Assembly (NCBI GenBank): GCA_024277895.1
Contig: JAJRUH010000177.1
Coordinates: forward strand, 1-36,274
Direction: 5' to 3'
DNA: 36,274 nt
DNA from: Bacteroidota bacterium
Lineage (GTDB): Bacteria > Bacteroidota > Bacteroidia > Bacteroidales > JAADGE01
The notes beneath the pieces are model-generated. The model worked only from the letters and a program-made list of their open reading frames with translations. It searched no databases and had not been told where the DNA came from. This document shows, piece by piece, positions 1 to 36,274 of this stretch. Within the stretch, counting starts at the first letter, position 1, and every line of letters begins with the position of its first letter. The position numbers were made by a program, and so were the translations under genes.

Positions 1-100
1 GCATTAGATTTCAAGTTTCTCGTTTGAAGTCGTATATAAATACTGCGAAATAAGAGAAATTTGAAAGATGGTGTGCCTGTGGGCAGCTAAAATATTTTAC

Positions 101-148
101 ACAAGTGCAAGGAAATAGGGTGAAATGAATTAAAAACCTTGCACTTGT
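101..148. repeat. 12-bp inverted repeat upstream of the nap-like genes
   Basis: ACAAGTGCAAGG at 101-112 is the exact reverse complement of CCTTGCACTTGT at 137-148, with a 24-base loop. No T-run follows the right arm, so it is not a standard terminator; it could be an operator or a processed RNA hairpin. Bases 1-285 hold no gene I can support. Reading frames entering from the left edge stop by about base 53, so an upstream gene may end there. Confidence 0.6.
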
Positions 149-285
149 ATATGTAAATAATCTTATAAATAACTGAAACACAAATATATTAGCGTTTTTC
201 AGCAAGCCCTGAATAATATTTTATATCTTTAAGCAAACATTTTAGTTGTTTCTCTTATAATAAATTATTGCTAAATTATTACTCT

Positions 286-1242
286 GTGAATTTTAAATCA
301 TTGTTGTTTGTTTTAATATTTTTCTCAAATAATATTTGGGCAATTTCTCCGAAATATTCCCTGAAAACTAACGGAAATGTTACCGATATGCACTATGAAA
401 CAAAATATTTATATGTTTCAACAGACAACGGCAGTATTCAGGTTTTCAATATTATGTCAAAACACTTGTTAAAAACATATTATTTCCCGAAAATAAAAGA
501 TTTTACGGGCGAAAGTATTATGCCTAAAGTTTTTTCATTTGATAAAATAAAAGACAAAGATATATTAGTTGCAGTTTCCCGAGGTATACACGGTTTCAGT
601 AATGTTTTTTTTATTAAAAACGGAAAATATATCCGAATAATCAGAGATGCCGAAAATAAATTAATGATTAAAAAAATAAGGTTTATATCAGAAAATAAAG
701 TTATTATAGGATTATTAAGTAATGAAATTATTCTTTTTGACATTCTTAATAAAAGAGAAATTTATCGTAGGCAAATCAGTCCCTACACGTTTTCCGATGT
801 TGTTTTAAATAAAAACAAAACAAAACTTATTACTGCAGATGAAAGCGGAATTATTCATATAATAGATGTACAAAGCGGAAATACATTACAAAATCTTTCC
901 GGCAGTAATGTTGATAATGTGTATCAGGTTGATTGTAAGGGAGATGTGATAGTGTGCGGTGGTCAGGACAGGCGATTATCAGTTTATAATTTAAGTACGC
1001 ACAAATCCTATTATATAAACAGCAGTTTTTTAATTTATTGCGTTGGGTTAAGCCCGAGCGGAAATTATGTTGCTTATTCTTGCGATGAGGATAATGACAT
1101 ACAAATTATGAATACAAAAACAAAAGCAAAAATCTCCGTCTTGAAAGGACATAAAAGTACTATAACAAAAATTCTCTTTACAGCTGAAAATAAACTTTTT
1201 ACCGGAGCGGAGGAAAAATTGGTTTATTTTTGGGAAATATAA
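286..1242 (+). CDS. secreted WD40/beta-propeller-like protein of a nitrate reductase cluster
   Basis: The product looks like a periplasmic beta-propeller. A GTG start at 286 gives MNFKSLLFVLIFF...NIWA, a clean Sec signal peptide. The same frame opens at a TTG at 268, so the start is uncertain. Repeating 40-residue blade-like units follow, such as GGQDRRLSVYNL and the last blade, which has GHKSTITKILFTAENKLFTG and ends in VYFWEI, the GH...W spacing of WD40 repeats. It lies 19 bases before napD and is probably cotranscribed with it. WD40-like genes occur in nap clusters of Bacteroidota as far as I recall; a role in assembly or electron-transfer complex formation is inference. No enzymatic motif is visible. 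Confidence 0.8.
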   Translation: MNFKSLLFVLIFFSNNIWAISPKYSLKTNGNVTDMHYETKYLYVSTDNGSIQVFNIMSKHLLKTYYFPKIKDFTGESIMPKVFSFDKIKDKDILVAVSRGIHGFSNVFFIKNGKYIRIIRDAENKLMIKKIRFISENKVIIGLLSNEIILFDILNKREIYRRQISPYTFSDVVLNKNKTKLITADESGIIHIIDVQSGNTLQNLSGSNVDNVYQVDCKGDVIVCGGQDRRLSVYNLSTHKSYYINSSFLIYCVGLSPSGNYVAYSCDEDNDIQIMNTKTKAKISVLKGHKSTITKILFTAENKLFTGAEEKLVYFWEI

Positions 1243-1261
1243 ATTAACATAAAACTTTAAT

Positions 1262-1612
1262 ATGAATTTATCAGGAATATTAGTTCAGACAAAACCGGAA
1301 TATACAGAAAGTGTTATAGCCGAAATAAAAAAGAATGATTGTTGCGAATACCATCTGCACGATGAAAAAGGCAGAATAATTGTTACTATAGAAGGTGAAA
1401 ATACTGAAGAAGAAATTATGAAACTGAAAATTTTAAAATCTTTTAAAAATATTATTTCTGCCGATATGATGTATGCATACAGTGAAGATGAATTAGATCA
1501 ATTAAGGGAAAGTTTGGATAAAAATAATGAACTTCCCGAATGGTTAAACAATCCTGATGCAAAAGTTGAAGATATCCGATATAACGGTGATTTAACTAAA
1601 AAAATGTTTTAA
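1262..1612 (+). CDS. napD: NapD-family periplasmic nitrate reductase chaperone
   Basis: NapD is a small cytoplasmic chaperone that binds the twin-arginine signal peptide of the nitrate reductase NapA during molybdopterin cofactor insertion. The first 80 residues have the family's ferredoxin-like pattern: MNLSGILVQTKPEY at the N-terminus, a central HDEKGRIIVTIEGE strand, and a closing strand KNIISADMMYAYSEDE. NapD proteins are normally about 80-110 residues; the 116 here include an acidic tail (ELPEWLNNPDAKVEDIRY) of unknown role. There is no signal peptide, as expected. napA is not in the window, so this is probably the tail of a nap operon that starts upstream. A WD40-like gene precedes it by 19 bases. 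Confidence 0.8.
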   Translation: MNLSGILVQTKPEYTESVIAEIKKNDCCEYHLHDEKGRIIVTIEGENTEEEIMKLKILKSFKNIISADMMYAYSEDELDQLRESLDKNNELPEWLNNPDAKVEDIRYNGDLTKKMF

Positions 1613-1706
1613 TGAAAGATGCTTAAATCTAATGTTCTCTGTAATAAAATAAAAGATATTTGCATTTTAAATTCAATAATAATTATTAATATATAAAAAT
1701 CTGAAA

Positions 1707-3110
1707 ATGAAACATTTAAACTTATTGCTTGTATTAACATTTACGTTTTTCTTCAGCAGTGTTATTTTTGCACAAGAAGAAAAAAAGGAAGAAAAAAAAA
1801 GTGAACTGACTGTAAAAGCCGAGTTTCGCCCGAGAACAGAATATATGCACGGGTATAAATCTCCGGTTCTTGTGTATTCTGTACCTAATGAATATAAATA
1901 TTCGGCTAAATTGTTTACGAGCCAAAGAACACGGCTGGGAATAAATTATAAATACGACAAAATTAAATTCGGTATGCAATTTCAGGACGTAAGAATTTGG
2001 GGAAGCGAAAAACAACTTATTGCTAATGATAATAACGATGTCTATTTACATCAAGCGTGGGGTGAAATAAATATTACACCGAAATTTTCATTAAAAGCAG
2101 GTCGTATGGAGTTAAATTATGATGATCAAAGAATTCTCGGCGGTGTAAATTGGACACAACAAGCACGATCTCACGATTTGGCTCTTTTTAAATATGAAGG
2201 TATCGTAAAAGTACATCTCGGAATTGCATTTCACGGCGGTCCTTTTACCGGAAATGATGCCTATAAAGCAATGCAGTTTTTATGGGTAAACGGGAAAGTT
2301 GCCGATTTCGGTTACAGTATTTTAGCTCTTAACAACGGTGTTACAGAAAGGGGTTATTGGGGTCCTGTTGTACAAGTTACAGAAAAAAATGCTTACAGTC
2401 AAATTCTCGGAGGCAGATTTACTTATAAAACAGGAAATTTAAGTTTAGCATTAAATTCATATTATCAAACCGGGAAAAAAGCAGCAGATTGGGTTGACCC
2501 TAAAAGTTTACCTGCCGGTATTACTCCCGCCGATTTAGGCTTAAAAGAAAAATCCGGACAAGGGCAAAAGATTGCTGCTTATAATTTTGCAATTGACGCA
2601 ATGTATAAAATTTCTGAAGAGTTTAAAGCCGGACTCGGATATGAAATGCTTTCGGGAAATGATTTAAGCAATGTAAACAGAACTGATGAAAATGCTTTTA
2701 CACCTTTATACGGAACAAACCATAAATTTAACGGTTGGATGGATTATTTTTATGTGGGAAATCACAGCAGTAGTGTAGGGCTGCAGGATTTCAATCTGAA
2801 ACTTTTATATAAAAAAGGTGCTTTTTTTGCCAAACTTATTCCTCATTACTTTATGCCTGCCGGAAAAGGAACTTATACCGATGTAAATGCTGTAACTCAT
2901 AACATAGGAGCACTCGGAACAGAAGTAGATTTATGGGCGGGTTATCACATTGTTCCGAAAATTGCAAGTATTCAATTCGGGTATTCGCAAATGTTTGCTA
3001 CAGAGAGTATGTACGGTCTTAAAGGTATTGTTCCTACATCCGATAACGGAATAGGAAATAATAATTGGGCTTGGATTATGATTGATATAAAATTGAATCG
3101 AAAATTTTAA
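1707..3110 (+). CDS. outer-membrane beta-barrel porin, alginate-export-like
   Basis: A 467-residue outer-membrane protein. Residues 1-22 form a signal peptide ending FFFSSVIFAQ, followed by a Lys/Glu-rich linker (EEKKEEKKSE). The rest is alternating aromatic/polar strands typical of a 16-18 strand barrel, and it ends in IDIKLNRKF with the terminal Phe used by the BAM insertion machinery. Segments RTRLGINYKYDKIKFGMQFQDVR and HQAWGEINITPKFSLKAGRMEL resemble the alginate-export (AlgE-type) domain. It sits between napD and the octaheme cytochrome gene (43 bases before the latter), so diffusion of nitrate, nitrite or other small solutes to the periplasmic enzymes is a reasonable inference. Substrate cannot be read from the sequence. 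Confidence 0.8.
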   Translation: MKHLNLLLVLTFTFFFSSVIFAQEEKKEEKKSELTVKAEFRPRTEYMHGYKSPVLVYSVPNEYKYSAKLFTSQRTRLGINYKYDKIKFGMQFQDVRIWGSEKQLIANDNNDVYLHQAWGEINITPKFSLKAGRMELNYDDQRILGGVNWTQQARSHDLALFKYEGIVKVHLGIAFHGGPFTGNDAYKAMQFLWVNGKVADFGYSILALNNGVTERGYWGPVVQVTEKNAYSQILGGRFTYKTGNLSLALNSYYQTGKKAADWVDPKSLPAGITPADLGLKEKSGQGQKIAAYNFAIDAMYKISEEFKAGLGYEMLSGNDLSNVNRTDENAFTPLYGTNHKFNGWMDYFYVGNHSSSVGLQDFNLKLLYKKGAFFAKLIPHYFMPAGKGTYTDVNAVTHNIGALGTEVDLWAGYHIVPKIASIQFGYSQMFATESMYGLKGIVPTSDNGIGNNNWAWIMIDIKLNRKF

Positions 3111-3153
3111 ATCACTAAACTTATATAGTTTTTACCAATTTAAATTAATAATT

Positions 3154-4644
3154 ATGTCAAATTTCTTAAATTCTAAAATATTAGTAATAGTTACTTTGAG
3201 TTTATTTTTTTTCGGAACCTTTTTATTCTCTCGTAATAATGAGAATACCTTTTCATACAAAGAAACAATTTCGGAATATAAACCCAAAATAGACGGAAAT
3301 ACTGAAAAATGTATTTCATGCCATGAAAAAGAAGGAAACGGAAGATCAATTGTTGAAAACTGGAAAAAAAGTCTTCACGGTGAATTAGGAATCGGATGTA
3401 TTGAATGTCACGAAGCAGATAAAAATGATGCAGATGCATTTGAACATGAAGGTTTTACAATTGCAACTATTGTAACTCCGAATGATTGTGCAAAGTGTCA
3501 CCCAAGCGAATCCAAAGAATTCCAAAACAGCCATCATGCCGATGCAGGTATGATTATGGGTTCTCTTGATAATGTACTTGCAGAAGTTGTTGAAGGTAAT
3601 ATTGCTTTTAATAACGGTTCTAACCCGGCAGCAGTAGCAGGTTGTCATCAATGCCACGGATCCAAAGTCGAACTTTTGAAAGACAAATTCGGGAAAGTGA
3701 TAAAAAATAAAGCAGGCGTTATTCAATACGATCCGAAAACTTGGCCGAATACGGGTATCGGACGCATTAATCTGGACGGCTCAAAAGGATCTTGTTCTGC
3801 TTGTCATTCGCGACACGATTTCAGCCGAGAGTTAGCTCGTAATCCTGAAAATTGCGGAAAGTGCCATCAAGGACCTGACCACCCTCAATATGAAATCTAT
3901 AAACTTTCTAAACATGGTATTGCATTTGAAGCACATAAAGATGAAATGAATCTTAAATCATTAGAATGGGTTGTCGGAAGAGATTATACGGCAGCACCGA
4001 CTTGTGCAACATGTCATATGAGTGCAACCCCGAATATGCCCGTTACTCATGAAGTTGGTTCAAGAATTAGTTGGACATTAAGACCAAAAGTTTCTGAAAA
4101 ATTAAATGAAAATGGTATGTCGTGGGAAGTTCGAAGATCAAATATGAAAAATGTTTGTAAAGAATGTCATGAAAACAGTGTTATTGAGGGTCATTACACT
4201 CAATTTGATAATGAAGTTTATCTTTATAATGAAAAATTCGGTAAGCCGGCATTAAAAATAATGAAACTTCTTAAAAGTGAGAAACTTATAACTCCTGTTG
4301 CTTTTGATGAAAAAATTGAATGGTCCTATTTCTATTTGTGGCATCATGAGGGGAGACGGGCAAGGCACGGTGCTTCAATGATGGCACCGGATTATACTCA
4401 ATGGCACGGAAATTTTGAAGTTGCCCAAAGATGGTATACTGAAATGGTACCGGAAATCAGAGATATTATTGCAAAAGCAAAAATAGAAGGAAAAACTGCA
4501 AGTGCTGATAAAGTTGAAAAAGAATTAAATAAAATATTAAACAGTGATATGCACAAATGGTATCTCGGGAAAATGAATCCCGAAGAAAATGAAAAACGAA
4601 AAAATGCTGCAAAAGAATTCAGAAAAAGATATTCCAATAATTAA
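3154..4644 (+). CDS. octaheme c-type cytochrome of the hydroxylamine oxidoreductase (HAO) family
   Basis: Eight CXXCH heme sites are present: CISCH 53, CIECH 82, CAKCH 112, CHQCH 164, CSACH 214, CGKCH 234, CATCH 284 and CKECH 335. Their order and spacing follow HAO-type octaheme proteins. The N-terminus has an uncleaved-looking signal/anchor (residues 8-26). The C-terminal region has WHHEGRRARHGA (397-408) and DYTQWHG (413-419), typical of the non-nitrifier branch. In aerobic ammonia oxidisers a tyrosine in the corresponding stretch cross-links to heme 4; I cannot decide from sequence alone whether Tyr414 does so. Proteins of this branch include nitrite-to-ammonium reductases (epsilon-HAO), which would fit the napD neighbour, so reductive activity is the likeliest inference. 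No NapC/NrfH-type quinol dehydrogenase is encoded nearby within the window. Confidence 0.88.
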   Translation: MSNFLNSKILVIVTLSLFFFGTFLFSRNNENTFSYKETISEYKPKIDGNTEKCISCHEKEGNGRSIVENWKKSLHGELGIGCIECHEADKNDADAFEHEGFTIATIVTPNDCAKCHPSESKEFQNSHHADAGMIMGSLDNVLAEVVEGNIAFNNGSNPAAVAGCHQCHGSKVELLKDKFGKVIKNKAGVIQYDPKTWPNTGIGRINLDGSKGSCSACHSRHDFSRELARNPENCGKCHQGPDHPQYEIYKLSKHGIAFEAHKDEMNLKSLEWVVGRDYTAAPTCATCHMSATPNMPVTHEVGSRISWTLRPKVSEKLNENGMSWEVRRSNMKNVCKECHENSVIEGHYTQFDNEVYLYNEKFGKPALKIMKLLKSEKLITPVAFDEKIEWSYFYLWHHEGRRARHGASMMAPDYTQWHGNFEVAQRWYTEMVPEIRDIIAKAKIEGKTASADKVEKELNKILNSDMHKWYLGKMNPEENEKRKNAAKEFRKRYSNN

Positions 4645-4680
4645 GATCTGATAAAAAACCAAAGTGTTGAAGAATAATAA

Positions 4681-4713
4681 AAACCGGACTGCTGTTTTTC
4701 GTCCGGTTTTTTA
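4681..4713. terminator. bidirectional rho-independent terminator
   Basis: AAACCGGAC (4681-4689) and GTCCGGTTT (4701-4709) form a nine-base-pair stem with an 11-base loop. T-runs lie on both sides (TTTTTT on plus, AAAAA before the stem giving T on minus). It lies between the convergent cytochrome and deacetylase genes and overlaps the deacetylase stop codon. Confidence 0.85.
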
Positions 4714-5547
4714 TCGTTTCACCATATTTTTTTTAATCATATACCGCAAAAGTTCCGTTTTTATGTGTCTTTTTGCTGATAATCCGTATTTTTCAACAGG
4801 TATTCTTTGAATATTTTTCTCAAAAATATCTTTTTTTATGCCTGCAGTTCCGAAAGTATAATCGACAATACTTTTTTCAAAAACGGTTTTAAAATAACTA
4901 TCCGAAACCCCGTTGTCGGTAAAAGGAAAAGCAAATAATTTCTGTTTTTCTCCGAAATTCTTAAAAATAAAATTAATACTCTCTTTTGTTTGTTTTATCT
5001 GTTCCTGTTCCGGAATATCGGAAAACAGCGGATGGTTTATACTGTGAGCCCCTATGCGGAAACCTTCGTTAATAAGTTCAAAAATTTGATTACTCGTAAG
5101 ATAAGGTTTTTTATTTTTCAGATATTCTTTAAAGTCAATTTCCGGATTTTTTTGTTTTAAACTCAAAATGTAATTTTTGAACATATCTCTGTTATCAACA
5201 AAAGCCGAATTTATAAAAAATATTGCCGAAATCTTTCGTTTTAGTAAAATCGGAGCAATTGTGTCGTAAACTTCCGACAATCCGTCGTCGAACGATAAAA
5301 CAAATTGCGGACTGTTATCTTTAACCGGAAATACCGAAGCCGAAAAATATTTTTGCAAAAAATCAAGGTCTTTTTCAAATTGTTTAACGGTTCTTATCGG
5401 ATATAAATGCTTGATATGTGCCGGCGGTTTATCGCTTACGATGTGGTAAAACGGATAAATTGTCTTAATTCCCGAAAGTTTTAACAACAACTTTGTCGGA
5501 ATAAAATTTATAAAGATTGACAATATTTTAAAGATTGATTTTTTCAA
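4711..5547 (-). CDS. polysaccharide deacetylase family protein (NodB-like)
   Basis: A carbohydrate esterase 4-type enzyme expected to remove acetyl groups from amino-sugar polymers. The NodB motifs are visible: LSFDDG at 84-89 supplies the base and metal-binding aspartates, GAHSINHP at 166-173 supplies the two metal histidines, and FAFPFTDNG at 205-213 stands for motif 3. The N-terminus (KKSIFKILSIFINFIPTKLLLKL) is a membrane-proximal hydrophobic helix common in Bacteroidota homologues. The start codon is TTG at 5547; no in-frame ATG lies near enough, and the N-terminus matches the family. It follows the beta-barrel gene by only four bases and is probably cotranscribed. Substrate (peptidoglycan, capsule or exopolysaccharide) is unknown. 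Confidence 0.85.
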   Translation of the reverse strand: MKKSIFKILSIFINFIPTKLLLKLSGIKTIYPFYHIVSDKPPAHIKHLYPIRTVKQFEKDLDFLQKYFSASVFPVKDNSPQFVLSFDDGLSEVYDTIAPILLKRKISAIFFINSAFVDNRDMFKNYILSLKQKNPEIDFKEYLKNKKPYLTSNQIFELINEGFRIGAHSINHPLFSDIPEQEQIKQTKESINFIFKNFGEKQKLFAFPFTDNGVSDSYFKTVFEKSIVDYTFGTAGIKKDIFEKNIQRIPVEKYGLSAKRHIKTELLRYMIKKNMVKR

Positions 5548-5551
5548 AACT

Positions 5552-6199
5552 TCACTTAAATTTATAACTCAGTCCGGCACAGATTTTTATCTGCGGTGCA
5601 TAAATATCAAAAAAACTTAATAAACAACCGGTTTGGCGTGAACCCTCGAAAATATAACCTGTTGATAATTTAAAATTGAAAGATGTATGCGGAATAAATG
5701 TTTTTTTTATTTGAAACAGAAAATCGTTTGTATATCCGTATTTAAAGAATTTTGTATAACGCCGGTAGTTTTTTTCAATTGTATTTTCTGTTTCTCCGGT
5801 TTCATAATTGTATTCGTCTCTCTCTTCGTGAACAGATATATTCCCTAAAATATAATATACCGAAGGACGACTTCCGAGTAAAAAATTAACTTTTTCGGTT
5901 TCTGCCAAAGTAAGAAAAAAGCTAATTCCTAAATTTGTCATATTTAATTTAGGTTTATTGTAATAAATATATCCGCCGGGTCCTATAAATGAATATGTAG
6001 TATAAGGACTTGTAATATATTGATAATCTGAAGAAACAGATATTGAAAACACATTATTGATTTTTTGAATGTAATTAATCGTTATTCCAGGACGGGCATC
6101 ATACATTAAATCCGCTTGATAAAATCCTGATATTCCGATTTCTTGCGATTCCCCTTTTAATGTAAGAATTACAAATAATATTAATATATACTTTTTCAT
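5552..6199 (-). CDS. predicted outer-membrane beta-barrel protein, function unknown
   Basis: I do not recognise a named family. From the ATG at 6199 the protein is 215 residues. It has a signal peptide MKKYILILFVILTLKGES followed by alternating hydrophobic/aromatic strands and a C-terminus LSYKFK, consistent with an 8-10 strand barrel. An upstream in-frame TTG at 6217 only adds six residues before the signal peptide, so ATG is preferred. A charged loop (EERDEYNYETGETENTIEKN) could be extracellular. Its 5' side faces the 205-base heptamer array, whose last units come within about 35 bases of the start codon. Its 3' side is four bases from the deacetylase gene, suggesting cell-envelope function for the pair. 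Confidence 0.7.
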   Translation of the reverse strand: MKKYILILFVILTLKGESQEIGISGFYQADLMYDARPGITINYIQKINNVFSISVSSDYQYITSPYTTYSFIGPGGYIYYNKPKLNMTNLGISFFLTLAETEKVNFLLGSRPSVYYILGNISVHEERDEYNYETGETENTIEKNYRRYTKFFKYGYTNDFLFQIKKTFIPHTSFNFKLSTGYIFEGSRQTGCLLSFFDIYAPQIKICAGLSYKFK

Positions 6200-6231
6200 A
6201 ACTTTATAAACTTTCAACTTTTCACTTTATA

Positions 6232-6436
6232 CTAACTCCTAACTCCTAACTCCTAACTCCTAACTCCTAACTCCTAACTCCTAACTCCTAACTCCTAACT
6301 CCTAACTCCTAACCCCTAACTCCTAACTCCTAACTCCTAACTCCTAACTCCTAATCCCTAACTCCTAATCCCTAACCCCTAACTCCTAGCACCTAACCCC
6401 TAACTCCTAACTCCTAGCACCTAACCACTAACCCCT
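6232..6436 (-). repeat. heptamer tandem array, unit TAACTCC (GGAGTTA on the minus strand)
   Basis: About 29 copies of a 7-base unit. Copies from 6232 to about 6310 are essentially perfect TAACTCC. From 6311 on variants appear: TAACCCC, TAATCCC, TAGCACC and TAACCAC. On the coding (minus) strand this is GG followed by five bases, repeated. The rlmN stop codon TAG (6430-6428) is made by the first unit of the array, and the array fills nearly all the gap to the next gene. Seven is not a multiple of three, so copy-number change would shift any reading frame. Confidence 0.97.
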
Positions 6437-7456
6437 GCTATCCTTCATCTCCTTTGTCGATAATAAACCGCAAGCCGCATCAATATCCTGCCCGCGCGAA
6501 GCCCTTATTGTTGCAGTAATACCCTTTTCGTTCAGGCGGTCTCGAAATTTTTCCAAAGTTTTGTAATCCGTTCCTTTTAAATCAGTTTCCGGAATTTCGT
6601 GAAAACGAATTAAATTTACCCTTGCCCAAAAACCTTTTACCAATCTTGCCAATTCGTCGGCGTGCTTCATACTGTCGTTAAAATTCTTAAAAACAATATA
6701 TTCAAACGAAATTCGGCGTTGTCTTCCGAAGTCGTGATTTCTTACGATTTTTAAGATTTCACTAATCGGGTTTGTTTTTTGAATAGGCATAATTTTTAAC
6801 CTTTCTGTTTCAAAAGGTGTATGAATACTTATTGCCAAATTGCATTTGCTTTCATTTAAAAAGCGTTTTATTCCGGATATTATTCCGTTTGTAGAAACAG
6901 TAATTCGTTTCGGACTCCAAGCAAACCCCCAATCTGCCGTAAGTATTTCGGTGCTTTTCAGAACTTCGTCAATATTGTCGAACGGCTCGCCCATTCCCAT
7001 ATAAACTATATTTGTTAAAGTTTCAAATTCGGGCAGACTTTTTATCTGATTTAGAATTTCATTTGCCGATAAATGGGCTTGAAAACCTTGCTTCCCGGTC
7101 ATACAAAAGTCGCAGGCAAATTTACAGCCGGCTTGCGACGATACACATAAAGTTGCCCTGTCGTCGGTAGGGATATATGCTGCTTCAATATAGTTTTTCC
7201 CTGTTTTGAATAAGTATTTTTTTGTTCCGTCGGTTGAGGTTTGTACCGAAACCGGATTTTTTAAACCTACGTCAAATTTTTCCTTTAAAGTTTCTCTCGC
7301 TTTTTTCGACAAATTGCTCATTTCGTCAATGGTCTGTATATTTTTTTTATACAACCAATCGGCAATTTGTTTAGAAGCAAAAGACGGCAAATTATTTTCC
7401 GTTACTATTATTTTCAGTTCGTTTAATGTTTTGCCGAATAAGTGTTCTTTTATCAT
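6428..7456 (-). CDS. rlmN: dual-specificity RNA methyltransferase RlmN (23S rRNA A2503 / tRNA A37)
   Basis: A radical-SAM enzyme that methylates C2 of adenine 2503 in 23S rRNA and of A37 in some tRNAs. The radical-SAM cluster motif CKFACDFC has cysteines 111, 115 and 118. GMGEP at 154-158 binds SAM. Cys329 in RGQDIDAACG corresponds to the cysteine that resolves the protein-RNA adduct. The length, 342 residues, is normal. A well-formed Bacteroidota promoter lies directly upstream (7476-7505), giving a leader of roughly 15 bases before the ATG. The last residues, EMKDSRG, are followed by a TAG that belongs to the adjacent heptamer array, so the native C-terminus may have been set by repeat expansion. 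Confidence 0.97.
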   Translation of the reverse strand: MIKEHLFGKTLNELKIIVTENNLPSFASKQIADWLYKKNIQTIDEMSNLSKKARETLKEKFDVGLKNPVSVQTSTDGTKKYLFKTGKNYIEAAYIPTDDRATLCVSSQAGCKFACDFCMTGKQGFQAHLSANEILNQIKSLPEFETLTNIVYMGMGEPFDNIDEVLKSTEILTADWGFAWSPKRITVSTNGIISGIKRFLNESKCNLAISIHTPFETERLKIMPIQKTNPISEILKIVRNHDFGRQRRISFEYIVFKNFNDSMKHADELARLVKGFWARVNLIRFHEIPETDLKGTDYKTLEKFRDRLNEKGITATIRASRGQDIDAACGLLSTKEMKDSRG

Positions 7457-7475
7457 AAATTCAATTTTCAGGAAT

Positions 7476-7505
7476 CAAAAATAATTGTAATTTTGTAATC
7501 CGCAA
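7476..7505 (-). promoter_or_regulatory. rlmN promoter (TTG-N19-TATTTTTG)
   Basis: On the minus strand TTG (7505-7503) is followed after 19 bases by TATTTTTG (7483-7476). This matches the Bacteroidota -33/-7 consensus TTTG/TAnnTTTG with the usual spacing. Only four bases separate this -7 box from the divergent yebC box. Confidence 0.7.
7488..7495 (+). promoter_or_regulatory. -7 box of the yebC promoter
   Basis: TAATTTTG fits TAnnTTTG and lies 30 bases before the yebC ATG. No clear TTG was found at the -33 position, so this is a half-match. Confidence 0.55.
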
Positions 7506-7525
7506 TTTAAAATAAAATTAAAAAT

Positions 7526-8281
7526 ATGTCAGGACACAGTAAATGGTCAACCATAAAGCATAAAAAAGGTGCAAAAGATGCCAAAAGAGCTAAAATTTTT
7601 ACCAGATTAATTAAAGAATTAACCGTTGCCGTGAAAGAAGGCGGAGGTCCCGATCCGGAATTTAATCCCAGATTAAGATTGGCAATATCAAATGCCAAAG
7701 GAGCTAATATGCCGAAAGATAATATAGAAAGAGCTATTAAAAAAGCAGATTCCGAAGGTTCGAATCTTCAGGAATATACTTTTGAAGGAACGGGGCAGGG
7801 CGGTGCAGCTATTTTTGTAGAATGTTTGTCGGATAATAATCAAAGAACCGTAAGTGACGTAAGGCATGTATTCAGTAAATACGGCGGTGAACTCGGAAAA
7901 AACGGCTCTTTAAGTTATATTTTTGAAAGAAAAGGCATATTTGTTATTCCCGATACGGGTTTTGACCCCGAAGAGCTTGAACTTGAACTTATAGATGCAG
8001 GTTTGGAAGAAATGGAAAAAAACGAGGAAGAAAAATATGTTCTTACCGTTGATATGAAAGATTTCGGGAATATGCAGAAAAAATTGGAAGAATTAAAAAT
8101 TGAAGCCGAAAATGCCGAATTACAAAGAATTCCTAAAATGTATAAAAGATTAGACCCCGAAACAGCATTAAAAGCTCTGAATATTGTTGAAAAACTTGAA
8201 GAATTAGATGATGTTCAAAATGTGTATCACGATATTGAACTAACCGACGAAGTTGCTGAAGCAATAGAAGAACAGGAATAA
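7526..8281 (+). CDS. yebC: YebC/PmpR family translation or transcription factor
   Basis: A cytoplasmic DUF28 protein of 251 residues. It opens with the family signature MSGHSKWSTIKHKKGAKDAKRAK. The central block ISNAKGANMPKDNIERAIKKA and the third-domain stretch TFEGTGQGGAAIFVECLSDNNQRT are also diagnostic. Family members have been described as transcriptional regulators and, more recently, as ribosome-associated factors that relieve stalling; the role here cannot be told apart. The length is normal, with an acidic C-terminus. It is transcribed divergently from rlmN across a 69-base gap and ends at a strong hairpin (8310-8350), so it is probably monocistronic. Confidence 0.95.
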   Translation: MSGHSKWSTIKHKKGAKDAKRAKIFTRLIKELTVAVKEGGGPDPEFNPRLRLAISNAKGANMPKDNIERAIKKADSEGSNLQEYTFEGTGQGGAAIFVECLSDNNQRTVSDVRHVFSKYGGELGKNGSLSYIFERKGIFVIPDTGFDPEELELELIDAGLEEMEKNEEEKYVLTVDMKDFGNMQKKLEELKIEAENAELQRIPKMYKRLDPETALKALNIVEKLEELDDVQNVYHDIELTDEVAEAIEEQE

Positions 8282-8309
8282 GGGGAGTTGAAATATATGA
8301 GTTTAAAGG

Positions 8310-8350
8310 TTAAAAAGTCGGAATTTTATTATAAAATTCCGACTTTTTAA
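8310..8350 (+). terminator. yebC terminator hairpin
   Basis: A perfect 20-base inverted repeat: the arm 8310-8329 (core AAAAAGTCGGAATTTTAT) pairs with 8331-8350. The GTCGGAAT/ATTCCGAC core is followed by TTTTT, the layout of an intrinsic terminator. Confidence 0.85.
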
Positions 8351-8754
8351 ATTTCTGTAATGCTTATTTTCTATAATAATTGCAACAAAAACAACCTGAA
8401 GATTTCTAAAAGTAATTTAAGAAGCATTCTAATTATTTCTTTAATTGCTAATTTAAAAAATTTTTGCATAAAAAAAATTTTTGAATTAATATAAAGTATT
8501 AAGCTAATACAGTTAATAGTATTAACCTTGCCGTAATTATACTTTAATATATACAGCATAATATTTTTATGTATTATAAAACTATTACTGTAACTTGCAG
8601 TTTTTTCTCTAAAATTATTTTTATCTGAAATTAATGAACAGCGGATGCTGTCCCTTCTCTAAATATCGTATACGATATATGATTTTTCTATATTTTCCGC
8701 AAAGATAATAAAAGTAATAGTAAAATACAAATTTATTTTTATAAATAAAACGTT
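8351..8754. other. gene-free gap between yebC and argS
   Basis: About 400 very AT-rich bases. A 62-codon minus-strand frame (8371-8559) is low-complexity Leu/Ile/Lys and has no recognisable feature, so I do not call it. The only structured element seen is the perfect palindrome at 8663-8678. Confidence 0.5.
8663..8678. promoter_or_regulatory. 16-bp perfect palindrome, possible operator
   Basis: ATATCGTATACGATAT reads the same on both strands. It lies 77 bases before the argS -7 box. Short symmetric sites of this size suit dimeric helix-turn-helix regulators. The regulator is unknown and the assignment is inference. Confidence 0.4.
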
Positions 8755-8762
8755 TAACTTTG
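8755..8762 (+). promoter_or_regulatory. -7 box of the argS promoter
   Basis: TAACTTTG fits TAnnTTTG and sits 18 bases before the argS ATG, implying a leader of about a dozen bases. No canonical TTG is seen at -33. Confidence 0.6.
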
Positions 8763-8780
8763 CAAGCCAAATTAAAATAA

Positions 8781-10577
8781 ATGGAAAAAATAGATATAAT
8801 ACTTAAAAATGCCGTAGTTAAGGCAATAAAACAATTATATAATTCGGAAGTTCCGATAAGTCAAATTTCTGTTCAAAAAACAAGAAAAGAATTTGAAGGT
8901 GATTTTACGATTGTAGTTTTTCCGTTTTTAAGATTTTCAAAAAAATCGCCGGATTTAACTGCCGAAGAAACAGGTAAGTTTTTGAAAGAAAATATTGAAG
9001 AAGTTTACGATTTCAACGTAATAAAAGGATTTTTAAACCTTTCATTAACACATCAATATTGGCAAAAGTTTTTCAGAAATATAAATTCAAATAAAAATTA
9101 CGGTTTCAAAACTCAAAATGAAAATACAAAAAAAATAGTAATAGAATATTCTTCACCGAATACAAATAAACCGCTTCATCTCGGGCATATTCGAAATAAT
9201 TTGCTCGGTTGGTCGGTATCAAAAATTATTGAAGCCGGCGGCGATAAAGCCGTAAAAGTTAATTTGGTAAATGACAGAGGCATACATATTTGCAAATCTA
9301 TGCTTGCATGGAAATATCTTGCCGAAGGCAAAACTCCGAAAGAAGTCGGTATGAAAGGCGATCATTTTGTAGGAGATTATTATGTGGCTTTCGACAAAGA
9401 ATATAAAAAACAAATTGCCGAACTCGTAAAAAACGGAATGAACGAAGACGAAGCAAAAAATGAAGCACAATGGATGAAAGAAGCTCGAATAATGCTGAAA
9501 GAGTGGGAGCAAGGCAAGGAGGAAGTCCGTTCTTTATGGAAAACAATGAATAATTGGGTCTATAAAGGTTTTGAAGAAACATATAAAAAACTCGGAATCG
9601 GTTTTGATAAAATTTATTACGAATCGGAAACATATTTAAAAGGTAAGGAAGTTATTCTTAAAGCTTTGAAGGACGGAGCTTTACGGCAAAAAGAAGGCGG
9701 CACGGTTTTTATCGACCTGACAAAAGAAGGTTTGGACGAAAAAGTTCTTTTGCGTTCCGACGGCACGGCTTTGTATATGACGCAAGATATAGGCACGGCA
9801 ATTATTCGTTACGAAGATTTTAAATTTGATGAATCGGCTTATGTTGTCGGAAATGAGCAAGATTACCATTTCAAAGTTTTGAAGATTGTTTTGGAAAAAT
9901 TAGGATATGATTGGGCAAAAAATATCAGCCATATTTCCTACGGAATGGTGGAACTTCCGCACGGTAAAATGAAATCACGCGAAGGAACCGTGGTCGATGC
10001 CGACGATTTAATTGAAGAGATGATACAAACAGCAAAAGCAAAATCGGAAGAACTCGGCAAATTAGACGGTTTTTCCGAAGAAGAAAAAAATGAGATTTTC
10101 AGAAAAATAGCACTCGGTGCTTTAAAATATTTCATTTTAAAAGTTGACGCAAAGAAAAATATGACTTTCAACCCGGAAGAATCTATTGATTTTAACGGAA
10201 ATACGGGACCTTTTATTCAATATACTTATGTTCGTATTCAATCGATGTTAACGAAAGCCGAAGAGCAAGGAATTAATGAGTTAAATGATTTTGAGAATAT
10301 TAAAAAATTTGAAGAACCGGAAATTTCGTTGCTGAATAAATTTTACGATTTTGAGGAAGTTATAACAGAAGCCGGAGAAAAGCGAAATCCTTCGATTATT
10401 GCAAATTACGTATATGATTTGGCAAAAGAATACAATCGTTTTTATCACGAATTACCGGTTTTGAAAGAAGAAGATTTTAATTTTAAGAAATTCCGTTTAA
10501 GTTTATCCGAAAAAACAGGTCTTATTATTAAAAATGCTTTAGATTTGCTTGGTATTGAAGTACCGGAAAGGATGTAA
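8781..10577 (+). CDS. argS: arginine--tRNA ligase
   Basis: Class I aminoacyl-tRNA synthetase charging tRNA-Arg. The N-terminal Add1 domain covers about residues 1-115. The HIGH signature appears as SSPNTNKPLHLGHIRNN (HLGH 133-136), and the KMSKS loop is the bacterial ArgRS form KMKSREGTVV starting near residue 396. The anticodon-binding DALR domain is at the C-terminus (FIQYTYVRIQSM... to NALDLLGIEVPERM), ending with the conserved LGIEVPERM motif. The length, 598 residues, is normal for Bacteroidota. A NUMOD4/HNH nuclease gene follows after 30 bases with no terminator, so readthrough is likely. No tRNA gene is adjacent. Confidence 0.97.
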   Translation: MEKIDIILKNAVVKAIKQLYNSEVPISQISVQKTRKEFEGDFTIVVFPFLRFSKKSPDLTAEETGKFLKENIEEVYDFNVIKGFLNLSLTHQYWQKFFRNINSNKNYGFKTQNENTKKIVIEYSSPNTNKPLHLGHIRNNLLGWSVSKIIEAGGDKAVKVNLVNDRGIHICKSMLAWKYLAEGKTPKEVGMKGDHFVGDYYVAFDKEYKKQIAELVKNGMNEDEAKNEAQWMKEARIMLKEWEQGKEEVRSLWKTMNNWVYKGFEETYKKLGIGFDKIYYESETYLKGKEVILKALKDGALRQKEGGTVFIDLTKEGLDEKVLLRSDGTALYMTQDIGTAIIRYEDFKFDESAYVVGNEQDYHFKVLKIVLEKLGYDWAKNISHISYGMVELPHGKMKSREGTVVDADDLIEEMIQTAKAKSEELGKLDGFSEEEKNEIFRKIALGALKYFILKVDAKKNMTFNPEESIDFNGNTGPFIQYTYVRIQSMLTKAEEQGINELNDFENIKKFEEPEISLLNKFYDFEEVITEAGEKRNPSIIANYVYDLAKEYNRFYHELPVLKEEDFNFKKFRLSLSEKTGLIIKNALDLLGIEVPERM

Positions 10578-10607
10578 ATTTTTTTAAATATATTTTTAAA
10601 AAAAAAG

Positions 10608-11162
10608 ATGGCAAAATCGTATTGGAATGAAAAATGGATAAAAATTAAATTTGACTCTAATATATCTGAAAATGAGAAATTTATGGTCTCAGATTACGGG
10701 AGAATAAAAAGTTTTAAAAAAGATAAGAAAAACGGATTGTTTTTTAAACCTCAAATTTTTAACGGTTATTACCGTATAGCTCTTATTCAAAAAAACGGAA
10801 AAAGGACTGCTCGATATGTCCATAAATTAGTTGCGGAAGCATTTATTCCTAAAGATAATGAAAAACAAATTTATGTTATCCATAAAGATTATGATAAATT
10901 AAATAATCGTGTATATAATCTTGCATGGGCGAATAAAGAAGAAAAAGAAAAACACCAATTCAGTAATCCTAAATACACAGTAAAACGCAGGATTACTTAT
11001 TCAAAACTTGATGAAGTTACCGTAAGACTTATAAAAAAGAAAATTTCAGATAAAAACAGAAAAACTCGTATGAAGATGATTGCCAAACGCTTCGGTATTT
11101 CTGAAATGCAATTGTACAGAATAAAAAGAGGAGAGAATTGGGGACATGTTAAAATTGATTAA
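10608..11162 (+). CDS. free-standing NUMOD4/HNH endonuclease with C-terminal HTH
   Basis: A putative site-specific DNA endonuclease related to phage homing nucleases. Domain order: a NUMOD4 DNA-binding motif at residues 5-60 (WIKIKF...MVSDYGRIKSF...GYYRIAL), an HNH_3-type core at 70-108 (YVHKLVAEAFI with His72, VIHKDYDKLNNRVYNLAW with His92 and Asn104), and a C-terminal helix-turn-helix at about 135-178 (MKMIAKRFGISEMQLYRIKRG). The usual Asn before the second His (NH) is Ile here (VIH), which may or may not affect activity. It sits 30 bases after argS and ends four bases from birA, which is convergent. No intron or intein is seen in its neighbours, so it is solitary. Confidence 0.85.
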   Translation: MAKSYWNEKWIKIKFDSNISENEKFMVSDYGRIKSFKKDKKNGLFFKPQIFNGYYRIALIQKNGKRTARYVHKLVAEAFIPKDNEKQIYVIHKDYDKLNNRVYNLAWANKEEKEKHQFSNPKYTVKRRITYSKLDEVTVRLIKKKISDKNRKTRMKMIAKRFGISEMQLYRIKRGENWGHVKID

Positions 11163-11166
11163 TAAA

Positions 11167-11904
11167 TTATAAAAATTCTATTTCCTTAAAATTATAATAT
11201 TTTATTAAGTCGTTTTTTGCTTGAACTATTAAATTCCCCTCGGACAAAGTTCCTTTTATTTTGCCCTTAAAAGTTCCGTTTACATCTTTAAAATTTGAAA
11301 GCTTATTTATTTTATACAAATTTTTATGATACAGAAAATCAATCTCCGTAAAATTAAGGGTTTTTAAAAGGTTATATTTTTTTGAAATGAAAGTTAAAAG
11401 TTCGTTAACTTCATTTTCAATGTTATAATTTTTATCCGTAATATTTTTTAAAGAAATTGCATCAGGTAAGTTTTCGGGAAATTTTTTTTGATTTATATTT
11501 AATCCGATACCTATAATTGAACTTTTTATTTCGGTACCCGTAAGTGAGTTTTCAATTAAAATTCCGCAAATTTTCTTATCATTATAAAAAATATCATTAG
11601 GCCATTTTATTTTAAAACCTTGTTTTTTTGAGTTCAAATAATCAATAATTCCCAAAGAAACGACTTTTGAAAGATAAAATTGCTTTGAAACCGGAAGAAA
11701 ATTCGGGAAGATTATTGTGCTGAGTGTCAGGTTCTTATTTTTTTCGCTGTGCCAGAAATTTCCTCTTTGCCCTCTGCCTTTTGTTTGTTCTTCTGAAATA
11801 ATAACCGTAAAATTTTCCGGTTTACCGCTTTGTAAACACTCTTTTGCCTTATCGTTTGTTGAAGAAACTGTTTTGTATTTTATGATATTGAAATCTTCGG
11901 ACAT
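11167..11904 (-). CDS. birA: biotin--[acetyl-CoA-carboxylase] ligase
   Basis: Catalyses biotinyl-AMP formation and transfer of biotin to the biotin carboxyl carrier protein. Key motifs: STND at 15-18, GRGQRGNFW at 43-51 (the glycine-rich biotinyl-AMP loop, normally GRGRRG), KWPND at 100-104, KICGILIE at 111-118, and GIGLNIN. At 245 residues it has the catalytic core and small C-terminal domain but no N-terminal helix-turn-helix, so it is the non-regulatory type. On the minus strand a TATTTTTG box (11916-11909) ends only five bases before the ATG, so the transcript may be leaderless or nearly so. It faces away from rnpB. Confidence 0.95.
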   Translation of the reverse strand: MSEDFNIIKYKTVSSTNDKAKECLQSGKPENFTVIISEEQTKGRGQRGNFWHSEKNKNLTLSTIIFPNFLPVSKQFYLSKVVSLGIIDYLNSKKQGFKIKWPNDIFYNDKKICGILIENSLTGTEIKSSIIGIGLNINQKKFPENLPDAISLKNITDKNYNIENEVNELLTFISKKYNLLKTLNFTEIDFLYHKNLYKINKLSNFKDVNGTFKGKIKGTLSEGNLIVQAKNDLIKYYNFKEIEFL

Positions 11905-11990
11905 ACTGCAAAAATAGTTTTTTTACCCGAAATGTACCTTATAATTTTTTTCCTTGTATCTTTTCCCTTTCTACTCTTAAAAAATTGCCG

Positions 11991-11998
11991 TATCTTTG
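11991..11998 (+). promoter_or_regulatory. -7 box of the rnpB promoter
   Basis: TATCTTTG matches TAnnTTTG immediately before the predicted 5' end of the RNase P RNA. Confidence 0.65.
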
Positions 11999-12000
11999 CA

Positions 12001-12325
12001 CGGCAGTCGGTTATTCTGTCGCTGTTTTCCGTATGGTAAACAGAGGAAAGTCCGGACAACACAGAGCATTGCACTTCATGACGGAAGATACTCGCGAGGG
12101 TATGGTAACGAAGCAGAAAATAACCGCCCCGAACTTGTTTCGGAGTAAGGGTGAGAAGGTGAGGTAAGAGCTCACCGGTGTCGGCAGCAATGTCGGCAGC
12201 CGTTTGTCCTGCAAGTTGCAATCTCATGTATATCGGCGTTTAAGGGCTGCTCGCCCGATGCCGAGGGGTAGAGAGCTAAGATAAATGACAGATTAAAACA
12301 GAATCCGGCTTATTTACCGACTGCT
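12001..12325 (+). ncRNA. rnpB: RNase P RNA (catalytic subunit, class A)
   Basis: The RNA removes 5' leaders from pre-tRNAs. The hallmark AGAGGAAAGTCCGG is at 12042-12055 and the 3' conserved segment ACAGAATCCGGCTTA at about 12297-12311. The 5' end (GCAGTCGG, 12003-12010) pairs with CCGACTGC (12317-12324) to form helix P1, which fixes both ends. A T-run directly follows (terminator). Length of about 325 is normal. Several open frames on both strands across this locus are artefacts of the RNA gene. Confidence 0.95.
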
Positions 12326-12329
12326 TTTT

Positions 12330-12417
12330 TTGTAAGTCGTCTTTTTAAGGCGAAATTGTAAGTCGTCTTTCTAAGGCGACAAAAGGTCGAAATTGCAAAT
12401 CGTCTTTTTAAGGCGAC
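12330..12417 (+). repeat. left-hand hairpin repeats of the RAYT unit (three copies)
   Basis: Three copies of a 24-25 base unit lie at 12330-12353, 12356-12380 and 12393-12417. Each has the hairpin GTCGTCTTTCTAAGGCGAC or a variant (8-bp stem, 3-base loop). Two decayed copies may follow at 12422-12438 and 12449-12465. They are inverted relative to the copies after the transposase; 12356-12381 is the exact reverse complement of 13189-13214. Confidence 0.92.
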
Positions 12418-12480
12418 AAAAGTTTGCCTTTCAGAGACTATAAATGAAGTTGCCCTTTTGGCGACATAAAGTAAATTAAA

Positions 12481-13146
12481 ATGCAGAATACAAATAAATT
12501 GCATTACAATAAAAAGGAGTTTTATCGCAGGAAACTACCTCATTATCAAAATTTAGGTGCATTATTTTTTATAACTTTTAATGTTAAATCTGCTTTGAAA
12601 ACATCTGAAATAGAAAAATTGCAATTTAAACTTGAACAAAGAATCACAAGTTTACCGATTAAACAACAAAGTTTGTATTCAAAAAAACTTGATGAAGAAT
12701 ACAGACGTTATTTCGGTGAATATGATAAAGCATTGCATACGGGAAATAATCATTGGCTGAAGAATGAACAATGTGCTGAAATTGTATCAAATTCATTGCA
12801 TTATTGGAATAATAAACGCATTGAACTTTATTCATATTGCATTATGTCAAATCATGTTCATGCAGTTTTAAGAGTATTTGAAAAAGATGAAAAAGGGAAT
12901 AATATATATCTGCAGGATATTATGGAGTCTGTTAAAAAATATTCTGCGAATAAATGTAATAAAATATTAAACAGAGAAGGACAATTTTGGCAAAATGAAA
13001 CTTATGATCGTATTGTCAGAAACAGAGGAGAATTATACAGAATTATAAGTTATATATTAGATAATCCTGTTAAGGCAGGTTTGTGTGAAGAAAGAAAAGA
13101 TTGGAAATTTTCGTATATAAAAGATGATTATAATGAGTTTATGTAA
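12481..13146 (+). CDS. REP-associated tyrosine transposase (RAYT, Y1_Tnp)
   Basis: A single-strand-specific HUH nuclease related to IS200/IS605 TnpA. The HUH pair is SNHVHAVL (His125 and His127). The catalytic tyrosine is probably Tyr154 in ESVKKYSANKCNK. GQFWQNETYDRIVRN (168-182) and YILDNPVKAGL (191-201) are typical of RAYTs rather than IS200 transposases. The length, 221 residues, is normal and the frame is intact, so the protein is probably active. It is flanked by 24-26 base hairpin repeats in inverted orientation. RAYTs are usually single-copy and are thought to spread the repeats rather than themselves; related hairpins elsewhere in the genome would confirm this. Confidence 0.93.
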   Translation: MQNTNKLHYNKKEFYRRKLPHYQNLGALFFITFNVKSALKTSEIEKLQFKLEQRITSLPIKQQSLYSKKLDEEYRRYFGEYDKALHTGNNHWLKNEQCAEIVSNSLHYWNNKRIELYSYCIMSNHVHAVLRVFEKDEKGNNIYLQDIMESVKKYSANKCNKILNREGQFWQNETYDRIVRNRGELYRIISYILDNPVKAGLCEERKDWKFSYIKDDYNEFM

Positions 13147-13188
13147 ATAGTTGTTTTTTATGTCGTTTCGGAAAGACGATTTATTTTA

Positions 13189-13266
13189 TGTCGCCTTAGA
13201 AAGACGACTTACAATGTTGTCTTGAAAAGACGACTTACAATGTTGCCTTGGAAAGACGACTTACAA
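13189..13266 (+). repeat. right-hand hairpin repeats of the RAYT unit (three contiguous 26-mers)
   Basis: Three head-to-tail 26-base copies (13189-13214, 13215-13240, 13241-13266), each ending GACGACTTACAA. A fourth, diverged copy is at 13161-13180. The first is the exact reverse complement of the left-hand copy at 12356-12381. There are no spacers between copies, so this is not a CRISPR array. Confidence 0.95.
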
Positions 13267-13275
13267 AAAAATATT

Positions 13276-14120
13276 ATGATAAAAATAAACGAATCACCGC
13301 GAGATGCCGTGCAGGCATTAAAAAAATAATTCCGACAAAGGAAAAAACTGAATATATTAATTTACTGTTGAAAGTCGGATTTGATATTATTGATATCGGA
13401 AGTTTTGTATCGCCTGCTGCTGTTCCGCAGATGAAAGATACACCGGAAGTTCTGGAAAATTTAAAACTTGACGAAACGAATTCCGAAATTTCCGTTTTAG
13501 TCGGGAATTCTTATTTTGCAAAAAGACTTGCCGAATATGAGCAAGTTGATTATATAAATTATCCTTTTGCAATTTCCGAAATCTTTCAGAAGAAAAATTT
13601 GAAAGCAAATTTCAAAAAATCGCTGAAAGACATTGATAAAATTATTGACATTTGTATTCAAAAAAACAAAAAACCGATAATAAGTATTTCGGAAGCTTTC
13701 GGAAACCCTTACGGTGAAGATTGGGGTATTGATATTTTAATGGATTGGATTGAAGTGCTTTACGACAAAGGATTGCGTTATTTGCCGCTTGCAGATACAA
13801 CGGCTTCGGGAAGTGCACATCTGATCGGTTTGGTTTTTACAAATGTTGTAAAAGAATTTCCTGATGTTGAATTTAATTTCCATTTACATTCTTCACCGGA
13901 AGAAACAATTCCTAAAATTGAAGCGGCTTACGATGCCGGATGCCGAAATTTTGATACCGTTTTTAACGGAATGGGAGGTTGCCCTATGACGGGAAAAGAG
14001 TTAGTTGCCAATACCGATACTCTTATTTTTTACGATTGGATGATGAAAAATGAAATTGAAAATAAGCTGAAAAAAGATAAAATTTCAATCGTTGCGGAAA
14101 AGGCAAAAAGTATTTTTTGA
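13276..14120 (+). CDS. hydroxymethylglutaryl-CoA lyase-like protein, frameshifted at an A7 run
   Basis: A DRE-TIM aldolase cleaving HMG-CoA, or a close homologue, to acetoacetate and acetyl-CoA (leucine degradation/ketogenesis). From the ATG at 13276 the first residues are MIKINESPRDAVQALKK with the conserved catalytic Arg of PRD. This frame hits TAA at 13327, right after seven A's (13320-13326). The rest of the protein, IIPTKEKTEYINLLLKVGFD onward, is in another frame; one added A would join the two perfectly. The body has the metal-binding HLH (about 13881) and the GGCP cysteine (about 13980). The long frame can be extended back to a TTG at 13248, but that N-terminus comes from the RAYT repeat and lacks PRD. 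Sequencing error, true mutation or slippage are all possible. Confidence 0.85.
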
Positions 14121-14124
14121 GAGT

Positions 14125-14161
14125 TTACTTATCTGATAACTTCAAGTAATCCGATGAGTAA
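14125..14161. terminator. near-perfect 37-base palindrome between convergent genes
   Basis: Arms TTACTTATCTGATAACTT and AAGTAATCCGATGAGTAA surround one central C, giving 18 positions with two mismatches and one wobble. It lies between the HMG-CoA lyase and methyltransferase stops. There is no T-run, so it may act as a Rho-assisted or 3'-protecting hairpin. Its core resembles the palindromes at 17782-17860 and 19725-19803. Confidence 0.6.
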
Positions 14162-14165
14162 TGAA

Positions 14166-14936
14166 TTACGGCTTTTTACACAAATAAATAATATCATTTT
14201 TGTCAAACCTGTATTTTTCCTGTTCTTCTTCCGAAAAAGAATTTACAAAATTATCTTCCGTAACTTTAAAACCGGCTTTTCTGAGTCTTCCCGGATAATC
14301 TTTTCCGTATAATCGAACGTGGTCGTATTGTCCGAAATATTTTTGACGATCTTCACGAGAAGTAATATTTGCATCTTCAAAAGTTTTTTCAAGTGAATAA
14401 TCAATAGGAACCTGAAGAATTGCCCAAGCACCCGGTTTCATAACTCGCAAAATTTCCTTCATTGCTTTTTGTTCTTCGTCAATATGTTCCAAAACGTGAT
14501 TGCAAATTACAACATCAAATTTATTGTCTTCAAAAACCATATTTCTGATATCTGTTTTTATGTCAACAATCGGAGAATACAGGTCGGCAGTAGTATAGTT
14601 TAAGTTGTTTAATTTTTTAAAATGCTTTAAAAACGTCTGCTCGGGTGCTATATGCAATACCGAAAGTTTTGCGGTAAAGAAATTTGTTGTTTGCTTTAAA
14701 TACAGCCACAATAGACGATGTCTTTCTAATGATAAACAATTAGGGCACAGGCGATTATCTCTGTTTGCATTGCCGTATCCGTAAGGTAAAAATTTTTTGA
14801 ATTGTTTGTTGCAAACCGGGCATTCGGTATTTGTTCCTTTATAAATTAAAGCCAAAGGTTTTCTTACAATAAAACTAAACCGAATTAACAGTGGGCGAGG
14901 GACTGTTTTTAAAAGGAATTTGATGATTTTTTTCAT
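14166..14936 (-). CDS. class I SAM-dependent methyltransferase with N-terminal zinc ribbon
   Basis: The protein is 256 residues. After a basic, hydrophobic N-terminus, residues 39-67 contain two CxxC pairs (CPVC 39-42 and CPNC 64-67), a probable zinc knuckle. The Rossmann methyltransferase domain follows: VLHIAPEQ at 93-100 is motif I, degenerate compared with the usual GxGxG, TADLYSP is motif II, FDVVICNHVLEHIDEEQKAM at 140-159 is the motif IV region, and RVMKPGAWAILQVP completes the Methyltransf_11 pattern. The substrate is not known; homologues often occur in glycan and cell-surface gene regions. It is convergent with the HMG-CoA lyase gene and has no close operon partner. Confidence 0.85.
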   Translation of the reverse strand: MKKIIKFLLKTVPRPLLIRFSFIVRKPLALIYKGTNTECPVCNKQFKKFLPYGYGNANRDNRLCPNCLSLERHRLLWLYLKQTTNFFTAKLSVLHIAPEQTFLKHFKKLNNLNYTTADLYSPIVDIKTDIRNMVFEDNKFDVVICNHVLEHIDEEQKAMKEILRVMKPGAWAILQVPIDYSLEKTFEDANITSREDRQKYFGQYDHVRLYGKDYPGRLRKAGFKVTEDNFVNSFSEEEQEKYRFDKNDIIYLCKKP

Positions 14937-14997
14937 ACTGAAAATTTCTGTAAAGAAATAAAAAATATAATTATTTCAGGTTTTCAAAAGTTTTAAT

Positions 14998-15028
14998 TTG
15001 TATTTGACCATTAAAATTAATACATTTG
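14998..15028 (+). promoter_or_regulatory. promoter of the lipocalin-like lipoprotein gene
   Basis: TTG (14998-15000), 20 bases, then TACATTTG (15021-15028), agreeing with the Bacteroidota -33/-7 consensus. The ATG is at 15058. Confidence 0.65.
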
Positions 15029-15057
15029 TTACGCTAAATTTTTAAAATCTATTTGAT

Positions 15058-15468
15058 ATGAAACAAATTAAATTATTATCCGTTCTTGTAATTTTTTTAA
15101 CTTTAACGGTTTCTTGTAATAAAACCCCGCATGACAAATTAATAGGAAAATGGGATGTTACTAAAATTGTCAACTCTACAATGACGGAACAAGATGATAT
15201 CGACTTCTTTAATGAAATGAATAAGGATGTATTAGACAAAGAAGTTTTTACTTTTACGAATGATAAAGTAACAAAAAGTTTTCCTGAAAAAAGTGAAGGA
15301 ACTTGGGAAATTGATGAAAAAGGTAAGGTTCTTACCATTGATTGGGGTGAAAATGATAATTATTCTCCGCATACCTTTGTTGTTGAAAAATTAACTTCAG
15401 ACAGTCTTATCATTGAAGAAGATTTTGAAGAATTCTTAATTACAACATATTTCTCAAAAATAAAATAA
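15058..15468 (+). CDS. lipocalin-like lipoprotein
   Basis: A 136-residue lipoprotein. The signal peptide MKQIKLLSVLVIFLTLTVSC has its lipobox cysteine at residue 20. The mature part begins DKLIGKWDVTKIV, the GxW-type first strand of small lipocalin-like domains. A later EGTWEIDEKGKVLTIDW hairpin and a final LITTYFSKIK strand match the family's eight-strand barrel. Such domains bind small hydrophobic ligands or have lost ligand binding; the ligand here is unknown. The next gene on the same strand carries a related lipocalin-like domain at its C-terminus (GSWKMTGYED... GYWEYDVAKKKIYLIP), suggesting a shared history or partnership. The two genes are separated by 154 bases. Confidence 0.75.
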   Translation: MKQIKLLSVLVIFLTLTVSCNKTPHDKLIGKWDVTKIVNSTMTEQDDIDFFNEMNKDVLDKEVFTFTNDKVTKSFPEKSEGTWEIDEKGKVLTIDWGENDNYSPHTFVVEKLTSDSLIIEEDFEEFLITTYFSKIK

Positions 15469-15622
15469 TTTTTGTATAAAGCATTCATACTTAAATTTTA
15501 AATACACAGAAATGATTGCGGTATCATTTGAACTTTCGATAATATCGTAAGTCTGTATGTCGGTGTTTTCTGCCTGACCGCAGACAGATTGTGTGATTTT
15601 TGCAAAATATTAAAACATATTT

Positions 15623-16600
15623 ATGAAAGATATTTTTGTCAGTTTTTCGAAAGAAGATAAAAACTTATCAAGAAAGTTGGTATCTAAATTGGAAGCTGAG
15701 GGATATTCGTGTAATGTATTGCCGCGAGACAGTTCGCACGGAAAGCCGGAAGATTTGATTGCCGAAAGCAGGATATTTATTTTAATACTGTCTTCCGGAG
15801 CTGAAAAATCGCAGCAAGTTTCCGAACAATTAAAAAATGCCGTTGAAAACCACAGTTTTATCATTCCTTTTAAAGCCGGAAAAATTGATAATAATTTGGG
15901 CATACAGTATATGCTGAACGAATTGGAATGGGTGGATGCATTCGGCGACGGGTTTGACGAAGCTTATGATATTTTATTAGAAATTATTGAAGAAATAACC
16001 GAAGGGAAGAAAACAAAAAGTATTAATAAAGCAAAACAACTTTCGGAAACCGGAGGTTTTGAATTAAAGAAACCGCATTTGTACGGAATAATCGGTGTGT
16101 TGGCAGTTTCACTATTGTATTTTGCATTTTTCAATAATTCCGGAACAAAAAATACTACTTTACCTGCAAATAATATATCTCAATCTGCCGATAAAGTAAT
16201 TCCTGATATTGTAAATGAGAAACTAAAACCCGAAGAGCAAAAGATAGTAGGTTCGTGGAAAATGACCGGCTACGAAGACAGCAGACAAATGACACCTGAA
16301 GAGCGCCGAGTAACCAATCAAAATATTGAGCAAATGAAACAAAGGGTTTTATTGACTTTTAACGCCGACAGAAGTTTTGCTCGTGCCGGCTTTACGCAAT
16401 ATGTTCAAAAAGGATACTGGGAGTACGATGTTGCTAAAAAAAAGATTTATTTAATTCCTGAAAACACCAATAAAAAAGAAGAAATTAATATTATTGATTT
16501 AACGAATAAAAAAATGACTTTTGTCGTTACCGAATCGGTAGAAATAAGCCCGGGTAAAACGGAAATAGTAACTACAAAATTGAGTTTTGAGAAACAATAA
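15623..16600 (+). CDS. TIR domain - transmembrane - lipocalin-like fusion protein
   Basis: Three parts are visible. Residues 1-125 are a bacterial TIR domain: IFVSFSKEDKNLSRKL for the BB-proximal first strand and helix, LPRDSSHG, RIFILILSSGAEKSQQVSEQL with Glu68 at the place of the catalytic NADase glutamate, and LEWVDAFGDGFDEAY. The stretch after PRD is shorter than in typical homologues. Residues 154-170 (YGIIGVLAVSLLYFAFF) form one membrane helix. Residues 208-325 are a lipocalin-like beta domain starting GSWKMTGYED. This predicts a cytoplasmic TIR and an extracytoplasmic ligand-binding domain, reminiscent of a receptor. Signalling or NAD hydrolysis is inference. A terminator follows at 16606. 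Confidence 0.85.
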   Translation: MKDIFVSFSKEDKNLSRKLVSKLEAEGYSCNVLPRDSSHGKPEDLIAESRIFILILSSGAEKSQQVSEQLKNAVENHSFIIPFKAGKIDNNLGIQYMLNELEWVDAFGDGFDEAYDILLEIIEEITEGKKTKSINKAKQLSETGGFELKKPHLYGIIGVLAVSLLYFAFFNNSGTKNTTLPANNISQSADKVIPDIVNEKLKPEEQKIVGSWKMTGYEDSRQMTPEERRVTNQNIEQMKQRVLLTFNADRSFARAGFTQYVQKGYWEYDVAKKKIYLIPENTNKKEEINIIDLTNKKMTFVVTESVEISPGKTEIVTTKLSFEKQ

Positions 16601-16605
16601 AAAAG

Positions 16606-16632
16606 CCGGAAAGATTTTCTTTCCGGTTTTTT
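16606..16632 (+). terminator. intrinsic terminator after the TIR fusion gene
   Basis: CCGGAAAG (16606-16613), 5-base loop, CTTTCCGG (16619-16626), then TTTTTT. A-run on the left side lets it serve the convergent DUF4389 gene as well. Confidence 0.85.
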
Positions 16633-16648
16633 AACAGTATATTACTTT

Positions 16649-17242
16649 CTATTCTGAAATTTCAACTTCTTTTCCTGAGAAAGGAGGATATTTATCAGTC
16701 ATAAATCCTACATAATTATTAATACGTTGTACCCAACGTAAAAAACCCACCATAAAATTAAACATTCCTTCCGGATATTTACCTGTAAAAAGCACAATAA
16801 ACCAAGCAATAAAAAGTACAAAATATACACCAATTATCACAAACATAATTACAAATATATGAGGAATTACAGCAAATACTTTAATGAAATTAAAAAAGTT
16901 TAATAAACGACTTAATTTTTCAGGTCTTTCCATAGAAAATTCGACTGTTTCACTGGTTCCTTTTACACCAAATGCCGGATATTCATCCGTGAGATTCATC
17001 ATTGCTGCATTTACTCGAAGTCCCCAGAAGATATATCCTGCCCGGAATTTATACCAACTTTCGGGCATATTTCCGGTAAATAAAATTACCCAAGGTAATA
17101 AAATACTTTGGATCATATACCAAATACCTACAAAGAAACGAACAAACATATGCGGAATTATTATGTAAATAAATCCGAAAAAAGTTCTAAGCAAGAGTTT
17201 TCCTCTTGAGAAAGAATCTAGGTGTTTAACATTGAATTTCAT
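16649..17242 (-). CDS. DUF4389 membrane protein with two tandem DUF4389 units
   Basis: From ATG 17242 the protein has 197 residues. An upstream TTG at 17302 would add 20 residues but overlaps the -7 box, so it is rejected. Two homologous halves each have a hydrophobic pair of helices followed by a conserved signature. The first is LPWVILFTGNMPESWYKFRAGYI...RVNAAMMNLTDEYPAF and the second is AWFIVLFTGKYPEGMFNFMVGFLRW...NNYVGFMTDKYPPF. LFTG.yPE and lTDeYPPF define DUF4389. Function is not known. It is divergent from a DUF4282 gene, another small membrane family, which hints at a shared role. Confidence 0.85.
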   Translation of the reverse strand: MKFNVKHLDSFSRGKLLLRTFFGFIYIIIPHMFVRFFVGIWYMIQSILLPWVILFTGNMPESWYKFRAGYIFWGLRVNAAMMNLTDEYPAFGVKGTSETVEFSMERPEKLSRLLNFFNFIKVFAVIPHIFVIMFVIIGVYFVLFIAWFIVLFTGKYPEGMFNFMVGFLRWVQRINNYVGFMTDKYPPFSGKEVEISE

Positions 17243-17303
17243 AATAAATAGTTTAAAAAAATGCCTACTCTTAACAGTTTTCGGCTTCCCTGATTTATCC
17301 AAC

Positions 17304-17311
17304 CAAATATA
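17304..17311 (-). promoter_or_regulatory. -7 box of the DUF4389 promoter
   Basis: Minus-strand TATATTTG fits TAnnTTTG; 61 bases before the ATG at 17242. It decides against the upstream TTG start. Confidence 0.5.
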
Positions 17312-17450
17312 AAATATTTTTTCGGAATGATGAAATTTTTTACACTAAAAAATAGATTGTATTCTTATTTTCTTGATAATCTGCAATTTATATTTAACCC
17401 AATATGCTGTTCTTTTATGAAAATTAATTTTAATAAATCGAAATTTTATT

Positions 17451-17458
17451 TATATTTG
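17451..17458 (+). promoter_or_regulatory. -7 box of the DUF4282 promoter
   Basis: TATATTTG fits TAnnTTTG, 32 bases before the ATG at 17491. The TTG at 17467 would lie at the transcription start, so the ATG is preferred. Confidence 0.55.
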
Positions 17459-17490
17459 TGTAATTATTGTTTCACTTAAATTTTTATATT

Positions 17491-17757
17491 ATGGATGACA
17501 AAATGAAAGATTTTTTAACGTTTAAAAAAATGATTACACCTATGATTATTCAAGTTCTGTTTTGGATTGGTGTTGCTGTAGTTGTTATCGGCGGGTTTAT
17601 TTCAATGTTCAGTTACGGCGGTTTTTGGAGAGGTTTGTTAATGGTACTTTTGGGACCTATATTTGTCAGATTATTTACAGAATTATTAATTGTAACTTTC
17701 TCAATAAATGATTCGCTCAGAATAATAAAAAACAACACAAAGAAAGATACAGAATAA
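17491..17757 (+). CDS. DUF4282 small membrane protein
   Basis: An 88-residue protein starting MDDKMKDFLTFKKMITP. Two membrane helices follow (PMIIQVLFWIGVAVVVIGGF and GGFWRGLLMVLLGPIFVRLF). It then has the family-typical ELLIVTFSINDSLRIIKN, in which a positively charged segment follows the second helix. Function unknown. Divergent from the DUF4389 gene across about 250 bases, each with its own TATATTTG box. It is convergent with pepD, with a long hairpin between the stops. Confidence 0.85.
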   Translation: MDDKMKDFLTFKKMITPMIIQVLFWIGVAVVVIGGFISMFSYGGFWRGLLMVLLGPIFVRLFTELLIVTFSINDSLRIIKNNTKKDTE

Positions 17758-17781
17758 ATTATTCTGTAAAAATATAATTTA

Positions 17782-17860
17782 GTTATCCGATGAATTTGTA
17801 ATTAACTGATTAGCAGATTAAAAAAATATCTGCTTCTTGCAAAATCATTCATCGGATAAC
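17782..17860. repeat. 14-bp inverted repeat with nested stem, at a convergent gene junction
   Basis: GTTATCCGATGAAT (17782-17795) is the exact reverse complement of ATTCATCGGATAAC (17847-17860). Inside, AGCAGAT and ATCTGCT form a second stem around an A-rich loop. It may end transcripts of both DUF4282 and pepD, though no clear T-run follows. Confidence 0.8.
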
Positions 17861-17878
17861 TTTTCGGATTGTCCTCAA

Positions 17879-19327
17879 CTATAAAGTTTCCAAAACATCA
17901 ATAAGTAAATCCCAAAATTTTTGAACAGTAGGGATATTCATTCGTTCGTCCGGCGAATGTGCTCCTTTTATGGTCGGTCCGAAAGAAATCATATCTAAAT
18001 AAGGGTATTTCTCAAGGAATAATCCGCACTCAAGACCTGCATGAATTGCTTTAACTTCGGGTTCTTTATCGAAAAGTTTTTTGTATGAGTTTTCGGTAAT
18101 TTTCATAATTTCCGAGTTAGTGTTCGGTTTCCACCCCGGGTATCCGTCGCCGTGTTTTACTTTTGCTCCGGCAAGTTTAAAAACTGATGCAACTGTTTGT
18201 GCCATATCGTATTTCGCACTTTCAACAGAACTTCTTTGGCTGGTTTCAATTTTTATTTTATTGTTTTCAACAAACTTAACCGATGCTAAATTTGTAGAAG
18301 TTTCCACCAAATCCGGCATGTCTTTGCTCATTGCATAAACTCCGTGCCAACATGCATAAAGTGAGTGCATTAAATTTTTTTGTGCTTTTTTTGAAATTAC
18401 AAATTCGGGAAGTTCGACTTGTTCAAAATCAATTGATAAATTTTCTTCCGTTGCCGAAAATTCGTTTTTAATTTTTCCCGCAAGTTCGTTTACGAGTTTC
18501 TCAAAATCTTCGGAATGCTCTTTTTTAACAGTAATTATCCCGAATGCTTCACGCGGAATAGCATTTCGCAAATTTCCGCCGTTAAATTCGTTTAATCTTA
18601 CTTTGAATTTTTTGTAAGCATTAAGAATTATGCGGTTTAAAATTTTGTTTGAATTTCCCAATCCTTTGTCTATCTCATCGCCGGAATGTCCGCCGTTAAG
18701 TCCGGTAACAGATATTTTATAGGCAACCGAATTTGTGGGAATGTTTTTTCTTTTGTATGAAAAAGTTGCAACAGTATCCATTCCGCCGGCACAACCTATA
18801 AAAAGTTCTCCTTCGTCTTCCGAATCAAGATTTATCAGAATTTGCCCCTTTAAAGAACCTTCTTTTAAACCAAAAGCACCGGTCAGCCCGGTTTCTTCAT
18901 CAGAAGTAAATAATGCTTCCAACGGAGGATGTTTAATTGTGTCCGAAGCAAGAACGGCAAGAGCAGCTGCAATACCTATTCCGTCATCTCCTCCGAGTGT
19001 TGTCCCTTTTGCCTTTACCCAATCTCCGTCAATGTATGTTTGAATGGGGTCGGTGTCAAAATTATGTTCGGTGTCGGCATTTTTTTCGCAAACCATATCC
19101 GAATGGCTTTGAAGAATAACTGTTTTATGGCTTGCTTTTCCGGATGTTCCCGGCTTCCGAATTATTACGTTTCCTATTTCATCTCTTTCTGCTTCTAAAT
19201 TATTTTCTTTTGCAAAATGTAAAAGATATTCAATAATTTTTTCTTCTTTTTTGGAAGGTCTCGGAATTTTAGTGATTTCATCGAAATATCTCCAAATTTC
19301 TGCGGGTTTTAAATCTGATATTGTCAT
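17879..19327 (-). CDS. pepD: aminoacyl-histidine dipeptidase (Xaa-His dipeptidase, M20 family)
   Basis: A zinc dipeptidase cleaving Xaa-His dipeptides and cysteinylglycine-type substrates. Zinc and catalytic residues: QSHSDMV at 73-79 (His75, Asp77), GGDDGIG at 112-118, TSDEETGLTG at 141-150 (the Glu-Glu pair), and a C-terminal IKGAHSPDERM supplying the last His. The lid domain carries NGGHSGDEIDKG and NLRNAIPREAF, both typical of PepD. The length, 482 residues, is normal, with no signal peptide, so it is cytoplasmic. A TACCTTTG box lies 38 bases upstream on the minus strand (19372-19365). It is divergent from a broken four-helix-bundle gene. Confidence 0.95.
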   Translation of the reverse strand: MTISDLKPAEIWRYFDEITKIPRPSKKEEKIIEYLLHFAKENNLEAERDEIGNVIIRKPGTSGKASHKTVILQSHSDMVCEKNADTEHNFDTDPIQTYIDGDWVKAKGTTLGGDDGIGIAAALAVLASDTIKHPPLEALFTSDEETGLTGAFGLKEGSLKGQILINLDSEDEGELFIGCAGGMDTVATFSYKRKNIPTNSVAYKISVTGLNGGHSGDEIDKGLGNSNKILNRIILNAYKKFKVRLNEFNGGNLRNAIPREAFGIITVKKEHSEDFEKLVNELAGKIKNEFSATEENLSIDFEQVELPEFVISKKAQKNLMHSLYACWHGVYAMSKDMPDLVETSTNLASVKFVENNKIKIETSQRSSVESAKYDMAQTVASVFKLAGAKVKHGDGYPGWKPNTNSEIMKITENSYKKLFDKEPEVKAIHAGLECGLFLEKYPYLDMISFGPTIKGAHSPDERMNIPTVQKFWDLLIDVLETL

Positions 19328-19364
19328 TTTTGTTTTATTTTAATAATTTTGTTATTTATTATGT

Positions 19365-19372
19365 CAAAGGTA
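19365..19372 (-). promoter_or_regulatory. -7 box of the pepD promoter
   Basis: Minus-strand TACCTTTG matches TAnnTTTG. Confidence 0.55.
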
Positions 19373-19390
19373 GAAATTTTTTTTGAAATC

Positions 19391-19430
19391 AGATTGAGGC
19401 AGATTGATTAAGATTGAAGGATTGAGAAAA
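19391..19430 (+). repeat. degenerate 10-base tandem tract (AGATTGA + 3) upstream of the four-helix-bundle pseudogene
   Basis: Roughly four consecutive units AGATTGAGGC, AGATTGATTA, AGATTGAAGG and ATTGAGAAAA. A matching tract in inverted orientation (TCAATCTGTC, TCAACCTAAT, TCAATCTAAA) lies at about 19919-19948, so the pseudogene is bracketed by the two. Confidence 0.6.
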
Positions 19431-19448
19431 ATATAGATATTTTAAATT

Positions 19449-19902
19449 ATGAACTATTGGGTTAAGTATAAAATTGAAGTACGGGAAAGATTGAAAAAAT
19501 TTAGTCTTAAAATACTCGAATTATCGGAAATGTTGTCGGAAACAAAAAGAGCAAATGACATTAATTATCAAATTGCAAAATCAGGAACTTCGGTTTATGC
19601 AAATTACAGAGCAGTTTTAAGCGGACGGTCTAAAACGGAATTTTTCAGCAAGTTGTCAATTTAGGTTGAGGAAAGCGATGAAACAGAAATGTGGTTAGAC
19701 TTGTTGTTAAGCCTTAAATCCGCAAGTCATCGTATCAATGTGTTAGCACAGCCAGTTAAGTTTAAACCTGTTTCGTCTAAATTGAAATAGTGATACGATG
19801 ACTATCAACATAAACAATAAATTTGTAAAATATTTACACAATGAAAGTATTGAAATAATCAAAATTTTATCCGGAATGAGAAAAAAACTGTCAAAAAAGT
19901 AA
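19449..19902 (+). pseudogene. four-helix-bundle protein (23S rRNA IVS-protein family), disrupted
   Basis: The 5' part encodes a normal family N-terminus (MNYWVKYKIEVRERLKKFSL; then IAKSGTSVYANYRAVLSG, SKTEFFSKLSI). A TAG at 19662-19664 interrupts it. In the same frame the family's next segment continues as VEESDETEMWLDLLLSL. At about 19725 a 79-base segment with 13-bp inverted ends begins. After it, in a different frame, the C-terminal helix resumes (INNKFVKYLHNESIEIIKIL, ending RKKLSKK at a TAA, 19900-19902). So there are two lesions: one nonsense codon and one palindromic insertion that shifts frame. An intact relative lies at 34790. Members of this family resemble the Avd protein of diversity-generating retroelements, but their own role is unclear. 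Confidence 0.85.
19725..19803. repeat. 79-base element with 13-bp inverted ends inside the pseudogene
   Basis: AGTCATCGTATCA (19725-19737) is the exact reverse complement of TGATACGATGACT (19791-19803). The interior has no coding capacity. It splits the reading frame of the four-helix-bundle gene, so it looks like an inserted miniature element. No target duplication is evident. Confidence 0.75.
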
Positions 19903-19950
19903 AAATTATGCCAATCATTCAATCTGTCTCAACCTAATTCAATCTAAAAA

Positions 19951-20553
19951 ATGAACACAGACCAATATAAAACCATAAAATCAAAATCAGAGGGTTTTTT
20001 TAAGGACAGAAGCAGTAAATTTTATGCATTTGCTTTCCCGGCTAAAAACGAAGATGAAATTTCGGCTTATCGCCGGCAAATAAGAAAAAAATATTATGAC
20101 GCTCGCCATCACATTTATGCTTACAGGCTGGGTGCGGAAATGAAAATATTCAGAGCAAGTGATGACGGGGAACCGAGTAATTCGTCAGGTCCTCCTGTTT
20201 TGGGTAAAATTAAATCTTACGAACTTACCGATATTTTAATTATTGTTGTGCGGTATTTCGGCGGGACAAAACTCGGAATTCCGGGTTTAATAAATGCCTA
20301 CGGTTCGGCAGCCGAAGATGCGATAAAAAATGCAGAAATAATTATTAAAACAATTTTCAAGGAAATTGAAATTCGATTTGAATATTCGCAAATGAATGAA
20401 GTTATGCGTATTATTAAAGAAAATGATTTAAAAATTATTGAACAGGAAATGCAATTATCCTGTAAAATAATTGTGGGTATTCCGAAAAACAGTTTTGAAA
20501 AAGTAAGAAAGCAATTAGAGCAACATCATAAATTAAAATTGGTGTTCGAATAA
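19951..20553 (+). CDS. yigZ: YigZ/IMPACT family protein (UPF0029)
   Basis: A 200-residue cytoplasmic protein with the two UPF0029 domains. The N-terminal domain (about 15-120) has the signatures ARHHIYAYRLG at 51-61, SDDGEPSNSSGPPVLGKI at 70-87 and VVRYFGGTKLGIPGLINAYG at 98-117. The C-terminal ferredoxin-like domain spans about 130-200. Eukaryotic IMPACT relatives regulate translation through GCN1; the bacterial role is not established. The length is normal. It starts 48 bases after the pseudogene; the -7 region could lie within the repeat tract at 19919-19948. It is convergent with a lipoprotein gene. Confidence 0.92.
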   Translation: MNTDQYKTIKSKSEGFFKDRSSKFYAFAFPAKNEDEISAYRRQIRKKYYDARHHIYAYRLGAEMKIFRASDDGEPSNSSGPPVLGKIKSYELTDILIIVVRYFGGTKLGIPGLINAYGSAAEDAIKNAEIIIKTIFKEIEIRFEYSQMNEVMRIIKENDLKIIEQEMQLSCKIIVGIPKNSFEKVRKQLEQHHKLKLVFE

Positions 20554-20559
20554 TAAAAA

Positions 20560-20594
20560 AAGACCTGTCAGACAGTTTAAACCTGACAGGTCTT
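20560..20594 (-). terminator. terminator with GACCTGTCAG stem
   Basis: AAGACCTGTCAG (20560-20571) pairs with CTGACAGGTCTT (20583-20594), a 12-bp perfect stem. On the minus strand the stem is followed by a T-run, so it ends the lipoprotein gene; on the plus strand there is no T-run. I recall very similar ACCTGTCAGGT hairpins as common intergenic repeats in Bacteroidota. Confidence 0.75.
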
Positions 20595-20611
20595 AACAGC
20601 TTAATAATATG

Positions 20612-21091
20612 TTATTTGCCTAAATTTTCGTATTTTTTATTTATTTCATCCATTCTTTGTTCAAATGCTTTGCCGACTTCATCAATAGCTTTAGCTTCTT
20701 CTTCAGAAATATCTCCTTTTTTAAAGTTGTCGATTTTTGTTTGTAAACTGATGAATTTAGGAGCAAATTGAGCCATACTTGCAGCTATTTGAACAGCAAT
20801 TTTTCCTACTTGAATTTGTTCCATAAAAGAAAGGTCGTCTTGTTTCTTCCCTATAAGATTTTTATTGTTTTTTATTATATCTTCCAAAGTATTTGAAAAT
20901 TTGTTAATCATTTCTTCGCCGGTTGTGATAATTTCTTCGGCATTTTTGTTCCCCTGTAATTCTGCCGGAACTTCAATTTTTAACGGCGGTAATTTATCAC
21001 TGCCGGAAGAGTCTGATGTTGCATCTTCATTATTTGATGAACAAGAGAACATGAAAATTGAGATAATACTGATAAATAATATTTTTTTCAT
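20612..21091 (-). CDS. helical lipoprotein, function unknown
   Basis: A 159-residue lipoprotein: signal peptide MKKILFISIISIFMFSC, cysteine 17 followed by SSNNEDATSDSSGSD, a flexible acidic linker that disfavours inner-membrane retention. The mature domain is almost all helical and amphipathic (NAEEIITTGEEMINKFSNTLEDI, then KIAVQIAASMAQFAPKF, then ISEEEAKAIDEVGKAFEQRMDEI). I do not recognise the family. A TATATTTG -7 box is 29 bases upstream (21127-21120, minus). It is monocistronic. Confidence 0.75.
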   Translation of the reverse strand: MKKILFISIISIFMFSCSSNNEDATSDSSGSDKLPPLKIEVPAELQGNKNAEEIITTGEEMINKFSNTLEDIIKNNKNLIGKKQDDLSFMEQIQVGKIAVQIAASMAQFAPKFISLQTKIDNFKKGDISEEEAKAIDEVGKAFEQRMDEINKKYENLGK

Positions 21092-21119
21092 TTTTTAAAT
21101 TTTATGGATTAATAATGTA

Positions 21120-21127
21120 CAAATATA
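21120..21127 (-). promoter_or_regulatory. -7 box of the lipoprotein promoter
   Basis: Minus-strand TATATTTG, a match to TAnnTTTG. The rest of 21128-21318, up to the end of pabB, shows no gene. Confidence 0.55.
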
Positions 21128-21318
21128 ATTTTTTAAATTTTAAATAAAGAAATTTGTTTATCAAAGACTGCATAGCAAATTCAGCCGGCAAATGCAATCT
21201 TAAAAGAAAAATCTTTGAAATAATTTATTATTACTTTATACTCTTTTTAAATCTCACACTGTGTATATTTTCGTAAAGCAAATTTTATATTGAATTTAAC
21301 TTATTGATAATTAGAGAT

Positions 21319-22287
21319 TTAAATTGGAATATAAATTTTATCGCATAATTCATCATATTCTGATTGTGCATTACTGAAATTGGTTATGCCGCCGCCGCTT
21401 TTAAAAAAGAATTTATTTCCGTTTTTTGTAACAAACCTGATCATCACAAAGCTGTCCAAATTTTTACCGTCAAAAAATCCGGCAACTCCGGTATAAAAAC
21501 CTCTTTTATGCGTTTCCGTTTCATTAATTATTTCAACGGTTTTCTTCTTAGGAGCACCGCTTATTGAACCTGCCGGCAGAAGTTTGTCTAATATTGTTCC
21601 TATATTTTTATAATAATCGGCAGGTAATTCACCGCTTATTTCTGAACTTACCTGTAATAAATTTTTACGATTTGTCCGAATTTTATCAATATACCTGAAA
21701 CGCTCAACTTTAACATTTTTTGCAATTTGGTTCAGGTCGTTTCTGATTAAATCAACAATTGTATAATGTTCAGCCGTTTCCTTTCTGTCATTTAAAATAA
21801 TATTTTTCGCATCCGGAATATCGGCATCAAGTGTTCCTTTCATAGGATAAGAAAATATTTTGCTTTCGGTAATTTTAATAAATGTTTCCGGTGAAAAAAC
21901 GGTAAATTTATCTTTTAACCATAATTTATATGGTGCTTTTGCCGATTCATAAACATCATATAAATCAAAATTTCCTTTTATTTCGCTTGAAAAAGTCAAA
22001 TTTAACAAATAAGTATTTCCGGCTTTTATTTCTTTTTGAACTCTATTAAATGCCTTTTCAAATTCATTGAAAGAAGGCGGAATAATTTTAAAATCAATTT
22101 TATTGTTAAGTTTTTTAACTTTGTTATTAAGTTCGGAATTAAAAGAATATTTAATTTTGCTTTCATCAATTGCGTTTGCACGAAGAATAATCGAATTTTT
22201 AAAATCAAAATCAATGATAAATAAAAACGGAAGTTTTTTTTTCCCGAATTCATTCATTATTTTAACGGTATTTTCTTTGTTAAACAT
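21319..22287 (-). CDS. pabB: aminodeoxychorismate synthase component I
   Basis: A chorismate-utilising enzyme that, with the PabA glutaminase, makes 4-amino-4-deoxychorismate for folate synthesis. The short Bacteroidota form (322 residues) lacks the full N-terminal TrpE-like extension; it begins MNEFGKKKLPFLFIIDFDF after a ten-residue lead. Catalytic-core motifs: KAGNTYLLNLTF, SYPMKGTLDADIPDAKNI, ETAEHYTIVDLIRNDLNQIA, LPAGSISGAPKKKTVEII, and GFYTGVAGFFDGKNLDSFVMIRF. The C-terminus holds GGGITNFSNAQSEYDELCDKI. Its start codon is only six bases from that of pabA on the opposite strand, so each promoter must lie in the other's coding region. Confidence 0.93.
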   Translation of the reverse strand: MFNKENTVKIMNEFGKKKLPFLFIIDFDFKNSIILRANAIDESKIKYSFNSELNNKVKKLNNKIDFKIIPPSFNEFEKAFNRVQKEIKAGNTYLLNLTFSSEIKGNFDLYDVYESAKAPYKLWLKDKFTVFSPETFIKITESKIFSYPMKGTLDADIPDAKNIILNDRKETAEHYTIVDLIRNDLNQIAKNVKVERFRYIDKIRTNRKNLLQVSSEISGELPADYYKNIGTILDKLLPAGSISGAPKKKTVEIINETETHKRGFYTGVAGFFDGKNLDSFVMIRFVTKNGNKFFFKSGGGITNFSNAQSEYDELCDKIYIPI

Positions 22288-22293
22288 TCCTTT

Positions 22294-22866
22294 ATGAAAA
22301 AAGTTTTACTAATTGATAATTACGATTCGTTTACTTTTAATATAGCACAACTCCTTGATGAAAGCAATTTGTGCAACTTTGATATTGTAAAAAACGACTG
22401 TATAAAAATAGATGAAATTTCCGAATATGATAAAATTTTAATTTCTCCGGGATTCGGTTTACCCAAAGATGCCGGAAATTTAATGCAAATAATAGAGAAT
22501 TGGCACACAAAAAAGTCCATACTCGGAATTTGTCTCGGAATGCAGGCAATTGCAGAATATTTCGGTGCAGGATTATATAATTTAGAAAGTGTTTATCACG
22601 GCATTCGAACCAAAATAAAAATTATTGATAAAACAGAAATTTTATTCGACACTTTACCCGAAAAATTCGATGCCGGATTGTATCATTCTTGGGCTGTTTA
22701 TAACAATATCGGGAATGAACTGAAAATAACGGCTGTTTCGGAAAATAATATAATTATGGGTATTACTCATAAAAAATACGATATAAAGGGTATTCAGTTT
22801 CATCCCGAATCGTATATGACCGAACATGGTAAGGTGATTATTGAAAATTGGCTTAACTATGAATAG
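22294..22866 (+). CDS. pabA: aminodeoxychorismate/anthranilate synthase component II (glutamine amidotransferase)
   Basis: A class I glutaminase that supplies ammonia to PabB. It opens with the typical MKKVLLIDNYDSFTFNIAQLL. The triad is Cys80 (GICLGMQA), His170 and Glu172 (QFHPESYM). SPGFGLPKDAG at 51-61 is the oxyanion region, where SPGPGxP is usual, so Phe54 replaces the second Pro. The length, 190 residues, is normal. No TrpE is nearby, so pairing with the adjacent PabB is likeliest. A possible -7 box TTTCTTTG at 22272-22279 (one mismatch) lies inside pabB. Confidence 0.93.
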   Translation: MKKVLLIDNYDSFTFNIAQLLDESNLCNFDIVKNDCIKIDEISEYDKILISPGFGLPKDAGNLMQIIENWHTKKSILGICLGMQAIAEYFGAGLYNLESVYHGIRTKIKIIDKTEILFDTLPEKFDAGLYHSWAVYNNIGNELKITAVSENNIIMGITHKKYDIKGIQFHPESYMTEHGKVIIENWLNYE

Positions 22867-22964
22867 TTATGAATTAATATCGTTTAATCAGTATTTTTAT
22901 CAAGATGTTACTAAGGACTTCAAAACGTCTTATATTTTTTATAAACTTCTTATTTTAAATTAAA

Positions 22965-23744
22965 ATGTATCCTCTCATTTGCAAAATGAAAATTATAAAC
23001 TCTGATGCCGGTTTTTACGACATATTAATTTTCTGTAATCAGATGCAGACATTGATTAAGTTTAATCCCTGTGAAAAATTTCTCGTAATAAATGAAGACA
23101 AACTCGGTAAAATTTTACAAAAAAACGAATATCAATTAAGAAAAATATTGCATAATAAACGAAAAAATACTTTCTATACGGGTTTTAAACTAAATTTTGT
23201 TCTTAATAAAAATATTGATGCAATTGCATTTAACGATTTGTCGAAATTGGTAGTTTATGATAACAGAAATCAATTTCCGAAAATTTATGTCAAAGATAAA
23301 TATATACACAATTTTATTACTGTATATACCGACGGAAGTTATTCCGAAAAAAAGAAAATTTGTGCATATGTTGTTTTAGTTAAAAACAGTTTAAATAAAT
23401 ATGATATAAAATTCGGTATTAAACAAGTTAAAAACAGTAGTTTAATAGAAATGATTGCTGTAATTGAAGGTTTGAAAGAAATTGCTGATGAGGAAAAAAT
23501 AAGAATTGTTACAGACAGCAGATATGTTATAAAAGGACTCACCGAATGGATGTATAACTGGAAACTGAATGATTGGCATACCGCACAAGGAGAAAAAGTT
23601 AAAAATATTGATTATTGGAAAGAGTATGAGGTGCTTACACAAAACAAATATCTTGAATTTGAATGGGTTAAAGCACATAATTTTCATTTTGAGAACAGCA
23701 TTTGCGATCGATATGCAAAGGAATTAATTGGCAAATACGTGTAA
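22965..23744 (+). CDS. RNase HI-like protein with unusual N-terminal extension
   Basis: The C-terminal half is an RNase H1 fold that degrades the RNA strand of RNA-DNA hybrids. Its four acidic catalytic residues are present: Asp123 (TVYTDGSYSE), Glu162 (SLIEMIAVIEGL), Asp184 (IVTDSRYVIKGLTEW) and Asp248 (ICDRYAKEL). His238 (EWVKAHNFHFEN) corresponds to the loop histidine. Residues 1-115 form an extension unlike the common caulimovirus-type hybrid-binding domain; it is Lys/Asn-rich with several beta strands and I do not recognise it. An internal Met8 could be the start. There is a 98-base gap after pabA. The protein could be a housekeeping RNase H or a repair-related variant. Confidence 0.85.
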   Translation: MYPLICKMKIINSDAGFYDILIFCNQMQTLIKFNPCEKFLVINEDKLGKILQKNEYQLRKILHNKRKNTFYTGFKLNFVLNKNIDAIAFNDLSKLVVYDNRNQFPKIYVKDKYIHNFITVYTDGSYSEKKKICAYVVLVKNSLNKYDIKFGIKQVKNSSLIEMIAVIEGLKEIADEEKIRIVTDSRYVIKGLTEWMYNWKLNDWHTAQGEKVKNIDYWKEYEVLTQNKYLEFEWVKAHNFHFENSICDRYAKELIGKYV

Positions 23745-23891
23745 GTTGATAATAACTTGTTCAATACTTGTTCATAAATTGTCAATAACAAAAAACCAAA
23801 AAAGTAACACCGGCATATTGTTTTGAATTTAAAAATATCTATTTTAGCGTTTTATTAGAATATGCTATAAATTTTATAAATATAAATTCCT

Positions 23892-25022
23892 ATGAAATTC
23901 ATTGTTTCCAGCACCGAATTACTATCGCATCTGCAAAGAGTAAGCAAAGCAATCAGCGGAAAATCAACTATTCCGATATTAGACAGTTTCTTATTCGATT
24001 TGTCGAATAATGATTTGACAATTACAGCTTCGGATTTAGAGTCCACATTGGTAACTAAAATAGTACTTGAAAATACCGACGGAGAAGGCAAAATTGCGTT
24101 AGAAGCTAAACGACTGTTAGATATATTAAAAGAATTTCCGGAGCAACCTCTTACTTTTGAAATTGATTCGGAAAATTTATCAACAACAATTCTGTCTGAA
24201 AACGGTAAATTCAGTGTTGTAGGCTCCCCTGCTGATGAATATCCTAAATATCCGGAATTATCAGACGAATCAAAAATGAGTATTACTGTTTCTTCCGAAT
24301 TGTTAGACAGCGGTATTACAAAAACTGTTTTTGCAACTGCCAACGATGAATTAAGACCCGTTATGAACGGAATTTTCTTCGAACTTACAAAAGATAATAT
24401 GACTTTTGTTGCCTCAGATTCGCATAAATTAGTCAGATATAAAAGAAAAGAGGGCAAAGCGGAGAACGAAACATCTTTTATTTTGCCTAAAAAACCTGCG
24501 AATTTATTAAAAGGTTTATTAGCGTCTTCGGAGGATGAAGTTTCAATTTCTTTTGATGATAAAAATGCAGTATTTACATTCAGTGAATTCAAATTAATTT
24601 GCAGATTAACGGAAGGAAAATATCCGAATTACGAATCTGTAATACCCACTGAAAATCCGAATAAATTGATTATAAACAGAATTGATTTATACAATACGGT
24701 TAAACGGGTTTCGGTATTCTCAAACCAAGCCAGTAATTTGATAAAATTACATTTAACTGCCAATGAGTTAACAGTTTCTGCACAGGATATTGATTTTTCC
24801 ATTTCGGCTCACGAACGTTTGGTTTGTCAATATGAAGGCGATAATATGGAAATTGGTTTTAAATCCGTTTTCCTGCTTGAGATACTTGCAAACATTGACT
24901 CGGATGAAGTAATTTTTGAAATGTCCGATCCGTCAAAAGCCGGTATTATGTTTCCGTTCGAATCAAGTTCGGAAAACGAAGATGTTTTAATGCTTCTAAT
25001 GCCGATGATGATAAATTCATAA
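23892..25022 (+). CDS. dnaN: DNA polymerase III subunit beta (sliding clamp)
   Basis: Ring-shaped processivity clamp. Three DNA-clamp domains: 1-120 (MKFIVSSTELLSHLQRVSKAISGKST onward), 128-247 (PADEYPKYPELS...SDSHKLVRYKRK) and 248-376, ending in the conserved LMLLMPMMINS (usual ...LMPMRL). Length 376 is typical of Bacteroidota. dnaN often sits near dnaA/recF, but here it follows an RNase H-like gene after 147 bases and ends at a terminator at 25047. It is probably its own transcription unit. No origin-like DnaA-box cluster was recognised in the flanks. Confidence 0.96.
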   Translation: MKFIVSSTELLSHLQRVSKAISGKSTIPILDSFLFDLSNNDLTITASDLESTLVTKIVLENTDGEGKIALEAKRLLDILKEFPEQPLTFEIDSENLSTTILSENGKFSVVGSPADEYPKYPELSDESKMSITVSSELLDSGITKTVFATANDELRPVMNGIFFELTKDNMTFVASDSHKLVRYKRKEGKAENETSFILPKKPANLLKGLLASSEDEVSISFDDKNAVFTFSEFKLICRLTEGKYPNYESVIPTENPNKLIINRIDLYNTVKRVSVFSNQASNLIKLHLTANELTVSAQDIDFSISAHERLVCQYEGDNMEIGFKSVFLLEILANIDSDEVIFEMSDPSKAGIMFPFESSSENEDVLMLLMPMMINS

Positions 25023-25046
25023 ATTATTTTTTCGGCTCAAAAATAA

Positions 25047-25077
25047 AAAACCGATTGTGTTATGCAATCGGTTTTTT
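25047..25077. terminator. dnaN terminator (bidirectional)
   Basis: CCGATTG (25051-25057), 7-base loop, CAATCGG (25065-25071), then TTTTTT; an A-run on the left side allows use by the convergent RND gene. Confidence 0.85.
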
Positions 25078-25105
25078 ATGAAATCTTTTTTAACTCAGAT
25101 TTTTA

Positions 25106-28100
25106 TTATTTCAGATACATTTCTTTATCAATAATTCTTAATTTAACTTTGTTCCCGATTAAATACATAACAGGAACCATAATAAGAGTTAAGAAAGTAG
25201 CAAAAGTTAAACCGAAAATTACTGTCCATGCCATCGGTCCCCAGAAAATGGCATTATCTCCGCCGAAATAAATATTCGGTGCAAAATGTGTTAACAGATT
25301 TGTAAAATCAATATTAAAGCCGGTTGCCATAGGCAATAAACCGAGAATTGTCGTAATTGCCGTTAACAATACCGGACGCAAACGTGTTTGCCCTGCTCTT
25401 TTCAATATTTCAATAATTTCACTGTAGGGTAGGTTCATATAGTCTTTTAACCCGAGTTCTTCTTTTTTTAATTTCTTCAGGTAATCAATATAATCAATCA
25501 AAACAATTGCATTGTTAACAACAACACCTGCTAATGAAATAATTCCGATACCGGTCATTATCACTACAAAATCCATTTTAAAAGTAGCAATTCCGCCGAA
25601 TACACCTATTGTGCTGAATAATACACTCGTAAGAATAATAAACGGTTTTATTACTGAATTAAACTGCGTAACCATAATAATTAAAATCAAAGAAATTGCA
25701 ATAAGCAGAGCTCTGACTAAAAAATCCATTGCTTCTTTTTGGTCTTGTTGTTCACCGGTTAAGTTAATTTCATAACCTTCGGGCAAGTTGTATGATTTCA
25801 ATACAGCTCGGATTTGTTTATTTACCGAATTTGAATTAAAACCTTCAAGAACATTTGATGAAATTGTTATAACTCTTTTTGTGTCAATACGTTTTATTGA
25901 GCCGTAAGAGGTTGAATATGAATAATCGGCAACAGCCGAAATCGGAATATGTACAAATTTCCCTCTTTTGTTTCTGAAAGTAATAATTTGGTTCATTAAC
26001 ACTGAAATATCATTTCGGTATTTTTTTGAAAGTTGAATTTGAATGGGGTATTTATCCTCACCTACTTTAAAGTCCGTAACTTCTTTTCCGAATAATGCCG
26101 TTCTTATTGTTCCGGCAATTTGTCCGGTTGATAATCCGAATCGTCTTGCTTTTTCACGATTAATATTAATAAGAAGCTCCGGTTTTCCGGCATCCAAATC
26201 GGTTTTTAAGCCTTCAATACCCTCTATTCCGGAAGTGTTTAATAAATATACAATACTGTCACTCAAATTAATAAGTGTATTAAAATCTTCTCCGGAAATT
26301 TCAATATTAACAGCTTTTCCGGTAGGCGGTCCCATCTGGTTTTTATCAATAGAGATACTAACTCCGGGATATTTTCCGATAAGTTTTTCGGCTAATTTTT
26401 TTTGCAAAATTGTTGTATTTTTACCTCTTCTCAATTCATATTCTATAAAATTAATCGTTGTTATTGATTTATTCGGTGTTGTTCCGAAAGCAGTTTCTCT
26501 TTCTCCTACGGCTCCTTTTCCGATTGTTGATAAAACAGATTCAACAATATCGGAAAATCCGGTTTCATTAATAACTTTATTAACATCTTTTTCTATCAGA
26601 GAAGTAATTGAATCCGTTTTAGTAATATCACTGCCCAACGGCAATTCTGTTTTTATCACTAAATATTTCGGTTCGTTTATCGGAAATAAATCTACTTTCG
26701 GTTGTCGAATTTGCAGAAAACCCATTGTTAAAACCAGAACCAAAAATGTAGCTAATAAAAACAATGTCGGTTTTTTCCCCGATAACGCAAAACTTAAAAA
26801 ACGGGAATAAGATTTTTCCAGGCGAGTTAATAATTCTCGTTGAAACCAAACGGACAAATCATAAAAAATAATATAATTCAGGAATGTTATCAAAGCAATA
26901 ATAATCAGAAAGCTTGCAATACCGTTAATTCCGAAAATATATAACGGAATTGCTAAACCTACGGTAACAGCCAAAATCCACAAAGTTCTTTTTTTCGGCG
27001 GTTTAGTTTCTTTTTTCTTAGAAAAACTTGCCGTAACAACCGGAATAATGATTAGTGCTACAAATAAAGATGCCGTCATTACCACAACTAAGGTAATGGG
27101 CAGATATTTCATAAAATTACCAATCATCCCCGGCCAATAGATTAAAGGAATAAATGCAGCCAAAGTGGTTGCCGTAGAAGCTATAATTGCCCAGGCAATT
27201 TCTCCTACAGCCAATTTTGCCGCCTGATACATTGAGTAACCTTGTGAAACAAAACGAAAAATATTTTCTACCGCAACAATAGCATTGTCCACCAGCATTC
27301 CGAGTGCGAGAATTAGCCCGAAGAGTATCATCATATTAATGGAAATTCCCATTGCATTGAGAACCACAAACGAAATTAGCATTGAAGTCGGAATTGCCAA
27401 CCCGACATAAACAGCGTTTCGTGTTCCGAGGAAGAAAAATAAAATTGACATTACAAAAATCATCCCCATTATTATGCTGTTCTCTAAGTTTTTAATCATC
27501 TTTCTGACCATATCCGATTGGTCATTGGTAATTTTAATATCTAAATTTTCAGGTAGTTCTGTTTTTTTTGCCTGTGCTAAAATTTGCATAATTTGATCGG
27601 TTGCATTTAAAAGATTTTCACCGCTTTTTTTAATAATTTGCAGTGATACAACCGAATAACCGTTTAATCGGGCAATGCTCTGAACATCTTTAAACCCGTC
27701 AATTACTTTTCCGTCTTCTAAGATATCTCTTAAATAAACAGCTTTGCCTTTTTCACTTTTAACAATAATATTATCAATTTGTTGAATATTTTTAAATTCG
27801 CCTATTGTTCTTACCGATCGACGGGTTCCTTTTATAATAATATCTCCGCCTGAAACAGACATGTTTTCATATTTAACGGCATCTTCTATATCTTTAAAGC
27901 TCAACTTATAGGCATCCATTTTTTCTTTATCGATATTCAGTCGAATAAGCCTGTCTTCAACTCCCTTGATATTAACTTTTGAAATTTCCGGAATATCTTC
28001 AATTTTATCTTGTAAATTTTCGGCATAGTTTTTTAACTCTTCGGAAGAAAAATCGCCTGAGAGGTTGACATTAATAATGGGAAATTCAGACATATCAATA

Positions 28101-28519
28101 TCCCTGACCATCGGGTCCACAGGTAAATCATCCGGCAAATCACTTTTTGCTCTGTCAACGGCATCTTTTACATCTTGCAAAGCAGCTTTTAAATCAACTC
28201 CTGAATTAAAGTCAACAATAATATCTGAATTGTCTTGTGAGGATGTGGAACTTAATTTTTTAATATTTTTAATGGTATGAATTTCCTTTTCGAGCGGTTT
28301 GGTAACCAAATTTTCCATATCTGCCGGCGGATTTCCGGGATACACCGTTTTTACGATAATCTTAGGTAAAACAACGTCCGGAAACATTTCTTTAGGCATT
28401 GTTCTGTAAGCAAAGAAACCGGCAAAAACCAAAATAATCAAAGTTAAGTAAACTGTATTTGCATTATCAAGAGCCCAGGTTGTAAGTTTAAATTCTCTTG
28501 TGATTTTCTTTTTCGACAT
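25106..28519 (-). CDS. RND-family efflux pump inner-membrane subunit (AcrB/CzcA superfamily)
   Basis: A proton-driven exporter, 1137 residues, longer than typical AcrB (about 1040). TM1 is residues 22-39 (YLTLIILVFAGFFAYRTM), with a large periplasmic porter loop at 40-340. The TM4 proton-relay motif reads GMLVDNAIVAVENI with Asp411; the second aspartate of the classical VDDAIV is Asn412. An extra membrane-spanning insertion of about 70 residues (near 515-575; LWILAVTVGLAIPLYIFGI and ASFLIIIALITFLNYIIFY) lies between the two halves, followed by the second TM-porter repeat. It is last in the operon tetR-tolC-MFP-RND and 25 bases after the adaptor gene. Substrate class (drugs, bile salts, lipids) cannot be read. 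Confidence 0.93.
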   Translation of the reverse strand: MSKKKITREFKLTTWALDNANTVYLTLIILVFAGFFAYRTMPKEMFPDVVLPKIIVKTVYPGNPPADMENLVTKPLEKEIHTIKNIKKLSSTSSQDNSDIIVDFNSGVDLKAALQDVKDAVDRAKSDLPDDLPVDPMVRDIDMSEFPIINVNLSGDFSSEELKNYAENLQDKIEDIPEISKVNIKGVEDRLIRLNIDKEKMDAYKLSFKDIEDAVKYENMSVSGGDIIIKGTRRSVRTIGEFKNIQQIDNIIVKSEKGKAVYLRDILEDGKVIDGFKDVQSIARLNGYSVVSLQIIKKSGENLLNATDQIMQILAQAKKTELPENLDIKITNDQSDMVRKMIKNLENSIIMGMIFVMSILFFFLGTRNAVYVGLAIPTSMLISFVVLNAMGISINMMILFGLILALGMLVDNAIVAVENIFRFVSQGYSMYQAAKLAVGEIAWAIIASTATTLAAFIPLIYWPGMIGNFMKYLPITLVVVMTASLFVALIIIPVVTASFSKKKETKPPKKRTLWILAVTVGLAIPLYIFGINGIASFLIIIALITFLNYIIFYDLSVWFQRELLTRLEKSYSRFLSFALSGKKPTLFLLATFLVLVLTMGFLQIRQPKVDLFPINEPKYLVIKTELPLGSDITKTDSITSLIEKDVNKVINETGFSDIVESVLSTIGKGAVGERETAFGTTPNKSITTINFIEYELRRGKNTTILQKKLAEKLIGKYPGVSISIDKNQMGPPTGKAVNIEISGEDFNTLINLSDSIVYLLNTSGIEGIEGLKTDLDAGKPELLININREKARRFGLSTGQIAGTIRTALFGKEVTDFKVGEDKYPIQIQLSKKYRNDISVLMNQIITFRNKRGKFVHIPISAVADYSYSTSYGSIKRIDTKRVITISSNVLEGFNSNSVNKQIRAVLKSYNLPEGYEINLTGEQQDQKEAMDFLVRALLIAISLILIIMVTQFNSVIKPFIILTSVLFSTIGVFGGIATFKMDFVVIMTGIGIISLAGVVVNNAIVLIDYIDYLKKLKKEELGLKDYMNLPYSEIIEILKRAGQTRLRPVLLTAITTILGLLPMATGFNIDFTNLLTHFAPNIYFGGDNAIFWGPMAWTVIFGLTFATFLTLIMVPVMYLIGNKVKLRIIDKEMYLK

Positions 28520-28544
28520 AATATTCTGACTGAAAGTGAAAAAA

Positions 28545-29651
28545 TTATTTAATTGTAACTTTCTGATTATTACTCACTAAATTATAGCCCTCAACAATCA
28601 CCGAATCTCCTTCTTTAAGTCCTTTTTTAATAATGATTTTATCTTCGACAGGCAATGATGTTTCTACATATACTTTTTTTGCTGTATAATAATTATTATT
28701 TTTTTCTGCAATAAAAACATAATCGCCTTTAGTATCTTTTTTAACAATTATTGAAGGTACGGAAATGTCATTTCCTTTATAATCAGACAGACGTATTTGT
28801 GCAATCATATTTGGTTTTATTTTATTTTTTGTATTATTAAAATCAACTTGGACTTGAAAAGTTCTGTTAATTGAATTAATGACATTACCGGTTCGTGTAA
28901 CTTTTGTCCGAATATCTGCTCCGGGATATGCCGGAAAACTTAATAAAACTGAATCTCCTGCATGGATGTCAGGTAAATATTTTTCGGAAACATCAGCATC
29001 AGCTTCCATTCTGTGTAAATTAACTAAATTAATTACTTGTCTTCCCGGTGAGGCAAGTTCACCTTCTTTCAGATAAATTTCATCTATAATTCCTGAGAAG
29101 GGTGCTTTTATAATTGTCATATCCAATTGTGCGTTTAAAGTTTTTAATTTGTCGTTTAAACTTTCTTTTCTGTTTTTTGCTTCTAAATAATCTAATTCTT
29201 TGCCGATTTTTTTATCCCAAAGCTTCTTTTGTTTATTATAAATCGTTGTTGCCAAATCCAGTCCTGTTTTTACTTCTTCGATACTGCTTTGCAATACCGC
29301 AGAATTTAACTGTATTAAAATTTGTCCTTTTTTAACAATTTGCCCTTCTTTAACATAAATATGTTTTATTTCTCCGTTCATTTCGGGCGAAATATTTGCT
29401 TGTTCTTTTGCCTGAACATAGGCAGTTGCATTAAAATAATGTGTTAAAGGTTTTTTCTTTAATTTGACTATTCTCACGGCAACCGAATTATTTTTTGTAA
29501 TACCGGTTTGCATTGTGTCTAATTGTTTTTGTAACTCGACTATTTTTTCTTTATATTCGACTATTTTGCTTTGTATGGTTTCCGGTGTATCTTTTTGTGC
29601 ACATGCACCGAGAAACAAGGTAATTATTATCAGAATACTTATTTTTTTCAT
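28545..29651 (-). CDS. RND efflux periplasmic adaptor (membrane-fusion protein, lipoprotein)
   Basis: Links the inner-membrane pump to the TolC channel. Signal peptide MKKISILIIITLFLGAC with lipobox Cys17. Then a predicted coiled coil (QSKIVEYKEKIVELQKQLD), a biotinyl-lipoyl half (GEIKHIYVKEGQIVKKGQILIQL), a hairpin (KKLWDKKIGKELDYLEAKNRKESLN), the second half (APFSGIIDEIYLKEGELAS) and a beta-barrel domain (LLSFPAYPGADIRTKVTRTG). The length, 368 residues, is normal. It is 25 bases upstream of the pump gene and 47 bases downstream of the TolC-like gene, so it is part of the same operon. Confidence 0.93.
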   Translation of the reverse strand: MKKISILIIITLFLGACAQKDTPETIQSKIVEYKEKIVELQKQLDTMQTGITKNNSVAVRIVKLKKKPLTHYFNATAYVQAKEQANISPEMNGEIKHIYVKEGQIVKKGQILIQLNSAVLQSSIEEVKTGLDLATTIYNKQKKLWDKKIGKELDYLEAKNRKESLNDKLKTLNAQLDMTIIKAPFSGIIDEIYLKEGELASPGRQVINLVNLHRMEADADVSEKYLPDIHAGDSVLLSFPAYPGADIRTKVTRTGNVINSINRTFQVQVDFNNTKNKIKPNMIAQIRLSDYKGNDISVPSIIVKKDTKGDYVFIAEKNNNYYTAKKVYVETSLPVEDKIIIKKGLKEGDSVIVEGYNLVSNNQKVTIK

Positions 29652-29698
29652 TTTATTTATATTGTATTAATTAAAATATTTCTGCTTATAATGAATAC

Positions 29699-31114
29699 TT
29701 ATAATAAGTTCATTAATTTTTTTAATTTGATATTTTCGTCTATTAGGTTATTCAACGATTGATAATACTTTGATAAGGTTTGGAAATATTGTGTTTGCGT
29801 TTGTGTTAATGTCATACTGGATACCGTTCCGACTTTAAATTTAGTTAAAGTATTTTTGAATATTTTTTCAGCCAGATACCGGTTTTCCGAATTATTTTTT
29901 ACTGTATTTAATGCCGTTTGATAATCGGAACGTATTTGAGCATTGTGTAACAATAATGCTTGTTCTGTTTGTTGTTTTAAATTCCTTTTTTGTTCCAAAT
30001 CGAACTGTGCTTGTTTTATTTTGGCATATCTTTTACCGCTGCTGAAAATAGGAATACTAATTTGAATTCCCCATAATGAAGTCGGATACCAATTAGATTT
30101 TTCGGTAAGTAAATTCAATGAATCACTCATTGCTTTGTTACTGTATGAATAGAATGCAGCGATACTCGGTAAATATTTTGTTTTTTCTCTTTGCAGACTT
30201 AAATCCGATAAGTTTTCCTGTACTTGTAAAAGCTGATAATCAATGTTTTTATTAACATTAAACGCATCATTTAAAATAGTACTTGCTTCAATTTCATTTA
30301 CGGCATCCTGTAAGGTTCCGGAAATATTAACAGGTTTGTCATAATCTATTCCTGCCTGAAATTTTAAAAGTCTGTATAAAACATCTTTTTGTTTTTTAAA
30401 AGTTATTATTGAATTTTCGGTATTTTGCAGATTTAATTTCAACTGTTGAATATCTGTTTCTTCAACAAAACCGGATTTATATAATGCCTGTGTTTCTTTA
30501 TATAATTTATTAATATTATTATAAACAGAATCCAAAACCCTGAGGCTTTCTTCCGTTACTAAAATTAAATACCAAGTTTTTTCAATATTTTCTTTAACCG
30601 TTAAAATGCTTTTTTCTTTGGTTCGCTGAGATAAACTTAAATATATTTTTGACGCTTTTAATCCTACAATATATTCGCCGCTGAAAATTAATTGAGTTGC
30701 CGATAATTTCCAATCAACATTATGTTTACTGCCGAATTGTACGGGAATTTTACCGCCCGATTGAAACGGTGTTAAAGGTGTGAGCCCGAATGCATTGGTG
30801 TTTACATCATACACTGCCGGAGCAATGAAATTGGGCATTAATTGTGTGGGGATATCGGGAAAATTTTGATATTCTGCCGAACCCGAAATTTGGGGTAAAC
30901 CGATTGCTGTTGTTTCCCATTTTTGAGCTTTGGCTTTTCGAATATCCAAATCGGCATTTTTTACTTCGTAACTGTGTTCAACAGCATAGTTTTTTAAATC
31001 ATTTAAAGTGAAAACATTCGTTGTATCCGTATTATCATTTTGAGCGTTTACGGAATAAAAACTAAGTTCAAATAAAATAATGATAGTAATAAATATATAA
31101 TTCTGTCTTTTCAT
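29699..31114 (-). CDS. TolC-family outer-membrane efflux channel
   Basis: The exit duct of the tripartite pump. Signal peptide MKRQNYIFITIIILFELSFYSVNA (24 residues). The protein is dominated by long coiled-coil helices in two tandem repeats (FTLNDLKNYAVEHSYEVKNADLDIRKAKAQKWE... and INISGTLQDAVNEIEAS...NKNIDYQLLQVQENLSDL), the outer-membrane efflux protein pattern, with helix-breaking barrel turns such as GLTPLTPFQSGGKIPV. The ATG (31114-31112) overlaps the tetR stop (TGATG), showing translational coupling to the regulator. Length 471 is typical. Confidence 0.92.
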   Translation of the reverse strand: MKRQNYIFITIIILFELSFYSVNAQNDNTDTTNVFTLNDLKNYAVEHSYEVKNADLDIRKAKAQKWETTAIGLPQISGSAEYQNFPDIPTQLMPNFIAPAVYDVNTNAFGLTPLTPFQSGGKIPVQFGSKHNVDWKLSATQLIFSGEYIVGLKASKIYLSLSQRTKEKSILTVKENIEKTWYLILVTEESLRVLDSVYNNINKLYKETQALYKSGFVEETDIQQLKLNLQNTENSIITFKKQKDVLYRLLKFQAGIDYDKPVNISGTLQDAVNEIEASTILNDAFNVNKNIDYQLLQVQENLSDLSLQREKTKYLPSIAAFYSYSNKAMSDSLNLLTEKSNWYPTSLWGIQISIPIFSSGKRYAKIKQAQFDLEQKRNLKQQTEQALLLHNAQIRSDYQTALNTVKNNSENRYLAEKIFKNTLTKFKVGTVSSMTLTQTQTQYFQTLSKYYQSLNNLIDENIKLKKLMNLL

Positions 31115-31725
31115 CAGTCTAATTCTTTAATTTTTTCATTTAATAATTTGATTCCTTTCGGGCTGCAAATAGCCCTGAGGTGATAAATAAACATTTGTTT
31201 TACTGCTTTGGGTTTAATAAATTCTTTATATGAAACTATCGAATTTTCAATTTTTTGAACCTGAAAAATTACACGTTGTTTTGCAATTAGTTCAATATCA
31301 ATATCATCGTAATACAATCCTTCATCAATGCCTTTTTTCATATTTTGAATCATCATTTTATAAACATGTTCAGATTTTAGTTCTGAAAGTTCACGATGAA
31401 TAATCGGATAATATTTCAACAAGTCATGTTCAACAGCAGGATTATGATTTTTAACCATTTTTATTAAATTCTTTTGAATTTCAAGAATTTCTTCAACAGC
31501 ATTTAATCCTTCATCAAGAATTCCCAAAAACTTTTTTCCGTGTTTTGAATATTCAAATTCCAAAACCCGTTTTAATAAATCAAGTTTATCATTAACATAA
31601 TTGTACAGAGTTTTTTTTGAAATCATACATTCGTGTGCCACATCATCCATAGTTACACTTTTAATGCCGAACTTATGATACAAATTTGCAGTTGTTTCAA
31701 TTATTGTTTTTAGAGTTTTTTCCAT
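31114..31725 (-). CDS. TetR/AcrR family transcriptional regulator of the efflux operon
   Basis: A dimeric repressor of 203 residues. The N-terminal helix-turn-helix spans about residues 8-55: ETTANLYHKFGIKSVTMDDVAHECMISKKTLYNYVNDKLDLL. The pattern TMDDVAHECMISKKTLYNYVNDK is the classic TetR recognition region. The C-terminal ligand-binding domain is helical and unlike characterised members. It is first in the operon and its TGA overlaps the ATG of the TolC gene, so it likely represses the whole operon including itself. Repeated GAAACATT words upstream (31757-31798) are the best operator candidate. Confidence 0.92.
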   Translation of the reverse strand: MEKTLKTIIETTANLYHKFGIKSVTMDDVAHECMISKKTLYNYVNDKLDLLKRVLEFEYSKHGKKFLGILDEGLNAVEEILEIQKNLIKMVKNHNPAVEHDLLKYYPIIHRELSELKSEHVYKMMIQNMKKGIDEGLYYDDIDIELIAKQRVIFQVQKIENSIVSYKEFIKPKAVKQMFIYHLRAICSPKGIKLLNEKIKELD

Positions 31726-31746
31726 TTTTTATTAATTTTCGAAACG

Positions 31747-31798
31747 CAAATGTAAGAAACATTTTTTATTTAGAAACATTTTTTGTGTAGATTGTTTC
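31747..31798 (-). promoter_or_regulatory. tetR operon promoter and putative operator
   Basis: Minus-strand -7 box TACATTTG at 31754-31747. Overlapping and upstream, GAAACATT occurs on the plus strand at 31757 and 31773 (16 bases apart) and its inverted partner TTGTTTC at 31792-31798. This arrangement around the promoter is typical for an autorepressor site, but it is inference. Confidence 0.5.
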
Positions 31799-32084
31799 CG
31801 AAAAACTTTTATTTGACTTAAATCTTTCGTTTACTTCATATTCTCAGTCTCACAACTGAAGAAATTTACATTTTAATCACATTACAGGATTTTTATTGAA
31901 ACAGAAAATTATGAAAATTTTAAAAAATATTTAATGATAAAAAGTCATTTGCCGTTTATTATTGATAATTTTGTAAAACGCTATATATAAAATACTTATA
32001 GAATAGAGTGAGCATATTCCGTTTAAAAAATATATTTACATATCAAAAAGCAACAAAAAATTAAGTTTTCTTAACATTTTATCG
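31799..32084. other. gene-free gap upstream of the Ig-like lipoprotein gene
   Basis: AT-rich, with no open frame of note and no strong inverted repeat. It probably holds the 5' regulatory region of the lipoprotein gene at 32170. Confidence 0.4.
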
Positions 32085-32092
32085 TAAATTTG
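32085..32092 (+). promoter_or_regulatory. -7 box of the Ig-like lipoprotein promoter
   Basis: TAAATTTG matches TAnnTTTG, 77 bases before the ATG at 32170, implying an untranslated leader of about 70 bases, longer than at the other genes here. Confidence 0.5.
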
Positions 32093-32169
32093 CACAATCA
32101 ATTCATTTATCATTCGTTATATGAATTTAAAATTTTAATTTATTATTTATTAACTAAATTTTGAATATT

Positions 32170-33084
32170 ATGAAAAAAATTAATGTATTAATTATTGCCG
32201 TATTGGCTTTTGCTGCTGCTTTTATGACAAGTTGTAAAAATGATAATCTGGATGCAGCCGCACCGACAATTACTTTTGAAAACGGAGATCAAACTGTTAT
32301 GGCTAATTCAGATGTAGCAATCAGCGGAGATATTTATGCTGCCGGAGAAATCAAACAAATTGTATTCTTTAAAGACAATGCTTCTTTCGGAGATCCTATC
32401 ACTAAAGGTTTTGATACAGACACAACTACACATTTCAGTATGAATATTCCCGGAGATCAAGTTACCGAAACTTTTACTTTTGAGATTCAAGTTACCGACA
32501 AAAATGATAAAATAGGAAAAGGTTCTGTTACAATTACCGTACAACAAGGAGACCCCGTTGTAAAATTTTCAGGATTAAAAATGTATTGTGCTTCAGCTGA
32601 TGAAACAGGTGACGGAGATTATGCATCTTTAACTATTTTTCATACTTGGAATCATTATCAAGCCAAAAATTATCCTGATACAATTGCTGTTATTGATGTA
32701 TGGTATTACAACGGAAACTATACAAAAGATTTAGGAGGAACACCTCATTTGGTTTCTCCCGATACAAAAACAACTACTATTATAACTCATAACGGTTTAA
32801 TTCTGCCAAATGCAAAAGCAACAAAATTACGAGTATTAACTTCTTCGGAAGCTGCTGATTTTTCTGATTGGACAAATATCAATGATGATTATTTAATTAA
32901 CAATATTGATATGTCAAACGGGACTTATAATGTCGGCGGCTTTGCTCAAGGTGATATAATAGCTTTTGAATTACAAGACGGTAAAAAAGGAGTTATGAAA
33001 GCTGTCGGAGGAACTGCCGGAAGCAATCCCAGCGACTACATTATTGTTGATGTTATTGTTCAGGAACAAGCACCTGTTAAATAA
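32170..33084 (+). CDS. lipoprotein with an Ig-like N-terminal domain
   Basis: From ATG 32170 the protein has 304 residues; an in-frame TTG at 32161 is weaker. Signal peptide MKKINVLIIAVLAFAAAFMTSC, with Cys22 followed by KNDN. Residues about 30-125 look like an immunoglobulin-like fold of the Bacteroidota cell-surface type: PTITFENGDQTVMANSDVAISGDI..AAGEIKQIVFFKDN...FTFEIQVTDKNDKIGKGSVTITV. The second domain (130-300) begins VVKFSGLKMYCASADETGDG and is unfamiliar, with many aromatic and Asp/Asn residues. Surface or periplasmic binding is an inference. A terminator follows at 33107. Confidence 0.8.
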   Translation: MKKINVLIIAVLAFAAAFMTSCKNDNLDAAAPTITFENGDQTVMANSDVAISGDIYAAGEIKQIVFFKDNASFGDPITKGFDTDTTTHFSMNIPGDQVTETFTFEIQVTDKNDKIGKGSVTITVQQGDPVVKFSGLKMYCASADETGDGDYASLTIFHTWNHYQAKNYPDTIAVIDVWYYNGNYTKDLGGTPHLVSPDTKTTTIITHNGLILPNAKATKLRVLTSSEAADFSDWTNINDDYLINNIDMSNGTYNVGGFAQGDIIAFELQDGKKGVMKAVGGTAGSNPSDYIIVDVIVQEQAPVK

Positions 33085-33106
33085 TTCTTACAAAATATAA
33101 TTAATA

Positions 33107-33135
33107 AAAGAGAGGCAAAACAGTCTCTCTTTTTT
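33107..33135 (+). terminator. intrinsic terminator of the Ig-like lipoprotein gene
   Basis: AAAGAGAG (33107-33114), 10-base loop, CTCTCTTT (33125-33132) continuing as a T-run. Confidence 0.8.
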
Positions 33136-33166
33136 ATTTAATTAAAGAATAACTGATGATTTTTCT

Positions 33167-33174
33167 TATTTTTG
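33167..33174 (+). promoter_or_regulatory. -7 box of the kinase-RapZ fusion promoter
   Basis: TATTTTTG matches TAnnTTTG, 17 bases before the ATG at 33192. It shows that the earlier ATG at 33156 is unlikely to be used. Confidence 0.6.
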
Positions 33175-33191
33175 GATTTTTATTAAAAAAA

Positions 33192-34613
33192 ATGAGAAAT
33201 CAAACAAAAGAAAATATTAAACGACTGTTCAAACAAACCTTTAATGAATATATAACGGATTATAATCAATTGCCGCTTTCGGGTTCTTCCAGAATTTATT
33301 TCAGAATAAAAAGCAAAAACAGATCTGTAATAGGAGCATATAATTCCGATAAAAGAGAAAATGAAGCATTCTTAGAATTATCGGAAATATTTAAAAAAAA
33401 TAAAGTAAACGTACCGAAAATATATGCAGAAGATTTAAAAAACGATATATATATTCAAGAAGATTTAGGTAACGAAACATTATTTAACAGACTTTTAAAC
33501 ACAAGAAAAAATAATGATTTTCCGGAAGAATTAATTGAAACATATAAAAAAGTAACAGAACAACTTGCGGAGCTTCAAATTAAAACTAAAAATCAAATAG
33601 ATTTTTCATTGTGTTATCCGCGAAATGCTTTTGACAGGCAATCAATTATGTGGGATTTTAATTATTTTAAATACAATTTCTTAAAATTTACGGATATAAA
33701 TTTTGACGAACAACTTTTAGAAAATGATTTTAATAATTTTGCCGACTATTTATTACAGGCAAATTGTAATTTCTTTATGTACAGAGATTTTCAGTCGAGA
33801 AATATAATGCTTCACGAAAATAAAATATATTTCATTGATTATCAGGGCGGCAGAAAGGGTGCGTTACAATACGATTTAGCTTCTCTGCTTTATGATGCCA
33901 AAGCTGATATCTCTGAAAAGACTCGAAATAAAGTAAAAAATCACTATCTTAATTTTCTGAATGAAAAATTTAGTATTGATACAGAAAATTTTGATAAATA
34001 TTATTATGAATATGTATTAATTCGTATTTTACAAGCAATGGGAGCATACGGTTTCAGAGGATTGTATGAAAAGAAATCACATTTTATCGACAGTATTCCG
34101 TACGGACTTAAAAATATGAACGAAATATTACCTAAAGTAACATTTCTGAAGAATGTACCGGAATTGAAACGGATATTAAAATTATTGCCGGATTCTCAAA
34201 AATTAAAACAAATTATGACTGAAAATAAACTGAAAGTTACAATTAAAAGTTTTTCGTATAAAAGAGGTACTCCTTATGATAATTCGGGTAACGGCGGCGG
34301 ATTTGTGTTCGATTGCCGATTTATAAACAATCCGGGAAGAATTGAACGATACAAACAACTTTGCGGAAAAGACAAAGAGGTTATTGATTTTTTGGAAAAT
34401 TTAAATGAAACACGTGCTTTTTTTAATTCAATTTCTCAAATAGTTTCTGCAGCCGTATTAAATTATCAATCAAGAGGTTTTAAAGATTTAGCCGTTAATT
34501 TCGGATGCACGGGCGGACAGCATCGTTCGGTATTTTTTGCGGAAAAAACTGCTCGTTTATTAAGAGAAAATTTTGATATAAATGTAGAACTTATTCACAG
34601 AGAGTTATCATAA
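33192..34613 (+). CDS. APH-type sugar kinase fused to a RapZ C-terminal domain
   Basis: From ATG 33192 there are 473 residues; an upstream ATG at 33156 adds 12 but lies before the promoter box. Using numbering from 33156, residues 20-335 are an aminoglycoside-phosphotransferase-like kinase resembling AmgK (MurNAc/GlcNAc 1-kinase). It has SGSSRIYFRI at 42-51, IQEDLGNETLFNRL at 100-113, the catalytic loop YRDFQSRNIML with Asp211 and Asn216 (Tyr209 instead of the usual His), and IDYQGGRKG with Asp228. Residues 358-485 match the RapZ C-terminal domain, VTIKSFSYKRGTP...FVFDCRFINNPG and NFGCTGGQHRSVF at 448-460. In E. coli RapZ this domain binds glucosamine-6-phosphate and the GlmZ RNA. Sensing of cell-wall amino sugars is inference. 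The stop codon directly precedes a repeat array. Confidence 0.9.
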   Translation: MRNQTKENIKRLFKQTFNEYITDYNQLPLSGSSRIYFRIKSKNRSVIGAYNSDKRENEAFLELSEIFKKNKVNVPKIYAEDLKNDIYIQEDLGNETLFNRLLNTRKNNDFPEELIETYKKVTEQLAELQIKTKNQIDFSLCYPRNAFDRQSIMWDFNYFKYNFLKFTDINFDEQLLENDFNNFADYLLQANCNFFMYRDFQSRNIMLHENKIYFIDYQGGRKGALQYDLASLLYDAKADISEKTRNKVKNHYLNFLNEKFSIDTENFDKYYYEYVLIRILQAMGAYGFRGLYEKKSHFIDSIPYGLKNMNEILPKVTFLKNVPELKRILKLLPDSQKLKQIMTENKLKVTIKSFSYKRGTPYDNSGNGGGFVFDCRFINNPGRIERYKQLCGKDKEVIDFLENLNETRAFFNSISQIVSAAVLNYQSRGFKDLAVNFGCTGGQHRSVFFAEKTARLLRENFDINVELIHRELS

Positions 34614-34757
34614 ACAAGGTGCAAGGGAACAAGGGTACAAGGAACAAGGTGCAAGGGTACAAGGTGCAAGGGAACAAGGTGTGAGGGGACAAGGGTACAA
34701 GGAACAAGGTGCAAGGGTACAAGGTACAAGGGGAGCAAGGGAACAAGGTGTGAGGGA
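34614..34757 (+). repeat. short tandem array, units of 7-8 bases of type [AG]CAAGG(G)N
   Basis: Roughly 19 units, mostly ACAAGGT, GCAAGGGT, ACAAGGA and GCAAGGGA, with a few GTGAGGG variants. A higher-order block of about 60 bases (from about 34629) is repeated from about 34689, indicating segmental duplication. The array starts at the base after the TAA of the kinase-RapZ gene (34611-34613) and ends about 32 bases before the next ATG. On the plus strand every unit contains GG. Confidence 0.95.
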
Positions 34758-34789
34758 ATCGGGATATCGCATAAAAAAATATAATTTAA

Positions 34790-35155
34790 ATGAGCAGTTA
34801 CAGAGAGTTAAATATATATCAATCAGCTTATAATTTGGCTATGCAAGTTCATAAATTGACTATGAAATTACCAAAATATGAACTTTATGAGCAAGGAAGT
34901 CAAATAAGAAGATCTTCAAAAAGTATTAAAGATAATATTGCGGAAGGTTTTGGCAGAAGACGATACAAAGCCGAATTTATCAGATTTTTAATTTTTTCTC
35001 ACGCTTCTTGCGATGAAACTATTTCACAACTTAATATGATAAATGAATTATATTTCAAAGAAAATCCGATTACTCAATTAATTAAAGACTACGAAGCATT
35101 AAGCAAACAAATTAACAAATATATTCAGTATGTTGAAAGAAATTGGCAAACATAA
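34790..35155 (+). CDS. four-helix-bundle protein (23S rRNA IVS-protein family)
   Basis: A 121-residue, all-helical protein: MSSYRELNIYQSAYNLAMQV (helix 1), YELYEQGSQIRRSSKSIKDNIAEGFGR (helix 2, with the family signature QIRRSS.SI..NIAEGfGR), RRYKAEFIRFLIFSHASCDETISQL (helix 3) and LIKDYEALSKQINKYIQYVER (helix 4). It belongs to the same family as the broken gene at 19449. These proteins pentamerise in known structures and resemble the DGR accessory protein Avd, but no DGR reverse transcriptase or template repeat was seen. It is flanked by a GG-rich array on its 5' side and a TGCAACC array on its 3' side. Confidence 0.9.
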   Translation: MSSYRELNIYQSAYNLAMQVHKLTMKLPKYELYEQGSQIRRSSKSIKDNIAEGFGRRRYKAEFIRFLIFSHASCDETISQLNMINELYFKENPITQLIKDYEALSKQINKYIQYVERNWQT

Positions 35156-35159
35156 AACC

Positions 35160-35315
35160 CGCACCCTGCAACCTGCAACCTGCAACCTGCACCCTGCAAC
35201 CTGCAACCTGCAACCTGCAACCTGTAACCTGCAACCTGCAACCTGTAACCTGCAACCTGAAACCTGAAACCTGAAACCTGAAACCTGCAAACCTTGCAAC
35301 CTGAAACCTGAAAAC
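35160..35315 (+). repeat. heptamer tandem array, unit TGCAACC (GGTTGCA on the minus strand)
   Basis: About 22 copies. The left half is mostly TGCAACC, with TGCACCC and TGTAACC variants; the right half shifts to TGAAACC. It starts within five bases of the TAA of the four-helix-bundle gene (35153-35155) and runs to within about 40 bases of the MMPL start. On the minus strand each unit contains GG. Open frames read through it encode Arg/Leu/Gln/Val/Ala/Gly/Cys repeats and are artefacts. Confidence 0.96.
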
Positions 35316-35352
35316 CCAAAAACTAAAATAAAACAGCTAAATATCTGACATA

Positions 35353-36274
35353 ATGTTCAAAAACCTATATAACTTCTTCAAAAACAAACGATTTCTACTT
35401 ACCGGAATTATGATGCTGATATTCGGTGTTACAATTTTTACGGCTCTGAAAATTCACACAACCGAAGATATTTCGGAAATGATACCCGTTGACAGAGAAT
35501 TACAACGATTTAATTTTGCAAATAAACACATAAAAATAAACGATAAAATAATTATAAACCTCTCCCTGAAAAACAATACCGCAGATGCAAAGCCCGAAGT
35601 TTTAGAATCCTTTGCCGACAGTTTAGAAATAATTCTTACAAAAAACTTTTCCGGATACATTGCCGAAATTCAGAATTCTTTCGGTAATCAAGTGATGAAC
35701 GAACTTTACAATATCTTTTATGAAAATTTACCTGTTTTCCTTTCCGAAAAAGATTATCTGAAAATCGACACACTGCTTTCGGAAAACGGAATAGATAAAA
35801 CGCTTGCCGCAGATTTCAGAACATTGATTTCTCCTGCAAGTATGGTTACAAAAAAGTTCATAAAAAAAGACCCGCTCAGCATCACACCTCTTGCTCTTAA
35901 AAAACTTCAAGGTCTTCAACTTGATAATAGTTATGAAATATTTGACAATCATATATTTACAAAGGACAAAAAACATCTTTTACTGTTTGTGGTTTCAAAA
36001 TATTCCAATAATGAAACCGGAAAAAACAAAATTTTAATTGAAGGAATCAATCAAACATTAAAGAAATTAAAAACAAAAATACCCGAGGTAAAAGCCGAAA
36101 TTTTCGGTGCACCGGTTATTTCGGTCGGAAATGCCGAACGCATAAAAAAAGACATAATTCTTACGGTGAGCATTGCCGTTATTGTTTTATTTTTCTTTTT
36201 GTCGTTTTTCTACAAACGTTTTGACATTTTTTTCATAATTTTTCTGCCGGCAGCATTCGGGGCAGCAGTTTCAA
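35353..36274 (+). CDS. MMPL/RND-type exporter, N-terminal part (runs off the window)
   Basis: Open from ATG 35353 to the window end, 307 codons and no stop. It starts MFKNLYNFFKNKRFLLTGIM; TM1 spans about residues 14-32 (FLLTGIMMLIFGVTIFTAL). Next is HTTEDISEMIPVDRELQRFN, like the Bacteroidota exporter family found with aryl-polyene, flexirubin and fatty-acyl surface lipid clusters. A long periplasmic loop (to about 270) ends before two further helices (ILTVSIAVIVLFFFLSFFY and FDIFFIIFLPAAFGAAVS), the layout of a first MMPL half. The second half, and any biosynthetic genes, lie beyond the window. Lipid or pigment export is inference. Confidence 0.75.
   Translation, partial: MFKNLYNFFKNKRFLLTGIMMLIFGVTIFTALKIHTTEDISEMIPVDRELQRFNFANKHIKINDKIIINLSLKNNTADAKPEVLESFADSLEIILTKNFSGYIAEIQNSFGNQVMNELYNIFYENLPVFLSEKDYLKIDTLLSENGIDKTLAADFRTLISPASMVTKKFIKKDPLSITPLALKKLQGLQLDNSYEIFDNHIFTKDKKHLLLFVVSKYSNNETGKNKILIEGINQTLKKLKTKIPEVKAEIFGAPVISVGNAERIKKDIILTVSIAVIVLFFFLSFFYKRFDIFFIIFLPAAFGAAVS

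Follow-up and report, generated by a model that had tools for sequence, protein, structure and literature searches.

The window analysed here, that is, the whole stretch of 36,274 nucleotides, belongs to an assembly of 3.19 Mb from a member of the Bacteroidales and carries, on its forward strand, the two genes that had been proposed at 15058-16600; both open reading frames (ORFs) were confirmed. The first (15058..15468, +) codes for a lipocalin-like lipoprotein of 136 amino acids, recognised from its ORF, its similarity to the Lipocalin_4 profile and its structural model. The second (15623..16600, +) starts after a gap of 154 bases and codes for a fusion protein of 325 amino acids, recognised from its ORF, Pfam matches and model, in which a TIR domain (residues 1-125; 15623..15997, +; Pfam, model and fold matches) is followed by a single membrane helix (residues 152-170; 16076..16132, +; hydrophobicity and model) and by a lipocalin-like domain that is predicted to be extracytoplasmic (residues 206-325; 16238..16597, +; Pfam, model and profile-profile comparison). 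The neighbours of the pair in the window include argS, a birA-like ligase gene, an HMG-CoA-lyase-like gene and a methyltransferase gene, identified by Pfam/NCBIfam or, for argS and birA, by eye. A free-standing ORF resembling NUMOD4/HNH homing endonucleases lies at 10608-11162, directly after the argS-like ORF (itself assigned by eye), and the ORF at 12481-13146 resembles, by eye, a REP-type (Y1) transposase, for which PADLOC gives only weak Cas2 cross-matches.

The TIR half of the fusion matches Pfam TIR_2 (PF13676) at 1.7e-12 over residues 4-119, with 48.3 bits against a gathering cut-off of 28. The match of residues 208-300 to Lipocalin_4 (PF13648) is closer to the limit, as it reaches 21.4 bits in hmmscan, slightly below the cut-off of 22.4, and 25.2 bits, above it, when the protein is scanned with its own genome. 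The description of the second gene as a TIR joined through one membrane helix to a lipocalin-like outer domain holds. The AlphaFold2 model of the fusion has a mean pLDDT of 80 and a pTM of 0.42; in blocks of ten residues, the TIR scores 76-95 and the barrel, from residue 201, 82-94, while the linker is disordered. Structure prediction had been suggested as a check on whether the TIR is degenerate. In the model its fold is intact, with matches to the SPARTA TIR-APAZ protein (Z 17.4, rmsd 2.8 over 133 residues), SARM1 (Z 16.2, 2.5 over 121), MyD88 (Z 15.1, 2.6 over 123) and AbTir (Z 14.3, 2.1 over 121), and the outer domain is modelled as a lipocalin-like barrel. Additionally, a PDB sequence search with the fusion returned the flagellin hook IN motif family protein 6xi1 (5.2e-6), and the profile of the fusion barrel returned the same entry at 1.3e-8 summed over repeats, in both cases without any single stretch that passes.

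None of the 33 distinct fusion proteins collected has a second membrane-helix candidate; in L005, masked bases interrupt the protein after the TIR, and its barrel was found as a separate match. In 25 of the 33, lysine and arginine are enriched on the N-terminal side of the helix. Given the single helix and this charge bias, the TIR is predicted to be cytoplasmic and the barrel extracytoplasmic.

The lipobox cysteine of the first gene (Cys20 of LTVSC, encoded at 15115..15117, +) is apparent in the sequence and, in the alignment of 25 relatives, near-invariant (at least 90%). The lipoprotein reaches 22.0 bits against Lipocalin_4 by hmmscan, again slightly below the cut-off of 22.4, and it is not among the proteins listed in the Lipocalin_4 scan of its own genome; at E 0.1 or better, the profile is matched by 22 of 25 lipoproteins and 12 of 19 fusions. 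Its AlphaFold2 model (pLDDT 87) is most similar in the PDB to the lipocalin-like protein 4qrl of Bacteroides (Z 12.6, rmsd 2.0 over 92 residues), and also matches many lipocalins with Z values of 8 to 11. VtrC, with Z 8.3, is one of a large number of lipocalin folds that score about equally, near Z 8, and fatty-acid-binding-like folds are matched as well, with weak sequence matches (the best FABP at E 0.0035). When the two barrels of the pair are compared with hhalign, the probability is 98.8% and the E-value 5e-17 over 113 columns, and the models of both show eight strands with a helix inserted between strands 1 and 2. The barrels of the lipoprotein and the fusion are homologous, in agreement with the proposal that the preceding gene encodes a lipoprotein with a domain of the same kind.

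The situation is different for the catalytic site, as the original prediction had taken Glu68 as the NADase glutamate. When the 33 fusion TIRs are aligned with 29 further TIRs from the same order, in a register anchored by the glutamate of the control L132, which aligns with that of AbTir, the glutamate of the controls corresponds to residue 69 of the fusion, one residue past Glu68, and this residue is a glutamine (codon CAA, 15827..15829, +; sequence and alignments). In AbTir, the catalytic glutamate is E208, tied to a WxxxE motif (PMC11374754); the equivalent glutamate of helix C is absent from the window's TIR, where Gln69 stands in its place. The controls were the 30 best PF13676 matches, one per genome, and so lean towards canonical TIRs; L127 was left out before counting because its slice reaches a stop ahead of the domain, and the remaining 29 all have glutamate. 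In the fusions, the column contains glutamine in 18, glutamate in four, leucine in three, isoleucine in two, and D, N, T, S, A and V in one each. Gln69 is found in all 12 fusions of the window's genus, encoded by both CAA and CAG, while residue 68 is glutamate in eight of them; the other four have S, R or N there. The possibility that Glu68 acts as the catalytic residue through a shift of one position was also considered and rejected, as four of the 12 have no acid at position 68 and nevertheless have Gln69.

MyD88 also has glutamine at this column in the HMMER alignment. According to the survey PMC7075850, the catalytic glutamate is conserved in more than 70% of TIRs and is rare (less than 10%) in MyD88, TIRAP and the endosomal TLRs, although its frequency does not strictly track TIR activity. 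For this reason, its loss speaks strongly, though not decisively, against NADase activity. The tree requires at least three changes between glutamate and other residues, so the catalytic glutamate was probably lost more than once. With the residue lost, the TIR looks more like part of a sensor or scaffold than of an antiviral enzyme.

The degree of conservation along the TIR, compared within this genus alone, points in a similar direction. Strands C and E (0.94 and 0.93) and helices A and E (0.83 and 0.82) are its best-conserved parts, and strand B (0.62), the BB loop with helix B (0.62) and the catalytic helix (0.66) its least conserved, which suggests that the domain is kept for contacts and not for catalysis. 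A further use of the site can be imagined, in which the pocket, altered from Glu to Gln, would bind NAD, or a related molecule, but not cleave it, and would so link the state of the envelope to the redox state of the cell. We regard such a nucleotide sensor as improbable: glutamine resembles glutamate in shape and is fixed across the genus, but the BB loop and helix B beside the pocket are short there and among the least conserved parts, and outside the genus the column has L, I, A, V, D, N, S or T.

The idea of an NADase was coupled to one of phage defence, in which the barrel would detect a signal from the envelope or from a phage, and the TIR would deplete or cyclise NAD. The fold of the TIR is indeed near those of SPARTA, SARM1 and AbTir, the PADLOC model Aga_TIR-PNTD1-PNTD2 matches the fusion at 1.3e-5 (over the TIR part only), and the four glutamates retained among the 33 relatives are also in its favour. 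The surroundings of the gene, by contrast, do not support this idea. PADLOC was run on 15 window proteins, the pair and its 13 neighbours, and no defence system was recognised among the latter: homing-endonuclease models match one ORF at 1e-14, mad2 matches the neighbouring methyltransferase at 1.3e-6 over only 62 residues, and the remaining matches, to Cas2 (5e-4), mad1 (0.0016) and ZorA (0.0038), are weak. Beside the fusion gene, neither Argonaute, SAVED, STING nor any other defence partner was recognised.

The distribution of the fusion also differs from the patchy one of a defence gene, as it is present in 12 of the 14 genomes of the window's genus and in 18 of the 21 of its family. In the two genus members that appear to lack it (G002 and G006), the lipoprotein gene lies less than 100 bases from a contig end, so the presence of the fusion there cannot be judged. 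The sole true miss in the family, G016, has a protein with two lipocalin-like domains and neither TIR nor membrane helix (L026, 1393-2220). In an order-wide sample, the fusion was found in 19 of 393 genomes, spread over eight families, its architecture being read from ORFs in these 19 and the other 47 matching genomes being judged by match ranges. In a phylum-wide sample of 395 genomes (with an unspecified share of the window's order), the window was the only whole-fusion match; in both samples, at most five candidates per genome were scored, and misses are possible.

The 33 distinct fusions belong to families f1 (18), f56 (4), f63 (3), f67 (3), f45 (2), f17 (1), f37 (1) and f71 (1). Leaving aside the f71 locus, whose contig ends too early, 32 loci have enough flank, and in 26 of them a lipoprotein gene lies directly upstream on the same strand. 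These 26 come from five families (17/18 in f1, 4/4 in f56, 3/3 in f63, 1/1 in f17 and 1/1 in f37); the six without an adjoining lipoprotein are those of f45 (0/2 paired) and f67 (0/3), plus G015, where the lipoprotein is on another contig. Conservation of the pair in other genomes, another check that had been proposed, hence extends well beyond the genome of the window. The two genes are 2 to 266 bases apart, and 20 or fewer in 14 of the 26 loci, taking ORFs from their first start. Upstream of the pair, 11 of the 18 f1 loci have a divergent methyltransferase gene, as would be expected if the pair had descended in place.

The fusions group together on the tree (support 99/81), beside three TIRs that bear the glutamate. 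No match was found in 50,697 phage records or 72,556 plasmid records; with this and the single tree group, a mobile or phage origin is not supported. The pair is vertically inherited. Taken with Gln69, which all 12 genus members with a fusion share and which makes NAD depletion doubtful, these results leave the enzyme and defence reading of the original prediction unsupported, and we think it very unlikely that the fusion is an anti-phage NADase. What survives of the membrane receptor that had been imagined is a predicted receptor-like topology, together with the intact TIR fold, the lipocalin-like fold and the conserved pair.

Some variation was observed outside the window's genus. The fusions of f45 and f67 (L106, L107, L108 and L109) adjoin, without a lipoprotein, a protein of about 440-465 amino acids, of TPR type in L106, the one copy scanned. 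In f56 and f37, the region downstream of the fusion encodes another lipocalin-like lipoprotein, which contains a long helical insert (L105, 7943-8533; L103, 8222-8872). The TIR half is strongly diverged in f56 (L068, L070, L077 and L079), with helix and barrel retained, and Pfam no longer detects it in either of the members scanned, L068 and L070. Separately, open frames of 1738-2107 amino acids with three to five tandem TIR_2 matches in one frame were found in G056:C165, G090:C222, G055:C197 and G036:C625.

Selection was compared between the parts of the two proteins, with the caution that some dS values are close to saturation. Over seven pairs, dN/dS is 0.08-0.20 for the TIR, 0.03-0.14 for the fusion barrel and 0.15-0.36 for helix and linker; in the four close species pairs, the barrel has the same range, the TIR has 0.08-0.13, helix and linker have 0.15-0.34, and the lipoprotein has 0.05-0.34. 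The TIR is therefore maintained and not decaying in this genus, and a decaying pseudogene can be rejected there, as dN/dS is well below 1. The barrel is under at least as much constraint as the TIR, and under more in most of the seven pairs. Because the barrel is the better-conserved half in most pairs and the TIR is eroded in f56, the main rival of the explanation that we favour is a non-signalling one, in which the proteins handle lipids or lipoproteins of the envelope, the barrels bind or pass lipids, and the TIR is only a cytoplasmic anchor or a regulatory remnant. The lipocalin and fatty-acid-binding-like folds (the latter with the weak sequence matches mentioned above), the third lipoprotein of f37 and f56, and the two-barrel protein L026 are all consistent with lipid handling. 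As the TIR is clearly under purifying selection in the genus and is found in eight families, we consider this possibility doubtful, although it deserves more weight than the enzyme or the nucleotide sensor. Nonetheless, because Pfam does not detect the TIR half in the two f56 members scanned, the TIR may be less important than the barrel.

Among the closest known systems are VtrA/VtrC and ToxR/ToxS, described in PMC9214523 as a protein with one membrane helix and a neighbouring lipocalin-like periplasmic partner. As in these, there is a cytoplasmic N-terminal domain, one helix, a periplasmic domain and, next door, a gene for a periplasmic protein of lipocalin-like type; a single-helix protein adjoined by the gene of such a partner, as in co-component systems, is found at 26 of 32 loci, with the locations predicted from helix, charge and lipobox. 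There are, however, several differences, as the partner here is a lipoprotein whose gene comes first, each gene contains a whole barrel, and the likeness seen is one of architecture. In addition, the output domain of VtrA/VtrC and ToxR/ToxS is a winged-helix DNA-binding domain and here it is a TIR, so the pair is not classed as a member of the co-component systems. Toll/IL-1 receptors likewise have one membrane helix with a TIR on its inner side, but the domain order is reversed here and a barrel replaces the LRR or Ig domains. With the non-catalytic TIR of MyD88, the fusion shares the lack of the glutamate and the glutamine in its place. The TIR NADases SARM1, AbTir and SPARTA TIR-APAZ are similar in fold (Z 14 to 17) and differ in that the glutamate is replaced here and no defence partner is recognised alongside. 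Bacteroides lipocalin-like proteins (4qrl; Lipocalin_4) resemble the lipoprotein in fold (Z 12.6) and both barrels in profile, whereas here one barrel is joined to a membrane helix and a TIR. No description of the TIR-TM-lipocalin architecture was found in the titles and abstract starts listed for TIRs with lipocalins, bacterial TIRs, TIR NADases, periplasmic sensors and Bacteroides lipocalin-like lipoproteins; PMC10907252, in the part available, covers other TIR proteins.

With moderate confidence, giving it about an even chance of being correct, we propose that the two genes form an envelope module of a lineage within the Bacteroidales, a receptor of co-component type with a non-catalytic TIR scaffold. 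The fusion would span the inner membrane, the N-terminal TIR facing the cytoplasm and the small barrel the periplasm, and the upstream gene would supply a lipoprotein that is anchored to a membrane and has a barrel related to that of the fusion. The two barrels would associate, and a hydrophobic ligand or a state of the envelope could alter their arrangement. This change would be relayed through the single helix to the TIR, which, having lost the NADase glutamate, may serve, like the TIR of MyD88, as an assembly scaffold for a putative downstream partner. The proposal is built on what was observed: the domains, the topology signals, the homology of the barrels, the pairing, the vertical inheritance, the purifying selection and the loss of the catalytic residue. 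Against it stand the four relatives of 33 that retain glutamate in the catalytic column and the six testable loci of 32 without an adjoining lipoprotein, as well as the diverged TIR of f56 and the tie of VtrC with many other lipocalin folds. Additionally, no cytoplasmic partner of the TIR was found, as the genome scan gave neither a second TIR_2 match nor any match to TIR (PF01582). A bolder version, in which the module is a bacterial counterpart of Toll-type receptors, with an inherited lipocalin-like sensor, a lipoprotein co-receptor and a non-catalytic TIR scaffold that serve physiology and not defence, is rather unlikely.

In any case, the architecture is real and conserved, and undescribed within the literature searched. 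Most discussion of bacterial TIRs treats them as defence enzymes that consume NAD or as effectors directed at hosts. This membrane-spanning family, core to its lineage and mostly without the catalytic glutamate, would be a test case for whether bacterial TIRs can work as non-enzymatic scaffolds, as they do in animals.
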